A stretch of 64,000 nucleotides of DNA from Acidobacteria bacterium Ga0077534. Lineage in GTDB: Bacteria > Acidobacteriota > Blastocatellia > Pyrinomonadales > Pyrinomonadaceae. Positions 1-64,000 of this stretch are shown piece by piece. Position 1 is the stretch's first letter. Every line of letters begins with the position of its first letter. The position numbers and the translations under genes are program-made. Under the pieces are notes generated by a model. It was not told where the DNA came from. It saw only the letters and a list, made by a program, of their open reading frames with translations, and did not search any database. The stretch is from contig LNEI01000012.1 of NCBI GenBank assembly GCA_001464455.1, forward strand, positions 62,001 to 126,000. The letters run 5' to 3'.

Positions 1-2
1 TC

Positions 3-1490
3 TATCTTCCGCTGATCTTTATTTTTCAGTCGCTGCATGAGCAGGGAATTAAGCCGCGGCTCGCGATGAATGTTTCGCCGCCGTTGTGCGAGATGCTGGC
101 CGATCCGCTCTTGCAGGAACGCTACACAGCACACATTGAGAACCTGCTAGAGCTGGCGAGAAAAGAGCTTGAGCGAGCAAAAACCGAAGATCAGAATTTC
201 CACGACGTCGCTCGAATGTACGTCGACAATCTCTCGGCCTCGCTCGATCTCTGGAACAACCGCTACAGTCGCAACCTGATCAACGCCTTTCGCGAACTGC
301 AGGACGAAGGCGTCGTCGAGATCATTACATGCTGTGCGACACATGGCTTCATGCCGCTGATCTCAACGCCCGAAGCACGCCGGGCTCAGGTCCAACTCGC
401 GGTCGCAAATTATAAAAAGCACTTCGGCCGTCAGCCCCGCGGCATCTGGCTCGCGGAATGCGCTTATGAACCGGGCGTTGAGGACCTGCTAAAGGAAAAC
501 GGCATTGAGTATTTTATAAGCGACACGCACGCAATACTTTACGGCGATCCGCGGCCGCGTTATGGCGTTCATGCCCCGGTCGTTTGTCCGAATGGAACGG
601 CAGTTTTTGCACGCGACGTCGAAACGAGCCAGCAGGTTTGGTCGGCTGAGATCGGTTACCCGGGCAACGACCTTTATCGCGAATTCTACCGCGACATTGG
701 CTGGGACGCCGATTACGAATATCTCAAACCGCACCTTCACGCCAGCGGCGAACGCCGTCATCTTGGGCTAAAATATCACCGCATCACCGGCCGCGATGTG
801 CCGCAGAATCGCAAAGAGCCGTACATCCCCGCGATGGCGCGCGACAAGGCGGCAGAAAACGCGTCGCACTTCATCGGGGAACGCATCAAGCAGGCGCATA
901 AACTCCGTGAGACCTTCGAAGGCCATCCGCCGCTGGTCGTAAGCCCTTATGATGCTGAGCTTTACGGCCATTGGTGGTTCGAGGGGCCGCAGTTCATCGA
1001 CTTCTTTTTCCGCAAGATCCACTTCGACCAGACTGACATTGAATGCATCACGCCCGGTGACTTCCTGGACAGCGGATTGCCGATCCAGGTCCAGCAGCCG
1101 ACTGCTTCAAGTTGGGGCGAGGCCGGGTATTACAAGGTCTGGATCAATGAGGGCAACTCGTGGATGTACCCGTACCAGCACGACGCCGAACGCAAAATGA
1201 CTGACTACGCGAACCGCTACAAAGCCGACGCGTCGGAACTGCAAGTTCTTATTCTCAACCAAATGGCCCGCGAACTCCTGCTCGCACAGTCGTCCGACTG
1301 GGCCTTTCAGATCTATCAGGGCACAACGGTCGAATACTCATCACGCCGCTTCCAGTCCCACATCTACCGCTTCGACCTCCTGACAAAAATGCTCGACACA
1401 GGCGAGGTCGATGACGACCTGCTCTGGGAAATAGGCTCGCGAGATAACATCTTCGCCGAGGTTGATTTCCGGGTTTATTGCAGCAATTAA
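3..1490 (+). CDS. GH57 family 1,4-alpha-glucan branching enzyme (5' end outside window)
   Basis: Glycoside hydrolase family 57 enzyme, probably a glycogen/glucan branching enzyme that cuts alpha-1,4 chains and re-attaches them as alpha-1,6 branches in the cytoplasm. The reading frame is open back to the first base of the window and continues with family-like residues (YLPLIFIFQSLHEQGIKPRL) before the first ATG at 66, so the N-terminus lies upstream and that ATG is internal. The conserved WLAECAYEPG block supplies the presumed nucleophile Glu (codon at 456-458), and SPYDAELYGHWW supplies the acid/base Asp (951-953). The C-terminal third has the DUF1957-type helical domain typical of bacterial GH57 branching enzymes. 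The Fic gene starts directly after the stop codon. An amylase-like specificity is possible, but the YDAELxGHWW form favours branching. Confidence 0.88.
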   Translation, partial: YLPLIFIFQSLHEQGIKPRLAMNVSPPLCEMLADPLLQERYTAHIENLLELARKELERAKTEDQNFHDVARMYVDNLSASLDLWNNRYSRNLINAFRELQDEGVVEIITCCATHGFMPLISTPEARRAQVQLAVANYKKHFGRQPRGIWLAECAYEPGVEDLLKENGIEYFISDTHAILYGDPRPRYGVHAPVVCPNGTAVFARDVETSQQVWSAEIGYPGNDLYREFYRDIGWDADYEYLKPHLHASGERRHLGLKYHRITGRDVPQNRKEPYIPAMARDKAAENASHFIGERIKQAHKLRETFEGHPPLVVSPYDAELYGHWWFEGPQFIDFFFRKIHFDQTDIECITPGDFLDSGLPIQVQQPTASSWGEAGYYKVWINEGNSWMYPYQHDAERKMTDYANRYKADASELQVLILNQMARELLLAQSSDWAFQIYQGTTVEYSSRRFQSHIYRFDLLTKMLDTGEVDDDLLWEIGSRDNIFAEVDFRVYCSN

Positions 1491-2537
1491 ATGAAGACTT
1501 TTGAGTTCTTTGAGCAGGGACTATCCACGATTCCGACATCCGTCGGGTGGTATCTTGCCGACCTTGGCGAGGCGCTCGGAAAGCAGGCTCTGTTTACTAA
1601 TCAATCTCCTCAGAAGCTAAAGGTCCTACTCGAAAACGCGATGATTGAAAGCGCGATCTCTTCGAACAGGATCGAGGGTGTCGAGATAGGCGACGATCGT
1701 GTCCGTGCCGTTGTGTTGGGAAATGCACGCCTAAACGAACGCAGTGAGGAGGAAGTCCGCGGCTATCGCGACGCTTTAGAGCTAATACACAAATTTGGAC
1801 GAGAAATGGAATTGAATGAGGAACTCATCCTTAAGCTCCATTACCTTTCCCGAGCCAAAGAAGGTGATGCCGGCGGCTACAAAGAGAGAAATAATGACAT
1901 TATCGAAAAGTTTCCCGACGGTCGAAGTCGTGTAAGGTTCTCGCCGGTTTCGCCGGAACATACCCGCGAATACGTTCTCCGGCTATTGGATGCCTGGCAT
2001 CGATGCCTAGCCGAGAAATGGGTGCATCCGTTGATAGCCGTGGCGGCGTTTAACCTGGATTTTCTGTGTATTCACCCATTCCGCGATGGCAACGGTCGGG
2101 TGTCGAGGCTGTTGTTCCTTCTGCAAACCTATCAGCTTGGCTACGATGTCGGGCGTTACATCAGCCTCGAAAAACTGATCGAGGAGAACAAAGAGAGGTA
2201 TTACGAAACACTTCTGAAAAGCTCCGCAGGCTGGCACGAGGGCGGACACGACCCATGGCCGATAATCGGGTTTCTCAACTACATCCTCAAACAGGCATAC
2301 AAGAACTTCGAAGAACGCTCAAGCATGGCGGCTTCACCGCGTGGTGAAAAAACTGAGATGATATTAGCCGCCGTCGACCAGATGCCGAATGAGTTTAGGA
2401 TCTCGGATATCGAGAAAAAGGTGCCTGCCGGAATCGACCTGATCCGAAAAGTTCTGAGGAAACTTAAGGATGACGGGCAAATATGCGTAACATCTTCCGG
2501 ACGAAATGCTACGTGGAAGAAACTAGGTACTAACTAA
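1491..2537 (+). CDS. Fic family protein, class II (self-inhibited), with C-terminal winged helix
   Basis: Fic-domain protein of 348 aa that would transfer AMP (or another nucleotide moiety) from a nucleotide to protein hydroxyls. The complete motif HPFRDGNGRVSR is at residues 195-206, including the catalytic His195. An N-terminal inhibitory helix reading SNRIEG (residues 58-63) matches the S/TxxxE(G/N) motif, which places it in class II, where the inhibitory Glu precedes the Fic core. The last ~65 residues look like a winged-helix DNA-binding domain (ISDIEKKV... IRKVLRKLKDDGQI), a common architecture of bacterial Fic regulators. The ATG directly abuts the stop of the branching enzyme, so the two may be co-transcribed, though no functional link is evident. 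The target is unknown. Confidence 0.9.
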   Translation: MKTFEFFEQGLSTIPTSVGWYLADLGEALGKQALFTNQSPQKLKVLLENAMIESAISSNRIEGVEIGDDRVRAVVLGNARLNERSEEEVRGYRDALELIHKFGREMELNEELILKLHYLSRAKEGDAGGYKERNNDIIEKFPDGRSRVRFSPVSPEHTREYVLRLLDAWHRCLAEKWVHPLIAVAAFNLDFLCIHPFRDGNGRVSRLLFLLQTYQLGYDVGRYISLEKLIEENKERYYETLLKSSAGWHEGGHDPWPIIGFLNYILKQAYKNFEERSSMAASPRGEKTEMILAAVDQMPNEFRISDIEKKVPAGIDLIRKVLRKLKDDGQICVTSSGRNATWKKLGTN

Positions 2538-2565
2538 ATAAACTAGGTATTAAACTAGGTATTAA
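2521..2565 (+). repeat. short tandem repeat at the 3' end of the Fic gene
   Basis: Three copies of aactaggta(c/t)taa lie at 2521-2533, 2541-2553 and 2553-2565. The first copy encodes the last residues and overlaps the stop of the Fic gene; the next two follow in the spacer. It looks like slippage or duplication of the gene's own 3' end. Confidence 0.6.
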
Positions 2566-2707
2566 CTTCATTCGACCGCTCGATCTACGCATTTTGCTAC
2601 AAAATCAGCATTTTGCGCCACTTTACGCATAATTATACGATTCATGCGGTTTGCTATATCATTTTGACCGCGATTCAGGTAGCTTTTTAGGCGTGAGGAA
2701 TTTATCC

Positions 2708-4264
2708 ATGAAACTCCTGATACCCGTTTTCGTCTTGCTGATTCTTACTCACTCTGCGTTTGGTCAGGTGGCCGAGGTCGGTACTCCTGAATACGAGACG
2801 TGGATCAAGCCATATCGTTCGGCTCTGATACACTCCGGGTCTTCGCGGCGGGCCGCTGAAGGCGAAGCGGATCCACCGTTCGGCGTTATCACGGTTGTGA
2901 CTCAGGCGACTGGCGACTCGGCGTGGATGCTAGCATCTATGTCGCTCACCACAGGTTTTGTAGCAAGGCGCAGTGGTGCGGTCGAATCTTTCTCTAGACG
3001 GACGCTCGGCTTCAGAAGTGGTTGTTGCGGCCAGATGACTGCCGACGAGGTATCTAGAGCAAAACAGATTCTTTCAGATCTGCCATCCGATGGAGGCCGC
3101 TTGCCGCCGAACGGTCGCCGTATTCTTGTTCAGAAGGCTGGAGCCGGGGCTATCGATGCAAGGGTTTATGACCTCGCGTTTGTTCCTGACAAAGTTCTCG
3201 AACTGCTTAGATTAACCCAGACAAATATTGGAAGTTACGTTCCGACGTTTCAGCCTGAATCGACGGTTAGTGACGTGGACCACTCCGATTTGCGGGGTTT
3301 TGCGGTTGCGGGCGACGGGCGATTTGCGGTTACGACGCGGGGCCACAGTTCGTTGCGGGTTCGAAGATTCCTGACGACAAAGGGTGCGTCGCAGGACTTC
3401 GAGGAAATTAAGCTGCCGCCAAACGCATTCTTCCCGAGGGGGCTGACACTTAGCCCGGACGAATCAACTTTGATTGCGGGAGCCTGGGGCGACATCACGT
3501 TCTTCGACACGCGCGAATGGCGCGTCGTAGGGCATATTAAAGTTCCCGTTGCTAATGGGAAATTGCCAAACTACACCGGCTGTCGTTTTATCGAACGCGG
3601 CAAATATCTGTTGTTCGATGGCGGGGGGGTTGGGACGCGCGTTTTTGAGACCGGAAGTTGGCGCGAAGTGAAGAAGCCGGAGTCGATCCCCAACGACGCG
3701 CTTTTCTATCTGGATTCTCCCGATGCTCGAAGGGCTGTTTTTCAACTCGACAAGAAACTCTATCTTCGAAGCGTCGACCAAAAAATTGGGACGCTCTTTT
3801 CGCTCGACGACGACGAACTCATTAACGCATCTTTCTCGCCGGATGGAACTAGACTCGTAATAGTCACGAACGGCAAGCTCCGACGCGGCGAAAATTCGCG
3901 GCGGCTGACGAGGATCCGAATTTGGGACGCAAACGAGCTAAGGCAAACTCATGGGCTCATGCCGTTTGAGCAGGATCGTCTGGAAGAGGTCTACGGCATT
4001 GACTGGATCGAGGACGGGAAGTATTTTCTGGCCGCCGCGAAAGCGGAATTTTCAAACGCCGGGATCGAAATTTGGGACGCATCTTCGGGCAGACACATCG
4101 GTGAGTTGTCGGGGTGCGTCGGAGCTCTGTCAGGTATGACCCGTTTGTCCGACGGCAAGATCGCCGCCGGTTGTTCGCATGGAAAGATCCGGATCTGGGA
4201 TCTGGCCGCGTCGCTGCGCGAGATAGAGAAGTTCAGACGATCGGGCACGGGTTCTGAAAAGTAA
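2708..4264 (+). CDS. secreted WD40-like beta-propeller protein
   Basis: Predicted exported protein of about 518 aa. I take ATG 2708 as start rather than the in-frame TTG at 2651 because a gagga ribosome-binding site lies just upstream and the product then begins with a clean signal peptide (MKLLIPVFVLLILTHSAFG). The C-terminal two thirds carry beta-propeller blades: IRIWDANE near residue 403, IEIWDASSG near 454 and IRIWDLAAS near 494, plus SPDG/SPDE turns. The N-terminal ~170 residues match nothing I recognise and contain a CC pair (FRSGCCGQM). It stands alone between repeats. A protein-interaction or envelope role is likely, but the sequence does not define a function. Confidence 0.75.
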   Translation: MKLLIPVFVLLILTHSAFGQVAEVGTPEYETWIKPYRSALIHSGSSRRAAEGEADPPFGVITVVTQATGDSAWMLASMSLTTGFVARRSGAVESFSRRTLGFRSGCCGQMTADEVSRAKQILSDLPSDGGRLPPNGRRILVQKAGAGAIDARVYDLAFVPDKVLELLRLTQTNIGSYVPTFQPESTVSDVDHSDLRGFAVAGDGRFAVTTRGHSSLRVRRFLTTKGASQDFEEIKLPPNAFFPRGLTLSPDESTLIAGAWGDITFFDTREWRVVGHIKVPVANGKLPNYTGCRFIERGKYLLFDGGGVGTRVFETGSWREVKKPESIPNDALFYLDSPDARRAVFQLDKKLYLRSVDQKIGTLFSLDDDELINASFSPDGTRLVIVTNGKLRRGENSRRLTRIRIWDANELRQTHGLMPFEQDRLEEVYGIDWIEDGKYFLAAAKAEFSNAGIEIWDASSGRHIGELSGCVGALSGMTRLSDGKIAAGCSHGKIRIWDLAASLREIEKFRRSGTGSEK

Positions 4265-4304
4265 TTAGCTCTTTGAAAATTTCTGGGACGCAAACGCACG
4301 TATT

Positions 4305-4556
4305 CCCCTCCTGGACAGGAGGGGTGCCCGCTTCGGGCGGGGTGGTTGAGAAGGTTAGGTAGCGTGAACGAAAACAGGCACCGCGAAGGTTCGGGACGCA
4401 AAGCGACGACGCCACAACTAAATGCTCAATCCCCAACCCCTCAACCACCCCGTCAGCCCAAAGCGGCTGCCACCCCTCCTGTCCAGGAGGGGAATTAAGC
4501 GAAAACTCCCCGTCAGCCGAAGCGGCTGCCACGCCTTCTGTCCGGGAGGGGAGTTT
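4305..4556. repeat. palindromic intergenic repeat family, three copies
   Basis: The 357-base gap between the propeller gene and inositol-phosphate synthase is filled by three related units. The unit at 4305-4350 contains a perfect cccctcct-ggac-aggagggg hairpin followed by a GC-rich tail. The unit at 4440-4492 is its near-exact reverse complement, so the two could fold into one large cruciform. The third unit (4503-4556) is a diverged copy in the second orientation. No coding potential was seen. Such elements are usually dispersed genome-wide. Confidence 0.75.
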
Positions 4557-4621
4557 CAAGTCGACCGTTTGCCTAATTGTTAACAGAAAGTTATCATTAC
4601 CGTTTACGTTTTCGGAGGAAA

Positions 4622-5941
4622 ATGATGATTGAGAAGGGTGTTGAGATAGCTCCTGCAGAAGGGAAGCTTGGGATCTTGTTGGTTGGTTTGGGCGCTGTGA
4701 GTACGACGCTTGTGGCCGGTGTTGAAGCCGTAAAGCGGGGCATTTCGCAGCCTGTGGGCAGCCTGACGCAGCTTGGAACGATCAGGCTCGGTAAGCGAAC
4801 CGATAATCGTTCGCCGCTTATCAAAGACTTCGTGCCTCTTGCTTCGCTCGACGATGTGGTTTTTGGTGCGTGGGATATTTTCCACGACAGCGCTTACGAC
4901 GCAGCGATGAACGCCGGCGTACTCGACAAAGATCTCATCAATCAGCTCTCCGAACCGCTCTCGTCGCTCAAGCCGATGGCCGCTGTATTTGAACAGAACT
5001 ACGTCAAACGCATCACCGGCGAAAACGTCAAGACCGGCAAGAACAAGATGGACCTGGCCGAGCAGCTCATCGCTGACATCGCCAAGTTCAAATCTGACAA
5101 CAACTGCTCGCGTCTCGTGATGGTCTGGTGTGCATCGACTGAGATCTACATCGAAGAATCGGAGATCCACCAGTCGCTCGAATCGCTTGAAAAAGCGATG
5201 TACGATAGCGATCCGTTCGTTGCTCCGTCGATGATCTATGCGTACGCTGCCCTGAAATCGGGCGTTCCGTTCGCCAATGGCGCTCCGAATCTGACAGTCG
5301 AGGTTCCGGCTTTTGTCGAGCTTGCCGCCAAAACTGGAACCGCGATCTGCGGCAAAGATTTTAAAACCGGCCAGACCTTGATGAAGACCATCCTGGCACC
5401 GGGCCTGAAATCACGAATGCTCGGCCTTGATGGCTGGTACTCGACCAACATCCTCGGTAACCGTGACGGCGAAGTGCTCGACGATCCTGAGAATTTCAAA
5501 TCGAAAGAGGTTTCGAAGCTGTCGGTTCTCGAACACATCTTCCAGCCTGAGGTTTACCCTGACCTCTACGGCGATTTTTCGCACGTCGTCAAGATCAACT
5601 ACTATCCGCCCCGCGGCGATAACAAAGAGGGCTGGGACAACATCGACATCTTCGGCTGGCTCGGCTACAAAATGCAGATCAAGGTCAACTTCCTCTGCCG
5701 CGATTCGATCCTGGCCGCACCGCTTGCGCTCGATCTCGCATTGTTCATGGACCTCGCTCAGCGTGCGGGAATGAAAGGCGTTCAGGAATGGCTTTCGTTC
5801 TATTTCAAGGCTCCGCAGACCGCTCCGGGGCTTTATCCTGAACACGACATCTTCATCCAGCTAATGAAGTTAAAAAATACGCTTCGGCACATGAAAGGCG
5901 AGGAGCTGATCACTCACCTTGGTCTCGAATATTACGATTAG
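4622..5941 (+). CDS. ino1: inositol-3-phosphate synthase
   Basis: NAD-dependent myo-inositol-1-phosphate synthase, about 439 aa, converting glucose-6-phosphate to 1L-myo-inositol-1-phosphate. The N-terminal Rossmann loop GLGAVSTT binds NAD. The C-terminal half carries the family's conserved catalytic-domain blocks: DDPENFKSKEVSK, NYYPPRGDNKEGWDN (start of the active-site region) and SILAAPLALDL. The start follows a strong ggagga site (4614-4619); ATG 4622 and ATG 4625 are both possible, and an upstream in-frame start at 4577 would read through spacer. The gene is monocistronic. In bacteria that make inositol phospholipids this is the first step, but no phosphatidylinositol synthase is visible here. 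Confidence 0.93.
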   Translation: MMIEKGVEIAPAEGKLGILLVGLGAVSTTLVAGVEAVKRGISQPVGSLTQLGTIRLGKRTDNRSPLIKDFVPLASLDDVVFGAWDIFHDSAYDAAMNAGVLDKDLINQLSEPLSSLKPMAAVFEQNYVKRITGENVKTGKNKMDLAEQLIADIAKFKSDNNCSRLVMVWCASTEIYIEESEIHQSLESLEKAMYDSDPFVAPSMIYAYAALKSGVPFANGAPNLTVEVPAFVELAAKTGTAICGKDFKTGQTLMKTILAPGLKSRMLGLDGWYSTNILGNRDGEVLDDPENFKSKEVSKLSVLEHIFQPEVYPDLYGDFSHVVKINYYPPRGDNKEGWDNIDIFGWLGYKMQIKVNFLCRDSILAAPLALDLALFMDLAQRAGMKGVQEWLSFYFKAPQTAPGLYPEHDIFIQLMKLKNTLRHMKGEELITHLGLEYYD

Positions 5942-5958
5942 TTCGCTACGCTCCATCA

Positions 5959-5996
5959 ACGTGTTCGGGCCCGAAGATCCACGTTTTCGGGCCCGA
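5959..5996 (+). terminator. possible transcription terminator after inositol-phosphate synthase
   Basis: Two direct copies of acgt(g/t)ttcgggcccga sit at 5959-5974 and 5981-5996. Each contains the palindrome tcgggcccga, so the copies can pair with each other or with themselves. It starts 18 bases after the stop codon. There is no T-run, so its activity as an intrinsic terminator is uncertain. Confidence 0.35.
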
Positions 5997-6272
5997 TAAA
6001 TTCCCATAGTCAGGCATTTTCCAGAAAAAAGATTTAACGCCGTGTTAATTTGTATTGCACGCTGGCGGATTTCTGTGTTAAAAATAGTCTCTGGCGGGCT
6101 TTCATACTCGCCGTCTCTGGACTGTCACCTTCCAGACAATAAAGTTCAGCCAACGTAAAATCTGTTGAAATCATCATTAGTGTCGACGAGCAAGTCGTCA
6201 CGCATGACGGCAAGTTTGTTAAGTCAGACACGTTCTATTTACACGGGCAGTACAGGGCCCCTTGAGGTAAAA
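5997..6272. other. non-genic spacer upstream of the AAA+ gene
   Basis: No convincing gene. A short stop-bounded plus-strand frame (6143-6265) reads like protein near its end (ISVDEQVVTHDGKFVKSD) but has no ATG, GTG or TTG start and is preceded by an in-frame TAA at 6140. Its stop overlaps the ribosome-binding site of the next gene, so it may be the tail of a decayed gene. A minus-strand frame over the same bases looks no better. Confidence 0.4.
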
Positions 6273-7484
6273 ATGAAACAGGAAACGGCTAAGAAAAAGG
6301 AACAGACAGATGGCGGAATTCTTCTCGATCCCGATCGCAAGAGCCCGCGGGCGGCGGAGTTCGAGGATAAATTGTCGGCACGCATAGTCGGGCAGGAGAG
6401 GGCAGTCCGTCGCATGAGCGGGCTCTTCCAGATCTATCTGGCGGGCATGAACAACCCGTCGCGACCGATCGGCACGATGCTTTTCCTTGGGCCAACAGGA
6501 TCGGGTAAGACCCGAGTCGTTGAGGCCGCTTCCGAAGTGCTCTTTAATGATGCCTACTCGGTCGTCAAGATCGACTGTGCCGAGTTTCAGCACTCGCATG
6601 AGATCGCTAAACTGATCGGCTCGCCTCCGGGATATCTCGGTCATCGGGAAACGGCACCGATGCTCACGCAGGAAAATCTCGACAAGGCCCATACCGATGA
6701 CACCAAGCTGACATTCGTACTTTTCGACGAGATCGAGAAGGCTTCAGATTCGCTGTGGCAGCTGCTGCTTGGCATTCTCGACAAGGCAACTTTGACGCTT
6801 GGTGACAATCGACGCGTCGACTTTTCCCGAACCGTCGTCATCATGACGTCAAACCTCGGAGCCCGCGAAATGTCTGATATGATCTCAGGCGGCATCGGAT
6901 TTACCCCGAGCAAGACGGATCAGGCAAAAGAGGATAACGAGATCGATTCGAAGATCTATCGCACCGCTCTCGAGGCGGCGAAGCGGAAGTTTTCGCCGGA
7001 GTTCATGAATCGTATCGATAAGGTGGTGGTCTTCAGAAGTCTCAAAGAACATCACCTGCGAAAGATCCTCGACATCGAACTGACGGCGGTTCAGGATCGC
7101 ATTACCGAATCGGCGGGCACGAAGTTTATCTTCGAATGTACGGAAGATGCTAAGGAGTTTTTGCTTAGCGAGGGCATCGATCTCAAATACGGAGCCCGGC
7201 ACTTGAAGCGTTCGGTCGAGCGGTTCCTCGTCTATCCGTTGTCAAATCTCGTTGCTACGCAGCAGGTCGAAACGGGCGATTATGTGCTGGTCGATTTTGA
7301 CGCAGACACAGCCCAGCTGACGTTTACGAAGCAGTCCGGCAAGATGATCATCGCTGACGCCGGGCCGAGGATCGACGATGACAGCGAACCCCTTATCAGC
7401 GCGGATGCCGTTGGATTGCCGCTGCCCGCTTCGCAGGTCGCTACCGGCATGAGCAAGTCGAAGGGCGAGAATAACGATGTCTAG
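6273..7484 (+). CDS. Clp/ClpB-D2-type AAA+ ATPase, single module
   Basis: AAA+ ATPase of about 403 aa resembling the second ATPase module (D2) of ClpA/ClpB plus the C-terminal small domain. Visible motifs are Walker A GPTGSGKT (73-80), the pore-loop region GSPPGYLGH (about 117-124), Walker B FDEIEK (151-156), sensor 1 MTSNLG (about 191-196) and the sensor-2 motif KYGARHLKR. It lacks the Clp N-domain, D1 and the middle domain, so it is not ClpB, and the zinc finger of ClpX is also absent. ATG 6273 is chosen because gagg precedes it by five bases; the longer frame from 6165 runs through low-quality sequence. It probably remodels or unfolds a protein partner. The tail after residue ~355 is low complexity. 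Confidence 0.82.
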   Translation: MKQETAKKKEQTDGGILLDPDRKSPRAAEFEDKLSARIVGQERAVRRMSGLFQIYLAGMNNPSRPIGTMLFLGPTGSGKTRVVEAASEVLFNDAYSVVKIDCAEFQHSHEIAKLIGSPPGYLGHRETAPMLTQENLDKAHTDDTKLTFVLFDEIEKASDSLWQLLLGILDKATLTLGDNRRVDFSRTVVIMTSNLGAREMSDMISGGIGFTPSKTDQAKEDNEIDSKIYRTALEAAKRKFSPEFMNRIDKVVVFRSLKEHHLRKILDIELTAVQDRITESAGTKFIFECTEDAKEFLLSEGIDLKYGARHLKRSVERFLVYPLSNLVATQQVETGDYVLVDFDADTAQLTFTKQSGKMIIADAGPRIDDDSEPLISADAVGLPLPASQVATGMSKSKGENNDV

Positions 7485-7507
7485 ATCGTAGATGACATCG
7501 AGGATAC

Positions 7508-7542
7508 GACCGGGCTGTTCGAGAACATCGAGCAGCCCGGTC
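7508..7542. terminator. hairpin between convergent genes
   Basis: A perfect 10-bp stem (gaccgggctg at 7508-7517 with cagcccggtc at 7533-7542) can be extended inward by tcga/tcga. It lies between the 3' ends of the AAA+ gene and glpK. No T-run follows on either strand, so bidirectional termination is inferred from position and stem strength only. Confidence 0.5.
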
Positions 7543-7559
7543 TACGTTAACTCGCGGCA

Positions 7560-9044
7560 CTACGTAGACCAGCCGAGAGATCTATTTACCGCCTCGTGCC
7601 AGCGGCGGAGCATCTCGGATGCTTTTGCCTCGGACATTTGAGGGCTAAAGGTTCGATCTGCTTTCCAATGTGTAGTTAGTTCCTGCTTATCCGCCCAGAA
7701 ACCTACAGCAAGCCCGGCAAGGTATGCGGCCCCTAGCGCCGTCGTTTCCGCGACCATCGAGCGGACAACCGGGATCTGGAGAATGTCCGCTTGGAACTGA
7801 AGCAGGAGATCGTTCTTGGTCGCACCGCCGTCGACACGGAGCTCGGCAAGCGATGAACGAGAGTCGGCATTGATTGCGGTCAGCAGGTCGGAAGTTTGAA
7901 AAGCTATCGATTCGACCGCCGCCCGGGCAATGTGAGCGGCTCCGGTTCCGCGGGTTAAGCCGATGATCGTTCCGCGCGCGTTCTGATCCCAGTGGGGCGT
8001 TCCAAGCCCGGCAAACGCAGGCACAAAATATACGCCGCCGTTATGTTCAACGGTCGATGCGAGCGATTCCACGTCAGATGACCTGTCGATGATTCCGAGC
8101 GAATCACGCAGCCATTGAATGACCGCTCCACCGATGAAGACACTGCCTTCGAGTGCGTATTCGGTCGTGTCGCCAATATGCCATGCGACCGTCGAAAGCA
8201 ATCGATTATCCGAAGCGACGGGTACGGTCCCGACGTTTTGAAGCATAAAGCAGCCGGTTCCATAGGTATTCTTGGTCGAGCCCGGCGAGAAACACGCCTG
8301 TCCGAAAAGAGCCGCCTGCTGGTCTCCGGCAAGGCCGGCAATTGGAATACCAGCAAGTTCTGACGGCGTTAGCACCGCGCCAAAAACCTCTGATGATGAC
8401 CTAACTTCCGGTAGTATCGCTGCAGGTATTGCAAAGATATTCAGTAATTCTTCATCCCAGCTTAGAGAGCGGATATTGAATAAAAGGGTTCGCGATACAT
8501 TCGAGCGGTCGGTTATATGCAGGGTGCCGTTCGTCAGCTTCCAAATTAGCCATGAATCGACGGTGCCAAACGCGAGTTCACCTGCATTTGCACGCTCTCT
8601 TGCCCCGGAGATGTTGTCGAGCAGCCAGGCGATCTTGCTGGCGCTAAAGTATGCATCAACCTCGAGGCCGGTTTTATCTCGAATGAGATCGCCGTGTTTC
8701 GACCTGATCTCATCACAGAAACCGGCGGTTCTACGATCCTGCCAAACGATCGCATTATGGATCGGCTCTCCGGTCTTTCGATCCCAGATGATGGTCGTTT
8801 CACGCTGATTTGTTATGCCGACCGCCGCGATATCGGCGCGAGTCAGTTTGGCCTTTTGCAGGGCTTCGACCGCTGTTGAGATCTGAGTCTCCCAGATCTC
8901 TGCAGGATCATGTTCGACCCATCCGCTCTGCGGATAGATCTGCGTATACTCCTTCTGCGAGGACGATATCGGCCTGCCTTCGTGGTCGAAAACGATGGAT
9001 CTGCTGCTGGTCGTGCCTTGGTCAAATGCGAGTATGTATTTCAT
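7560..9044 (-). CDS. glpK: glycerol kinase
   Basis: Glycerol kinase of the FGGY family, about 494 aa, phosphorylating glycerol to sn-glycerol-3-phosphate with ATP. The N-terminal phosphate-binding segment DQGTTSSR is at residues 8-15. Further family landmarks are [26 protein letters not shown], the catalytic-Asp region [23 protein letters not shown] and [14 protein letters not shown]. Start at 9044 gives the canonical [13 protein letters not shown]; the ATG at 9101 would add 19 residues without a ribosome-binding site. No glpF or glpD is adjacent. It is transcribed divergently from an ArsR-family regulator, which makes regulation by that protein plausible. Confidence 0.95.
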
Positions 9045-9114
9045 AAACGACGATGTTTCCGATAATCCTAGCCTTGCGTAGGCACTCGACGCAAGCTTCA
9101 TTGTCGCTTGAATA

Positions 9115-9138
9115 ACATATATGGACAGAGTAATATGT
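9115..9138. promoter_or_regulatory. possible ArsR-family operator
   Basis: In the 98-base glpK/arsR intergenic region, acatat (9115-9120) and atatgt (9133-9138) form an inverted repeat whose right arm ends five bases before the regulator's ATG. The spacing and AT-rich core resemble operators of ArsR/SmtB proteins. This is based on position and symmetry only. Confidence 0.3.
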
Positions 9139-9142
9139 CGCT

Positions 9143-9550
9143 ATGAATGACGAGCATCTTAAGGACCTCGAAGCGATCTTCCTCGCTTTTTCCGATCCGA
9201 CACGGCTGCGCTTGGTCGGCTTGATGGCAGGTGGCGAGGTTTCGGTTAGTTTTCTAGCCGAGCAAACAGGCGAGAGCCAGCCAAAGATATCGCGGCATCT
9301 CGCGTACTTGCGCGATTGCGGTGTTGTAACGACGAGACGCGACGGCAAGTGGATATTTTACTCACTTCAGCAGTTCGACGATCGCAGAATTGTCGGGGTG
9401 GTCGATGCTGTAATTCAAGCTCTCGGGCCTGATTCTTCTGCTGAGCGGGGGAGTGTGATCACGCGATCGGATTCGGATGAGCATGTAGACCTGAAGCACC
9501 GGAGTGCGACACGAGAAGATGCCGCGGAATTGGAGATATTCCTGCTTTAG
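9143..9550 (+). CDS. ArsR-family winged-helix transcriptional regulator
   Basis: A 135-aa DNA-binding protein. Residues ~8-85 form the ArsR/SmtB winged helix: AFSDPTRLRLVGLM opens the domain, SFLAEQTGESQPKISRHLAYLRDCGVV is the helix-turn-helix, and RRDGKWIFY is the beta wing. No clustered Cys/His metal site (such as ELCVCD) is visible, so it is more likely a non-metal sensor. The C-terminal ~45 residues are charged and unconserved. It is divergent from glpK with a short shared spacer, which suggests control of glpK and/or itself. Confidence 0.85.
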   Translation: MNDEHLKDLEAIFLAFSDPTRLRLVGLMAGGEVSVSFLAEQTGESQPKISRHLAYLRDCGVVTTRRDGKWIFYSLQQFDDRRIVGVVDAVIQALGPDSSAERGSVITRSDSDEHVDLKHRSATREDAAELEIFLL

Positions 9551-9726
9551 TTTCCATTCTCGCGGTAAGGACAATGGCGGCATTTGTTGTCGCAGCAGTG
9601 TCCACGATTTAACAGGTAACGGCGAGTCAAGACCATCATTCCATTTTCGAAATAGAAGTCGCGGCCTTCCACAAAGGTTTCGATTATTTCCTCGCTCCTT
9701 GTGTTCGGTTCAATACTATCGTGCAT
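9547..9726 (-). CDS. small cysteine-rich DUF5522-like protein
   Basis: Small protein of about 59 aa with EGRDFYFENGMMVLT followed by YLLNRGHCCDNKCRHCPY. The CC-x3-C-x2-C arrangement and this text match a family I know as DUF5522, of unknown function; zinc or iron-sulfur binding is inferred from the cysteines. I prefer the start at 9726, which overlaps the tlyA stop by about 11 bases, over the upstream ATG at 9762, which lies further inside tlyA. The 3' end overlaps the convergent arsR gene by 4 bases. It is the last gene of a three-gene run with a second cysteine-rich protein and tlyA. Confidence 0.7.
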   Translation of the reverse strand: MHDSIEPNTRSEEIIETFVEGRDFYFENGMMVLTRRYLLNRGHCCDNKCRHCPYRENGN

Positions 9727-10453
9727 ACAATGCAAGAAACTCCTTGTTTCCCTCGGCGCCAAGTATCGGCGATTCGATAACGCCTATCACCTTGAGCCCA
9801 AGGCTGATACAGAACTCATTGATCTCGCGAACAACCCTTTCGTGCTTGTCCGCCTCACGAACGATGCCGCCTTTACCCACTTCGCTTCTACCCACCTCAA
9901 ACTGCGGTTTTATCAAAACGACGATCCTGCCGGATGCGGTCAGAACCGGAATTATGGCTGGGATCACTTTGGTTACTGATATGAACGAAACGTCCATAAC
10001 AGCAAGGTCAAACTCTTCGCCGAGATCCGCAGGCGTCAGGTAGCGTGCGTTTGTCTGCTCCCGAACGTCGACACGCGGATCATTGCGCAGCGACCATACC
10101 ATCTGATTTGTGCCGGAGTCGATCGCGACCACTTTCGCGGCACCGTGCTGCAGCAGGCAATCGGTAAAGCCTCCAGTCGACGCTCCGACATCGAGACAAG
10201 TCAGGCCGGTGGCATCGATCGCGAATTCTTGGAGAGCCTTCTCAAGCTTCAGCCCGCCTCTGCTTACGTACCTAGTTTCAGAAGACGCGCCTTTGAGCCG
10301 CAGGGTTGCAGATATCTCGATCTTTTCAGAAGGCTTTTCGACGCGGCGTTCATCCGCAAGCACAACACCTGACATTATTAACGCTTGCGCACGCGTACGC
10401 GATTCGACCAGTCCGCGGTCAACCAGCAGTTTGTCGATGCGTTCTTTCGTCAT
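9716..10453 (-). CDS. tlyA: TlyA family rRNA (cytidine-2'-O)-methyltransferase
   Basis: SAM-dependent RNA methyltransferase of 245 aa. An N-terminal S4 RNA-binding domain (RIDKLLVDRGLVESRTRAQALIMSG, about residues 5-63) is joined to an FtsJ-type Rossmann methyltransferase with the SAM motif CLDVGASTGGFTDCLL (about 85-100), the conserved VSRGGLKLEKAL linker, MDVSFIS and LIKPQFE. Members of this family 2'-O-methylate cytidines of 16S and 23S rRNA; the older haemolysin annotation is probably indirect. The start overlaps the stop of the upstream CPXCG gene by an ATGA, so translation is likely coupled. Confidence 0.92.
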   Translation of the reverse strand: MTKERIDKLLVDRGLVESRTRAQALIMSGVVLADERRVEKPSEKIEISATLRLKGASSETRYVSRGGLKLEKALQEFAIDATGLTCLDVGASTGGFTDCLLQHGAAKVVAIDSGTNQMVWSLRNDPRVDVREQTNARYLTPADLGEEFDLAVMDVSFISVTKVIPAIIPVLTASGRIVVLIKPQFEVGRSEVGKGGIVREADKHERVVREINEFCISLGLKVIGVIESPILGAEGNKEFLALYAR

Positions 10454-10635
10454 TCGTCGAGAGCGTCGGCTGAGAAATTGCTAAGCTCGTCTCCTTCCAC
10501 TTCATAGTGGATCTCGATAGGCCGACAGCAGACTTCGCAATCCTCGATATACGATTGTGAGCCCGCGGACAGATCAAGGACAAATGAGATCTCTTCACCG
10601 CAATACGGGCAAGTAAAAAAATGCTCGATCTCCAT
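10450..10635 (-). CDS. CPXCG motif-containing cysteine-rich protein
   Basis: A 61-aa zinc-ribbon-like protein with two cysteine pairs, CPYCGEE near the N-terminus and CEVCCRPI further on. This spacing matches the Cys-rich CPXCG family, whose role is unknown. It is the first gene of the tlyA run, with a 4-base ATGA overlap. Structural zinc is expected. Confidence 0.85.
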   Translation of the reverse strand: MEIEHFFTCPYCGEEISFVLDLSAGSQSYIEDCEVCCRPIEIHYEVEGDELSNFSADALDE

Positions 10636-10698
10636 AAAGTCTTCTAATTTTCGAACCGTTTCGGTAAGGCAAACTCCAATGATATTCTACTTGCGACA

Positions 10699-11703
10699 AT
10701 GACTGAAAGACCGAAGTTAGAATCCGACGACCAATCAAAAGCAAAGCTAACGGCGTTTGCAAAGTATGCGTGGTGCGTACTCGGCTACAACTTGCTCGTA
10801 GTTCTGTGGGGAGTATTTCTCCGTGCTTCCAAATCCGGCGACGGCTGCGGGATGCACTGGTTGACGTGCCACGGCGAAGTTCTGCCGACTGCTCCCGAAT
10901 TTAAGACTGTCATTGAGTTCACGCACCGACTAATGAGCGCCTTTGACGGGCTGCTAATGTTGATCCTGCTTGGCTGGGCGATCGTGATCTGGCGTAGGTC
11001 GCGTGATCAACAGGCGAAAAGCGTTCTCAAAACGACGGCGGCATCTTTCTTTTTCGTTCTGACCGAAGGAGCGATCGGTGCCGGGCTGGTTCTGACCGGA
11101 AATACGGCGGAAACACTCACCGCGGCCCGCCCGTTCTGGATGGCGGCCCATCTGATCAATACCTTCATACTGCTGGCATTCCTTACTCTAACCGCGCGAC
11201 GGGCGAGCGGGTCAGCAGGCTTAAAGTTTCGTGTTGCTCCTAAATACATCGGAGCGATCGCCGCAGCGGTAGTTGCGATCCTGGTTGTCGGCATCACAGG
11301 TTCGATAGCGGCTTTGTCGAATATGGTCTTTCCGTCAGGAACCCTATCGGAAAGCGTTGCGAAGGATTTCTCGGAAACATCGCATATCCTGCTTAGGCTG
11401 CGGCTTCTTCATCCGACGAGCGCGATACTCGCAAGCGTTTTCGTCATCTTTGTTGCGGGCTGGCTTGCAAAAGAGCGTTTTGGAGACAAGATCGTTTCTC
11501 GCTGGTCAAATGTCCTGGCCGTTCTCATTCTTTTTCAGATCGCCTTCGGTGCGGCCACGTTGTTGATGCTTGGCCCGATCGTGATGCAGTTAGGGCATTT
11601 GATCATTGCAGATGCGATCTGGATAAGTTTTGTGATGTTTGCAGCTGCGTTTTTGTCGTCGGATGCTGAGCCAATGCCGTCTACCGAACCCAAGCGACTA
11701 TAG
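10699..11703 (+). CDS. ctaA: COX15/CtaA family heme A synthase
   Basis: Integral membrane protein of 334 aa with about eight hydrophobic helices, expected to oxidise heme O to heme A for aa3-type cytochrome oxidase. The first periplasmic loop contains the conserved pattern C50...C57-x-x-E60 (GDGCGMHWLTCHGE), where the cysteine pair and Glu are catalytically important in Bacillus CtaA. Candidate heme-ligand histidines are in EFTHRLMS (H76), AAHLINTF, LRLLHPTS and QLGHLIIAD. No heme O synthase (ctaB) or oxidase subunits are adjacent. The 3' end overlaps the convergent acyltransferase by 6 bases. Confidence 0.87.
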   Translation: MTERPKLESDDQSKAKLTAFAKYAWCVLGYNLLVVLWGVFLRASKSGDGCGMHWLTCHGEVLPTAPEFKTVIEFTHRLMSAFDGLLMLILLGWAIVIWRRSRDQQAKSVLKTTAASFFFVLTEGAIGAGLVLTGNTAETLTAARPFWMAAHLINTFILLAFLTLTARRASGSAGLKFRVAPKYIGAIAAAVVAILVVGITGSIAALSNMVFPSGTLSESVAKDFSETSHILLRLRLLHPTSAILASVFVIFVAGWLAKERFGDKIVSRWSNVLAVLILFQIAFGAATLLMLGPIVMQLGHLIIADAIWISFVMFAAAFLSSDAEPMPSTEPKRL

Positions 11704-12405
11704 ATTTTCTCGCCACTCTCTTCCGCGGTTCACGAGATCATCCAATGATCTCTGCAGCAGTGCGGTCGATGCTTCCAGAGCTTCGTCATCCGCATCCGGC
11801 TGAACCACTATAGGTTCTGCAAAAAAGACCTTGGCCTTTGAGAATGGCCTTGGTATTTGAAGTTTGTCCCATGAGCCGAGCGATCTAAATGACGACGACT
11901 CAATAATGAACGGTATGATCGGGCAACCGGTCCGTTTTGCGAGCAGCGTTGGGCCTGGTTTGGCGATATATCTGGGGCCTCGTGGGCCATCGATCGTAAA
12001 GCCGGAGGGAATGCCGCTTTTCATAAGCCGGATCATCTCGACCAAAGCTCGGGTGCCGCCCCGTGTGGACGAGCCTTTGATAACGCCGAATCCAAGCCGC
12101 TGTATGCATCGTGCCGTATATTCGGCGTCGAAACTTATCGACGACATCACAACTATCCCGCGATCGCGAAAAAAGTACGTCGAAGCAACGATGCGGTCGT
12201 GCCAGAAACACAGGATAGGCGGTTTGCCATCGCCGTCCTTATTAGCCATCGGGTCGACTCCCTCTAGCTCGTATCGGAGGGTCGCCCCGATCAATCTTAC
12301 GAGCATGTAAAACACCCAGCCGCCGGTCCGTATTAAGAACCGCTGCTTGCGCGAGTAATGGGATATGTCCTGAAACTCGTAAACTTTGTCGAATTGGTCT
12401 GCCAC
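11698..12405 (-). CDS. DUF374 lysophospholipid acyltransferase-like protein
   Basis: A 235-aa protein of the DUF374 branch of the lysophospholipid acyltransferase superfamily. The equivalent of the catalytic HxxxxD region is seen as CFWHDRIVASTYF, followed by GVIKGSSTRGG and the substrate-binding block FTIDGPRGPR, then the PIIPF segment. Members of this branch act on lipid A precursors or other lipids, but specificity is rarely known. One N-terminal hydrophobic helix (about residues 30-45) suggests membrane association. It is convergent with ctaA and may belong to the envelope-lipid pathway. Confidence 0.82.
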   Translation of the reverse strand: MADQFDKVYEFQDISHYSRKQRFLIRTGGWVFYMLVRLIGATLRYELEGVDPMANKDGDGKPPILCFWHDRIVASTYFFRDRGIVVMSSISFDAEYTARCIQRLGFGVIKGSSTRGGTRALVEMIRLMKSGIPSGFTIDGPRGPRYIAKPGPTLLAKRTGCPIIPFIIESSSFRSLGSWDKLQIPRPFSKAKVFFAEPIVVQPDADDEALEASTALLQRSLDDLVNRGREWRENL

Positions 12406-12494
12406 AGCTAGAAAACATCTATCAAGTTAGGTTATTATTTGCAACAACGACCACTGACAAATCGTACACTCTTTTGCCTTCCGATCTGGCATAT

Positions 12495-13298
12495 ATGCAG
12501 CGAAAAATCCTCATCATCGACGATCACGACGACCTTGCAACAGCGCTCGAAGAAGTGTTCGCACACGTCGGCCACGCAGTCGAGGTCCTCGAACATCGTC
12601 ATGAGGCCATTACTCGCGACCTCGAGTCGTACGATCTGGTGATCACGGATCTCGACGTAGATGGCTCTGTCGCCGTCGCTGAGTCAAATGGCAACGGCGC
12701 CGTTTGTCTGCCCAACATGTCAACGGTCAGAGGCGGCGAACATATTAAGGCGTTCAAGATATGTGCAACAAATTTTCGCCGGGACGAGTTTGATGAGAAC
12801 GAACTGAAAGACATCGTCGCTACTGTACTCGATTACAAGATCCGGTTTGTTGATAAGAAAGAAGCCGTTGCGGACCTTCACGAAAATATCGAGTTTGAAC
12901 TGCCGAGTGCCATCTCGCTGATGCACATTGTTCTCGAATACCTGATGAAGCGGGTAGAAAGGCTGGGCGTGATCAACCCCGAACAATCAAACCTTTTTGT
13001 GGCTCTTGATGAGGCGTTCGTGAATGCCGTCAAACATGGCAATAAGTTCGACGCGAAAAAACTCGTTCGCATCACAGCCGAAGTTTCAAAGCAGGAAGCC
13101 AGATTTACCATCGAAGACGAGGGCGAAGGCTTTGACGTCAAGAACATCCCCGACCCGCTCGACCCCGAGAATCTCTTTAAAACCAGCGGCCGCGGCGTCC
13201 TGTTCATCTACAACATAATGGACGAGGTCAGCTATAACGACCGAGGGAATCGGCTGACGATGGTCAAAAAGGCGGTTGAAGTATCGGATCAAAATTGA
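12495..13298 (+). CDS. degenerate response-regulator receiver fused to RsbW-like ATPase domain
   Basis: About 267 aa. Residues 1-115 resemble a CheY-like receiver: acidic pair D9/D10 and probable phospho-acceptor D52 in YDLVITDLD. The segment that normally holds the conserved Lys-Pro reads ATNFRRDEF, so the switch is altered. Residues ~135-265 are a GHKL ATPase of the anti-sigma/serine kinase (RsbW) type, with N-box DEAFVNAVKHGN, G1 box DEGEGFD and G2 box SGRGVLFI. There is no HisKA domain, so it is probably a phospho-regulated serine kinase or anti-sigma-like switch. I chose ATG 12495, giving the canonical MQRKILIIDD; the TTG at 12474 has no better ribosome-binding site. No partner anti-anti-sigma gene is adjacent. 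Confidence 0.8.
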   Translation: MQRKILIIDDHDDLATALEEVFAHVGHAVEVLEHRHEAITRDLESYDLVITDLDVDGSVAVAESNGNGAVCLPNMSTVRGGEHIKAFKICATNFRRDEFDENELKDIVATVLDYKIRFVDKKEAVADLHENIEFELPSAISLMHIVLEYLMKRVERLGVINPEQSNLFVALDEAFVNAVKHGNKFDAKKLVRITAEVSKQEARFTIEDEGEGFDVKNIPDPLDPENLFKTSGRGVLFIYNIMDEVSYNDRGNRLTMVKKAVEVSDQN

Positions 13299-13348
13299 TC
13301 TCGCGATAACTTTAGTTTCACGGCCCTAATCCAGTTGTCAGAAGCCTT

Positions 13349-15025
13349 ATGCGAGTAACCATCGCGCAGATCAACACCACCAACGGCGACATCGCCGGGA
13401 ATACTCGAAAAATAATCGAAGCGATCGAGAAGGCGAAGTCAGATCTTTCGGATCTGGTCGTATTTCCTGAGGTCGTTACGCACGGTTACACGTCGCAGGA
13501 TTGGTTTCAGGATGCTGACATCATTGCCGAGGTCGATGAGCCGCTCCGCGAGATCATTCCGGCAACCGAAGGCATTACCGCGATCATTGGCACGATTCGC
13601 CGCAACGAGGATACGGACGGGCGACGCCTCTACAATTCGGCAGCAGTGATTGCCAACGGCGAGCTAATTGGGTTTGCCGACAAGACATTGCTGCCGGAAT
13701 ATGACGTATTTGACGATCCTCGGTATTTTGAGCCGAGTGATGGGCGGCATCGGCGGTTGTTTGAGGTTAATGGCGTAAAACTTGGAGTGGTCGTCTGCGA
13801 GGACTTTTGGAACGACAAAACTTTCTGGAAAGAAAGGCTTTACGAGACCGACCCGACGGACGAAGTTATTGCAATGGGAGCGGACATTATCGTCTCGGTC
13901 AATGCCTCGCCTTACAACAAAGGCAAAATAAAGCTCCGTTGCGACATGGTCGCTCATCGGGCAAAACTGCAGAAAAAGCCTATCGTTTTTGTTAATCTCG
14001 TTGGCGGCAACGACGGCATCGTGTTTGACGGAGCAAGTCTGATCGCGGACGAAGAGGGCGACATTATTCTTCAGGCGGCTGCTTTCGAGGAGTTTGTCGA
14101 AACGGTTGAACTCGACGTTAGAAAGCCAGATGCACGCGGTATCACAGGTGGCGAGATCGATGCGATACATAGTGCTCTCGTACTTGGGATCCGTGATTAT
14201 GCGGCTAAGAATGGTTTCAAGAAGGCTGTTTTAGGGCTTTCTGGCGGGATCGATTCGACCCTTGTTGCAGCGCTCGCATGCGAGGCGATGGGGCCGGAAA
14301 ACGTGCTTTGTGTGATGATGCCGTCACCCTTTTCCTCTGAGGGCAGTATCAAAGACAGCGAGGAACTCGTGCGAAATCTCGGCTGTGAAAGCCGGATCGA
14401 GCCAATTTCCGCGACTTTCGAGGTTTTGCTCAAGCAGATGGGCTTGCACAAACCCACAAAAGGCGGCGAATCGCTTGCGGCGGAGAATATGCAGTCGAGA
14501 TTACGCGGGGTGATCCTGATGGCGATCTCAAATGCGGAAGGGCGATTGCTGCTCTCGACTGGCAACAAAAGCGAACTTGCGGTCGGATACTGCACGCTCT
14601 ACGGCGACACGAATGGTGGTCTTGCCGTGCTCGGTGACGTTCTTAAAACCGAAGTCTGGCAGATCGCTCGTCACATGAACGACAAAGTCGGACGCGAGAT
14701 CATTCCAAACAAGATCATCGACAAAAAACCGTCCGCCGAGCTAGCCCCAAACCAGTTCGATCAGGACAGTCTGCCCCCATATGAAGTCATGGATCCGATC
14801 CTGCGGATGTATTTCGAACAGAAAGCATCTCCAACCGAGATAATCGACGCCGGAAACGACGCTGATCGCGTATATTGGATCCTCAACAAGGTCGAACACC
14901 CTGCTAATGAGTTCAAACGCCAGCAGCTTCCGCCTACGATCATCATCTCAAAAAACGCGATCGGCGTTGGCCGTAGACGGCCGATAACCCATAAGTTCAA
15001 ACGGTACAACGATAATCCGCAGTGA
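13349..15025 (+). CDS. nadE: NAD+ synthase with N-terminal amidase domain
   Basis: Glutamine-dependent NAD synthetase of 558 aa that amidates nicotinic acid adenine dinucleotide, the last step of NAD synthesis. The N-terminal nitrilase-type domain has the full Glu-Lys-Cys triad: E41 (FPEVVTHGY), K112 (DKTLLPEYDVFDDPRYF) and C150 (VVCEDFW). It releases ammonia from glutamine. The C-terminal N-type ATP pyrophosphatase has SGGIDS at 298-303 and the downstream STGNKSELAVGYCTLYGD block. Length fits the two-domain family. It stands alone on its strand, upstream of the polysaccharide locus. Confidence 0.94.
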   Translation: MRVTIAQINTTNGDIAGNTRKIIEAIEKAKSDLSDLVVFPEVVTHGYTSQDWFQDADIIAEVDEPLREIIPATEGITAIIGTIRRNEDTDGRRLYNSAAVIANGELIGFADKTLLPEYDVFDDPRYFEPSDGRHRRLFEVNGVKLGVVVCEDFWNDKTFWKERLYETDPTDEVIAMGADIIVSVNASPYNKGKIKLRCDMVAHRAKLQKKPIVFVNLVGGNDGIVFDGASLIADEEGDIILQAAAFEEFVETVELDVRKPDARGITGGEIDAIHSALVLGIRDYAAKNGFKKAVLGLSGGIDSTLVAALACEAMGPENVLCVMMPSPFSSEGSIKDSEELVRNLGCESRIEPISATFEVLLKQMGLHKPTKGGESLAAENMQSRLRGVILMAISNAEGRLLLSTGNKSELAVGYCTLYGDTNGGLAVLGDVLKTEVWQIARHMNDKVGREIIPNKIIDKKPSAELAPNQFDQDSLPPYEVMDPILRMYFEQKASPTEIIDAGNDADRVYWILNKVEHPANEFKRQQLPPTIIISKNAIGVGRRRPITHKFKRYNDNPQ

Positions 15026-15240
15026 ACTGGTCTTCCAAAAAAGCTGATCGAACAGATTTTTCTTTCAAAATAGTCATTTGTGTACTAATATCTAAAGCGG
15101 AAGCCGCCTCGGTTTACTGCACTCCATTTTCTACGTTCCCAGTCGAAAATAACTGAAAAATAGAGCTTATTCGGACTATTCTCCTTGCGACGAAGGTGAA
15201 TCTGTCACCATCCCGGACGTTCTTCGGTGCCGCGAAGACT

Positions 15241-16239
15241 ATGGAAGTATCTGTAAATCCACATTTTAATCGATCAGGGACGGTTCCGGCCGTTTCTATT
15301 ATCACGCCCGCATATATGGTCGCCGATCTGATCGGCGAGACCCTAGATTCAGTGATCGCACAGACGTTTCAGGATTTCGAGTGGATCGTCGTAAATGACG
15401 GTTCGCCGGATACGGATGCTCTTGAAAGGGCTCTCGAACCCGTCCGAGACCGGATCGTTTACGTCAAACAGCAAAATAAAGGGGCTGCGATCGCCCGGAA
15501 TACAGCGATCGACCACGCCCGTGGAGAATATCTTGCGTTCCTCGACGGAGACGATATATGGGTTCCCGAGTACCTGGAATCGCAGTTAGGATTTCTTAAA
15601 AAATACGAGCTTTCGATGGTCTACTGCGACGCGAAGCTTATCGGCCAGTCCGATGGGTTTGGAGAGACCTTCATGGAGCAGGCACCGTCGAACGGCGAGG
15701 TTTCGGTGTCGTCTTTGCTGGCCTTGACTACAAACGTCATTACATCAGGGACCGTCGTGTTCAAGGCAGCTGTCGACAAAGTTGGCCGGTTTGAGAATGC
15801 TCGGATCCAGGCTGAGGATTTTAATCTTTGGGTGAGGATCGCCCATGCCGGATATCGGATCGGATACAGTAAAAACGTGCTTCTCAGCTATCGAGTCAGC
15901 TCGACCGGATTTTCAGGCGGGGCGGAAAATCGACTGATACGGGCGATCGACGCGTTCCAACGAATTGAATGCCAGATCGATCTATCCGCATCCGAGAAGG
16001 CCGTCTTGCACGAAAAGATCAAGGATTTTGAAGCGGAACTCTCCGTCGTAAAAGGGAAGCAGTGCCTACTGATCGGCGATTTTCGCGAGGCTCGCAAAGC
16101 GTTCGCCACCGCTCGAAAACGCCGTAATTCGCTGAAGCTGTTAGCAGCAGAACTATTGACTCGGGTCGCCCCGAGATTAGCCGCAAAGGTTTACCTTAAG
16201 CTCAATCCAGCCGAGGTGCCTTTTGTAGCTGCAAGATAA
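15241..16239 (+). CDS. GT2 family glycosyltransferase
   Basis: GT-A fold glycosyltransferase, about 332 aa. The N-terminal VSIITPAYMVADLIGETLDS is the nucleotide-sugar entry of family 2, followed by VNDGSPD, NKGAAIARNTAID, the metal-binding FLDGDD (near residue 100) and the acceptor-side QAEDFNLWVRIA. ATG 15241 is preferred; a GTG at 15196 would add 15 residues. First gene of the block-1 polysaccharide operon. It probably adds a sugar to the lipid-linked repeat unit on the cytoplasmic side of the membrane. Donor and acceptor cannot be read from the sequence. Confidence 0.88.
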   Translation: MEVSVNPHFNRSGTVPAVSIITPAYMVADLIGETLDSVIAQTFQDFEWIVVNDGSPDTDALERALEPVRDRIVYVKQQNKGAAIARNTAIDHARGEYLAFLDGDDIWVPEYLESQLGFLKKYELSMVYCDAKLIGQSDGFGETFMEQAPSNGEVSVSSLLALTTNVITSGTVVFKAAVDKVGRFENARIQAEDFNLWVRIAHAGYRIGYSKNVLLSYRVSSTGFSGGAENRLIRAIDAFQRIECQIDLSASEKAVLHEKIKDFEAELSVVKGKQCLLIGDFREARKAFATARKRRNSLKLLAAELLTRVAPRLAAKVYLKLNPAEVPFVAAR

Positions 16240-16263
16240 TGATCTGCAAGGGTAAAAGATAGA

Positions 16264-17862
16264 TTGGGGAACAGTACCGAACAACCTAGATCCTTAAAGG
16301 AACAGAGCGCTTGGCTATTAATTGCCAAGATCATCGCGTTCGCATTTAGTTTTGCGCTTCCGTTGATGATCGTTCGAAGCCTGACTCAGGAACAGGTAGG
16401 GCACTACCGCGAGGCTTTTTTGGTCATCACCAATGCGATGATCATTCTGCCTCTTGGGTTTTCGATGAGCGCCTACTATTATCTCGCTCGAGAGACTGAA
16501 AGACGTGGGGCAGCGGTATTTAACATCCTCATCTTCAATTTTCTGGCAGGCGGGCTCGCCGCTCTCACTCTGTATTTGTTTCCATGGCTGCTGGGGAGCT
16601 TTCTTCGTACTCCTGCCCTAACCGAATTGGGCCCTATGATGGGGCTGGTCATTTGGGTCTCGATATTCTCGGCTTTTCTTGAGATCGTCGCTATTGCCAA
16701 TTCCGAAGCCCGATCCGCAACCATATTCATAATTTTTGCAGCTCTTTCGAAAACGCTGTTGATGGGGTCCGCTGTGCTGTTTTTTGGCAGTGTCGAGGCG
16801 ATCATTCTCGCTGCGCTGATCCAAGGCGTGATCCAGTCAGCCATACTCTTGAACTACCTTAGATCGAGATTTCCAGGTTTTTGGACGAGTTTCGATCCGG
16901 CATTCTTCCTCGAGCAATCAAGGTACGCGATCCCGTTCGGTCTTACGGCGATCCTGTTCATCGCACAAACGGATATCCACAACTACTTTGTCGTGTACAA
17001 ATTCAGCTCTCAGGATTTTGCGATATACGCGTATGGCTGTTTTCAGCTTCCACTGATCTCGATGCTTGCTGAATCGGTTGCTTCTGTACTCATCCCGCAC
17101 ATGAATACGCTTCAAAAATCAGGTGATCATGACGAGATGATACGACTTACGGTCAGGGCAATGGAGAAGCTGTCGTTTGTCTATTTTCCTTTATATGTCT
17201 TTCTGATGATCACGGCGGGAACTTTCATTACGACGTTGTTTACGCACCAATATGACGCGAGCACGACGATCTTCATGATAAATCTCACGGCGATCCCGAT
17301 CTCGATATTTCTTACCGACCCTCTGGTCAGATCGTTCAAAGAGCTGGGCCGCCTCTTTTTGGTCCGGCGGGCGTTCGTGCTAACGGCGATGCTTGCGGTG
17401 CTCTATTTCGGACTCGACCATCTCAGCATGGTTGGCATAATCTCGGTCGCCGTCGGGGCGATCCTGCTCGAAAAGATCATTGGCGAAGCAATGATAATCA
17501 GAAAACTCGGTGTCGGGTTAGGCCATCTTCCTTTGCTAAAGAATATAGGGAAAACGGCGGTAATAAGCCTGGTCGCAGGGCTCTTTACGTATCTGGTCTA
17601 TTCGAACGTTCACGTCTACCTCGAGAAGGTTGGCGAGCATTTCGCGGCAGAGGCTTTCCACACCCAGCAAATGAGCACTCTCAATTTTGTGGGCGGCAGC
17701 CTTGTGTTGTTTATTTCCGCTCTCGTTTTCGTGCCGATCTATCTCTTGGCAGCAAATCTCTGGGGCGTGATCGAGGAAAGTGAAAAAGAATTTCTGAGGA
17801 AGCATTTAAGGAAGGTTCTGCCGAAGGGCTGGATACAGCCGGTGGCTGATTCGCGGGGTTAA
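16264..17862 (+). CDS. polysaccharide flippase, Wzx/MATE-like
   Basis: A 532-aa polytopic membrane protein with about 12-14 hydrophobic helices and few charged loops, typical of oligosaccharide flippases of the MOP superfamily that move undecaprenyl-linked sugar units outward. The N-terminus KEQSAWLLIAKIIAFAFSFALP is the expected first helix, which requires the TTG start at 16264 because the next in-frame Met lies inside that helix. An aaggg site precedes the TTG. It sits between a glycosyltransferase and an amidotransferase in a compact operon, supporting export of the polymer made here. Confidence 0.82.
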   Translation: MGNSTEQPRSLKEQSAWLLIAKIIAFAFSFALPLMIVRSLTQEQVGHYREAFLVITNAMIILPLGFSMSAYYYLARETERRGAAVFNILIFNFLAGGLAALTLYLFPWLLGSFLRTPALTELGPMMGLVIWVSIFSAFLEIVAIANSEARSATIFIIFAALSKTLLMGSAVLFFGSVEAIILAALIQGVIQSAILLNYLRSRFPGFWTSFDPAFFLEQSRYAIPFGLTAILFIAQTDIHNYFVVYKFSSQDFAIYAYGCFQLPLISMLAESVASVLIPHMNTLQKSGDHDEMIRLTVRAMEKLSFVYFPLYVFLMITAGTFITTLFTHQYDASTTIFMINLTAIPISIFLTDPLVRSFKELGRLFLVRRAFVLTAMLAVLYFGLDHLSMVGIISVAVGAILLEKIIGEAMIIRKLGVGLGHLPLLKNIGKTAVISLVAGLFTYLVYSNVHVYLEKVGEHFAAEAFHTQQMSTLNFVGGSLVLFISALVFVPIYLLAANLWGVIEESEKEFLRKHLRKVLPKGWIQPVADSRG

Positions 17863-17865
17863 TTT

Positions 17866-19749
17866 ATGTGTGGCATTGCTGGTTTCATCTCAAGGGGTCA
17901 AAATGACCGCGATCGTCGGGCGGCATTGCTCGACTCAATGTGTCGCGTGATCACCCACCGCGGCCCCGATGAGCAGGGAACTGCGATCGAGGGCAGGGCC
18001 GCAATGGGAATGCGCCGTCTGTCGATCATCGATCTCGCTACGGGCCAGCAGCCAATTTACAATTCGGATCGGACAAAACTGATCGTATTCAACGGCGAGA
18101 TATACAATTATCGCGAACTGAAAACGGAACTCGAACAACGCGGTTTTAAGTTCAAAACGAACTCCGACACCGAAACGATCCTTCACGCTTTTGACGCATT
18201 CGGCCCAGACTGCTTAAGAAAATTACGCGGGATGTTTGCCTTTGCGATCTGGGATATCGTTGAGCAGTCACTCTTCATCGCTCGTGACCGGGTTGGGAAA
18301 AAACCGCTGTTCTACACAATTACTGATTCTGGTGAATTTGTTTACGGTTCAGAGATCAAGGTCTTGCTTGAGCACGGTGGAGTCAGACGGTCAATTGATA
18401 ATGGAGCTCTGGATTCATACCTAACTTTCGGATATGTCCCCGAAAACCTCTGTATCTTCCAAGGCGTCAAGAAACTCGAACCAGGGCATTTTCTCATTTT
18501 CAAAGATGGAGAAGTTCGGACGGAACGCTATTGGGACTTCGATTTTTCCCAGGATAAATTGACAGGAACTGAGGACGAGATCGCGGCGGAACTGCTTGAG
18601 AAGCTTCGTGAGGCGGTTCGCATAAGGTTGATCTCGGAAGTTCCCCTTGGTGCCTTCCTGTCGGGCGGCGTCGATTCGAGCGCGATCGTCGGATTAATGT
18701 CTCAAGTCATCGATCAGCCTGTTAAGACATTTTCGATCGGCTTTAACGAGGACAGTTTTAACGAACTGAAATATGCAAGGGCGACTGCAAAGCACTTCAA
18801 CACCGATCATCATGAGTTCATCCTGACGCCGGATTTCGTTGACATTGTCGATGATCTCGTGTGGCATTTTGATGAGCCGTTTTCGGATCAGAGCTCCTTA
18901 GCGACCTTTATGGTCGCAAAAATGGCCCGTGAATTTGTGACCGTCGTTCTCTCAGGAGATGGTGGCGATGAGCTATTTGCGGGTTACACGCGTTATGTAA
19001 TCGATCAGTCGCGAAACGGATTCGGCAAGCTGCCCAGATCGCTTCGCCAAAACATACTTCGTCCGCTCAGCGAAACGTTGCCGAACGGAGCTCGTGGAAA
19101 GAATTTTCTTTTCAATATCTCGCTTGATGCGGCGGCACGATACATCGACTCTATCTCACATTTCAACGGGCCGAGACGGCGAAAGCTCTACTCGTCGGAA
19201 ATAAGAACGAAGATGAACGGAAGCTTCGAACTTGGCGAGAAGACGTTTCAACAGATCGCCGGAAGCTCAAATACCGAAGATCCTATAGAGGAATTGCTAT
19301 ATCTTGATAGCAAAACCTACTTGCCCGCCGATATTCTGACCAAAGTCGACCGCATGACCATGGCGTCATCACTTGAAGCTCGTAGCCCTCTCCTGGACAA
19401 CGAACTGATCGAGTTTGTTTCACGAATCCCGTCAGGCTTGAAGCTTCGCGGAAAAGAAACCAAGTACATTTTCAAGAAAGCCGTCGAAGGCTTTGTTCCG
19501 AGGGAAATTCTATATCGAGAAAAGCAGGGCTTTGGAGTTCCGATAGGGGAGTGGATCAATACGAGGCTTAAGGACCGCATTGTTGGCGATCTGCTTGAAC
19601 AACGCTCAATAGAACGGGGATATTTTGATGCCAGCTACGTGAGGGTCCTCATTGATGAGCACGCCAAAGGAAGACGTGACCACTCGAATCCGCTTTGGAC
19701 ACTTTGGATGCTGGAACTGTGGCACCGCCGCTATATTGATAACGCATAA
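17866..19749 (+). CDS. AsnB-type glutamine-dependent amidotransferase (copy 1)
   Basis: Asparagine-synthase-like enzyme of 627 aa. Cys2 (MCGIAGF) is the N-terminal nucleophile of the class II glutaminase, followed by THRGPDEQG, FNGEIYNYRELK and RGMFAFAIWD. The C-terminal ATP pyrophosphatase has SGGVDSSA starting near residue 266 and SGDGGDELFAGYTRY. It starts three bases after the flippase stop. Inside polysaccharide loci such proteins are usually assigned to amidation of sugar carboxylates or to exosortase-linked clusters rather than asparagine supply. A related enzyme of almost identical domain spacing is encoded at 31767. Confidence 0.88.
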   Translation: MCGIAGFISRGQNDRDRRAALLDSMCRVITHRGPDEQGTAIEGRAAMGMRRLSIIDLATGQQPIYNSDRTKLIVFNGEIYNYRELKTELEQRGFKFKTNSDTETILHAFDAFGPDCLRKLRGMFAFAIWDIVEQSLFIARDRVGKKPLFYTITDSGEFVYGSEIKVLLEHGGVRRSIDNGALDSYLTFGYVPENLCIFQGVKKLEPGHFLIFKDGEVRTERYWDFDFSQDKLTGTEDEIAAELLEKLREAVRIRLISEVPLGAFLSGGVDSSAIVGLMSQVIDQPVKTFSIGFNEDSFNELKYARATAKHFNTDHHEFILTPDFVDIVDDLVWHFDEPFSDQSSLATFMVAKMAREFVTVVLSGDGGDELFAGYTRYVIDQSRNGFGKLPRSLRQNILRPLSETLPNGARGKNFLFNISLDAAARYIDSISHFNGPRRRKLYSSEIRTKMNGSFELGEKTFQQIAGSSNTEDPIEELLYLDSKTYLPADILTKVDRMTMASSLEARSPLLDNELIEFVSRIPSGLKLRGKETKYIFKKAVEGFVPREILYREKQGFGVPIGEWINTRLKDRIVGDLLEQRSIERGYFDASYVRVLIDEHAKGRRDHSNPLWTLWMLELWHRRYIDNA

Positions 19750-19751
19750 GG

Positions 19752-20927
19752 ATGCAGAGCACACCATCAAACCTAACAAAGTTACGATGGAGCCTTCCGT
19801 GGCTCGCTCGTTACCCGTTTGCGCGGGCGCGGGCGTTGTTCGAAATGAATGCATTCGAAAAGAAGCACGTTATCATTACGGTCGCAAACCATTTCGAACC
19901 AGGATGGAGTACTAATGGTTTTCTCGATAAGAAGACGCAGGTGAGGCGCCTTAAGGACTATCGAGAGCGTTTCAAGGCAGAGGCGGGAACGGTGCTGGAC
20001 AGCGATGGAACGCCATTTCGACATACAAACTTCTATCCGATCGAACAGTATGATCGAGATCTGCTTGAAATAATGTCCGAAATGCAGGCCGAGGGGCTTG
20101 GCGAGGTCGAGATCCACATGCACCACGAAGGTGATGATCCCGATACACCAGAGAATGTTGAGCGGACGCTCGTCACGTACCGCGACATTCTCGCTGAACG
20201 GCACCAGCTGCTATCGCAAATGGACGGGACCGGGCAGCCCATGTATGCATTTGTGCACGGAAACCTCGCTCTCGCCAATTCATGCGGAGGAAGATTCTGC
20301 GGTGTCGACAACGAGATGCAGATCTTGCAGGATACGGGCTGCTATGCCGACATGACGCTCCCGTCCGCTCCCGATCAATCGCAGGTGCCGATGATCAATC
20401 AGATATATGAGTGTGGTAACCCGCTCGATGAGGCCGTACCGCACAGATCCGGAACTCGCGTCGCAGTTAACGGAAACGAGCCTGTATTGCCACTGATATT
20501 CACCGGGCCGCTGGTGTTTAACTGGACCCGGCGGATAGCTGGTTTGCCGTTTCCGCGAATTGATGACAGCGCGTTAGCGGCAAACCAGCCCATGGACGCT
20601 GCCAGATTCCGGCGGTGGCGTTCTGCGAACATCACGGTTGACGGACGCCCGGAGTGGGTTTTCATCAAGTTGTACTGTCATGGCTTCTTTGATTACGACC
20701 AATCGGCGACGATCGGAGAAGATGCGAGGAGATTCTTCGGCGATCTGATAGAGGACGCCGAGCGGAGTTCCCGCTACAAGATACATTTCGCCAGTGCTCG
20801 CGAGGCCTTTAATATGGTTCTTGCAGCGATCGACGGCAAGAGTGGCGACCCTAACCACTATCGCGATCACCGCTTGCAGTCGATCATGAAAAAGGGGTTA
20901 ACGGTCGAGGCGGCCAGAGCTCTATGA
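19752..20927 (+). CDS. polysaccharide-deacetylase-like protein of the polymer locus
   Basis: A 391-aa protein that I assign only tentatively to the NodB-like deacetylase fold. The N-terminal VIITVANHFEPGWS and the later EIHMHHEGDDPD (two His and acidic residues, a possible metal site) resemble the first strand and HxxxH-type ligands of that fold. The usual TFDDG motif is absent. It has no signal peptide, so if active it would act inside the cell or on the lipid-linked intermediate. It starts two bases after the amidotransferase stop and overlaps the heparinase-like gene by an ATGA, so it clearly belongs to the operon. It could also be a divergent hydrolase. Confidence 0.55.
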   Translation: MQSTPSNLTKLRWSLPWLARYPFARARALFEMNAFEKKHVIITVANHFEPGWSTNGFLDKKTQVRRLKDYRERFKAEAGTVLDSDGTPFRHTNFYPIEQYDRDLLEIMSEMQAEGLGEVEIHMHHEGDDPDTPENVERTLVTYRDILAERHQLLSQMDGTGQPMYAFVHGNLALANSCGGRFCGVDNEMQILQDTGCYADMTLPSAPDQSQVPMINQIYECGNPLDEAVPHRSGTRVAVNGNEPVLPLIFTGPLVFNWTRRIAGLPFPRIDDSALAANQPMDAARFRRWRSANITVDGRPEWVFIKLYCHGFFDYDQSATIGEDARRFFGDLIEDAERSSRYKIHFASAREAFNMVLAAIDGKSGDPNHYRDHRLQSIMKKGLTVEAARAL

Positions 20928-23377
20928 TCGATGTTTCGATGACAAACCCGATAGAAAAGCTTAAGAAAGTGAGCAGCCTTGACGAGGTTTTCACTCGTGG
21001 TGGCCAGGCGCTTTCGGCTTACAGAGAGCAAAGAAAGGGCGGGGCCGCTGTACCAAGCGACGCTGACCTGGCCAGGCTGATTGACCAAACGCAGTTTGGC
21101 TCAACACCGATAATTCCCGAAACTCTCTGGAGCAAGTTCTATACGAATGGAGCGGAAAAGTTTTTTCCCACCTTTAGAGATACCGAAGGGGCGAGCACGC
21201 AGTTCCGCAAAACTTTCGCAGCAAGTGCAAATAAGTTTATCGCCCTCGCCGAAAATCTTTGCGATGGCCGGATAGACCTGCTTGGGCTGAGAAACCTTTA
21301 CGTTGGGAGCGAGATAGACTGGCACCGGGATCCTCTGTCATCGAAACGTTCGCCGCTCAAGCACTGGAAGAAATTTGATGACCTCGACAGTACAGAGACC
21401 GGCAACAAGAAGGTTACGTGGGAGCTGAATCGCCATCAGCATTTTTTTACGCTCGGCGTTGCGTACTGGCTCACCCGGGACGAAAAATACGCTAGTCTTT
21501 ACGCATCACATCTCGATTCATGGATGCGGGATAATCCGCCGGGAATGGGGGTCAATTGGGCAAGCAGCCTTGAAGTAGGGTTCAGATCGATATCGTGGAT
21601 CTGGGCATTTCAATTTTTCAAGGAATCCGATAGCCTTACGCCAGCTCTTTTCCATCGGGCGCTCAAGTACCTCTACCTCCATGGGAAACATATCGAAAAG
21701 TATCTCTCGACCTATTACAGCCCAAATACCCACCTGACCGGCGAGGCCCTGGCTCTATATTACCTTGGGACTCAACTGCCGTTTTTTGAACGTTCGGCCC
21801 GCTGGCGAAAGCTGGGTGAAGACATCCTTTTTTCGGAAATCTCAAAACAGGTTTTGAGCGACGGGGTCTACTTCGAACAAAGCACGTGGTATCAGCGATA
21901 TACCGCAGAGTTTTTTATCCATTTCGTAGTACTTCGATCGCTTTGGGGAGAAGATCGAACCGATCGGGCTGGACTAAGACTTGAAGGTCGGCTTGAACAG
22001 TCGTTTGATTTTCTAATGCACGCTACGATGCCGGACGGAAGTACGCCGCTGATCGGGGATGACGATGGCGGGCGAATGCTGCCGCTTACAGGGGCCGCTC
22101 CCGACAATTTCAGAGGGACTCTGGCTCTCAGTGCAGTTCGGTTCGATCGGGGAGATCACAAACTGGTGAGCGGACGGGTAAGCGAAGAACTGTTTTGGCT
22201 GATGGGGCCCGATGCCATTCGATCCTATGAGGCTTTGGAGGCTATCGAACCTGCTGTTGGCTCAGCTGATTTTGCTTACGGCGGTTACTGCATCATGCGC
22301 GACGGTTGGGAAGCGACGGACAACGTAATGGTTGTTGACTGCGGCGAGGTTGGTTCGCTCGCCGGCGGGCATGGACATGCGGACGTTCTTTCGATCGAGG
22401 TCGCGGTGCGAGGCAGATCGCTTTTGGTTGACTCAGGAACCTACACTTATCACGAGACTCGGGAGCTGCGCGATTATTTCCGTTCGACCAGAGCCCATAA
22501 TACGCTCGAGGTCGATGGCGTTCCTTCCTCCGAACCCGCAACGGCATTTAGTTGGAAGTCGAGGGCTTCGAGCAAACGTGAAGAATGGATATCGACGGAA
22601 CGCTTCGATTACTTTTCCGGCTCGCATGACGGCTATGAAAGGCTTGATGATCCGGTCCTTCATCGCCGCAGTATTCTGTTTGTAAAAAATGACTACTGGA
22701 TCATTCGCGACATGGCCGAGGCAAAGGGCGAGCATAATTACAGCCTCAACTTCCATTTCGACAGCAACATACGAACCTCGATCGGCCACAACGGTAAATG
22801 GGTGGGTGGTGACGATCATCGGCTATATACCTTCGGCGACAACGGAACCTGGCAAGCTAAAGAGAGCTGGATATCGAAGAACCATGGCAGCCGTCTGAAC
22901 GCTCCGTTCATTCGGTTTGTGTCAACGGGTATCGGAACCCAAGAGTTTTTTTCGTTTCTGCTACCGGTCGATGCCGGACTAGATCCGCCGATGGTCGAAG
23001 AAGTTCCGATGGTCGCGGGCCGGGCATTTGTAATACGATATGCTGGATACAAAGACGTTTTTGTTGTCAACGACGAGCCAGGACAGGTTGTTGAGAATGG
23101 CATCTTCGATTCTGATTTCAAATATTCATGGGCCCGATTGAGCGATGACGCTGCAGTTCCTGAAGAGTTTATTTTGATCGATGGAACAATCCTGACCATT
23201 GAAGGAAATCGGGTATTGCACGGCAAGGCCCTTTCGGATGTCGCGATCAGGCGTTTTGGCAAGGACCTTTACATCAAGTCTGGCTCCGACACAAGCACGT
23301 TCGAACTTCGATTTGTCGACAGACGAAAAGCCGACCGCAGGCGTCCAGATTCCGATCGCCGCCAGTCCGATCAGTGA
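20924..23377 (+). CDS. heparinase II/III family protein
   Basis: An 817-aa protein with the alpha-toroid plus beta-sandwich layout of heparinase II/III lyases. The N-terminal ~350 residues are helical with Trp/Tyr-rich segments (YSPNTHLTGEALALYYLG, FEQSTWYQRYTAEFF). From about residue 450 the heparinase II/III-like domain is marked by GGHGHADVLSIEVAVRGRSLLVDSGTYTY and FRSTRAHNTLEVDG, where His and Tyr residues are the usual catalytic candidates. No signal peptide is seen. Such proteins are common next to asparagine-synthase-like genes in extracellular polymer loci, where they may trim uronic-acid-containing glycan. The C-terminal ~18 residues are an odd Arg/Asp-rich tail. It overlaps both neighbours by 4 bases. 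Confidence 0.87.
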   Translation: MIDVSMTNPIEKLKKVSSLDEVFTRGGQALSAYREQRKGGAAVPSDADLARLIDQTQFGSTPIIPETLWSKFYTNGAEKFFPTFRDTEGASTQFRKTFAASANKFIALAENLCDGRIDLLGLRNLYVGSEIDWHRDPLSSKRSPLKHWKKFDDLDSTETGNKKVTWELNRHQHFFTLGVAYWLTRDEKYASLYASHLDSWMRDNPPGMGVNWASSLEVGFRSISWIWAFQFFKESDSLTPALFHRALKYLYLHGKHIEKYLSTYYSPNTHLTGEALALYYLGTQLPFFERSARWRKLGEDILFSEISKQVLSDGVYFEQSTWYQRYTAEFFIHFVVLRSLWGEDRTDRAGLRLEGRLEQSFDFLMHATMPDGSTPLIGDDDGGRMLPLTGAAPDNFRGTLALSAVRFDRGDHKLVSGRVSEELFWLMGPDAIRSYEALEAIEPAVGSADFAYGGYCIMRDGWEATDNVMVVDCGEVGSLAGGHGHADVLSIEVAVRGRSLLVDSGTYTYHETRELRDYFRSTRAHNTLEVDGVPSSEPATAFSWKSRASSKREEWISTERFDYFSGSHDGYERLDDPVLHRRSILFVKNDYWIIRDMAEAKGEHNYSLNFHFDSNIRTSIGHNGKWVGGDDHRLYTFGDNGTWQAKESWISKNHGSRLNAPFIRFVSTGIGTQEFFSFLLPVDAGLDPPMVEEVPMVAGRAFVIRYAGYKDVFVVNDEPGQVVENGIFDSDFKYSWARLSDDAAVPEEFILIDGTILTIEGNRVLHGKALSDVAIRRFGKDLYIKSGSDTSTFELRFVDRRKADRRRPDSDRRQSDQ

Positions 23378-24492
23378 AGAAACGAGTTCTCCAATTTATC
23401 GGCAGCTTTAACCAGGGCGGTTCCGAGCGTCAGGCGGTTGCCTTGACCCGACTACTTAGCGAAGAAAGTTCCTACGAAACAAGAGTTGCGGTCCTCAGCG
23501 GTGAAGGCGTGCTGCGAGCCGAGGTCGAGCGGCTCGGCATGGCCGATATTCCTGAGTTTCCCCTTTCATCCTTTTTCTCGGCGGGATTTCTACGTCAGGT
23601 CGTGCGGTGCAGCGAATATTTGCGCTCAAATAATATCGACCTCGTCCACACCCACGACTTTTACACCAACGTATTCGGAATGACCGCCGCCCGGCTCGCC
23701 GGAGTCAAAGCCAAAGTCGCTTCGAAACGCGAAACTCTCGGCATGCGTACCCCAAATCAGGTGCGAGTCGAAAAATTTGCTTTCGCGATGGCCGACGCGA
23801 TCGTCATTAATTCCGAGGCCGTTAGAGACTATCTTCGCAAGGTGGGCGTGGCGGCGAAAAAGCTTTCGCTGATCTATAACGGACTCGACGTCGATCGCTT
23901 CGAGAGATCGCAGTCTGCGGATCTGCGCGTAGAACATCAGATCTCCGATGACGCCCCGGTCGTGACGCTCGTCGCAAACCTGCGGCACCACGTGAAGAAC
24001 GTGCCGATGCTGCTTAAGGCCGCAAAGACCGTTATCGAATCGTCGCCAAATGCTGTTTTCGTGATCGCCGGAGAAGGAGAACTCCAAACTGAACTCGAGC
24101 AATTGGCAAGCGGCCTGAATATCACCTCGAACGTCAAATTCCTTGGCCGCTGCTCTGACGTTCCCGCTTTGCTTTCGATCTCAGATATCTGCGTGCTCAC
24201 ATCAACTGCAGAGGGCTTTTCGAACTCGATACTCGAGTACATGGCGGCCGGCAAGCCTGTTATCGCGACAGATGTCGGCGGTGCCCGCGAAGTGGTCAAA
24301 CACGGCGTTACCGGATACCTGGTCGCGTCCGACGACCACCAGAAACTTGCCGAGCATCTACTGGAGCTCGTCAACGATAATGTCCGGTCCGCCGAATTCG
24401 GCGAGGCCGGCCGTAAGATCGTCAAAGAGCGGTTTTCCGAGAAAGCACAGCTTGAGAGTACCCTTGCCTTGTACGATTCTCTTCTAAAGTAA
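23374..24492 (+). CDS. GT4 family glycosyltransferase
   Basis: GT-B fold retaining glycosyltransferase, 372 aa. The N-terminal FIGSFNQGGSERQAVAL is the acceptor-side glycine-rich loop. The C-terminal donor domain carries VIAGEGELQTELEQL, VKFLGRCSDVPALL and the E-x7-E signature TAEGFSNSILEYMAAGKPVIATDVGGAREVV. The GTG start overlaps the stop of the heparinase-like gene. It probably extends the repeat unit of the block-1 polysaccharide using a nucleotide sugar. The sugar is unknown. Confidence 0.88.
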   Translation: MKKRVLQFIGSFNQGGSERQAVALTRLLSEESSYETRVAVLSGEGVLRAEVERLGMADIPEFPLSSFFSAGFLRQVVRCSEYLRSNNIDLVHTHDFYTNVFGMTAARLAGVKAKVASKRETLGMRTPNQVRVEKFAFAMADAIVINSEAVRDYLRKVGVAAKKLSLIYNGLDVDRFERSQSADLRVEHQISDDAPVVTLVANLRHHVKNVPMLLKAAKTVIESSPNAVFVIAGEGELQTELEQLASGLNITSNVKFLGRCSDVPALLSISDICVLTSTAEGFSNSILEYMAAGKPVIATDVGGAREVVKHGVTGYLVASDDHQKLAEHLLELVNDNVRSAEFGEAGRKIVKERFSEKAQLESTLALYDSLLK

Positions 24493-24499
24493 ACAAACG

Positions 24500-25543
24500 A
24501 TGCCGCTTAATGTTCTACAACTGGGGCCATATCCTCCGCCGGAAGGCGGCGTGAGCCGGAATATGCTCGCGATCCGCGACGGGCTCGTCCGGGCCGGGGC
24601 GAAGTGCTCCATAATTGCCACATCTCGCAGCCTGGCTCCGCGTGACGAAGAAAACGTTTACCATCCAAGCTCGGCGGCCGAACTTTTGAAGCTGCTCTTT
24701 TCAATAGATTTCGACGTTCTTCACCTGCACGTCGGCGGCGATATTGACCGGCGGATACTGAGCCTCGCTGCGGCGGCGACGGCAGCGGCCCGGCGGAAAA
24801 GCGTCCTGACCGTTCACTCCGGGGCTTTCCCGCTTTCACCGGAAGCCAAAGCGGCGCGTTCCGTTTCGCTTCGCGGCCTTATCTTTCGGCAGTTCGGGCG
24901 GCTGATCGCTGTGAATGACGATCTGGCGGACGTCTTCAAAAGATTTGGCGTTGCCGAGGATCGCATTCGAAAGGTCCTGCCTTTCGCTCTCACCCGCCCC
25001 GATCCGGCGGTCGGCCTGCCCGACGACATTCGGGAATTCTTTCAGGCCCATTCGCCCATCCTGCTCTCTGTCGGCGGTCTGGAACCTGACTACGATCCGA
25101 TGCTCCAGATAAGGGCGATGGAAACCGTTGCTAGTGAAATGCCGAAAGCTGGCCTCATAATGGTCGGCGACGGTTCCATGCGCGACGTCGTTCACCATAG
25201 CGTGTCCGCTTCGTCCGCGGCTCCGAATATATACCTCGCCGGTAATGTCGATCACGCCGTGACCCTGCACCTGATCGAGCGGGCCGACGTGCTACTTCGG
25301 ACGACGCTTTTTGATGGCGACGCGATCTCGATCCGCGAAGCCCTTTTCCTCGGAACGCGGGTGATCGCTACCGAGAACGGAATGCGGCCCGAAGGTGTGC
25401 ACCTAATGCCTGTCGGCGATGCGGCAAAATTGGTCGAGCTGATACGCGAGGTTGCCAGCCAACCAAAGGAACGCAAGCCGCCTGCATCGTCTGACCTGTC
25501 AAATATCGATAAAGTGATAGAGATCTATCACGAACTTACCTAG
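24500..25543 (+). CDS. GT4-like glycosyltransferase
   Basis: GT-B fold glycosyltransferase, 347 aa, starting seven bases after the previous glycosyltransferase. The N-terminus LGPYPPPEGGVSRNMLAI is typical of family 4 acceptor loops. The donor half has LLSVGGLEPDYDPMLQI, MVGDGSMRDVV and ISIREALFLGTRVIATENG, with the second Glu of the usual signature in REAL. The last gene of block 1. Its 3' end overlaps the convergent beta-helix gene by 8 bases, so the operon ends without a spacer. Confidence 0.85.
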   Translation: MPLNVLQLGPYPPPEGGVSRNMLAIRDGLVRAGAKCSIIATSRSLAPRDEENVYHPSSAAELLKLLFSIDFDVLHLHVGGDIDRRILSLAAAATAAARRKSVLTVHSGAFPLSPEAKAARSVSLRGLIFRQFGRLIAVNDDLADVFKRFGVAEDRIRKVLPFALTRPDPAVGLPDDIREFFQAHSPILLSVGGLEPDYDPMLQIRAMETVASEMPKAGLIMVGDGSMRDVVHHSVSASSAAPNIYLAGNVDHAVTLHLIERADVLLRTTLFDGDAISIREALFLGTRVIATENGMRPEGVHLMPVGDAAKLVELIREVASQPKERKPPASSDLSNIDKVIEIYHELT

Positions 25544-27128
25544 CCGGAGCGAAGAGGCTGCTGCCCGGATCCTTGCCGGCCGAGCCTTTCCCGCGAAACC
25601 TGCTGCCTGCACCAAGCCGAAAGTTCTTTTCAGCCGCGTTCTCGAAACCTATTTCATCGAGAGTCGGTACGAGTTGATTGCCCTCGGGGAAGGCGAAATC
25701 GCTGTTGGGGACGCGGTTGAGATTCATTATCAGGTTGTTCCTGATCATCGAACGTGCAGAAGCACCTCTCGTGTCGATGCCGTGAAAGCCGTAGTCGCCG
25801 TGGTTTACGATATTGTCGCGGAAGGCGAATGACTTCGGCGGCGTGCCGTAGAAAATGATAACGCTGCCCGAGTTGAACGAGGTGTTATTGGCGATCGTTA
25901 TCCCTTCGCCGTCGGCGACCTGTATCAGATAGCCTTTTCCGATAAACCCTTTACTGCCTGAGATATTCAGGAACAGATTATTCTCGATCGTCAGGTTTTT
26001 AAGCGTCTGGCTTGGGTAAGTGTCGTCTTTGCCGAGGATGTTGATGCCGTCGCCCGAGCCGTCGATCACGTTGTCTTTGATAACGGTGTCTTCGATCGTG
26101 GAGAATGTCGCTTTGCCATCCTGATTTCGTACGGTTATCCGAAACGCCGAGCCTTCCCAGTTGTTTCGTAGGTAATTCCCGACAAACTGCACCCGTTTTG
26201 AGTTCTTTAGCTCGAAAAGGGTCTTGACCGTCACGCCCGTGCGCCATGCTTCGGGTTTGTTGAGTTCGTTTCCGCGGATCTCGATGTCCGAAGGGATCAG
26301 GTCGACGCTGTCCGGGTCGGCACCGCCGAACATTATGTTTTCGGCTCCGCCCTCGATGTAATTGTTGATGATCTTGATGTTACGCGTGCCGGTCCAGCCG
26401 CAGATGCCCTGCGTTTCTTCCTGCGCGTAGGCAAAGCCCTCGATGTAGCTGTTGGTGATAACGGTATCGGCGCTGTTAAGAGCGATACCGCGTCGCACCT
26501 TACCCTTCGAACGGTTTGAGGTAATGTAAGACCGGTCGATCTCGAGGTGATGCGGCAGGTTTGCCGAGGTTTCGCCGTTTCCTAGCTGGATCAGGCCGTA
26601 ATTGTAGGCGGGGCCTGACGAGACGAATTCGATACCGACGAACCGGTAATGGTGAGCTCCCTTTACCGCCGAGACCGCCGGGCGGCCGAGCATTCCGGCC
26701 GTGATCGTGGCCATCGACGAACGCTGCGCAGGCGAGACGCGCTGGCCCTCGGGCAGTTTGTCGGCGGCAGACGAGCGGATGGTAACAAAATCGGTGTGCG
26801 GTTTATTTGGCAGCGTGATCGTGCCTGGATAGACCGCTCCGGCCTGAAGCTCCACGATGTCGCCGCTCTGTGCGATCTCCAATGCCGATTGTACGTTCCC
26901 GCCCGGCGGCACCTTGATCACACGCCCCGCCGAAGTGGCCTCGATCGTTGGCTGCTCCCAAAACAAGCCAAACTGATCATAATTCCACTCATACGCCGCC
27001 GCCCCTAAAGCGAGCGTTGTAATTAATAAGGCCGCGATCGCCCCCACGAGCAAACGCCCGAGCGGCCTCTTTTTAACGTTCTTCTGTTTTACTCTTACCG
27101 AATTCACTACTATTGTCTCATTCACCAT
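25536..27128 (-). CDS. membrane-anchored right-handed beta-helix protein
   Basis: A 530-aa protein with one N-terminal hydrophobic helix (GRLLVGAIAALLITTLALGAAAY, about residues 24-46) that works as a signal anchor, placing the rest outside the membrane. From about residue 70 it starts with the pectate-lyase-type GGNVQSALEIAQSGDIVELQAG strand. Many NN-type coils follow (IINNYIEGG, IENNLFLNIS, IANNTSFNSG, IRNNLIMNL), which mark a parallel beta-helix. Proteins of this shape are polysaccharide lyases, epimerases or mannuronan-type modifying enzymes. It opposes the polysaccharide operon and probably acts on its product. Its first 56 codons are duplicated at 27732-27902. Confidence 0.82.
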   Translation of the reverse strand: MVNETIVVNSVRVKQKNVKKRPLGRLLVGAIAALLITTLALGAAAYEWNYDQFGLFWEQPTIEATSAGRVIKVPPGGNVQSALEIAQSGDIVELQAGAVYPGTITLPNKPHTDFVTIRSSAADKLPEGQRVSPAQRSSMATITAGMLGRPAVSAVKGAHHYRFVGIEFVSSGPAYNYGLIQLGNGETSANLPHHLEIDRSYITSNRSKGKVRRGIALNSADTVITNSYIEGFAYAQEETQGICGWTGTRNIKIINNYIEGGAENIMFGGADPDSVDLIPSDIEIRGNELNKPEAWRTGVTVKTLFELKNSKRVQFVGNYLRNNWEGSAFRITVRNQDGKATFSTIEDTVIKDNVIDGSGDGINILGKDDTYPSQTLKNLTIENNLFLNISGSKGFIGKGYLIQVADGEGITIANNTSFNSGSVIIFYGTPPKSFAFRDNIVNHGDYGFHGIDTRGASARSMIRNNLIMNLNRVPNSDFAFPEGNQLVPTLDEIGFENAAEKNFRLGAGSRFRGKGSAGKDPGSSLFAPAR

Positions 27129-27614
27129 ACAGTAATAGTTCTAAAACCCAGCAAAATCCTGTTAACTGCGGCGCCAACGCGGCATTTGACCGCTCCGTCA
27201 AGCCGTTCCACTTCGCTGCTGAAAGTGGAACGACCTAAGTGTATTGTCACGTTACACTTACGGCGAAAAATCGTTCCACTTGCAGAAAAGCCTTTACCTG
27301 GAGATGGAACGACGAGAACACTCGGCTTCGATATTCTAGTAGTGGGTGAGTTTGAATAATGATCGCCGTTGCCTTTAGGCAACGGTTGAGAAGTTTTAAC
27401 GCGCCTCTCCGCCAAAAGCCGACGCAGTCGGCTTTTGGCGGGAGCATCGATGAGAGAACTTCTAATCCCTCGGCTGAAGCCGCCGGCAATACATGATCAC
27501 TTTTTTGAAACAGACCCATTACCGATATTCTTCTTTCGTCGAACAAGATCTATGATATTCTGCGAATTGCACAGCTTAGTGAGCGTAACACGGATGCAAC
27601 AAAATGTCAAGAAA
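26959..27614. repeat. copy A of a ~656-bp direct duplication
   Basis: Bases 26959-27614 recur at 27733-28389 in the same orientation with a constant offset of 774-775 bases and high identity. Copy A contains the 5' end of the beta-helix gene and its whole upstream region. The upstream region holds four hairpins: 27204-27232 (cgttccactt/aagtggaacg), 27271-27313, 27366-27385 (ccgttgcc-ttta-ggcaacgg) and 27409-27441 (14-bp stem, cgcag loop). The 603-base non-coding stretch after 27128 is otherwise empty of genes; small frames in it are repeat-derived. Confidence 0.92.
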
Positions 27615-27651
27615 TAGACTGCAATTCCGTGTTCACGACCGAAGAGAAGAT

Positions 27652-27723
27652 GGGGTTAGTCATGCAAAATTACAATTATCAATCTATTCGCTTTTGGAAT
27701 TGCAAGATTGCATGACTGACCCC
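27652..27723. repeat. inverted-repeat element, intact copy 1
   Basis: The left arm starts ggggttagtcatgcaa and the right arm ends ttgcatgactgacccc; about 26 bases on each side pair around a short loop. It lies exactly between the two copies of the 656-bp duplication. Related copies are at 29114-29138 (one arm) and 29746-29828. It resembles a MITE or long palindrome. Confidence 0.75.
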
Positions 27724-27731
27724 TGTCCCTT

Positions 27732-27902
27732 TCAAAACAAGCCAAACTGATCATAATTCCACTCATACGCCGCCGCCCCTAAAGCGAGCGTTGCAAGTAA
27801 AAAGGCCGCGATCGCTCCCACGAGCAAACCCCCGAGCGGCCTCTTTTTAGCGTTCTTCTGTTTTACTCTTACCGAATTCACTAATATTGTCTCATTCACC
27901 AT
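27732..27902 (-). pseudogene. duplicated 5' fragment of the beta-helix gene
   Basis: A 56-codon copy of the start of the gene at 25536-27128, from its ATG through the signal anchor to NYDQFGLF, after which a TGA ends the frame at the edge of the duplication. A few substitutions separate it from the parent (for example LL-A-T for LI-T-T in the anchor). The fragment retains the parent's upstream sequence and would encode only a membrane peptide. It is best read as debris of the duplication. Confidence 0.85.
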
Positions 27903-28389
27903 ACAGTAATAGTTCTAAAACCCAGCAAAATCCTGTTAACTGCGGCGCCAACGAGGCATTTGACCGCTCCGTCAAGCCGTTCCACTTCGCTGCTGAAAGT
28001 GGAACGGCCTAATTGTAGTATTAACAAGTACTTACGGCGAAAAATCGTTCCACTTGCAGAAAAGCCTTTACCTAGAGGTGGAACGACGAGAACGGTCGGC
28101 TTCGATATTCTAGTAGTGGGTGAGTTTGAATTTTGATTGCCGTTGCCTTTAGGCAACGGTTGAAAAGTTCTAACGCGCATCTCCCGCCAAAAGCCGACGC
28201 AGTCGGCTTTTGGCGGGAGCATTGATGAGAGAACTTCTAATCCCTCGGCTGAAGCCAAGGGCAATACATGATCACTTTTTTGAAACAGACCCATTACCAA
28301 TATTCTTCTTTCGTCGCACAATGTTTATGATATTCTGAGAATTGCACGACTTAGTGAGCGTAGCACGGATGCAACAAAATGTCAAGAAA
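27733..28389. repeat. copy B of the ~656-bp direct duplication
   Basis: Second copy of 26959-27614. Its hairpins are as good or better than in copy A: gccgttccactt/aagtggaacggc (27976-28008, 12 bp), ccgttgcc-ttta-ggcaacgg (28140-28159) and a perfect 17-bp stem with a cgcag loop (28181-28219). The 650-base non-genic stretch 27903-28552 consists of this copy plus the RAYT-flanking hairpins. Confidence 0.92.
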
Positions 28390-28462
28390 AGATTCGAATC
28401 TGGTTTTGAATAACAGAACCCGAGGGTTGAACCGGATCTTCCCGTTCTGGCCCGCAGGTCTT

Positions 28463-28542
28463 GTCACCAAAGGTGACGAAAATCATAGCGTAGGGTGGAA
28501 CCCTACGTAACAAATAAAAAAGGAGCCGTCGCCATAGGTGAC
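28463..28542. repeat. REP-like hairpin cluster upstream of the RAYT gene
   Basis: Three hairpins, each with a 3-base loop: gtcacc-aaa-ggtgac (28463-28477), cgtagggt-gga-accctacg (28489-28507) and gtcgcc-ata-ggtgac (28528-28542). The third ends 10 bases before the transposase ATG and would enclose part of its leader. The first two recur in inverted order downstream of the gene. Confidence 0.75.
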
Positions 28543-28552
28543 GAACATCTTT

Positions 28553-29095
28553 ATGCCGCAGTCACTGGTAAGGGTATTGATACACGTGGTGTTTTCGACA
28601 AAGAATCGAGCGAATCTGATACTACCTGAGATCGAAAGCGGACTGTTTGGCTATATCCACGGCATTGTTGAAAACAATAAGTCCAAGCTGATCATCGCGA
28701 ACGGAACGATGAACCATATTCATTTGCTAATTTCGCTCGGCAGAACAATCGGCATCAGCGAATTGATCGGCGATATAAAACGCGACAGTTCGGTTTGGAT
28801 CAAGACGCAGGGAGATTTTCGTAACTTTTATTGGCAAGAGGGCTACGGTGCCTTTTCGATAGGACAGTCTCAGCTTCCCAAAGTTGTGCAATATATAAAA
28901 GGTCAAAAGGAGCATCACGCAGAAAGCGATTTCAAAACCGAATTCCGCAGCCTTTTGACGAGATATGAGGTCGAATACGACCAGCGTTATGTCTTAGATC
29001 GATGTTCGTCCCCGTCGGGGACGGATTCGTATACCGGGTGCTCGTCGGGTTTTACCCTACGCTATATTATCCGTCTCCTTTGGAGACAAAGATGA
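28553..29095 (+). CDS. REP-associated tyrosine transposase (RAYT, IS200/IS605 TnpA-like)
   Basis: Y1 HUH transposase of about 180 aa. The start at 28553 gives the family-typical MPQSLVRVLIHVVFSTKNR; a GTG at 28538 is less likely. The HUH motif is NHIHLLI (H55, H57), WQEGYGAFSIGQSQ follows, and the catalytic Tyr is Y114 in VVQYIKGQKEHH. Such single-domain enzymes cut and join single-stranded DNA at adjacent REP hairpins. The normal C-terminus (about YEVEYDQRYVLD) is followed by ~35 residues read from the flanking hairpin DNA, so the original stop has probably been lost. REP-like hairpins flank it in inverted orientation. No TnpB is present. Confidence 0.9.
   Translation: MPQSLVRVLIHVVFSTKNRANLILPEIESGLFGYIHGIVENNKSKLIIANGTMNHIHLLISLGRTIGISELIGDIKRDSSVWIKTQGDFRNFYWQEGYGAFSIGQSQLPKVVQYIKGQKEHHAESDFKTEFRSLLTRYEVEYDQRYVLDRCSSPSGTDSYTGCSSGFTLRYIIRLLWRQR
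29007..29087. repeat. REP-like hairpin cluster downstream of the RAYT gene
   Basis: Hairpins cgtcccc-gtc-ggggacg (29007-29023), gggt-ttt-accc followed by tacgctat, and gtctcc-ttt-ggagac (29073-29087). The order accctacgctat then gtctcc is the inverse of the upstream cluster (gtcacc then atagcgtagggt), so the gene sits between two inverted REP-like units. Part of this DNA is read as the transposase C-terminus. Confidence 0.72.
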
Positions 29096-29113
29096 GCGGT
29101 CAGCACGGTGAGA

Positions 29114-29138
29114 GTTGCAAGATTGCATGCCTGACCCC
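29114..29138. repeat. single arm of the inverted-repeat element
   Basis: gttgcaagattgcatgcctg followed by acccc matches the right arm of the element at 27652-27723. No clear left arm is present. A gene remnant begins directly after it. Confidence 0.65.
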
Positions 29139-29323
29139 CGAATCTACGCGGTCCGAAGTCTTCACCTACGATCGATGCTTCAGCACAAGCAAGACCGTAT
29201 CCGTCATATACGGGATATGCGTACACCTTAAATGATGATGGATCGGTAAACGTACAGCAATTGTTCCAACGGGATGAGACGGTGTACACAGATTTGCCCA
29301 AACCAAAGACAACCATTAAATAG
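29135..29323 (+). pseudogene. 3' remnant of a gene truncated by a repeat
   Basis: An open frame of about 62 codons that reads like the C-terminus of a real protein (IDASAQARPYPSYTGYAY, then TLNDDGSVNVQQLFQRDE) and ends at TAG 29321-29323. It has no usable start codon, and its 5' side runs straight into the inverted-repeat arm at 29114-29138, where an in-frame TGA lies. The lipoprotein gene starts one base after its stop, as expected for an operon partner. I do not recognise the family. The 5' part was probably removed by the repeat or RAYT rearrangement. Confidence 0.55.
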
Positions 29324-29324
29324 T

Positions 29325-29741
29325 ATGAGCCGCACTATAATCCGCATTTGCTTAATGATGGTCATCCTGATGACTGCCACATGGATAGTCACGTCATGTA
29401 CTTACCCCCGCGATGGACCGATTGAAAAATTGGGTGACCCATCGACAAAAAGTGGTCTAATAGTGTTCTTCAAACGAGGCTCGACTGCGGCGGAAATTTA
29501 TGACTTCGACCGATTTGTGATTTCCTCGCCGGATCAAGCGGGGCGAGGCTATCAGTCGCTTCCAGGCATCATTTCCGTGGTACGCTTTAATAGGAATGGT
29601 TTTGCTGGCAAGCAGATAGACTTCCGATTGAATGCAACGGCTGAGCAGAAGAAATACGTAAGGAGCCAAATAGAACAGTCGCCGATCGTACTGAGAATAT
29701 TTGAGGAGACCGCGTTGAACGACATTCCGGATTTGCGGTAG
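29325..29741 (+). CDS. small putative lipoprotein of unknown function
   Basis: About 138 aa. Start at ATG 29325 gives a lipoprotein signal peptide ending in IVTSC, with Cys25 as the lipidation site; an upstream in-frame start at 29274 would spoil this signal. The mature part is soluble, mixed alpha/beta, with no recognised domain. It follows directly after a truncated gene and precedes an inverted-repeat element, so it lies in the unstable part of the window. Confidence 0.6.
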   Translation: MSRTIIRICLMMVILMTATWIVTSCTYPRDGPIEKLGDPSTKSGLIVFFKRGSTAAEIYDFDRFVISSPDQAGRGYQSLPGIISVVRFNRNGFAGKQIDFRLNATAEQKKYVRSQIEQSPIVLRIFEETALNDIPDLR

Positions 29742-29745
29742 GAAA

Positions 29746-29828
29746 GGGCCAGTCATGCAATATTACAATTCTTTCCAGCCCTGCATGGAGGATGAGAAAG
29801 AAGTGTGCAATCTTGCTTGACTGACCCC
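29746..29828. repeat. inverted-repeat element, intact copy 2
   Basis: The left arm gggccagtcatgcaatatta and a right arm ending in ttgcttgactgacccc enclose a ~30-base centre. Related to 27652-27723. It begins five bases after the lipoprotein stop. Confidence 0.7.
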
Positions 29829-29852
29829 AAATAGCTTCGGATATCACCGACA

Positions 29853-30260
29853 ATGAGTAGCATTCTCAACACAATAGCCACGGGTTACCGGTACTTTTTC
29901 TATCGAGCTTATTCGTGGCAGTTAGGGGTTTTCGGTAAAGACGATGTTCCCGAATTCACCGGAGTGATTACGATATCGTTGTGTGGTTTCCTAAACGCTA
30001 TTACAGTTTTCTTGCTTGTCCAGATTGTCTCAGGTGTCTTGATGAGCATCGAGACCGAAATCATCGTTTTGTTTATAATTGTGCTCTTTGGAATAAACTA
30101 CACTTTGCTGGTGGGACGCGGACAGCTTGAGTCGATTTCCTTACAGTTTGCTCAGGAAAATTCAAAGGAGAGACGAAGGGGAACCATTTTTTGCATAACC
30201 TACGTTGCCCTATCGTGTCTCCTTTTTGTGTCAGCAGGACTCGTGCGAAATGGAATGTGA
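29853..30260 (+). CDS. small membrane protein of unknown function
   Basis: A 135-aa protein with three hydrophobic segments (about residues 36-62, 68-88 and 112-130) and a short charged stretch, QENSKERRRG, between the second and third. No domain is recognised. The ribosome-binding site is weak. It lies just downstream of an inverted-repeat element in the accessory region, and its product could be a membrane partner of the neighbouring lipoprotein, but nothing shows this. Confidence 0.5.
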   Translation: MSSILNTIATGYRYFFYRAYSWQLGVFGKDDVPEFTGVITISLCGFLNAITVFLLVQIVSGVLMSIETEIIVLFIIVLFGINYTLLVGRGQLESISLQFAQENSKERRRGTIFCITYVALSCLLFVSAGLVRNGM

Positions 30261-30349
30261 GTGGGTAAGCCAATCGTGGTCGACAACATCAAAACCGATA
30301 AGAATGGTACTGAACGGTTTCAACAATAAATCACGGCCTCACGGTATTT

Positions 30350-30615
30350 ATGTATACCGTGAATCTGCATGAGCTTATAGATCGATTTGGCAGTCAGTCG
30401 CCGCGCACGAAGACCGTGGCGTTTCTGGCATTTGGTGCCGTGATCATCGCGGTCCTGCTTTTTGTTTTCTATCTCGGCGTAACCAAAGGCGATTCTTCTG
30501 GGCCGAATCAAAATACCTCAAGCAGCGTGACGAAAACCTGATCCGGGCCACAAAAGCCGAGGCCGAACAACGGCGCCTTGCAGGCGTCAACGATCTGCTC
30601 AAAAAGCAAAACTAA
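30350..30615 (+). pseudogene. frameshifted gene for a membrane-anchored coiled-coil protein
   Basis: The first frame (from ATG 30350) gives a basic N-terminus and one transmembrane helix (VAFLAFGAVIIAVLLFVFYLG), then runs into a Ser/Asn-rich tail and TGA. In another frame the sequence continues as heptad-like coiled coil (SKYLKQRDENLIRATKAEAE, then RRLAGVNDLLKKQN) to TAA 30613-30615, and beyond that stop as DLATERDKAGAKL. An intact ancestor with a helix plus coiled coil is the simplest reading, broken by a frameshift near 30495-30512 and a later stop. A hairpin (30340-30361) encloses the ATG. The end abuts the convergent dinD gene. Confidence 0.55.
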
Positions 30616-30651
30616 GACCTCGCGACCGAGCGCGACAAGGCTGGAGCCAAA

Positions 30652-31500
30652 CTAAGACTTTTTCCCCTTGATCTGTTTTGGCTTTACGGCTTCGATCTTC
30701 TTGATACTGTCGGCGGCCGGTAGATCTTCTGGCATCGTTCCGCCAAGTTCCTTTATCGTTTGGCGCACTTTCTTGCCGACCTGATAGTGAGCTGTGTTCG
30801 CTTTTGCCTTGCCCTGTATCTCCTCCCGGCGGAGCTTTTCTTCGGTCTGCGTCGCACGAAACAGATTGGCGGCAAGCTCGGTGCTCCCCATGTGGTCTAG
30901 TATCTGCTGGCTCTTCTTGAGGCCTTTCTTTTTATGAATGCCGCGAGCATCAAGGCCGCCGTAAAGCCCCATGTATCCGTGATTCTGAAAGATCGCGTAA
31001 TCCATCGGCTGAATAACCCCGGCATCCTTCGCCGCTTCCGCAAGCTTGGTGTTGTGTTTCGCCATTTCGTGACGAAGAAACAGACGCTTTTCGTCCTCGG
31101 TCGAGAGACGGTTGTATTCATCCATCTGTTCGATCTCGCGAAGCCGTGTCTGCACCGCGAAATACGTTTGACCAAGAGCTACGATCTCCTTAGAAGGATC
31201 GGCGTTCTGAACGATAAGATAACAGGCGTAGCGCGAAAGCCGGACGCTCTCGACCGGACGCTCGGCACCTGAGCCGATCTTGACCATATCGAGGATATCC
31301 TCGAAATGGTCGGCTACCTCCTGGCCGCTGTTCAAAGCGCCTTCTCTTGCTTTGCCAATGACCGGCAAAAAGTGTCGGTACTCGGAATATTCGAGCACCT
31401 TTGCAAGGTCTCTCGCACTCCAAAACTCATTGCCGGCGTCATCCGTCTGCTTGATTTGCTCAAAAACAGTCGGCGAATCGGTGGTCAGTTTTTTGCTCAT
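30652..31500 (-). CDS. dinD: DNA damage-inducible protein D homologue
   Basis: A 282-aa protein matching DinD: an N-terminal BRO-N-like domain with EFWSARDLAKVLEYSEYRHF and VIGKAREGALNSG, then HFEDILDMVKIGSGAERPVE, LSRYACYLIVQNADPSKEIV and LGQTYFAVQTRLREIEQMDE. E. coli DinD is SOS-induced and inhibits RecA filament strand exchange. The C-terminal third is Lys-rich. No LexA box can be confirmed in the upstream 31501-31766 spacer because the operator used by this lineage is unknown to me. DinD genes are patchily distributed, which fits this accessory stretch. Confidence 0.85.
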   Translation of the reverse strand: MSKKLTTDSPTVFEQIKQTDDAGNEFWSARDLAKVLEYSEYRHFLPVIGKAREGALNSGQEVADHFEDILDMVKIGSGAERPVESVRLSRYACYLIVQNADPSKEIVALGQTYFAVQTRLREIEQMDEYNRLSTEDEKRLFLRHEMAKHNTKLAEAAKDAGVIQPMDYAIFQNHGYMGLYGGLDARGIHKKKGLKKSQQILDHMGSTELAANLFRATQTEEKLRREEIQGKAKANTAHYQVGKKVRQTIKELGGTMPEDLPAADSIKKIEAVKPKQIKGKKS

Positions 31501-31766
31501 TGGTTTTGGCCTCGAGCGCAGCGTTAGCGGTCTTTGCCTAGTTTAAGCATTTCGAAAAAAATCGCCAAGAGGGTATTCGGAACGTTCGCCACCAGGGCCG
31601 CAAAGATACCGCAGAGAGAAGAGGTGTCGAACGACCCGCCGATGCCGCGACGCGGGGCGCGAGAAAAACATGGAAAGATCCTGCTGAAAGCTGTAATCTA
31701 TTTGTGGCTCTCACGCCGCGAAAAAAGTCTTCGAAATCTCTCCAATTAACTCTTTCTATTCACGTT
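31501..31766. promoter_or_regulatory. divergent spacer between dinD and the second amidotransferase gene
   Basis: 266 bases that must contain the promoters of both dinD (minus) and the block-2 polysaccharide operon (plus). I see no convincing -35/-10 pair and no recognisable LexA box. A 71-codon frame in it (31534-31749) has composition typical of spacer and no ribosome-binding site. Confidence 0.4.
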
Positions 31767-33662
31767 ATGTGTGGAATAAACGGCATTGCGTATTCCAAAA
31801 ATTCGGGCAGGCTGGTTGACGAAGGTCGGCTCGTCGCGATGCGCGATGTTTTGCATCATCGGGGGCCCGATGACGGCGGGGTTTTTGTCGACGGCAATAT
31901 CGGCCTCGGCCACCGGCGGCTGTCGATAGTCGACCCGCGACACGGCATCCAGCCGATGTTCAGCGGTGACAGGGCGTGTGCGATCGTCTACAACGGCGAA
32001 GTCTACAACCACGCCGACTATCGCGAAGATCTCGAGGCAAAGGGGTACAAGTTCCAGAACCGCAGCGACACCGAGACGATACTGCACCTGTACGAAGAAT
32101 ACGGCCGCGACTGCGTCGATCACCTACGTGGGATGTTCGCCTTTGCGATCTGGGACAAGCGGAAAAGCGAGCTTTTCATAGCCCGCGACCGGCTGGGCGT
32201 AAAGCCGCTTTATTATGTTCACGATGAGCAGGGCAATCTGTTTTTTGCGTCCGAGATAAAGGCTCTGCTTGAGGTTGGGGCGGTCAAGCCGCAGATCAAT
32301 TTCAACGCCCTGCCCGATCAACTCGCCAATCACGGCACTTCGGGCGATGAGACGCTATATCTTGGCGTCAAACGACTTATGCCGGGCCACACGATGGTTT
32401 GGAAAGACGGCAAGCTCGACGTTCGCGAGTTCTGGGATGTGAGTTTTGAGCCGAAACACGATCCGCGGAGCGACGCCGAATACATCGAAGAATGGCGCGA
32501 CCTTTTCCGCAAGTCGGTCGAGATGCGGCTGATGGCGGATGTGCCGTTGGGGATGTTCCTTTCGGGCGGTATCGATTCGTCGGCCATCGCGGCGATGATG
32601 TCGACGATGGTCAAGGAGCCGATCAAGACTTTTTCAGTCGGCTTCCGCGAACGCGAGGCGAACGAATTTGAATACTCGCGGCTCGTCAGCAAAACATTTG
32701 GCACCGATCACCACGAGATCACCATCACGCCGAAGCAGTTCTTCGACGAGCTCCCAAACCTCGTCTGGCACGAGGACGAGCCGATAGGGTTTATTGCTTC
32801 GGTGCCGCTATATTTCGTTTCAAAACTGGCTCAGGAACACGTTAAGGTGGTTCTCACCGGCGAAGGTGCCGACGAAACGCTCGCCGGTTACGGACGCTAC
32901 GCGAAGGCCCTAAAACTGCTCAGCTACGGCGAAAAATACGAGAGCGTAACGCCATCGTTTCTGAGAGATGCCGTCCGCGGCGGCGTCGCGACCTTGCCGG
33001 GGATTTTGAATCGAAAGCTGAACCGGACGTTCCTTTCACGGGAATCCGATATCGAGAACCTTTTCTTCGACAACTTCGGAGTTTTCCCGAAACGCATGCA
33101 GCGTGACCTTTTTTCACGAGCAACGAAAGAAAAGATCGCAGATCTCGACCCGTACACGCGTCAGAACGCCTGGCTCGAAAAATGCGACGCCGATGACGTG
33201 CTCGACAAACTGCTCTACGCCGACACGAAGACGTACCTTCACGAACTGCTGATGAAGCAGGACCAGATGTCTATGGCCGCGTCGATCGAGAGCCGCGTGC
33301 CGTTTCTCGATCATAAGCTGGTCGAGTTTTCCGCACGTATGCCGCGTGAGATGAAGCTTCGCGGCAACACGACGAAATGGATACTGCGCGAGGCGATGAA
33401 GGGAATCCTGCCGAACGAAATTCTTGATCGTGCGAAGATGGGCTTTCCTGTGCCGGTCGGGAACTGGTTTCGCGGCGAATTCAAGCACATAGTCGACGAA
33501 TACGTCCTCGGAAAGCGAGCGACGGATCGCGGTATTTTCGACGCTGATAACGTAAGAAAGCTCGTCGCCGCTCACAATGCCGGCGAGAATCACGACGAAC
33601 GCATCTGGTCGCTCGTAAATTTCGAGATCTGGCAGCGGCGGTTTTTCGACGGCGAAGCGTAA
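31767..33662 (+). CDS. AsnB-type glutamine-dependent amidotransferase (copy 2)
   Basis: Asparagine-synthase-like enzyme, about 631 aa. The start is set at ATG 31767 because Cys2 (MCGINGI) must be N-terminal to act as the glutaminase nucleophile; the frame from 31704 would bury it. Motifs are HHRGPDDGG, YNGEVYNHADYR, RGMFAFAIWD, the pyrophosphatase loop SGGIDSSA near residue 266 and TGEGADETLAGYGRY. Domain spacing is the same as in the enzyme at 17866, but the sequences differ widely, so they are old paralogues. It leads block 2 of the polysaccharide locus, with a glycosyltransferase and a methyltransferase behind it. Confidence 0.88.
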   Translation: MCGINGIAYSKNSGRLVDEGRLVAMRDVLHHRGPDDGGVFVDGNIGLGHRRLSIVDPRHGIQPMFSGDRACAIVYNGEVYNHADYREDLEAKGYKFQNRSDTETILHLYEEYGRDCVDHLRGMFAFAIWDKRKSELFIARDRLGVKPLYYVHDEQGNLFFASEIKALLEVGAVKPQINFNALPDQLANHGTSGDETLYLGVKRLMPGHTMVWKDGKLDVREFWDVSFEPKHDPRSDAEYIEEWRDLFRKSVEMRLMADVPLGMFLSGGIDSSAIAAMMSTMVKEPIKTFSVGFREREANEFEYSRLVSKTFGTDHHEITITPKQFFDELPNLVWHEDEPIGFIASVPLYFVSKLAQEHVKVVLTGEGADETLAGYGRYAKALKLLSYGEKYESVTPSFLRDAVRGGVATLPGILNRKLNRTFLSRESDIENLFFDNFGVFPKRMQRDLFSRATKEKIADLDPYTRQNAWLEKCDADDVLDKLLYADTKTYLHELLMKQDQMSMAASIESRVPFLDHKLVEFSARMPREMKLRGNTTKWILREAMKGILPNEILDRAKMGFPVPVGNWFRGEFKHIVDEYVLGKRATDRGIFDADNVRKLVAAHNAGENHDERIWSLVNFEIWQRRFFDGEA

Positions 33663-33678
33663 GTAGGCGAACGGCCTC

Positions 33679-34887
33679 ATGAGAACAATGGCAGACACAG
33701 CAAAACCGAGAAAACCTGAACTGACCGCCCTACGCGGCCGGGACATTTTGTGTTTTTCGCACGACTGGACCGGCGATCCGCTCTCGAAAACGCACTTGAT
33801 GCGGGTCCTTTCGAAGGAGAACCGCATCCTTTGGATAAACGCGATCGCCAATCGGATGCCCACCACGTCGACCAAAGACCTGTCGCGTATCTATAAGAAA
33901 CTAAAGGCATTTACCGAACCGATCCGCGAGGTCGAGCCGAACATTTTCCTGCTCAATCCGCTCGCGATCCCCGCATATGGAAACGCGACGATCGTCAGCC
34001 TGAATCAGCGTTCGCTCGTTCGTCAGGTGAAGAAGGCGATGCGGAAGCTTGGTTTTTCTGATGTCGTCAACATGGTCTTCAATCCGGCCGCCGGCATGAT
34101 CGCGGGTAAGCTCGGCGAGACGGAATTGATCTATTATTGCGTTGATGAATACACCGCCTTCACCGGCTCGTCGGCGCTCAAAGAGATCGAGGAAGACCTG
34201 TTTCGGCGTTCGGATCTGGTCGTTGTTTCGGCAGAAAAGCTTTACGAATCGAAGAATCACTTTAATCCGAACACGCACATCATCAGGCACGGCACGGACT
34301 GGCGACATTTTCGCACCGCTTTGAATGAAGCGACAAAGATCCCTGCCGATATCGCCGATCTTCCAAAGCCGATCATCGGTTTTCACGGACTGTTGGCGGA
34401 TTGGGTAGATTTTGAGCTGATAAAGAAAACGGCAGAGCACTTCAAGGGCGGTTCGGTCGTTCTGATCGGCAAGATAGCGGTTGACGCGGAGCAAAAGGTT
34501 AAGGTCCTTAATGATGTGCCGAATGTTCACTTTCTCGGGCGCAAACCATACGCCGAACTGCCGGCGTACTGTAAAGCGTTCGATGTAGCGCTTAACCCGT
34601 TTATTATCAATGACCTAACGCTCGCGGCGAATCCGCTGAAGGTCCGCGAATATCTGGCCGCAGGCCTGCCCGTCGTCTCGACCGATATTCCGGAGTGCCG
34701 CGTTTTGCCCGATTGTCTGGTAGCCGAGAACCATTCGGACTTTATTGAAAAGGTCGAAGCCGCCCTCGCCTATCCAAAGCCCCGCGAGGCCGTCAGCGAC
34801 GCGATCCGCCACGAAAGCTGGGAAGCGAAGGTGGATGAACTGCGAGAAATTCTAAACGCTTCGGCAAATGCGAAAGCCCGCGTGTGA
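33679..34887 (+). CDS. TuaH-like GT4 glycosyltransferase
   Basis: GT-B glycosyltransferase, 402 aa. The N-terminal RDILCFSHDWTGDPLSKTHL resembles the TuaH group known from teichuronic acid synthesis. Further landmarks are YYCVDEYTAFTG, IIRHGTDWRHF, IIGFHGLLADWVDF, VHFLGRKPYAELPAYCKAFD and the donor-site segment LKVREYLAAGLPVVSTDIPE. ATG 33679 starts 16 bases after the amidotransferase; ATG 33688 is also possible. It overlaps the methyltransferase by 4 bases. Confidence 0.84.
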   Translation: MRTMADTAKPRKPELTALRGRDILCFSHDWTGDPLSKTHLMRVLSKENRILWINAIANRMPTTSTKDLSRIYKKLKAFTEPIREVEPNIFLLNPLAIPAYGNATIVSLNQRSLVRQVKKAMRKLGFSDVVNMVFNPAAGMIAGKLGETELIYYCVDEYTAFTGSSALKEIEEDLFRRSDLVVVSAEKLYESKNHFNPNTHIIRHGTDWRHFRTALNEATKIPADIADLPKPIIGFHGLLADWVDFELIKKTAEHFKGGSVVLIGKIAVDAEQKVKVLNDVPNVHFLGRKPYAELPAYCKAFDVALNPFIINDLTLAANPLKVREYLAAGLPVVSTDIPECRVLPDCLVAENHSDFIEKVEAALAYPKPREAVSDAIRHESWEAKVDELREILNASANAKARV

Positions 34888-35822
34888 ACGAGGGCGATAC
34901 ATTCAACGATGCGGATCACGCCCTTGCTAACGCGCGGGCTTTTGCAAGAACCATGAGTGCCACGATAACTAACGATATAAAAATAGCCGAACAGCACAGC
35001 CGCGAGGTCGCGAGCGGTGAGCGTTTTGAGTTTGGCAGGAACTGGAGTGCTTTTCTAAGCGTCCTGAATGACGAACGGATCGATCTCGCCGTTGCGTCGC
35101 TAAAGGCGATGCTCGAGGTCGAGACGCTCGAAGGCAAGACGTTTCTCGACATCGGTTCGGGCAGCGGGCTGTTTTCGCTTGCAGCGAGAAAGCTTGGTGC
35201 GACGGTGCATTCATTCGATTTCGACAGCAATTCGTTTGCTTGTACTAAGGAGCTAAGAAACCGCTATTTCCCCGGCGATGGTAACTGGCGTGTCGAGCAA
35301 GGCTCGGCTCTCGATCCGGCTTATCTGGAAAGTCTTGGCAATTTCGATATTGTTTACTCGTGGGGTGTTCTGCATCATACCGGTCAGATGTGGCAGGCTC
35401 TCGAAAATGCCGTCATTCCTACCAAAGCAGGCGGCAAGCTTTTCATCGCGATCTACAACGACACCGGAAATCAGGCGAAACGCTGGCATTGGATAAAGAA
35501 GACGTATTGCGGCCTACCGGGATTTATAAAGACGCCATTTGCGATCGCGAGTATTCTTCCCGAAGAAGCAAAGAATCTCGTCGGTTCTCTCGTCCGGCTC
35601 AAACCGGGCGAATATATCCGCTCGTGGACAAACTACCAAACCAGCCGCGGCATGAACCGCTGGTACGACATCGTCGACTGGGTCGGCGGCTATCCATACG
35701 AAGTCGCTTCCGTGGATGAGATATTCGAGTTTTATAAAGCCCGCGGGTTTAACCTAACGAAAGTTAAATCAGGCGGTGTTGGGCTTGGGTGTAATGAGTT
35801 TGTGTTTGAGAGAGATAGCTAA
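34884..35822 (+). CDS. class I SAM-dependent methyltransferase
   Basis: A 312-aa methyltransferase. Motif I is LDIGSGSGLFSLAA (about residues 90-104), followed by the acidic end of strand 2 (VHSFDFDSNS) and the motif IV/post-motif region NFDIVYSWGVLHHTG. The GTG start at 34884 overlaps the upstream glycosyltransferase stop; an internal ATG at 34953 is an alternative but leaves a gap. Co-translation with sugar genes suggests methylation of a glycan or nucleotide sugar, but the target is not readable. The 3' end overlaps the convergent protease gene by 4 bases. Confidence 0.82.
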   Translation: MNEGDTFNDADHALANARAFARTMSATITNDIKIAEQHSREVASGERFEFGRNWSAFLSVLNDERIDLAVASLKAMLEVETLEGKTFLDIGSGSGLFSLAARKLGATVHSFDFDSNSFACTKELRNRYFPGDGNWRVEQGSALDPAYLESLGNFDIVYSWGVLHHTGQMWQALENAVIPTKAGGKLFIAIYNDTGNQAKRWHWIKKTYCGLPGFIKTPFAIASILPEEAKNLVGSLVRLKPGEYIRSWTNYQTSRGMNRWYDIVDWVGGYPYEVASVDEIFEFYKARGFNLTKVKSGGVGLGCNEFVFERDS

Positions 35823-36202
35823 GTAACGTCGATTTCGCCGTTCTTAAGATCTATCACGAGCTTTTTGCCACGAAGAAAATCAAGACCCAGCAAGCCGTCG
35901 AGTCTGGAACTCGGCGGAAGATTGTGAAAAAGAACCGGGAAGGATCGCCGCTCGATACCAAGAGACACTAGCTTGTTTATCTTGCTGCGAGCGACAAACT
36001 CGGTTCCACTTGCTGTAACTATCTGAAAACGCCTGGGATTGCCGACCGGGTCATATCCAAGCTGTATAAGGCGACTTTGATTAATTGAAGTAACGGACGC
36101 CCCGGTATCTAAGGCCAGCGAAACGACCGTACTTCCCGACGGCCCATAAATTTCCGCCTTAACCAATATCAGGCTACGCTTAGGATCAAAGGAGAACTTC
36201 AC
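35819..36202 (-). CDS. retropepsin-like aspartic protease
   Basis: A 127-aa single-lobe aspartic protease of clan AA. The catalytic motif is ALDTGAS (D32-T-G), with the second conserved hydrophobic-Gly element at LDGLLGLDFLRG. Its length equals one retropepsin subunit, so a homodimer is expected to be the active form. There is no signal peptide or membrane anchor. Its start overlaps the stop of the 82-aa upstream gene by 4 bases, so the two are translationally coupled and probably act together. The substrate is unknown. Confidence 0.82.
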   Translation of the reverse strand: MKFSFDPKRSLILVKAEIYGPSGSTVVSLALDTGASVTSINQSRLIQLGYDPVGNPRRFQIVTASGTEFVARSKINKLVSLGIERRSFPVLFHNLPPSSRLDGLLGLDFLRGKKLVIDLKNGEIDVT

Positions 36203-36447
36203 AGAACGAATTCTATTCCTTTTAAGGGTTTGCCTGTAAACACGACCGCAAGGCGCTTCGCACGAAAATCCAACGACTTTCGGTCAAATTCATCGCGATC
36301 ACGGCTGTGATAAAGAACGCGCCCACCTTTTACTTCAAGCTTTTCGTCGGTTTGCGGGTCCGCCAAAAGTACCCATTCTGATTCGTATCGAGAGTTGATC
36401 TCCGACATCGTCAACGGTTTCCCAAGATCGACTTTTTCCTTCTTCAT
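36199..36447 (-). CDS. small conserved partner of the aspartic protease
   Basis: An 82-aa protein with EWVLLADPQTDEKLEVKGG, RVLYHSRDRDEFDRKSLD and a C-terminal AVVFTGKP. I recognise this text as a small family that often sits next to retropepsin-like genes in several phyla, without a known function. The 4-base overlap with the protease gene supports a functional pair, such as a substrate, inhibitor or adaptor. Confidence 0.65.
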   Translation of the reverse strand: MKKEKVDLGKPLTMSEINSRYESEWVLLADPQTDEKLEVKGGRVLYHSRDRDEFDRKSLDFRAKRLAVVFTGKPLKGIEFVL

Positions 36448-36468
36448 ACGGCCATTCTAACACACCGA

Positions 36469-38904
36469 TCAATCCCCATTCTTCCCCAATTTTCCCATCA
36501 TCTCGGCATACCTTGGGTCGCTGCGTAGGGAATCGAGATTTCTGTCGGTTTCGAAGTAGGGTTTGTTTTGGTTGCCAAGTTTGATGGCTTTGTTGATCCA
36601 TTTGAAGGCGAGATCGGTTTCTCCGAGCAGGGCGTAGGTCGAGCCGACCCAGTAGGCCATGTCGTGATCGGCTCGTGAGAGAGCGAGCGCGTCGTCGGTG
36701 AGTTGGGCACGGGCCTCGTCGGGGCGGCCCGAGCCTGCGAGGATCTCGGCATAAAGCGGGCGAATGCCGTCCATTCTTGGATTTTCTTTCAAAACCTTGT
36801 CCATCATCGCGATCGCCTCGTCAGATTTTCCCTGGTAATAGAGAACGGCTGATCGAAAGATCTTGATCATCGGGTGATTCGGTTCCGACCTTTCGCCGCG
36901 GTCGAGGACCTCGTTGGCTTTGGCGTAATCCTTTTTATACAGATAGATGCGGGCGCTGTTGTAGGACGCGACGACGCGGGCGGCCGGGTCGAGGCGGGCG
37001 AGTTTCTCGTACGCTTTCAAAGCTTCGTCGTATTCGCCGTCGAGCCGATGCATCACTCCTTTTACAAAATACAAAGCGGCGTCATTTGGAAACTGTTTTT
37101 GCAGGAGTTCGATCTCGCTCCGGGCTTTTTTCTTTTCGCCGCGGGCCATGTATATCATGACCATCAGCACGCGTGCCTCAACGACGTTTTGATCGTAAAA
37201 AAATGCTTTGCTAAACGCGGCTTCGGCGTAGCTGTAATCTTCAGGCTCGCCGAGCCCCTTAAAGACTCGATTGGCGTAACACGCTCCGAGGCCGCTGTAC
37301 GCTAGAGCAAAATGCGGGTCGAGTTCGATCGCCCGTCTGAAATTCGCCATTGCAGCGTCACAGTCTTCAATATCGATCGTTCGGAAGATAAACCTTCCGA
37401 AGTTATCGCGGGCACGGAGATATTCTTCCCAGGCCTCTGCGTTGTCCGTTGCTCTACGCCCGAGTTTTTCTGCCTCGAGATCTGTCAATTCCAACCGCAG
37501 GCCTTCTAGGATCCGCTGTGCAATCCCGTCCTGAAGTGTCAGAATATCGGTTCCTTCCGCATCTATCCGGTCGCTCCAAAGGATATCGCCGGTCATAACA
37601 TCAAGAAGCTGAGCGGTCACGCGTAGTTTGTCACCTGCCCGTAAAAAGCCGGCTGAAAGAACGGCGTGCACACGGAGTTCTTTACCCGCTTCGCGAGGAT
37701 CGGCATTCTTTCCCTGATATTTTGCGATAACGGAACTTGGGCGCACGATTATCGACCGTATCTGCGCAAGCTCGGTTATAACCGCGTCTGCCAGGGCGAA
37801 TTCGTAGAAACTCGATCCCGGATCCTGATTGAGATTCTGAAAGGGAAGTATCGCGACGCTTTTCTTTTCCGTGCCGGTCGCCGTCATCGAAATGTCGGGC
37901 GTGTACGACGGCGTAACCTGGATCGATGGCGTTTGGCCGACAGACGTCGCCTCAGGAACTGATTTCCCGGTAAACCAGTTGAGCATCCGCTTTACGGCAC
38001 TTCCGTCCGCGTAGCCAGGTGAGTATGTGTCGCCCGGCATGATCTGGGCACCCGCGATCTGCTGCAGCACTGCCCGCAGGTCGTCACGCATGGCGGCTAT
38101 CTTCTGATAGCGATCCTTTGGTTCCTTTGCGAGAGCCTTATCTACTATCTGCTGCAGCTGCGGCGGCAGCGGTTCTTTCCGCACGTCGACCAGCGGCTTC
38201 GGAGTACCGTATAAGACCTGATGTCGCACATCGACAACCGTTTTCCCCTGAAATGCCCAAATACCGGTCAGCATTTCGTATATCAGAACGCCGGTCGAGA
38301 AGATATCTGAACGATGGTCTGCCCGCTCGCCGCGAGCCTGTTCCGGTGCTGCGTAGGTTGCCGTTCCGTAGGGAATTCCCAGTTCGGTTATCTCGTTCCT
38401 ATCAAGCCCTTCGTTATTATCCGCATGTTCATCTTCCAGGAGTTTTGCCAGGCCGAAGTCGAGGATCTTGACCTGTCCTGATTCCGAAACCATTATGTTT
38501 CCGGCCTTGATGTCACGATGGATGATGTTTTTGGAGTGGGCGTAGGCGAGAGCGTCCGTCACTTGGATCGCTATCGAAAGAGCACTTTTTAATTCGAGAG
38601 GGCGGCCGGCGACGAGCTGGCGAACGTTCTTGCCCTCGACATACTGCATCGCAATGTAAAAGACGCCGTCTGCACTGGCAAAGTCGTAAATGGTGCAGAT
38701 ATTGGGATGGTCGAGCTGTGAACAAAGCTGAGCTTCGCGTTCAAAACGCCTGAAATTCGCCGTTTTCTGGGTAAGTTCAGGAGGGAGAACTTTGATCACC
38801 GCCGTTCGGTTTAGCTTGGTGTCGAGTACCTTGTAAACGGTACCTTGCCCCCCTGAACCGATCTTTTCGAGGATCTTGTATTGGTTAATTTGCGAACCAA
38901 TCAT
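36469..38904 (-). CDS. Ser/Thr protein kinase with TolB-like and TPR domains
   Basis: About 811 aa. Start at 38904 gives MIGSQINQYKILEKIGSGG; the longer frame to 39039 translates an intergenic TCCGCAAT-type repeat. The Hanks kinase domain (9-270) has the glycine loop GSGGQG, ATP Lys38, HRDIKAGN and DFGLAK, then the activation-loop end GTATYAAPEQ. A Ser/Thr/Pro linker follows. Residues ~345-485 form a TolB/FlgO-like domain (KSVAILPFQNLNQDPGSSFY), and the rest are tetratricopeptide repeats. No transmembrane helix is visible between kinase and sensor, unlike many PknB-type kinases. This architecture is common in Acidobacteriota. Targets are unknown. Confidence 0.9.
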   Translation of the reverse strand: MIGSQINQYKILEKIGSGGQGTVYKVLDTKLNRTAVIKVLPPELTQKTANFRRFEREAQLCSQLDHPNICTIYDFASADGVFYIAMQYVEGKNVRQLVAGRPLELKSALSIAIQVTDALAYAHSKNIIHRDIKAGNIMVSESGQVKILDFGLAKLLEDEHADNNEGLDRNEITELGIPYGTATYAAPEQARGERADHRSDIFSTGVLIYEMLTGIWAFQGKTVVDVRHQVLYGTPKPLVDVRKEPLPPQLQQIVDKALAKEPKDRYQKIAAMRDDLRAVLQQIAGAQIMPGDTYSPGYADGSAVKRMLNWFTGKSVPEATSVGQTPSIQVTPSYTPDISMTATGTEKKSVAILPFQNLNQDPGSSFYEFALADAVITELAQIRSIIVRPSSVIAKYQGKNADPREAGKELRVHAVLSAGFLRAGDKLRVTAQLLDVMTGDILWSDRIDAEGTDILTLQDGIAQRILEGLRLELTDLEAEKLGRRATDNAEAWEEYLRARDNFGRFIFRTIDIEDCDAAMANFRRAIELDPHFALAYSGLGACYANRVFKGLGEPEDYSYAEAAFSKAFFYDQNVVEARVLMVMIYMARGEKKKARSEIELLQKQFPNDAALYFVKGVMHRLDGEYDEALKAYEKLARLDPAARVVASYNSARIYLYKKDYAKANEVLDRGERSEPNHPMIKIFRSAVLYYQGKSDEAIAMMDKVLKENPRMDGIRPLYAEILAGSGRPDEARAQLTDDALALSRADHDMAYWVGSTYALLGETDLAFKWINKAIKLGNQNKPYFETDRNLDSLRSDPRYAEMMGKLGKNGD

Positions 38905-39066
38905 AAGAATTGCGGACTGCGGATCTCGGATTGCGGATTCTTCCCCGGCAATATCGAAATTCGTAATCCAACCTTTATACAGCGAATACGGCAAATCCGC
39001 AATCCGCACTCTAAAATCCGCAATCAAAACGTCCGGCAAACTGCCGGCTCAATCAATGTGGACCGT
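38905..39066. repeat. degenerate (tccgcaatc)n intergenic repeat
   Basis: The spacer upstream of the kinase holds several copies of words such as tccgcaatc, gcggattgcgg and aaatccgcaat on both strands. These give the kinase frame a false N-terminal extension (repeating IADFR-IAD-like text). A stem ccggca/tgccgg is at about 39030-39050. Confidence 0.55.
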
Positions 39067-39288
39067 TCAGCCACGCGGCGGGCTGCCCCACCCTGATCCG
39101 ATGTAAACGCCATTATCAACGATGCATGGAACCGTCGGGTCGCCCCCGGAAAACTGAAGCATTTCCCGTTGACGCTGTTTGTCGTTCTGAGCATCATAGT
39201 CGACAAAATCGACACCCGCCGAACGATAATGAGCCCGAGCCTTTTCGCAATACGGGCAACCGGGCTTTGAGTAAATGATCAGAGACAT
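39067..39288 (-). CDS. glutaredoxin family protein
   Basis: A 73-aa thioredoxin-fold oxidoreductase with the dithiol active site CPYC at residues 11-14 (YSKPGCPYCEKA) and the cis-Pro motif TVPCIV. It should reduce disulfides or glutathione mixed disulfides, or serve as an electron donor. The C-terminal GSGWGSPPRG replaces the usual glutathione-binding GG-D segment, as in a subgroup of short bacterial glutaredoxins. It is the only gene between the kinase spacer and the ferredoxin-like gene and is transcribed away from the latter. Confidence 0.85.
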   Translation of the reverse strand: MSLIIYSKPGCPYCEKARAHYRSAGVDFVDYDAQNDKQRQREMLQFSGGDPTVPCIVDNGVYIGSGWGSPPRG

Positions 39289-39464
39289 AATCTAAAATTC
39301 TTAATAACGGTAATGATACTCCGACCGCGATCACCCGACAACCGTTTCAAAGCAAAAAGAACAAAGCGGAAGAAAATTCATCATCATTTCGATACAATCA
39401 CATTCTGGTCGCGGCTACGACGTAGTTTACGCGATGTTCAGATCGATGATCGAAGAGAAAAAGA

Positions 39465-39755
39465 ATGAATATTGACGATATCAAGGATGTTTTTCAGCCG
39501 TATGAAAAGTTGATCGAGATAAAGATCCTCGGTGAAACACGGTTGGTCCCGGAAAACAATACGCTTTTGCGATGTTTCCAATATCTTTCGGTCGAGAGCA
39601 TCTCGTTCGGTGATTTCTGCTGGAATGGCGACTGTCTAAATTGTCAGGTTTGGGTCAAGAATGGCGACAAGGAAAAAGCGGTGATCACCTGTCGAGCTAA
39701 CGTCCAACCGGGTATGGAGATCGTACGGATGTCGGACGATATTGAGCTCATCTAA
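39465..39755 (+). CDS. small [2Fe-2S] ferredoxin-like protein
   Basis: A 96-aa protein with the plant-type ferredoxin cysteine pattern C-x4-C-x2-C-x(n)-C: FCWNGDCLNCQVWV followed by VITCRANVQPGMEI. An extra Cys lies before it (LLRCFQYL). The VQPGMEI ending matches the C-terminal turn of 2Fe-2S domains. It would carry electrons, but the redox partner is not adjacent. It is divergent from the glutaredoxin gene, and the spacer 39289-39464 shows nothing else. Confidence 0.8.
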   Translation: MNIDDIKDVFQPYEKLIEIKILGETRLVPENNTLLRCFQYLSVESISFGDFCWNGDCLNCQVWVKNGDKEKAVITCRANVQPGMEIVRMSDDIELI

Positions 39756-39854
39756 ATTTTTTTCGTGGAAACGTTTTCTTAATTGCGTACGTTTAAGTTT
39801 CTGTTAAAATTCGAGAGTCTAGTCAGATAAAAAATTGAAGGCGGATTTATTGCT

Positions 39855-42800
39855 ATGCGGAAACGTTATTTGTTTGTAGCGACAGCTTTGATGGTCGCGG
39901 TGTGCTCGATGTCACTGTTTGGCCAGGCCCTGCGTGGACGGGTCGACGGAACTGTTAAAGACCAGCAAGGGCAAGTCGTACCCAATGCGAGTGTTACGTT
40001 AAGGAACACTGGGACCGGCGAAACGCTGAAAGCCACGACCACGGACGAGGGCACCTTCGCGGCCAGCGAACTTAAGCCCGGCGTTTATTCCATCACGACC
40101 GAGGTACAAGGCTTTAAGCGTTCACTGATAACGGGTATCACAGTGCAGGTCGCGACCGTCACGAGTGTTGTGGTTGAACTCGAAGTTGGAACTGTCAGCG
40201 AAGAGGTTACCATCTCAGCAGACGACGCCCAGGTAGTAATAAACACATCGAGTTCCGAGGTTGGCGAGGTCGTTGACCGGCAGAAGATCCTGGAACTGCC
40301 GCTCGACGGACGTAATCCGTTTGAACTGACCGCGTTGCAGGCAGGCGTCCAGACCAAGAGCGGGGCGGACGGTGAGGTAAATAGTTTCTCGATCAACGGA
40401 AATCGAACCGTCGCAAACAATCTGACAGTCGACGGCGTCAATGCTTCAGACAACTTCCTCAAAACGCCCGCAAATATAACGCTTGGGGTCATTCCGGTCA
40501 GCGTCGAAAGCATCGCAGAGTTTCGCGTTACAACGTCGCTGCCTTCCGCCGAATTCGGCCGCGGCTCAGCTCAGATCAACGCTGTGACCGCGTCGGGAAC
40601 TAATTCATTCCGCGGCTCGATATTTGAATTTCATAGAAACACGGCATTCAACGCCAACAATTTTTTCAACAATTCGACCGTTCTCGAAAATGGCGAAGGC
40701 GTACCACGCGAGCCGCTGATCAGGAACCAGTTCGGCGGCCGTCTCGGGGGCCCGATCAAGAAAGACAGGACGTTTTTCTTCGTTTCGTACGAGGGCAAGC
40801 GTGAATCTCGAGGACTATCGCGCAATCGCCTGGTTTACACTCAGCAGGCCCTTTCGGGCGTGTTCCGCTACATCAAAGGCCTGCCGACCACTCCAGCGAA
40901 TGCTGCGGCTGCAACCGTGACAGCTCCCGCCGGAACCGCTACGAGCCAAAGCGGAACTTGTGCGGCGACATCAGGAACAGTGATCGCAAACGGTGCTATA
41001 TGTGTCCAAAACGTCCTTGGTATCCCCAACACGGCTCGCTTTAACCAACCGATCGATCCGACAGTCAGGGCGTATATGTCGCCGATGCCGCTGCCGAACA
41101 ATTTCCAGATCGGCGACGGCCTGAACACCGGAGGATTTCGATTTAATTCTAAGATCCTCGCTCCATCGGATCAGGTTTCAACCCGTATCGATCACCGGTT
41201 CAACAGCAATCATTCATTCGAGGTTGCGTTTAACTATGGCGATATCAACTTTAATGGCGATTACATAAACGAGGGCGAACCTGCCTTTCCGACCTCGACT
41301 TTTAGGACGAGAAACACCATCGGCCGCGGGCTTTCAGCCACTTTCCGCTCGGTGATCAGTCCGACCATCATAAACGAGGCTCGTTTCGGAGCACAGATCT
41401 CGACCCTAACCTTTGCAAATACGGCAGATTTCGCTCGCGGTTACCGGATCGAACTCGCGAATGTGTTTAGCCCTGAGGACGACTTCATTGGCTCAAACAG
41501 AAATCTTCGAGTCCTCCAATTTACGGATAACCTAACGATCCTTCGCGGAAACCATACCTATAAGATGGGAATTGAGGTCCGTAATCCGTGGGTCAGGCGA
41601 TATACGTTTGATGGCGTTATCCCGATCGTGGATTTTTCGACCGAGAACTCGACCGGATTTAGCCAGAATAATCATTTTCGCGGTAGCACCGCTACCGACT
41701 ATCTGAACGCTCGAATTCTTGCAAACACTTTGACCGGAGCTCTCGGTTCGGTCGTTCAAACATTCAATGCGACGAGCCGCACCTCGGGCGTAGTTCCCGG
41801 TGCTCCTGAAACGCGCGGTTACACAAACTGGGAGACAAATCTCTATCTGCAGGATTCGTGGCGTGTAAACTCGGGGCTTAGTCTAAATCTTGGCCTTCGC
41901 TACGAATTAAATACGGCTGTACGAGAACTGAACGGAATGGGCCTTCTTCCCGTCGGCGGCTCGGCAGCTCTCTATGGCATCTCGGGTGATGGAAATCTCT
42001 TCCAACCGGGCGTTTTGACCGGGACGAATCCGGTTCTCGACTTCGCCGATGAAGGTGGTTTCTGGAAGACAGATAAGAACAACTTCGCTCCGGTCGTAGG
42101 CTTTGCATGGGATCCATTTGGAACTGGCAAAGCGTCTATTCGCGGCGGATACCGCATCAGCTATTTCTCGGGCAGTTTCAACACCGTCGACGGCACGCTC
42201 GACGATAACGAAGGGTTGCTGATCACAACGACTCGGGGCATCAACACCGGCTATCTCCGTGACGGCATCGGCGTAACGCCTACCCCGACCGTAAATATCC
42301 CTGCGGCGCAGAGTATTCAGCTAAATTCGACAGTAGATATCCGTGCGTTTGACGAGAACCTGAAGACACCTTATCTTCACGATTTTAATTTTGGGATCCA
42401 GTACGAGATCCTCAAGGGCACGTCGCTTGAGGTCAGATACGTCGGAAACCGAGGCAAAAAACTGTATCGGGGATTCGATGTCAATGAGGTCAATATTTTT
42501 GCTCGCGACCCGAGAACCGGACAGACGCTGCTTGATGCCTTTAAGATCGCGCAGAATAATCTGATCGCTTGTCGGGCAAATCCGACAGTCTGTACGGCCG
42601 ATAGTTTCCGGTATAATGCCGCGATTCCGGGCAGCGTCCAGAATCCGTTAATGGACGTTCTCTTTTTCGGACGGGCAACCGAATTTACCAACGCCAATTA
42701 CATAACCCGCCTTGATCAGAATCGTGCGGGTGACTTTGCAGATTATGTTTCGCGAGTGCGGCTGATCGGCGGTGTGCGTGGGGCCCCGTTCTTTGACGCG

Positions 42801-43664
42801 GTCAACCGCGGCGAGCTGCCGATCAACTTTATTCGAGCAAATCCGGCTGTTCGCGGCGCCCAGTTCTTTACCAACGGGTCGAAATCGTCCTACGATTCCT
42901 TGCAGGTAGAACTGACGCGGCGAATAACGGCTGGATTGAGATTTCAGGCGAGCTATACGTTTGCGAAAGGCCTTTCTGATTTCATCGGGTCAACCGGCGA
43001 TACGAATTCGTTCCTCACTTTGCGTGACACGGATCGGGAATACGCCCAGTTTAATGCGACTCACCAGTTTCTCGCGAACGCTCTTTACCGACTGCCCTTT
43101 GGACGTGGCCGTCAGTTTCTGAGAAGCCAGCGCGGCATCATCGGAACGCTGGTCAGCGGTTGGCAGGTTGGCGGTATCGTGAAATACGCCACGGGCGACC
43201 CACTTTCGCTTATTTCCGGACGAGGAACCTACAACCGTGACGACCGATCAGCTTCAAATACGGTCGACGTTGTCGGCGATCTTAACCGCCAGCAGTTGGC
43301 GGAACTCCTCGGCGTTAGGTCGACGCCCAACGGCGTTTTTTACATCGACCCTAACCTGGCTCCGGGCAGCACGAACACGCCGGGCTCCATAATTTTTCAG
43401 AATCCTCAGCCAGGAACCATCGGCAAACTCGGGCTTTCTTCGATCTTTGGGCCAACGTTTTTCAACTTTGATCTCAATGTGCTGAAGAGGACCAGGATAA
43501 CGGAAACAATGAACGTCGAATTCCGAGGCGAGATATTCAATGTCCTCAATACCGTAAATTTCGACAACCCTAATACCGACATCAACAGCTCAAATTTCGG
43601 CCGAATAACGGGGATCGTCGGTCGTCCGAGGCTAATGCAGTTTGCTCTGCGGCTTAACTTTTAG
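39855..43664 (+). CDS. Oar-like TonB-dependent receptor with carboxypeptidase-regulatory domain
   Basis: A 1269-aa outer-membrane receptor. It has a signal peptide (MRKRYLFVATALMVAVCSMS), a carboxypeptidase-regulatory-like beta-sandwich (about 25-110; GTVKDQQGQVVPNASVTLRN), a plug domain with LPLDGRNPFELTALQAGV and FSINGNRTVANNLTVDGVN, and a long beta-barrel ending in the outer-membrane signature aromatic MQFALRLNF. Such Oar-type receptors are expanded in Acidobacteriota and take up large substrates such as oligosaccharides or peptides with TonB/ExbBD energy; those partners are not in the window. The spacer upstream carries an AT-rich promoter-like region. The hydrolase gene starts 10 bases after its stop. 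Confidence 0.9.
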   Translation: MRKRYLFVATALMVAVCSMSLFGQALRGRVDGTVKDQQGQVVPNASVTLRNTGTGETLKATTTDEGTFAASELKPGVYSITTEVQGFKRSLITGITVQVATVTSVVVELEVGTVSEEVTISADDAQVVINTSSSEVGEVVDRQKILELPLDGRNPFELTALQAGVQTKSGADGEVNSFSINGNRTVANNLTVDGVNASDNFLKTPANITLGVIPVSVESIAEFRVTTSLPSAEFGRGSAQINAVTASGTNSFRGSIFEFHRNTAFNANNFFNNSTVLENGEGVPREPLIRNQFGGRLGGPIKKDRTFFFVSYEGKRESRGLSRNRLVYTQQALSGVFRYIKGLPTTPANAAAATVTAPAGTATSQSGTCAATSGTVIANGAICVQNVLGIPNTARFNQPIDPTVRAYMSPMPLPNNFQIGDGLNTGGFRFNSKILAPSDQVSTRIDHRFNSNHSFEVAFNYGDINFNGDYINEGEPAFPTSTFRTRNTIGRGLSATFRSVISPTIINEARFGAQISTLTFANTADFARGYRIELANVFSPEDDFIGSNRNLRVLQFTDNLTILRGNHTYKMGIEVRNPWVRRYTFDGVIPIVDFSTENSTGFSQNNHFRGSTATDYLNARILANTLTGALGSVVQTFNATSRTSGVVPGAPETRGYTNWETNLYLQDSWRVNSGLSLNLGLRYELNTAVRELNGMGLLPVGGSAALYGISGDGNLFQPGVLTGTNPVLDFADEGGFWKTDKNNFAPVVGFAWDPFGTGKASIRGGYRISYFSGSFNTVDGTLDDNEGLLITTTRGINTGYLRDGIGVTPTPTVNIPAAQSIQLNSTVDIRAFDENLKTPYLHDFNFGIQYEILKGTSLEVRYVGNRGKKLYRGFDVNEVNIFARDPRTGQTLLDAFKIAQNNLIACRANPTVCTADSFRYNAAIPGSVQNPLMDVLFFGRATEFTNANYITRLDQNRAGDFADYVSRVRLIGGVRGAPFFDAVNRGELPINFIRANPAVRGAQFFTNGSKSSYDSLQVELTRRITAGLRFQASYTFAKGLSDFIGSTGDTNSFLTLRDTDREYAQFNATHQFLANALYRLPFGRGRQFLRSQRGIIGTLVSGWQVGGIVKYATGDPLSLISGRGTYNRDDRSASNTVDVVGDLNRQQLAELLGVRSTPNGVFYIDPNLAPGSTNTPGSIIFQNPQPGTIGKLGLSSIFGPTFFNFDLNVLKRTRITETMNVEFRGEIFNVLNTVNFDNPNTDINSSNFGRITGIVGRPRLMQFALRLNF

Positions 43665-43674
43665 GATCTACTAT

Positions 43675-45501
43675 ATGACCAAACTGCGAATAGCAGCGCT
43701 GCAGCTTCTATTGTTGCTCATCTCGATGCCGGCTTTCGGCATCGAGAAGGGATTGATACAGAGCGGGAATGGCAGTCTCGTCGAGGTGGTCGAGAGGGTC
43801 AGTGATGATCTGCTTCCGCGTGACTCTGATCGCTTTCGCGTTCCGACGCCGGGGCAGATCAAGGCATGGAAATTTATCGTCGAAAGCATCTATGCCGGAA
43901 AGCCTGAAGACGCTGCTCAGATGATAAAGCAGCTCTCTTTCCCCTACGAGCTAAAGCGCTTCACCGAAAAGTCTAACGGGCGTGAATATTTTCTTCTTAC
44001 TGAAAGAGCACCCTTTCAGTCAGGGTGGGGAGCCTATGTCTTCGACCCCAAAGCGTCAAACCCTCTGGTGATACAGGCCCCGCATCCGAAGTTTGACTCA
44101 AAAACCGAGCATCAGGCGATCGATGCGTTTCTGCAAACTGGAGCCTCTGCCTTTATGCTCGCCGGAGCTCATCGGCGTGCCAATAAATTATCGTCGCCGT
44201 GCACTCAGCCGACGTCGGGTGACGACGCAGCGACATATCCGGTTTCCGATGTTGCTCACGCGGTCGATACGCCTTTTCACGCCGTGCATGAAGCTCTCAT
44301 CAAGGCTCGGCCGGGAATGGTCGCGGTCCAGCTCCATGGGATGGGTGAACGCGAAAACTGCCCGAATGTGTTCATTAGTACAGGTACCGCGACCGTGACT
44401 ACGAACTCGAAGAAGTTAAATGGCTGTCTCGCGAAGAATGGAGTAGAGTCTTCGGTCTTCGACGGTTCGAAAAGCTGCCCGCTGATCGCGCTCAGCAACG
44501 TCCAGGGCCGCTTTTCAAACGGCGAGACCAAGGATCCCTGCAGGATGGCAGCTAGAATATCTCCTGAGCCCGGAACGTTCATTCACATTGAGCAGGAACC
44601 TTCGATTCGCAAAGACCGTGCTTCCTGGCAGCCAGTGATCGAAGGCCTTAAGTGTGCTTTTCCGGTCTCAAATGCTGGATCAGCAGTTGCTTCATCGACG
44701 CAGGAAACGCCGCAATCGTATGCGTTCAAGTCCGGCGAGAACCCGGCCGTAACTGTGTTTTATCATCTTCCGCCCAAGGTCAACGAAAAGACCAAGGTCG
44801 TGTTGGTCCTCGCCGGAAGGCAGCGTAACGCTGACGAATATCTGGCTTCCTGGACAGATTGGGCAACCAAGAACAACTACGTAGTTCTGTCGCCGCGATT
44901 TGCCGAAGCCGACTGGCCTGAGCCGCTGGGCTACAACTTTGGCAATATTGCTTCCGGCCGAGAGGCCAACAACACTCCGAATCCGAAGTCTAAATGGGCA
45001 TTTACCGTCGTCGAGGAGATGTTTGAGGATGCTAGAAAGCGGTTTTCCGTCAAGGCTGATAAGTACGTTCTATTTGGACACTCGGCGGGCGGCCAGTTCG
45101 TTCACCGTTTCATGCTTTTCATGCCGGAGAACAAAGTCACTTTGGCAATAGCTGCCAATCCCGGCTTTTACACGTTGCCGGACAGGGATGCGGTTTTTCC
45201 GTACGGCCTTAAGCGTTCGCCGGTACCGATCGGTGAAAAGGATCTAAAAGAATGGGCACGCCGCAATCTGGTGATAATGCGCGGAACCGCCGACGTTCAG
45301 CGGACGGAAAATTTAAGACAAACGCCAGAGGCGGACGCTCAGGGTAAGAATCGATTCGAGCGTGCCGGGTACATGTTTGTCCGCATAAATCGGCTCGATC
45401 CGGGCACCAAGTGGCGCCTTTTCGACGTCCCCGGCATCGCTCACGACCAAAAAGGTATGGCGGCGGCGGCGCAGAGATTTCTTAGCTCGGAATTTAAGTA
45501 G
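43675..45501 (+). CDS. secreted two-domain protein with C-terminal alpha/beta hydrolase
   Basis: About 608 aa with a signal peptide (MTKLRIAALQLLLLLISMP). The region ~95-330 contains VIQAPHPKFDSKTEHQAIDA, FMLAGAHRRAN and VAVQLHGMGE; these His-rich blocks look enzyme-like but I cannot name the family. The region ~350-608 is an alpha/beta hydrolase: nucleophile GHSAGG (Ser near 468), acid in RGTADVQRT and His in GIAHDQKG, close to PHB-depolymerase or feruloyl-esterase types. It starts just after the TonB-dependent receptor stop, so the two are probably co-expressed and the enzyme may process what the receptor imports. Confidence 0.72.
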   Translation: MTKLRIAALQLLLLLISMPAFGIEKGLIQSGNGSLVEVVERVSDDLLPRDSDRFRVPTPGQIKAWKFIVESIYAGKPEDAAQMIKQLSFPYELKRFTEKSNGREYFLLTERAPFQSGWGAYVFDPKASNPLVIQAPHPKFDSKTEHQAIDAFLQTGASAFMLAGAHRRANKLSSPCTQPTSGDDAATYPVSDVAHAVDTPFHAVHEALIKARPGMVAVQLHGMGERENCPNVFISTGTATVTTNSKKLNGCLAKNGVESSVFDGSKSCPLIALSNVQGRFSNGETKDPCRMAARISPEPGTFIHIEQEPSIRKDRASWQPVIEGLKCAFPVSNAGSAVASSTQETPQSYAFKSGENPAVTVFYHLPPKVNEKTKVVLVLAGRQRNADEYLASWTDWATKNNYVVLSPRFAEADWPEPLGYNFGNIASGREANNTPNPKSKWAFTVVEEMFEDARKRFSVKADKYVLFGHSAGGQFVHRFMLFMPENKVTLAIAANPGFYTLPDRDAVFPYGLKRSPVPIGEKDLKEWARRNLVIMRGTADVQRTENLRQTPEADAQGKNRFERAGYMFVRINRLDPGTKWRLFDVPGIAHDQKGMAAAAQRFLSSEFK

Positions 45502-45507
45502 GGCAGC

Positions 45508-45828
45508 CTAATACTTCGGCACGCCGGGATCGATCTCGTTGGACCACGCGGTTATACCGCCAACGAGATTTGAAAGCTTGCCTTTGTAGCCTGACCTTTC
45601 TAAATACTCGATCGCCCGAGCGCTTCGTCCGCCCATTTTGCAATGAACTACGGTCTCTCGCGATTCGTCGATCTCGCCGCTACGCGCAGGTATCTCTCCT
45701 AGCGGGATCAGTTTCGCCCCGGCGATGCTTGCAAACGCGTATTCATCCGGTTGGCGTACGTCGATCAACTGGATGTCGTCCCCGGCATCTAGCCGAGCCT
45801 TTAATTCTGACACTGTAATTTCCTGCAT
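45508..45828 (-). CDS. rhodanese-like domain protein
   Basis: A single-domain rhodanese of 106 aa. It opens with QLIDVRQPDEYAFASIAGAKLIPLGEIP, and the active-site loop is CKMGGRSA with Cys63 as persulfide carrier. Cytoplasmic. It should transfer sulfane sulfur, as in the GlpE/MoeB-associated type. It is convergent with the hydrolase gene, seven bases apart. Confidence 0.9.
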   Translation of the reverse strand: MQEITVSELKARLDAGDDIQLIDVRQPDEYAFASIAGAKLIPLGEIPARSGEIDESRETVVHCKMGGRSARAIEYLERSGYKGKLSNLVGGITAWSNEIDPGVPKY

Positions 45829-45994
45829 AAATTAGCAAAATAGCAAATCAAAACTTATCATCATTTGCCGGATTTTCGTAGCGGTCTAAGGCCGGAAATC
45901 GTATGCGCGCGTACATTTGCGTTTACAAATCTTTGCATACAGATGCGGTAAACCTGCGAAGAACTATTGTAGACTACGAAAGTCAGGCTGTTTT

Positions 45995-47290
45995 ATGTCG
46001 AAAGAAATTGCGTTAGCCCTTGTCTGTTTTGCCTTGCTGTTCAACTCCTCGTGCGGGTCGTCGTCTGCTGATTCTAACCGGCCGGCAAATGCCAATTCGG
46101 ACTCAACAAATGCCCAAGCGGTCACGGTGACCTCGGGGAAAACCGAATCGCGCGACATTGCAGCGGTCATTCAGGCCACCGGAACTGTTTCCGCGGATGA
46201 GACATCGAATGTCGCTCCAAAGACAGCCGGCAAGATCGCGGATCTTTCGATCAATGTCGGGCAGTTCATTTCAGGCGGGGCGGTCATTGCCCGCATCGAG
46301 GACCGTGATGCTCGGCTTCAGCTTGCCTCGGCGCAGGCCAGCTTAAATCGAGCCCGTGTGTCGGTGCGACAGGCTGAGGCACGTCTTGGACTTGGGCCGA
46401 ATGGAAATTTCAGTGCGTCTGCGATTCCTGAGGTTCGGGCCGCTAACGCGAATTACGAACAGACTCTGGCCGAACTGAAACAGGCCGAGGCGAATGAGAA
46501 ACGCTATCGAGAACTCGTCGAAACCGGCGACGTCGCGATGGTCGCATACGAAACTTTCAGAACCCAGCGAGACACGGCGAGAACGCGAGCAAACGCCGCT
46601 CGCGAGCAGTTGGACGTTGCTATAAACGCGGCACGCCAAAACAATCAGGCGATCGCCGCTGCGAAGGCTGACGTCGAATCGGCTCAAACGCAGGTCAATG
46701 AGGCTCAGCAGGCGATCGCCGATACGGTCATCCGTGCCCCTTTTTCGGGTTTTGTGAGCAATCGTCCGGTGGCTGTTGGTGAGTATGTATCGTCCGCCTC
46801 GATCGTTGCGACGATCCTGAGGACAAATCCGATCAAGGTAGATATCCAGGTGGCCGAGGCTGACCTGCCTTTTGTCTCGCTCGGCCGAGGGGTTTCGGCT
46901 CAGATCGATGCTTACAAGGACCGTCGCTTTGCCGGCACTGTGACAGCCGTTAACCCGGCAGTCGATACGACATCCCGATCGGCCATCGTCGAGGCTTCGA
47001 TCGAGAATGGCGATAATGCTCTCCGTCCAGGAATGTTCGCGACCGTCCAGATCAATCGCGAAGGAGGCGGAAAAGGTATTTTCATCCCCAAAGCAGCTAT
47101 CTATAATCATCAGCCGACCCAGTCTTACAGAGCGTTCGTTTTAGTTGACGGCATCGCCAAATTAAAGGTATTGCAGCTAGGGAAGGAAGAAGGAGAGTGG
47201 ATGCAGATTCTCGACGGTGTAAATGCCGACGAGACCGTCGCCACCAGCAATCTCGATCAGTTATTCGAAGGTGCCCGCGTTGTGTACTAA
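45995..47290 (+). CDS. RND efflux periplasmic adaptor (membrane fusion protein), lipoprotein
   Basis: About 431 aa. ATG 45995 gives a lipoprotein signal with lipidation at Cys20 (LLFNSSC); the longer frame from 45917 does not. Order of parts: Ala/Ser/Asn-rich linker, lipoyl/barrel-sandwich half (VAPKTAGKIADLSINVGQFI), a long alpha-helical hairpin (about 105-235; QAEARLG..., DVESAQTQVNEAQQAIAD), second lipoyl half (VIRAPFSGFVSNRPVAVGEYV), beta-barrel and membrane-proximal domain. It links the inner-membrane RND pump encoded downstream to TolC. The operon is interrupted by the S23-type gene. Confidence 0.9.
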   Translation: MSKEIALALVCFALLFNSSCGSSSADSNRPANANSDSTNAQAVTVTSGKTESRDIAAVIQATGTVSADETSNVAPKTAGKIADLSINVGQFISGGAVIARIEDRDARLQLASAQASLNRARVSVRQAEARLGLGPNGNFSASAIPEVRAANANYEQTLAELKQAEANEKRYRELVETGDVAMVAYETFRTQRDTARTRANAAREQLDVAINAARQNNQAIAAAKADVESAQTQVNEAQQAIADTVIRAPFSGFVSNRPVAVGEYVSSASIVATILRTNPIKVDIQVAEADLPFVSLGRGVSAQIDAYKDRRFAGTVTAVNPAVDTTSRSAIVEASIENGDNALRPGMFATVQINREGGGKGIFIPKAAIYNHQPTQSYRAFVLVDGIAKLKVLQLGKEEGEWMQILDGVNADETVATSNLDQLFEGARVVY

Positions 47291-47311
47291 GAGCCCCAAG
47301 TCCCAGGCCCC

Positions 47312-47826
47312 AATAGTCCCAAGTTATGGGAGTCTAGTGGGCTGGATATTTATAGGAGGAGGATGTTTTGAATGAGTATTAAGCGATTTGAGGACTTGGA
47401 GGCTTGGAAGATAGCTCGGGATTTAACGAACAATGTTTACTCGCTGACCCGAAACGAACGCTTTGCTCGCGATTTCGGCCTAAAGGACCAGATATGCCGA
47501 GCATCCGTATCGGTAATGTCCAATGTCGCCGAAGGGTTTGAGCGCGATGGCGACAAGGAATTTATCAATTTTTTGTCGATCGCGAAAGCATCGGCGGGTG
47601 AGACCCGATCGCTACTTTATGTAGCATTAGATCAAGACTACATCTCGGATGTCGAGTTCAACTCCGCCTACTCAAAGGCTATTGAGAACAGTCGGGTTAT
47701 TTCGGGATTGTCTAGTTATCTTAAGAAGTCAGAGATGCGAGGGCGGAAGTTTCGTTAGTGCTTTGGTGATTGATCGAGACATGGCTTAAGACTTGAGACG
47801 TGGGACTCGTGGGACTTGGGACTATT
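47312..47826. mobile_element. S23-gene element bounded by 13-bp inverted repeats
   Basis: aatagtcccaagt (47312-47324) and its exact reverse complement acttgggactatt (47814-47826) bracket the four-helix-bundle gene. Further gtccca/tgggac words lie just inside or outside both ends. The unit is about 515 bp and separates the adaptor gene from its pump gene. No transposase is encoded, so mobility would have to be supplied in trans; this is inference. Confidence 0.5.
47372..47758 (+). CDS. four-helix bundle protein (S23 / rRNA intervening-sequence type)
   Basis: A 128-aa protein of the S23 family: FEDLEAWKIARDLTNNVYSL, FGLKDQICRASVSVMSNVAEG and FLSIAKASAGETRSLLYVAL are its three diagnostic helices, and the last helix holds LSSYLKKS. 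The family was first seen inside 23S rRNA intervening sequences, but most copies are free-standing like this one and of unknown role. It has a strong ggaggagga leader at about 47354-47363. It lies between two parts of an efflux operon, inside a small inverted-repeat-bounded unit, and does not look like a functional part of the pump. Confidence 0.88.
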   Translation: MSIKRFEDLEAWKIARDLTNNVYSLTRNERFARDFGLKDQICRASVSVMSNVAEGFERDGDKEFINFLSIAKASAGETRSLLYVALDQDYISDVEFNSAYSKAIENSRVISGLSSYLKKSEMRGRKFR

Positions 47827-47831
47827 AAAAT

Positions 47832-50800
47832 ATGCAGTGGTTAGCCGAAGTTTGTGTTCATAGGCCCGTTTTTGCTACGGTGATCGTCCTTTTTATGACG
47901 GTTGTCGGCGGGTTTAGTTTTTTTACACTTGGCGTTGACCGTTTTCCGAAGATCGACCTGCCGACGATCTCAGTGCGAACGGGAAATCCCGGCGCGGCGC
48001 CGGAAGAGATCGAGACGGAGATCACCGACATCATCGAAGGGGCGCTTAACACGGTTCCGGGTGTCGAAGAGATGCGTTCGTCCTCTTCGCGTGGCAGTTC
48101 CAACGTAACCCTTACCTTTAATCTGGAAAAAGATCCCGATGTCGCTTTCCAGGAAGTACAGCAGAAGCTAAGTTCTGTCGCCAACAATTTGCCCGAAACA
48201 GCCGATCCGCCGGTCGCACAGAAGGCGGATCCTGATTCGCAGCCGATCCTGATGTACACGATCAGTGCTCCGCGAGACGTGGTCGAATTGTCCGAACAGG
48301 TTGAGCTTCTTGTTCAAAAACGTATCGAAAGTGCCGACGGTGTCGCTGAGGTTTTCATGTGGGGATCGCGCACGCCCCAGATACGGGTCAGCGTAAACCC
48401 CGACCGCTTGCGTGCTTATAATCTTGCGGTTACTGAAGTTACCGCGGCCATTCGTGCTCAGAATCAGGAAGTTCCCGGCGGCAATATCATCGAAGGTCAG
48501 CGTACGCTCGGCGTCAGGACCATGAGTAAGCTGACGCGGGTCGAAGATTTTAATGAGATCGTTATCGCTACGCGAAACGGTTTTCCGATCAAGATCAAAG
48601 ATATTGGTAATGTCTCGAAAACGGGCGGCGAGCCTTCGTCAGCGGCCTCCCTCGACGGAGTGACATCGGTTTCGGTCGGGGTTAGAAAGCAGGCCGGTGC
48701 AAACACGATCGCGGTCATCAATAATGTAAAGTCGCGAATGGCGACGATCATTCCGAACCTCCCGGCGGATATGAAGGTCGCTGTTATTCGCGATCAATCT
48801 GAGTTCATTCAAAACTCGCTCACGGCGATCGAGGAACATCTCGTCCTCGGCGGACTTTTTGCGGCCATCATTGTTTTCCTTTTTCTTTGGAACTTCCGCT
48901 CAACGATCATCGCGGCTCTTGCGATCCCTATCTCGATCATCGCGGCCTTCGCGGCTATTGCGGCATTTGGCTATTCGCTGAACCAAATGACGATGCTCGC
49001 CTTGACGCTAATGGTAGGCATCGTGATCGATGACGCCATCGTCGTGCTCGAAAACATTTATCGTTTTGTCGAAGAGAAGGGAATGGACCCTTATCAGGCG
49101 GCGATCGAGGGAACGCGCGAGATCGGGCTGCCGGTTTTGGCGACCACTCTCTCTCTGCTTGCGGTATTTATCCCGGTCGGTTTCATGACCGGGATCGTCG
49201 GCCGCTTTATGTCTTCGTTCGGCCTAACGTCAGCGGCGGCGATCGGAGTTTCGCTGATCGTCTCCTTCACGCTTACGCCGATGCTTGCGGCCCGCTGGAT
49301 CAAGAGGCGGCCCGAGCCCGAGGTCATAGAGAAGCGAGACGAGGAAACTGGTGAACTCATAGAGACGGCGGTCGAATCTCACTCACATGATTCAAAGAAC
49401 GGATGGTTCTACAGCAAGGTCGATGGCGGCTACACATGGCTTTTGCGGCTCGCGATGCGTTTTCGATGGGCCGTCGTAGCTATTTGTATCCTGACCGTCG
49501 CGTCGATCGTTCCGCTCTACCAATTTGTCGGCATGGCGTTCCTTCCCGACGAGGATGAATCGCTCTACCAAGTCAATCTCCGAGGCCCGCAGGGAACATC
49601 GCTCTCGGCTACGCAATCGATACTCGACCGCATTGCCAGAGATATTCGTGCCGAGGTGCCGGGCGTCAAGAATACGCTCGTACTCGCCGGATTCGGCCGT
49701 GGTTCCGGGTCGAACAACGGATTTATTAACGTAGCTCTGGTTCCGGTATCCGAGCGAGAGAAATCGCAGGCCGATCTTATAAATCAAACTCGTGCCATCG
49801 CCCGTAAGTATTCTTCGAAAGATTACCAGGTAACCGTTTCGGCATCTTCCTCGATCGGTAACAGTCTCGGTCTCGGCCGCGGCGGCTCAGGGGTCGGTTA
49901 TTACATCGCTGGCCCTGACATGGCGAAACTTACGGAATACGCCAACGCAATGGTCGAGCGAATGAAGCAAGACCCTGTTTACCGTGATCCCGACACGTCG
50001 ATCGAGGTCGGAAATCCTGAGATCCGTGTTGTTATCGACAGGACCCGGGCGGCCGATATGGGCGTACGGGCGGGCGACGTGGCACAGGCGTTGAACATTC
50101 TATCGGCGGGCCAGATAACCTCGACGTTCAGCGAAGGGTCAAAACAGTACGACGTTGTCGTTCGAGCAGAAGAGCAGTATCGGCGTGACCGCAGCAATTT
50201 CAAATTCTTTACCGTCGCATCTTCAAATGGCGGACTGGTCGATCTCGAGCGTGTCGTTAAGATCGATGAAGGCATGGCCCCATCCTCGATCAACCGGCTA
50301 AATCGTCTGCGTCAGGTCACTGTCTCGGCCGGGCTGCCGCCTAATGCTTCGGAATCGGATGCGGTAGCGAAGATGCAGCAGTTTGCCAAGGATCTGAATA
50401 TGCCGGCTGAGTATATGACCGGCGTGACCGGCCAATCGAAAGAACTGCAGAAGGCGTACGAAGCATTTATGTATGCGTTCTTGCTTTCCTTTGTCTTCAT
50501 GTACCTGATCCTTGCCGCCCAGTTCGAGTCGTTCATTCACCCGGTTACGATCCTTATCACGCTGCCGCTTTCGGTGCCGTTCGCATTGCTCTCGACGGCG
50601 ATGGCCGGACAGACGCTGAACATGTTCTCGGCACTCGGTATCTTGCTGCTGTTCGGGATCGTAAAGAAAAACGCGATCTTGCAGATAGATCACACAAATA
50701 CGCTTCGGGCGAAGGGGATGAATCGCTACGACGCGATCATTCAAGCCAATCGCGACCGCTTGCGTCCGATCCTGATGACGACGCTCGCACTCGTGGCGGG

Positions 50801-51059
50801 AATGATCCCGTTAACACTTGGAACCGGAGCAGGCGCCGCAACAAACAAATCTATCGGCATTTTGGTCGTTGGCGGCCAGTCGATGTGCTTGATCCTTACG
50901 CTCCTTGCAGTGCCGGTGTTTTACTCGATATTTGACGATGCTCAGGAATCTACGCTGTGGAAGAGAATGTCCGGTGGCATCCGTAGTATTTTTGCCTCAT
51001 TTAGGCGATCCAAACGATCCGGTACCGAAACTACGGGCGGAAGTGAGGCCGTTGGTTAG
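47832..51059 (+). CDS. RND efflux pump permease, HAE1/AcrB family
   Basis: A 1075-aa inner-membrane proton-driven exporter. It starts with the typical first helix and porter segment (PVFATVIVLFMTVVGGFSFF; VDRFPKIDLPTISV). The TM4 motif GIVIDDAIVVLENIYRF carries the conserved proton-relay Asp pair, and the second half has GILLLFGIVKKNAILQID and FLPDEDESLYQVNLRGPQGTSL. Two large periplasmic loops are present, as in AcrB. Length fits the family (about 1030-1070). A His/acid-rich cytoplasmic insert follows residue ~495. The gene follows the S23-type unit and precedes tolC. Substrate range cannot be read. Confidence 0.94.
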   Translation: MQWLAEVCVHRPVFATVIVLFMTVVGGFSFFTLGVDRFPKIDLPTISVRTGNPGAAPEEIETEITDIIEGALNTVPGVEEMRSSSSRGSSNVTLTFNLEKDPDVAFQEVQQKLSSVANNLPETADPPVAQKADPDSQPILMYTISAPRDVVELSEQVELLVQKRIESADGVAEVFMWGSRTPQIRVSVNPDRLRAYNLAVTEVTAAIRAQNQEVPGGNIIEGQRTLGVRTMSKLTRVEDFNEIVIATRNGFPIKIKDIGNVSKTGGEPSSAASLDGVTSVSVGVRKQAGANTIAVINNVKSRMATIIPNLPADMKVAVIRDQSEFIQNSLTAIEEHLVLGGLFAAIIVFLFLWNFRSTIIAALAIPISIIAAFAAIAAFGYSLNQMTMLALTLMVGIVIDDAIVVLENIYRFVEEKGMDPYQAAIEGTREIGLPVLATTLSLLAVFIPVGFMTGIVGRFMSSFGLTSAAAIGVSLIVSFTLTPMLAARWIKRRPEPEVIEKRDEETGELIETAVESHSHDSKNGWFYSKVDGGYTWLLRLAMRFRWAVVAICILTVASIVPLYQFVGMAFLPDEDESLYQVNLRGPQGTSLSATQSILDRIARDIRAEVPGVKNTLVLAGFGRGSGSNNGFINVALVPVSEREKSQADLINQTRAIARKYSSKDYQVTVSASSSIGNSLGLGRGGSGVGYYIAGPDMAKLTEYANAMVERMKQDPVYRDPDTSIEVGNPEIRVVIDRTRAADMGVRAGDVAQALNILSAGQITSTFSEGSKQYDVVVRAEEQYRRDRSNFKFFTVASSNGGLVDLERVVKIDEGMAPSSINRLNRLRQVTVSAGLPPNASESDAVAKMQQFAKDLNMPAEYMTGVTGQSKELQKAYEAFMYAFLLSFVFMYLILAAQFESFIHPVTILITLPLSVPFALLSTAMAGQTLNMFSALGILLLFGIVKKNAILQIDHTNTLRAKGMNRYDAIIQANRDRLRPILMTTLALVAGMIPLTLGTGAGAATNKSIGILVVGGQSMCLILTLLAVPVFYSIFDDAQESTLWKRMSGGIRSIFASFRRSKRSGTETTGGSEAVG

Positions 51060-51066
51060 ATTGCAG

Positions 51067-52767
51067 ATGTTTTTGTTTTTTAGCAGATTAAGGTTGAGTT
51101 GCGCCCTTCGGGCGGGAATACTTTGCGCGTTTTCGCTGATTTCTATATCGACGGTTTTCACCCAAACGCCGACACCTGGCCCCACGGCTACGCCAGTAGA
51201 TCCCATGCCTGTACAACCGGCGGTTCCTTCTACCGCTCGCCCGATGCCTAGTGGCGAACGCGTCGGGGTCTCAGTCGATGATCAGCTTCCGCTTACCCTC
51301 GATCAGGCGATCGAGATGGCGCTCAAGAACAATAACAACATTGACGCCTCGCGAAATGATGCCCAGATAAGCGACATAAGCCTGGACGGAGCCCGTGGAG
51401 CGTATGATCCGCTGCTGATCTCAGAGAGTTATTATGAGCGGCTAACGACCCCGACTGCTTCGCTGATCGGCGGTGCGGTCAACGGTTCGGTCACGCAAAC
51501 CCGCTGGTTTGGTTCGGGAGGCGTTACCGGCCTATCGCCCTACGCCGGCGGAAACTACGCGGCGGTATTCAACTCTTCGAGAACAACGACCAGCAATACG
51601 AACTCGTTCCTGAACCCTCAGTTTCCGTCGTCTCTGGTTCTCTCGTACACGCAGCCGCTTTGGAGAAACCGTCGGATCGACAGTACCAGACGCTCGATCG
51701 AGATCGCCAAGAAGAACATAAATATCTCGGATTCTCAACTCCGGCTGCAGGCTATCGGGGTTGTGAATAGTGTCGAGCAGGCTTACTGGGATCTGGTTTT
51801 TGCTTTACGCAATCAGCAGGTGCAGGTTGAAAACCTCAGGCAGGCGAAGGAGCAGTTTGACAGCAATCGGCGGCAGGTCGAGCGTGGTGTTCTCGCACCG
51901 ATCGAACTGGTGGCTGCGAATGCTCAGATATCGACTTTCGAACAGGATGTCTTTCAGGGGCAAGAGGCCATAACGCGGGCTGAGAATACCCTGAAAACAT
52001 TGCTGCTGCCCGATCGAACCGCAGCCGAATGGTCGAGAGCCTTGATGCCGGTCACTCCGATAGGCCTCAACGTACCGCAGATCGGGCTTGAGATAGCGGT
52101 TAACGAAGCTCTCAAGAACCGTCCTGAGATCGCCCAGCTGCAAACAGTCGCAGAAATAAATTCCATTGATCAGGATTTCTTCCGGAACCAAACCAAACCG
52201 CAGATCGATCTCGTAGGCTCGTATACCCTGCAGGGGTTGGCGGGTACGGAAACGCCTGCTGCCATTAACCCGGCAACCGGACTCAGTCGAGTACCGCCAA
52301 ATCTCGTCGGAGGGTACTTTTCCTCTCTCGGCAATCTCGCGGCCGTTGATTATCCGTCGTTTCGAGTCGGTGTTACGGTCTCGCTACCTTGGGGGAACCG
52401 GATCGCGAAGGCGAATCTCGCCCGATCACAGGTCGAGTCAAACAGGATCGCGAATGATCGGGCTCAGATCGAGCAGATCATCGTCGCTGAAGTTCGAAAT
52501 GCCCTTCAGGCACTCCGATCCGCCGAATCGCGATTGGCGTCTGCCACCGATGCCAGAGTCGCAGACGAAGAGTTGTACGCAAGCGAACAGCGTCAATTCC
52601 GTGCCGGAACGTCCACTTTTTACCTTGTCCTCCAGCGACAGACCGATCTCGCCCTTTCTCGTGCTCGCGAGCTGCAGGCAAGAACGGACCTCAACAAGGC
52701 GATCTCCGAATTCCAAAGGTCCATCGGAAATACGCTCGGTGCGAACAGCGTTACGGTTTCGAAGTAA
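51067..52767 (+). CDS. TolC family outer-membrane efflux protein
   Basis: About 566 aa. The frame extends upstream into the pump gene, but ATG 51067 is preferred: it lies eight bases after the pump's stop and gives a signal peptide (LRAGILCAFSLISISTVF) followed by a Thr/Pro-rich linker. The mature protein has the two TolC structural repeats, with LTLDQAIEMALKNNNNIDAS at the first helix and LEIAVNEALKNRPEIAQLQT at the second, and paired long helices (ELQARTDLNKAISEFQRSIG). It forms the exit duct of the tripartite pump with the two upstream gene products. Confidence 0.88.
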   Translation: MFLFFSRLRLSCALRAGILCAFSLISISTVFTQTPTPGPTATPVDPMPVQPAVPSTARPMPSGERVGVSVDDQLPLTLDQAIEMALKNNNNIDASRNDAQISDISLDGARGAYDPLLISESYYERLTTPTASLIGGAVNGSVTQTRWFGSGGVTGLSPYAGGNYAAVFNSSRTTTSNTNSFLNPQFPSSLVLSYTQPLWRNRRIDSTRRSIEIAKKNINISDSQLRLQAIGVVNSVEQAYWDLVFALRNQQVQVENLRQAKEQFDSNRRQVERGVLAPIELVAANAQISTFEQDVFQGQEAITRAENTLKTLLLPDRTAAEWSRALMPVTPIGLNVPQIGLEIAVNEALKNRPEIAQLQTVAEINSIDQDFFRNQTKPQIDLVGSYTLQGLAGTETPAAINPATGLSRVPPNLVGGYFSSLGNLAAVDYPSFRVGVTVSLPWGNRIAKANLARSQVESNRIANDRAQIEQIIVAEVRNALQALRSAESRLASATDARVADEELYASEQRQFRAGTSTFYLVLQRQTDLALSRARELQARTDLNKAISEFQRSIGNTLGANSVTVSK

Positions 52768-52775
52768 GCAGCGAG

Positions 52776-53510
52776 CTAATTGTGCTTTGCTTCGTATTTC
52801 TTGATCAGTTTCTTATGCTGTTCGGTCTCTAGCTGGTAGCACTCACACGCGAATCCCTCGAGGCCTTTCCTATCCAAAAGCGTTATTTTCCCGCGGGTAT
52901 ATTTGATCAGCTCTTTTGACTGAAGAGCTGACGCGGCTAGCGAAACCGTTTCCCGCCGGACGCCGATCGCATGAGCTATCTGTTCATGAGTCAAACGGAT
53001 CAAGTCAGTCTCTTGAAGATCATGCATTCGAAGTAAAAGACGACAAAGCTGCTGCTCTACCGAGTGGAGCCGGTTACAAACGGCCGATTGAGTTATCTGC
53101 GCTAACAGCGATTGAGCGAAGTAGAGGCACATGTCCTGAAAGTCGCCGCACTCGCCGAATTCATCTTTGACCGCGGGTGCCGCCATTCGGTAGGCGTTCC
53201 CTGAGCGGTAAACGACCGCCCGGGTCGACGTAGGAGTGTCGCCCATGATAGCCGAGACCCCGATCATGCCTTGTTTACCGATCAAACCTACCTCCATCGA
53301 AACTCCCGTGTCGGATTCGTAGAGCAATAGGATCAACGAGGTGGTGGGGAAATATATGTACCTGCCTTTAGTTTCTGCTTCATACAGAACCTCGCCGGCC
53401 TTTAACTCGACGTTTTCGAGGCCACTCCGTATCTTCAGGAACTCATTTGTGGGCAGGGCGGCGAGCAACTGGTTGCACAGCGCGTCGTCCATTTGGTTCG
53501 TTGGCGGCAT
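52776..53510 (-). CDS. Crp/Fnr family transcriptional regulator
   Basis: A 244-aa regulator. An N-terminal cyclic-nucleotide-binding-like beta roll (about 30-150; ELKAGEVLYEAETKGRYIYFP) is joined by a long helix to an HTH_Crp domain with LTHEQIAHAIGVRRETVSLAASALQ. The cysteines (C126-type CGDFQDMC) are not in the N-terminal FNR iron-sulfur arrangement, and the cAMP-contact RxS motif is missing, so the ligand is unknown. Regulators of this branch with conserved HxxQxxAxxxGxRRETVS helices are common next to stress genes. It ends eight bases from the convergent tolC and is divergent from the M16 pair. Confidence 0.85.
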   Translation of the reverse strand: MPPTNQMDDALCNQLLAALPTNEFLKIRSGLENVELKAGEVLYEAETKGRYIYFPTTSLILLLYESDTGVSMEVGLIGKQGMIGVSAIMGDTPTSTRAVVYRSGNAYRMAAPAVKDEFGECGDFQDMCLYFAQSLLAQITQSAVCNRLHSVEQQLCRLLLRMHDLQETDLIRLTHEQIAHAIGVRRETVSLAASALQSKELIKYTRGKITLLDRKGLEGFACECYQLETEQHKKLIKKYEAKHN

Positions 53511-53740
53511 CGATCAAATATTCTCCTGATAGTGGTCGCGGTCGCCCGCGTTCGACAGCTAAATATATCTTTATCTCGGCCTTAATGGAAACAAAGGAAG
53601 GTTGTGGGAGAATCAGAATTTCAACATATTGCCTGCAGGATGGTCAGTGAGGCAGCTAACATAAGGGCGAAATTTGCAAATTCATGAAACTTTTTCGTTT
53701 CGCATTCGAATTACTTACTTAATTCTAATCAGGAGCAGGA

Positions 53741-55150
53741 ATGAGAAAAATTCTTTACACGCTAGTCGTCGCCGTGGTTTTGATATCGGGGACATCCGCG
53801 CCGCTTCACGCTCAGGCGTCAAAGGCGACGGGTATCAAAGTACCTGTTACTTACTACAAATTGCCGAATGGGCTCAAGGTCGTGCTTTCACCCGAACGCT
53901 CGGCTCCTCTTGTGACAGTTGCGGTCTATTACAACATCGGTTTTCGCATCGAACCTCGCAACCGCACCGGCTTTGCCCATCTTTTTGAGCATCTGATGTT
54001 TCAGGGGTCAAAAAATCTCGGAAAGCTTGAGTTTATTAAGCTGGTCGAGAGCAATGGCGGCGTGCTGAACGGTTCGACGCGCTTTGATTTTACAAACTAT
54101 TTTGCTGTCGTACCGGCCCACAAAACCGAGACGCTCCTTTGGGCCGAAGCCGACAGAATGCGCGGGCTTGATATCACTCAGGAGAACCTCGTCAATCAGC
54201 AGGGCGTCGTCGCAAATGAAGTAAAGGTAAACGTCCTGAATCAGCCGTACGGGGCTTTCCCGTGGATCGACCTGCCGATGGCGGCGTTTACCAATTGGTA
54301 CAACGCTCATAACTTCTACGGTGACCTCAAAGACCTCGAGGCAGCGACGCTAGAAGATGCCAAGGCATTTGCCACCAAATATTACCAGCCACAAAACGCT
54401 GTACTCGTCGTGACTGGCGATATTGAAGAAGCGGAAGTAAAGCGGTGGGTCGATAAGTACTTTTCGGGTATTCCATCTCAACCGGCCGAGGCTTTGCCTG
54501 ATATCAATGAACCGAGGCAGGAGCAGGAAAAAACAGTTTCCCGAACGGACAAATTGGCAAAGAAACCAGCCGTCGGCTTTGGGTATCAAATGCCGAAACG
54601 CGGAACGCCTGAGTATTACGCGATGGGCTTGATCGATCAAATATTGCTCCAGGGCGAGGATAGTTTGCTGTACCAGGAACTGGTCAAGAATAAGAACTAT
54701 ACGAGTGGCCTGAACGGCGGTATTAACGGCTATCTCGGCAACATGTTCAACTACAACGGCCCAATGCTCTTCAGCGTCGATCTGATCCATGATGAGAAAG
54801 CAACCCCCGCACAGATTCTCGCCTCAGCGGACCAGGTGATCGAAGTCATGCAGTCCAAGCCCGTTGATCAGCGTTTGATCGACCGAGCCATCGTAAAGCT
54901 CCGCAGCGGCCTCTATGACACGATGACGCAGTTCGGAGGATTTGGCAGGGCGGACCTGCTGGCCAGCTTTGCCCTGTTCGACGACAAACCCGACAACATA
55001 AACATGATCGAAGAGAATTTTCGCAAGGTAACACCGGCCCTGATCCAGAAAACGGCCAAAGAATACCTCCGGAAAACCAACCGCACGGTAGTAGTCCTCA
55101 ACATCGAGAAACCAGCCGCTACTACTACTGCTACGGGAGGTGCGAAGTAA
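53741..55150 (+). CDS. M16 family zinc metallopeptidase (active subunit)
   Basis: A 469-aa exported peptidase. Signal peptide MRKILYTLVVAVVLISGTSA. The inverted zinc motif HLFEH (H80, E83, H84) is intact, and the third ligand is Glu160 in VVANEVK, 76 residues on as expected. The C-terminal lobe has the GGxxG-like NGGINGYLG region. It overlaps by one base with a second M16 gene that lacks the zinc motif. The two should form the heterodimeric chamber known for bacterial M16B pairs, with this chain catalytic. Location: periplasm. Confidence 0.92.
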   Translation: MRKILYTLVVAVVLISGTSAPLHAQASKATGIKVPVTYYKLPNGLKVVLSPERSAPLVTVAVYYNIGFRIEPRNRTGFAHLFEHLMFQGSKNLGKLEFIKLVESNGGVLNGSTRFDFTNYFAVVPAHKTETLLWAEADRMRGLDITQENLVNQQGVVANEVKVNVLNQPYGAFPWIDLPMAAFTNWYNAHNFYGDLKDLEAATLEDAKAFATKYYQPQNAVLVVTGDIEEAEVKRWVDKYFSGIPSQPAEALPDINEPRQEQEKTVSRTDKLAKKPAVGFGYQMPKRGTPEYYAMGLIDQILLQGEDSLLYQELVKNKNYTSGLNGGINGYLGNMFNYNGPMLFSVDLIHDEKATPAQILASADQVIEVMQSKPVDQRLIDRAIVKLRSGLYDTMTQFGGFGRADLLASFALFDDKPDNINMIEENFRKVTPALIQKTAKEYLRKTNRTVVVLNIEKPAATTTATGGAK

Positions 55151-56562
55151 TGCAATATTCGAAATTAAATATTAAAAAGCTTTTCTCGTCGTCTCTGCGT
55201 CTTGGCGTCTCTGCGGTGGTTCTTTCTGTCGTAGCGATGTCGGCCTTCGCACAGAAAGAAACGCCGCCCGCAGGCGGCCAGCCGAAGCCATTTGTTTTCC
55301 CGAAACAGGAAACCTATACGCTCGGTAACGGTATGAAGGTGACGCTCGTTCAGTACGGATCGGTCCCGAAAGTCGCGATGCAGGCGGTCGTGCGTGCGGG
55401 TTCATTGAATGAGCGTTCGGATCAACGTTGGATATCCGACATGGTTGCAACGCTTCTAAAAGAGGGTACGACCAACAAGACTGCGGAACAGATCGCTCTC
55501 GAAACCGCAGAAATGGGCGGCAGCATCTTTACATCTGCCGGGACGGATAAGACGACGATAGGCGGGGAGGTTTTGTCGGAATTCGATTCCAGATTTTTAA
55601 CCCTTCTCGCGGATGTTTTGACCAATCCGCGCTTCGCTCCGGAAGATGTTGAGAAGGTACGGGCGAACAAGCTCCGCGAGCTAACGATCAGTCGGGCGGC
55701 TCCTGGATCGATCGCTTGGGAGAAATTCCGCAGCGTTGTATTTGCTGGCCACGCCTACAGCTCGATATACCCGACCGAGGCGGGCCTCAAATCCTACACG
55801 CTGCAGGATATAAGAACCTTTTATTTCAATCAGTTCGGTGCGGCGAGGACGCATCTTTATGTCGCGGGGCAGTTTGATGCGGCGAAGGTGAAGACGGCGA
55901 TCGAAAAGGCTTTCGGGAAATGGAAGAAAGGCCCGGACCCGATCCGAAACGTGCCGAAGATCAGCGCGAAGAGGTCGTTCGATCTGATCGACCGTCCCGG
56001 TTCTCCGCAGTCGACGATCTATCTCGGCATGCCGGCGATGTCGCCATCCGATCCTGATTACATCAAGTTTACGGTGCTCGATTCGCTTCTCGGCAGTTCG
56101 TTTGGCTCGCGAATAACGTCGAACATACGTGAGAATAAAGGCTACACCTACTCGCCTAATAGTTTTATCTGGCACAGATATAACACGGGCTACTGGGTCG
56201 AGAATGCCGATGTCACAACCGAACACACCGGAGCATCTATCAAAGAGATCTTATTCGAGATCGACCGGCTTAAAAATGAACCGCCGAGTGCTGCTGAATT
56301 GCAGGGGATAAAAAACTACCTGGTAGGGATCTACGTGTTGAATAATTCAACGCGTTCAGGTGTGATCGGCCAGCTTGAGAACGCAAACTATAACGAACTG
56401 CCAAGCGATTACATCTCGTCCTACATTCAGAAACTATCAGCCGTCACGCCCGCCGACGTTACCGCTATGGCCAAAAAGTATCTTGTCCAGGAGAAAATGT
56501 CGGTCGTGGTAGTTGGTGACAAAGCAAAGATCGAAGAGCAGTTAAAGCCCTATTCCAAATAG
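55150..56562 (+). CDS. M16 family peptidase-like protein (non-catalytic subunit)
   Basis: A 470-aa exported partner of the preceding peptidase; the TAATG overlap means translational coupling. The N-terminal half shows the M16 fold (YTLGNGMKVTLVQYGSVPKV) but the HxxEH position reads WISDMVATLL, so no zinc is bound. The C-terminal half keeps the substrate-binding R/Y motif GSRITSNIRENKGYTYSP, as non-catalytic subunits of this family do. It would supply half of the substrate-binding chamber. Confidence 0.9.
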   Translation: MQYSKLNIKKLFSSSLRLGVSAVVLSVVAMSAFAQKETPPAGGQPKPFVFPKQETYTLGNGMKVTLVQYGSVPKVAMQAVVRAGSLNERSDQRWISDMVATLLKEGTTNKTAEQIALETAEMGGSIFTSAGTDKTTIGGEVLSEFDSRFLTLLADVLTNPRFAPEDVEKVRANKLRELTISRAAPGSIAWEKFRSVVFAGHAYSSIYPTEAGLKSYTLQDIRTFYFNQFGAARTHLYVAGQFDAAKVKTAIEKAFGKWKKGPDPIRNVPKISAKRSFDLIDRPGSPQSTIYLGMPAMSPSDPDYIKFTVLDSLLGSSFGSRITSNIRENKGYTYSPNSFIWHRYNTGYWVENADVTTEHTGASIKEILFEIDRLKNEPPSAAELQGIKNYLVGIYVLNNSTRSGVIGQLENANYNELPSDYISSYIQKLSAVTPADVTAMAKKYLVQEKMSVVVVGDKAKIEEQLKPYSK

Positions 56563-56587
56563 AGGGGAGCCTCTTATAAATATAAAA

Positions 56588-56619
56588 ACGGCCGACTATG
56601 CAAAAGCACAGCCGGCCGT
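56588..56619 (-). terminator. rho-independent terminator of the repeat-protein gene
   Basis: acggccg (56588-56594) pairs with cggccgt (56613-56619), with further partly paired bases and an aaaa loop. On the minus strand the stem is followed by a T-run (complement of aaaaa at 56584-56588). It lies 25 bases after the stop of the minus-strand gene, and it may also stop the M16 operon from the other side. Confidence 0.75.
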
Positions 56620-56644
56620 CCTCATTGGTAGGAGAAGATTTGCC

Positions 56645-58981
56645 TTAACGAATGCTGACGTTGGAAGGCGAGGTAGCGGTTAACGAGAACTGAGTACCTC
56701 TTTCGAGTTCGAGGTTGTCTCGTCCCTGCAAGATAACAGTTCCCGCTCCGGCACCTGCCCCGACGCCTGCGCCGATCGCTGCTCCACTGCCGCCGCCGGC
56801 TATAGCACCGATGATGGCTCCAAGCACCGCTCCGATGCCCGCACGCGTTGCGGTCGTGGTCGTCTGGCTGCGGTCGCGTATAGCACCTTCATTGTCGACG
56901 GTGACGATGTTGCCGTTTACTTCTCGCACCTGATCAATGATGCCCGCAAACTGGTACGTGCGGCCATCACGCATTCTGATCGACGTAAAGTTAAGCGACA
57001 TCGACGCACGGCCGGCTACAACGCCGGACTGCTTTCCGGTGACGCTGCCCTCGATCACTGCTCCGTTGAACTGCGACGGGGAATTAACGGTCATTGTGAA
57101 GCGTTCTCCATCCTGTGCGGTCCGGGTTGAAAGAGGAGCATCGAGCGTTGCGATCATAGCCGTATTATTCGGTATTATGAACCCACCGGTAGCACCGCCA
57201 TTATAGATGGGCTGGCTGCCACTGTTGTTCCACTCGGCCATCTGGCTCGTTTTGTCATAAACGCTCGATACGGTGATCGTTTCGTTGGTATTTTCGATAT
57301 ACACACGGCGTGTTACTCGCAATTGACCATTATTCTGCGGAGTGAACGTTACATAAAAGTCATTCATCCGGTCACCATCGTAGGTGATGGTCACGTCGTT
57401 GTTGTTAGCAACAACGCTGGTCGTCACGGTCCGTCCATTCGGCGAAGTTTCGCTTCGTTTGACGCCGTCAGCATTGAGCGTAACGGTTTGAGCATTCGAC
57501 GATGACATCGTGATCGTCTGGCCTCGCTTTTCGAAGGTCAGCGTTTCCGGCGAACGTAATCGACGTTCCAGATTGGTCCGCATGCGGTCACGGGCGTTGA
57601 CCTGATAGCGGGCATCGTTGATCGACCGATCGATGACAGTCGACACGTTGTCGCTCTGGCCGACGTTTAGACGATAAGTTCCAGTTAGGCGCGAATCGAA
57701 ATTCCCGTAACCCGTTCCCCACTGGCCGCCACCCGGTGTGATCACCGTGTTGTTCCAGTTCGAACTCACGCGGTAATAGCCTGCAAGTGTATTCAGATCG
57801 GTTCGGATCTGATTCCACGAGTTTTCAGCGGGATTCGAAAGCCGATTGTTTGCAACGAAAGAGTTGATCTGGATCGCACGATTCAACACTTCTTGCACGT
57901 CATTAGCCGTCGAAACTCTCGACGAGAAGTTGTTTTTCAATCTGTTCGTCGCCGATTCAAAGTTTGCGACCATCGCGTTGATCGAATCTTCACGATTCGT
58001 GCCGTCAATGTTGCTGTTATTGAGATTACGGCCGATCTGGTTTTTGAACGTATTCGTTCGGCTTTCGATCTGGTTGATGAGGTTTCTGACCTGGGTATCG
58101 GTGCCGAAATAGACGTTTTGCGGTACGTTTACCTGTGTGTTCCAGCTTGTGCTCACACGATAATATCCTGCGAGCGTATTCAGATTAGTTCGGATCTGGT
58201 TCCACGAATTTACAGCCGCGTTGGACAGCCGATTGTTTGCGACGAAAGAATTGATCTGAATCGCACGGTTCAATACTTCCTCCACATCGTTCGTTGTCGA
58301 ACGTCGCGATGAGAAGTTGTTCCTCAAGCGGTTTGTCGCCGATTCAAAATTCGAGACCATCGAGTTGATAGAATCTTCTCGATTCGTGCCGTCGATGTTG
58401 CTGTTATTGAGATTGCGGCCGATCTGGTTCTTGAAAGTATTTGTCCTGCTTTCGATCAGATTGATCAGGTTCCTTACCTGCGTATCGCTGCCGATATATA
58501 CATTCTGGGGGACTATGACCGGAGAGTTCCAGTTTGCACTAACGCGGTAATAGCCTGCGAGAGTGTTTAGGTCATTCCGGATCGACGTCCAGGTCCTTTG
58601 AACGGTAGTGTTAAGGCGATTCGCTCGCATGAAGCTGTTGATAAAGCCTGCACGCTGGAGCACGTCCTGAACATCCGTCGCGGACGATCGATTGGACGAG
58701 AAGTTGTCCTTCAACCGGTCGGTCGACATCTCAAAATTGGAAATGATCGTATTGATCGAATCTTCCTGCCCGGTGCCGTCAATATTACTATTATCCAGAG
58801 CGCGGTCGATCTGGTTCTTAAACGTATCGGTCCTGTTCTCGATCCGCGTCAGAAGCGTTCGTACTTGTTGATCTGAAACTCGATACGCACGTATCTGAGC
58901 GTCTGCCGAAATAGCAGTACTGATGGCGATCATTGCCGTGATCACTGTTAAAAATGTTAGCTGTTTTATATACTTATTCAT
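56645..58981 (-). CDS. secreted protein with three ~125-residue repeats and a glycine zipper
   Basis: About 778 aa. The start at 58981 is fixed by an aggcagga site and a signal peptide (QLTFLTVITAMIAISTAISADA). Three tandem units of ~125 residues follow, each with QVRxLxxxIExRTxTFKNQI, NSNIDGTxxEDSIN, DLNTLAGYYRVS and a spacer ending in PQNVYxGSDT/GTDT. Units 2 and 3 are nearly identical. The middle part (about 430-600) looks like a beta-rich domain with RLTGTYRLNVGQSDNVSTVI. The end contains GIGAVLGAIIGAIAGGGSGA, a glycine zipper as in YMGG/outer-membrane proteins. Function unknown; an envelope role is inferred. Confidence 0.75.
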   Translation of the reverse strand: MNKYIKQLTFLTVITAMIAISTAISADAQIRAYRVSDQQVRTLLTRIENRTDTFKNQIDRALDNSNIDGTGQEDSINTIISNFEMSTDRLKDNFSSNRSSATDVQDVLQRAGFINSFMRANRLNTTVQRTWTSIRNDLNTLAGYYRVSANWNSPVIVPQNVYIGSDTQVRNLINLIESRTNTFKNQIGRNLNNSNIDGTNREDSINSMVSNFESATNRLRNNFSSRRSTTNDVEEVLNRAIQINSFVANNRLSNAAVNSWNQIRTNLNTLAGYYRVSTSWNTQVNVPQNVYFGTDTQVRNLINQIESRTNTFKNQIGRNLNNSNIDGTNREDSINAMVANFESATNRLKNNFSSRVSTANDVQEVLNRAIQINSFVANNRLSNPAENSWNQIRTDLNTLAGYYRVSSNWNNTVITPGGGQWGTGYGNFDSRLTGTYRLNVGQSDNVSTVIDRSINDARYQVNARDRMRTNLERRLRSPETLTFEKRGQTITMSSSNAQTVTLNADGVKRSETSPNGRTVTTSVVANNNDVTITYDGDRMNDFYVTFTPQNNGQLRVTRRVYIENTNETITVSSVYDKTSQMAEWNNSGSQPIYNGGATGGFIIPNNTAMIATLDAPLSTRTAQDGERFTMTVNSPSQFNGAVIEGSVTGKQSGVVAGRASMSLNFTSIRMRDGRTYQFAGIIDQVREVNGNIVTVDNEGAIRDRSQTTTTATRAGIGAVLGAIIGAIAGGGSGAAIGAGVGAGAGAGTVILQGRDNLELERGTQFSLTATSPSNVSIR

Positions 58982-59065
58982 GATAAATCCTGCCTTGCAT
59001 AGGCGCGTCTGAGCCATCGTGGGCGATCAACTCACCTCCCGGTCGGTTCTGTCGTTTGCAGTTCC

Positions 59066-59470
59066 TTAAACGATATCTGAGCCTTTCCTTGAATTTACAG
59101 GCTGTTTTGGTGGCGGGGCAGATTCATTCTGCATCCGGTCGATACTGTTGGCCAGCGTTCCCGTCGCGGCTAGTGCGACGTCCTCCGCGACTTCGGCGGC
59201 GTGACCAAGTTTGTTCGATGCTAAATTGTAGAGATTCGTGACCTCCTCTTTTGTTGAACGCAAAAGATCTGCCGAACGATGCTGAAGAGAGCTCGCCTTT
59301 TCCAGTGTCGCGTCGTAACCTTTTCGAGACACATCGGCAATGTCATGACGCAGTTCGCTCCCGCGTTTTGGTGCAAACAGTAATGCAAGCGTGGCACCGA
59401 TGCCGCCGCCGATCAAAAGATAGGTGATCCCATTCGCCAGCGTGTGTTCACATTGATTGTTCTTATTCAT
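59066..59470 (-). CDS. YtxH-like small membrane protein
   Basis: A 134-aa protein with one N-terminal Gly-rich transmembrane helix (YLLIGGGIGATLALLFAPKRG, about 17-37) ending in the APKRGxELR motif of YtxH-type proteins. A long amphipathic helical tail with many Ala and Glu/Lys residues and a Pro-rich C-terminus follow. Members of this group are stress-associated and of unknown mechanism. It has its own spacer on both sides. Confidence 0.75.
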   Translation of the reverse strand: MNKNNQCEHTLANGITYLLIGGGIGATLALLFAPKRGSELRHDIADVSRKGYDATLEKASSLQHRSADLLRSTKEEVTNLYNLASNKLGHAAEVAEDVALAATGTLANSIDRMQNESAPPPKQPVNSRKGSDIV

Positions 59471-59759
59471 ATCCTCTATACCTCGCTAAGTTATAATTTC
59501 AGTCACCAAATATCTCAGACCCCCTTTACGATCTGCGAATGGCTTTCGCCAAATAAAACTAATTCGGGGATCTAAGCAGAGTATGCCCCATCCACGACGG
59601 GCTGTATGTTCGCTACGGTACATAGCCGTTTGAAAGGTCAGCGCTAAACGTTGCCAGGCATAGGCTTACGCAAAAAGAAAAAATCCGTGAATTCCGATGA
59701 TCACCTTTAGCAGATGAATGCAACGGAACGCACGGAATTTGATTTCGGAGAATACGGCC
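59471..59759. other. spacer between pilT-like gene and YtxH-like gene
   Basis: 289 bases without a gene. A weak inverted repeat (aatccgtg near 59682 and cacggaattt near 59733-59742) with an A-run at 59670-59682 could act as terminator for the pilT-like gene on the minus strand. Nothing else is seen. Confidence 0.35.
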
Positions 59760-61628
59760 TTAGAGCTTGAACCCGCCTCGTGTCAGCAATGCCTCAAAGC
59801 CTGATTTGTCGACCGCTTTGACGTAAGCATCCATCGGTTCGACAAGCCCATTTTTAACGTGCTCGAAAAGAGCATCGTTGAGCATGACCATGCCGTGATT
59901 TTTCCCTGTCTGCATTGCGGACGGGATCTGGAACGTTTTGCCTTCGCGGATCAGGTTGCTGATAGCGGGCGTGATGATCAGGATCTCGAGAGCGGCGACG
60001 CGGCCACCACCTTTCTTCGGCAGCAGCGTTTGAGCGATGACGCCTTTGAGTGACTCGGAGAGCATCACGCGGATCTGTTCCTGGCGGTCGGCAGGGAACT
60101 GGTCGATGATGCGGTCGATGGTCGACGGAGCGGTCGTCGTGTGCAGTGTGCCGAATACGAGGTGGCCCGTTTCGGCAGTCTCGATGGCTATTGAGATCGT
60201 TTCGAGGTCTCGCATTTCACCCACGAGCAGAATGTCTGGATCTTCGCGAAGAGCGGCACGCAGGGCGTCCTTGAACGAATCCGTGTGATTGTGAACCTCG
60301 CGTTGATTGACGAGGCACTTCTGGTTTTCGTGGGTGAACTCGATCGGATCTTCGATCGTGATTATATGATCTTCGCGATTCTTGTTTATCGAATCGACCA
60401 TCGCGCAAAGCGTCGTCGATTTGCCCGAACCGGTTGGCCCTGTCACCACCACGAGGCCCTTTGAGAGGTTGCACAGGTCCATAATGGCCTTTGACAACCC
60501 GAGCTGCTCGGCGGTCAATATTTTAGAAGGAATGATCCGGAAGACCGCCCCCATACCCTTTCGGTCCATGAAAACGTTGCAGCGAAAGCGGGCAAGACCG
60601 GGAATTTCATACGCGAAATCTGTATCTTTGCGAATCGAGAATTCTTCTTGATTCTTATCGGGCATGATCGAAGTCAGGAGAGCCCGCATCGTTTCCGGGG
60701 TGAATTTGGGTGCCCCGGGCTCAAGCTCTTTGATCTTGCCGTCTTTACGTACCAACGGCGGCATGCTGACAGAAAGGTGCAGATCCGAGGCTCCCATGTC
60801 CGCCATCTTCTTGAACAGAAGGTCCATCTTGGCGTTTTCTGAGACGTTCGCTGCTGCGGGGACAAAGGCCTCTTCCGCAGTAGATGATTCCGTGGTGCTG
60901 ATCGAAGCAGGGAAATACTCCGTTGCAGGCTCTGGCGTGTACTCCGGTACTGTGAAATCATCACGCCGGCCGGGGGGCTCATAGGTCGAAGTATCGGAAA
61001 AGACGGTCTGGTACTCAGGGTCGTTGAACGAAACTACCTCGATCTGCGGAATAACCTCATCAGAAATATATTCCTTGGCGGTTTCATCTTCGTAAATAAC
61101 TTCGCCGAGACTTGCGTTCGCAGCAGATTCTGCGGCGGTAGCTTCGAGCGAGTACGAGGAACTTTCGAGGTCATAGCTCGGAGCAGCCTCAACGGGTGTT
61201 TGATAGGTGGCAGACTCGAAGAATGACTGTTCAACGACGGACTGTTCGGCGAACTGCTCCTGGTCGCCAGGGACGTGAGTTTCCTCAGGCTCTGGTCTCG
61301 GAAGGTCGATCGATCCGTTAGCATCAGTCAGCATCGGTCGAATGGTCACGACAAATCCGGCACTGGATTTTTGAACGTTGAAGTTAAAATTCCCGAGACT
61401 GTGCGGGTGCACAAAATCGACTTCTGCCCTATTTGGCAAGGTCATTTTCACGCCCGGCGGGATCAGGGGGAAGACCATCGAGCTGATCTGCGTTCCCATG
61501 AGAGGCACGTTACCGACGTCCATATTCCGGTCTTCGGCGACAAGATAGGGGTTTTTGTCAGGTTCGAGACGCAATTCGTCCGAGCATGACGAGAGAAGGC
61601 GCTGTAGATATTCGTTTAATATGTCCAT
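59760..61628 (-). CDS. PilT/PilU-like type IV pilus ATPase with N-terminal extension
   Basis: A 622-aa hexameric secretion-type ATPase. The C-terminal ~350 residues are a PilT core: KMADMGASDLHLSVSMPPLVRKDG starts the N-domain, and then come Walker A GPTGSGKST (about 396-404), the Asp box ITIEDPIEFTH, Walker B DPDILLVGEMRDLETI and the His box ETGHLVFGTLHTTTAPST. Normal PilT is about 350-370 aa; the first ~250 residues here are extra. They comprise a ~100-residue domain with QRLLSSCSDELRLEPDKNP that may be a second PilT-type N-domain, and an acidic Glu/Ser/Thr/Pro linker. It would power pilus retraction. No other pil gene is adjacent. Confidence 0.88.
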   Translation of the reverse strand: MDILNEYLQRLLSSCSDELRLEPDKNPYLVAEDRNMDVGNVPLMGTQISSMVFPLIPPGVKMTLPNRAEVDFVHPHSLGNFNFNVQKSSAGFVVTIRPMLTDANGSIDLPRPEPEETHVPGDQEQFAEQSVVEQSFFESATYQTPVEAAPSYDLESSSYSLEATAAESAANASLGEVIYEDETAKEYISDEVIPQIEVVSFNDPEYQTVFSDTSTYEPPGRRDDFTVPEYTPEPATEYFPASISTTESSTAEEAFVPAAANVSENAKMDLLFKKMADMGASDLHLSVSMPPLVRKDGKIKELEPGAPKFTPETMRALLTSIMPDKNQEEFSIRKDTDFAYEIPGLARFRCNVFMDRKGMGAVFRIIPSKILTAEQLGLSKAIMDLCNLSKGLVVVTGPTGSGKSTTLCAMVDSINKNREDHIITIEDPIEFTHENQKCLVNQREVHNHTDSFKDALRAALREDPDILLVGEMRDLETISIAIETAETGHLVFGTLHTTTAPSTIDRIIDQFPADRQEQIRVMLSESLKGVIAQTLLPKKGGGRVAALEILIITPAISNLIREGKTFQIPSAMQTGKNHGMVMLNDALFEHVKNGLVEPMDAYVKAVDKSGFEALLTRGGFKL

Positions 61629-61726
61629 ACCAAGGTGGGCTTGTTGTGAGAGAAGGAAGCCGCAAAGCCGCGACCTTGATTAGACTAACACAGTTAAACT
61701 GTGTTTGTAACCATTTTTTTGGCGGG

Positions 61727-63319
61727 TTATATTGTTACCGATTCACGGTATTCGCCCCACACTTTGCGGAGGCGATTGCTGATCTCGCCAACGGTCACAT
61801 GGGCTTCGACGGCGGTGAGAATATGCGGTAGGAGGTTTGATGTGCCATTAGCTGCCTCCTCTATCGAAGCAAGGCAGGCCTCAGCCTTTTGAGAGTCGCG
61901 TTTTTCGCGAACCGAGCGGAGACGTGCCACCTGGTCACGTTCGATCTTTTCATCGACCCGGAGCACTGGGATCGGAGCTTCATCTGATTGGAAACGATTG
62001 ACTCCGACGACGACGGCATCGCCACTTTCTACGGCCCGCTGGTAGTTGTAGGCCGCTTCCTGGATCTCGTTTTGAACATACCCTGTCTCGATCGCCCGGA
62101 GCATTCCTCCGAGATCGTCGATCTTCGAAATATATTCACTAGCCAAGCGTTCGAGCTGGGTGGTCAATTCCTCGATCGCATAGCTTCCAGCAAACGGATC
62201 GACCGTATCTGCGACTCCGGATTCGTGGGCGATGACCTGCTGTGTGCGAAGCGCAATGCGAGCCGCGTTTTCCGTCGGAAGGCCTAGGGCTTCGTCGAGC
62301 GAATTGGTGTGCAGGCTCTGCGTGCCGCCAAGAACTGCGGCGAGTGCCTGGATCGTGGTTCGGACGACGTTGACCTCGGGCTGCTGGGCGGTAAGCGTTG
62401 ATCCTGCCGTCTGGGTGTGAAAACGCAGGGCGAGTGACTTAGGATCCTTAGCCTCGAACCGGTCGCGCATTATACGAGCCCAAAGACGGCGAGCCGCACG
62501 GAATTTTGCGATCTCTTCGAGCAAATTATTATGAGAATTAAAGAAAAATGAGAGCCGCGGAGCAAATTTGTCGACATCCAAACCGACATCAATGGCCGCC
62601 TGAACATAGCAGATACCATCCGCAAGCGTAAACGCGATCTCCTGTGCGGCGGTCGAGCCAGCTTCGCGGATATGATAGCCGGAGATCGAGATGGTGTTCC
62701 AATTCGGCACCTCAGCCGCACAGAAAGCAAAGGTGTCGGTGATCAGGCGCAGCGAAGGCTTCGGCGGGTAAATATATGTTCCGCGGGCAATATACTCTTT
62801 TAGTATATCGTTCTGGATAGTGCCGTTGACTTTGTCGAATCCGACTCCCTGACGCCTTGCGACCGCGAGATAGAGACAAAGCAGCGTGGAAGCCGTCGAG
62901 TTGATCGTCATCGAGGTCGACACCTGATCGAGCGGAATTCCGTCGAACAACGTAAGCATATCGTCGAGGCTGTCGATCGCAACGCCTACCTTCCCAACCT
63001 CACCCGCCGAAAGCGGATCGTCCGAGTCAAGCCCGATCTGCGTCGGCAGGTCGAACGCTACGCTGAGCCCTGTCGTGCCCTGAGAAAGCAGATATTTATA
63101 GCGCTCGTTCGACTCCTGAGCCGTCGCAAAGCCCGCATACTGCCTCATTGTCCAAAAGCGTCCGCGATACATGTTCGGCCGCACCCCGCGAGTGTACGGA
63201 AACGATCCGGGAGCCCCGAGATCGTTGTCGTAGTCGACATTCTCGGTATTGCCGGGATTAAAGTCGGCAGGAAGTTCGATATCAGATGTTGTCTTAAATG
63301 TTTCGCGACGGTCAGGCAT
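61727..63319 (-). CDS. methylmalonyl-CoA mutase, catalytic subunit
   Basis: A 530-aa mutase of the methylmalonyl-CoA family, catalysing the B12-dependent interconversion of methylmalonyl-CoA and succinyl-CoA in propionate metabolism. Motifs: [24 protein letters not shown] (CoA-binding entry), [33 protein letters not shown] (substrate-binding His) and [16 protein letters not shown]. The C-terminal B12-binding domain (DxHxxG) is absent, so this is the short catalytic subunit that needs a separate cobalamin subunit, not found in the window. A related acyl-CoA mutase specificity (isobutyryl-CoA) cannot be excluded. It follows vapBC with a 12-base gap. Confidence 0.9.
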
Positions 63320-63331
63320 TTGATGGTTAGA

Positions 63332-63778
63332 TTAGCATATTACGACGAGATTCTCGGGTTTAGCGGCCGAGACCGAGGTGATCGAAATCCCAGTGTCGAA
63401 GGTCACGAGGTTGCCACCATTACGGACGGCCAAGGCTAGCAAGTAGGCATCAGTAATTTGACGAGGGCCTAAAATATACTCGTAGTCGAAGATCGAAGAG
63501 CTTAGGATCGAGATATTGTTAGGCCAATGTTGATGATCTGTCGAATTTGAGAACATCGTAAGTTGACGACAAACTTTTGATATAGGAAATGAAGCTTGGG
63601 AATGATAGTTCGGATTCGACATGATCCGAACTACGCCATTTTCTGTTAGCGGGCAACTCGCCCACGCAGGATCCTTCACGCTGGACCACCATCCATGGGC
63701 GACTGAGTGAAAATCATGCTTTGGATCCAAAAGGGCGATCAAAACATTTACGTCGAGAAGCAGACGAGAAGATCTCAT
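63332..63778 (-). CDS. PIN-domain ribonuclease toxin, VapC family
   Basis: A 148-aa PIN-domain protein, predicted RNase of a type II toxin-antitoxin system. The four acidic positions are D9 (LLLDVNVLIALLD), E46 (PLTENGVVRI), D110 (QITDAYLLALA) and D128 (LVTFDTG). The PLTENGVVRIMSNP block is typical of the VapC subgroup annotated with TA system function. It overlaps the upstream antitoxin gene by an ATGA and ends 12 bases before the mutase start. Confidence 0.9.
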   Translation of the reverse strand: MRSSRLLLDVNVLIALLDPKHDFHSVAHGWWSSVKDPAWASCPLTENGVVRIMSNPNYHSQASFPISKVCRQLTMFSNSTDHQHWPNNISILSSSIFDYEYILGPRQITDAYLLALAVRNGGNLVTFDTGISITSVSAAKPENLVVIC

Positions 63779-64000
63779 AGATCTTCCTCATCCATCAATT
63801 TACGTATGTGTTCCATCGTGACTATTTCGCCCTCTCGATGCGGTAGTACGGGAATTCCATTCTTATAGAGGAATTCCTCTTTGGGCGGCTCTCCATTCGT
63901 ACCGTTATTCTGGAGCCCCTTCCGAAACACCCGAGAAATGACGCGCCCGGCTGTACTGTTTTCGCGGCGTGCAAGCTCTTTGGCGGCTTGGAGTACATCC
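63775..64000 (-). CDS. ribbon-helix-helix antitoxin, VapB-like (5' end outside window)
   Basis: A frame that stays open from the right edge of the window, with 74 residues visible, ending at the TGA shared with the vapC start codon (4-base overlap). It contains DVLQAAKELARRENSTAGRV and ISRVFRKGL, which resemble the second helix part of ribbon-helix-helix antitoxins. The C-terminal part (EEFLYKNGIPVLPHREGEIV, then EHIRKLMDEEDL) is expected to bind and block the toxin. Its 5' end and promoter lie beyond base 64000. Confidence 0.8.
   Translation of the reverse strand, partial: DVLQAAKELARRENSTAGRVISRVFRKGLQNNGTNGEPPKEEFLYKNGIPVLPHREGEIVTMEHIRKLMDEEDL

Follow-up and report, generated by a model that had tools for sequence, protein, structure and literature searches.

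Positions 28463–29087 of the window (the whole stretch of 64,000 nucleotides analysed here, G000:C12:62001-126000 of a 4.2-Mb genome that is 97.9% complete) probably form a REPtron/TIRtron-like mobile element with a Y1 transposase of subclass 1.2 and gene-less derivatives, a reading to which we assign a probability of about 70% (Table 1). Comparison with related genomes revealed a bounded unit, hairpins that are conserved and covary, gene-less pairs of the same units, a joint distribution of gene and unit, and agreement between hairpin word and enzyme lineage. We favour the subclass 1.2 reading because of a three-hairpin array at 47 of 60 ends, its covariation, 23 gene-less pairs and bounded homology, to which are added a unit-free syntenic place in three relatives, a fold nearest to IS608 and ISDra2, and an array on a Bacteroidota plasmid.

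Table 1 Coordinates of the element and its parts, in window positions
Feature	Position	Strand	Description
Whole element	28463-29087	.	625 bp, gene between two inverted end units
Left end unit	28463-28549	+	Top hit of the R1 model, though part of the R1 training set
Left H1	28463-28477	+	GTCACC-AAA-GGTGAC
Left foot ATAG	28485-28488	+	
Left H2	28489-28507	+	CGTAGGGT-GGA-ACCCTACG
Left H3	28528-28542	+	GTCGCC-ATA-GGTGAC, then GAACATC
Y1 (HUH) transposase gene, subclass 1.2 type	28553-29095	+	Pfam Y1_Tnp
Right end unit, inverted	29001-29087	-	Overlaps the read-through part of the gene
Right H3	29008-29022	-	GTCCCC-GTC-GGGGAC
Right H2	29043-29061	-	One mismatch
Right H1	29073-29087	-	GTCTCC-TTT-GGAGAC

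Read from outside to inside, both arms show the same series, namely H1, 11 nt ending in ATAG, H2, 20 nt, H3 and GAACATC, with the consensus GTCNCC-N3-GGNGAC for H1, CGTAGGGT-N3-ACCCTACG for H2 and GTC(G/C)CC-N3-GG(T/G)GAC for H3. The sequence-only reading had described hairpins flanking the Y1 gene in inverted order and with shared sequence, and they were found where it placed them; its third upstream hairpin likewise ends 10 bases short of the start codon, counted from the ATG at 28553. An inverted-repeat search returned a 47-nt repeat (28461–28507 versus 29043–29089, 81% complementary), and, read by eye, the colinear match extends beyond this repeat through the third hairpin on each side, which sets the arms at 28463–28549 and 29001–29087, 87 bases each. 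Folded as single-stranded DNA into the three hairpins, the left arm on the + strand reached z -6.27 and the right arm on the - strand z -3.13, with none of 200 shuffles as stable in either case; the opposite strands folded slightly worse (left z -5.50, 0/200 shuffles; right z -2.57, 1/200).

The gene between the arms matches Pfam Y1_Tnp with an E value of 5.1e-23. The listed frame opens at GTG 28538, and the true start is most likely the ATG at 28553, as in relatives. Residues 1–149 (28553–28999) constitute the conserved protein and the remainder is read-through of the right end: the stop codon that directly follows the conserved C-terminus in 29 of 29 other loci is absent from the window copy, which is why its frame crosses the right-hand hairpins, with 31 extra residues translated from the right arm. 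The predicted fold has a mean pLDDT of 73.7, falling below 50 at residues 142–180. Residues H55, H57, Q95, Y114, Q118 and H122 are invariant across the 30 rows of a protein alignment that excludes L028 and L053. The Y motif is YIKGQKEHH in the window and conforms to Y---Q--HH in 32 of 33 loci, L056 having Y---Q--RH; the HuH motif of the window is NHIH (N for D), with DHVH, DHIH, NHIH and NHVH in relatives where the pattern matched; and the WQ of the W motif is present. Among named proteins, the closest relatives come from metagenome-assembled genomes (MAGs) labelled as Blastocatellia (75% identity), Acidobacteria (67%) and Pyrinomonadaceae (72%).

Quentin et al. 2018 (PMC6006769) assign Y---Q--HH, a HuH motif DH[IV]H, WQ and a median length of 148 residues to TnpAY1 subclass 1.2, and the passages of that paper on which we draw describe the subclass as low-copy, without REPs or insertion-sequence properties, and mostly from Cyanobacteria and Bacteroidetes. 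By motif the predicted enzyme, with 149 residues to its conserved end, is a TnpAY1 of subclass 1.2, closer to IS200/IS605 TnpA than to RAYTs. The window element resembles that subclass in Y---Q--HH, WQ, a length of ~148 residues and low copy number, and departs from the 2018 description, in which REPs and terminal structures do not figure, in its structured ends, its gene-less kin and its occurrence in Acidobacteriota; their absence belongs to the paper's description of the subclass and is not a sequence criterion for it. Searches of an open-access library turned up no previous account of structured ends for this subclass.

The limits of the element recur among its relatives. When window positions 27000–30500 were compared with 12 relatives' loci, the longest match started at 28456–28463 in 9, ended at 29087–29091 in 9 and did both in 7; L027 extends to 29108, and L044, L047, L049 and L051 are only partly covered by the longest piece. 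The element is thus bounded, homology to relatives mostly beginning and ending at H1. The ends were then compared across 33 loci, consisting of the window's own, three GTDB loci and 29 from the best matches among 119 family genomes, these 29 being the loci returned for best matches and so a subset of all matches. The three-hairpin array (score of at least 45) occurs at 53 of 66 ends, or at 47 of the 60 distinct ends once L041, L045 and L048, which repeat L026, L027 and L028, are excluded from the end alignment and the tree, and at 0 of 660 shuffled sequences. Thirteen of the 66 ends scored below 45 and were left unaligned, so that the alignment is selected by pairing score, with the shuffles as its control.

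Across the 47 aligned ends, 98.7% of 940 cells are paired and 118 of the 940, distributed over 13 of 20 pairs, carry two-sided changes, values that 0 of 500 shuffles reach, with the proviso that admission by pairing score favours pairing and that, the sequences being related, shuffle counts are not probabilities. The foot before H2 is ATAG at 27 of these ends, AAAG at 18, ATAA at one and AAAA at one. H2 itself varies in its word among relatives (CGTAGGGT, CCTAGGGT, CCCGGCGT, CCCAGCGA, CACAGGGT and others), each occurring with its complement. Between the two ends of one element, H2 words agree at 7.1 of 8 positions, compared with 6.1 of 8 between elements, as measured on the 20 elements represented by both ends; none of 10,000 permutations matched this. 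CGT-type versus CC-type words require 3 changes on a tree of 29 enzymes in which good support is confined to 7 of 26 inner branches, against 8.6–8.7 changes when shuffled (0 of 500 as low); this tree excludes L053, which has an internal stop, and places L028, the start of which is frame-shifted, on a long branch. Read from outside to inside, G.T pairs outnumber A.C pairs by 16 to 2 at left ends and by 15 to 2 at right ends, with a pooled sign test of 3.5e-6 that exaggerates how independent the counts are, since related ends inherit the same variants. The bias suggests that the top strand is the one whose pairing is maintained at left ends, and the bottom strand at right ends, as in a REP and an inverted REP.

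The same units occur without a gene. R1, a model trained solely on gene-flanking ends, the window's two included, identified 58 half units in the own genome at E <= 0.01, two of which are the window's own ends. These resolve into 24 inverted pairs, one of them enclosing the gene, and 10 others; the remaining 23 pairs are gene-less, with 7–14 nt between halves and a total of 203–261 bp, as against 453 bp between the halves of the window pair. Context, flanks and words were analysed for 20 of the 23; in 19 of these no open frame of at least 90 codons extends across the copy, and in one a 104-codon frame does. Identity among these copies averages 69% (best pair 85%), which argues against a recent burst. 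The H2 position is occupied by CCTAGGGT in 30 of 40 halves and by one- to two-base variants in the others, and CGTAGGGT is found in 0 of 20 copies; the gene-less copies are thus related to the window element as sisters and do not descend from it. Ten places in the own genome match Y1_Tnp, and the DNA around the nine other than the window's contains neither CCTAGGGT nor CGTAGGGT, which implies either that the cognate gene is absent from the assembly or that an enzyme of another word acts on the gene-less copies. Separately, the outer flanks of the gene-less copies favour T, T and C at -5 to -3 before H1 (26, 24 and 25 of 40), and the element may accordingly be a few bases longer, or these bases may reflect a target preference.

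A genome-wide search for the two hairpin words, suggested by the sequence-only reading, gave a divided answer. GTCNCCNNNGGNGAC is repeated, with 45 sites of which 4 lie within the element (reversed control, 1), whereas CGTAGGGT-N3-ACCCTACG, searched with up to two mismatches as a pattern that sees 3-nt loops only, is confined to the element's two sites (reversed control, 3) and was, by count alone, rejected as a repeat family, with two arms only. The expectation of REP/REPIN substrates holds for the conserved units and the gene-less inverted pairs, but these pairs carry the sister word. A DNA similarity search detected no second copy of the element in the own genome, and the window copy looks aged, having lost its stop, acquired a mismatch in the right H2 and being without a sister copy that bears its word.

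One gene-less copy has a unit-free counterpart in relatives. In G073, G047 and G062, blocks carrying a DnaC/DnaI-like ATPase gene (so named from family matches below their cut-offs) and deoC lie 58, 50 and 60 bp apart, and in the own genome the corresponding query positions are ~390–410 bp apart, with the gene-less unit C13:108448 between them. The last query position of the unit is 1107, and alignment resumes at 1108, 1112 and 1109 in G073, G047 and G062, respectively; this places the insertion point exactly on that side but not on the other, where the own genome has an extra tandem repeat. In the own genome (G000:C13, L099 ~1266–1389), a ~43-bp tandem repeat around AAAGCCCGCGCGTAAGCAAGGGCG lies directly left of the gene-less copy and is missing in the three relatives. 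In other genus genomes the two blocks are not so close together among the matches listed. No movement was seen, and target duplication or the cut site is unreadable from these sequences. A candidate empty site at C15:58690 was rejected, the right-hand gene not being found in two relatives with the left-hand gene; another hairpin element was seen in one of the two relatives compared there. L101 (G049) contains a ~210-bp hairpin element with another word (GCACC-AAC-GGTGC, CCAGGGGC) after a gene, and in L102 (G050) the next gene follows almost directly at the place where L101 holds this element.

Gene and unit are also jointly distributed. In the family, units occur in 64 of 71 genomes with the gene versus 19 of 48 without it (gene E <= 1e-30, R1 E <= 1e-5; Fisher p 7e-9, which ignores relatedness and incomplete assemblies); because the R1 family scan scored at most 34 candidates per genome, presence or absence alone was used. 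Among 32 hand-chosen genomes of the phylum, units were found in 7 of 14 gene-bearing versus 1 of 18 gene-free genomes (p 0.01), and two phylum genomes of another class yielded 86 and 90 R1 hits. The flanks of more distant genes were tested at 18 genes in 18 genomes (three in the family), picked from 30 returned loci: 14 of 36 ends pass the array threshold and 22 fail, with 10 of 30 passing outside the family, compared with 0 of 360 shuffles and 0 of 35 stretches ~1 kb away. These flanks contain 51 hairpins with 6 bp or more, compared with 6.9 in shuffles and 13 in distant stretches; for 13 of the 18 flank pairs, the inverted-repeat score lies above the 95th percentile of cross-locus scores. 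Of three Bacteroidota loci tested, a Persicobacter plasmid gene is flanked on either side by the array, with scores of 50.6 and 45.1; those in Bernardetia and Dyadobacter did not pass the array threshold.

The alternative that survives best, which we nevertheless consider unlikely, is an IS200/IS605-type insertion sequence that transposes as a complete unit and from which the gene-less pairs would have arisen by ordinary deletion. Such a sequence would share with the window element a class 1 enzyme and a bounded unit, and the nearest solved folds are indeed the TnpA proteins of ISDra2 and IS608 (E 5e-9), with TnpAREP at rank 30 (E 6.9e-6); by sequence, the matches from the Protein Data Bank (PDB), to IS200/IS605 transposases, were all weak (best E 0.0059). 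The ends of IS200/IS605 elements fold on one strand, and these elements transpose as single-stranded DNA by way of a circle. Their transposition is strand-specific, according to the account in PMC8266576, and their TnpA belongs to subclass 1.1. The window element, on the other hand, has Y---Q--HH and three-hairpin inverted-repeat ends in which the G.T pairs indicate a different strand at each end, it is single-copy in its own genome, and several genomes contain many more gene-less units than genes. No tnpB-sized frame lies directly beside the gene among the listed open reading frames.

Much less probable is domestication, in which a single-copy enzyme is retained, the hairpin repeats serve the host and there is little present movement. 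The single gene copy and the diverged (69% mean identity), intergenic gene-less units are in keeping with it, but patchy presence, differing neighbourhoods and the unit-free syntenic place in three relatives argue against it.

We give marginally less credence still to a true RAYT (class 2 TnpAREP) with a cognate REP/REPIN population, although the element shares with REPtrons the inverted hairpin units around the gene, a 5' foot tetranucleotide with the hairpins, and gene-less inverted pairs in the genome, which here carry a sister word. Class 2, to which the RAYTs belong, is marked by Y---NP and by REPs with GT[AG]G feet (PMC6006769); here the motif is Y---Q--HH and the foot ATAG/AAAG, each unit has three hairpins, the pairs measure ~210 bp, TnpAREP stands far down the fold ranking, and the element's own hairpin word has no further copies in the genome. 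On motif, foot and fold ranking we therefore drop the RAYT label of the sequence-only reading and retain the REPtron comparison. Least credible of all is that the hairpins act at the RNA level only, in translation control or termination: H3 ends 8–14 nt upstream of the start codon in 17 of 23 loci, but the same array lies on the opposite strand behind the stop codon and in gene-less units, and G.T is kept on the antisense strand at right ends, so that control of translation by the third hairpin, as proposed earlier, may contribute and is unlikely to be its main function.

The nearest published arrangement is the TIRtron with its TIRYT gene (Di Nocera et al. 2013, PMC3733652), described there as a Y1 gene between inverted repeats that has repeated genomic relatives, with repeats that are sometimes double palindromes and examples in Acidobacteria. 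The two arms of the window element likewise place a Y1 gene between terminal inverted repeats. The 26 TIRtron enzymes are all class 2 according to PMC6006769 (20 in 2.1; 6 in 2.2 and 2.5), in contrast to the class 1 enzyme and triple hairpins of the window element. GGGGWSAS, shared by many TIRs (PMC3733652), is absent from the arms of the window element; GGGGTCAG, found around the element, fits this motif of the TIRs of TIRYT genes.

Other repeats lie near the element or at other Y1 loci. Stretches 27000–27614 and 27774–28389 form a tandem repeat ~775 bp apart with 94% identity and hold long perfect hairpins (an 18-bp stem CTCCCGCCAAAAGCCGAC; CCGTTGCC-ttta-GGCAACGG). The GGGGTCAGTCATGCAATNTTGCAA repeat has five copies, at 27652–27675, 27700–27723, 29115–29138, 29745–29768 and 29805–29828 (up to 3 mismatches; 0 expected). 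A search of 26500–30500 against Rfam gave one match (mir-19), at the inverted pair 27648–27727, far below the cut-off and off the element, which is surely chance. By eye, the own-genome Y1 genes at C18:293719 (L023), C27:250937 (L036), C17:80893 (L037), C27:149040 (L039) and C19:211926 (L040) are flanked by inverted hairpins or palindromes that differ in word from those of the window element, and at L023 hairpins are listed on both sides of the gene.

Under the preferred reading as a subclass 1.2 element, the enzyme would act on single-stranded DNA, recognize the end unit, most likely through H2 with its ATAG/AAAG foot (present at 45 of 47 ends), which would also serve as guide, and cut and rejoin near the outer edges of the element. 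The gene-less pairs would be non-autonomous relatives, moved in trans by enzymes of the subclass 1.2 kind. Against this stand the gene-less word of the own genome, which has no matching gene among the Y1 genes found, the presence of units in 19 gene-free family genomes and their absence from 7 gene-bearing ones, and the lack of units in half (7 of 14) of the gene-bearing genomes from elsewhere in the phylum.

More tentatively, and with rather more doubt than confidence, we raise the idea that IS200/IS605 and REPtrons are joined by another, third kind of Y1 element. Its class 1 (subclass 1.2) enzyme would recognize a composite three-hairpin unit folded on opposite strands at the two ends, and would be accompanied by such ends in at least two phyla and by gene-less ~210-bp pairs in Acidobacteriota. 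If so, the IS200 side, and not the RAYT side alone, gave rise to REPIN-like repeats. Subclass 1.2 transposases are without a known substrate in the literature covered, and the conserved end unit is a candidate. If confirmed, REPIN-like gene-less families would exist around two Y1 branches, which bears on the origins of REPs, and the element would explain the hairpin-rich intergenic unit family in the window's bacterial family.
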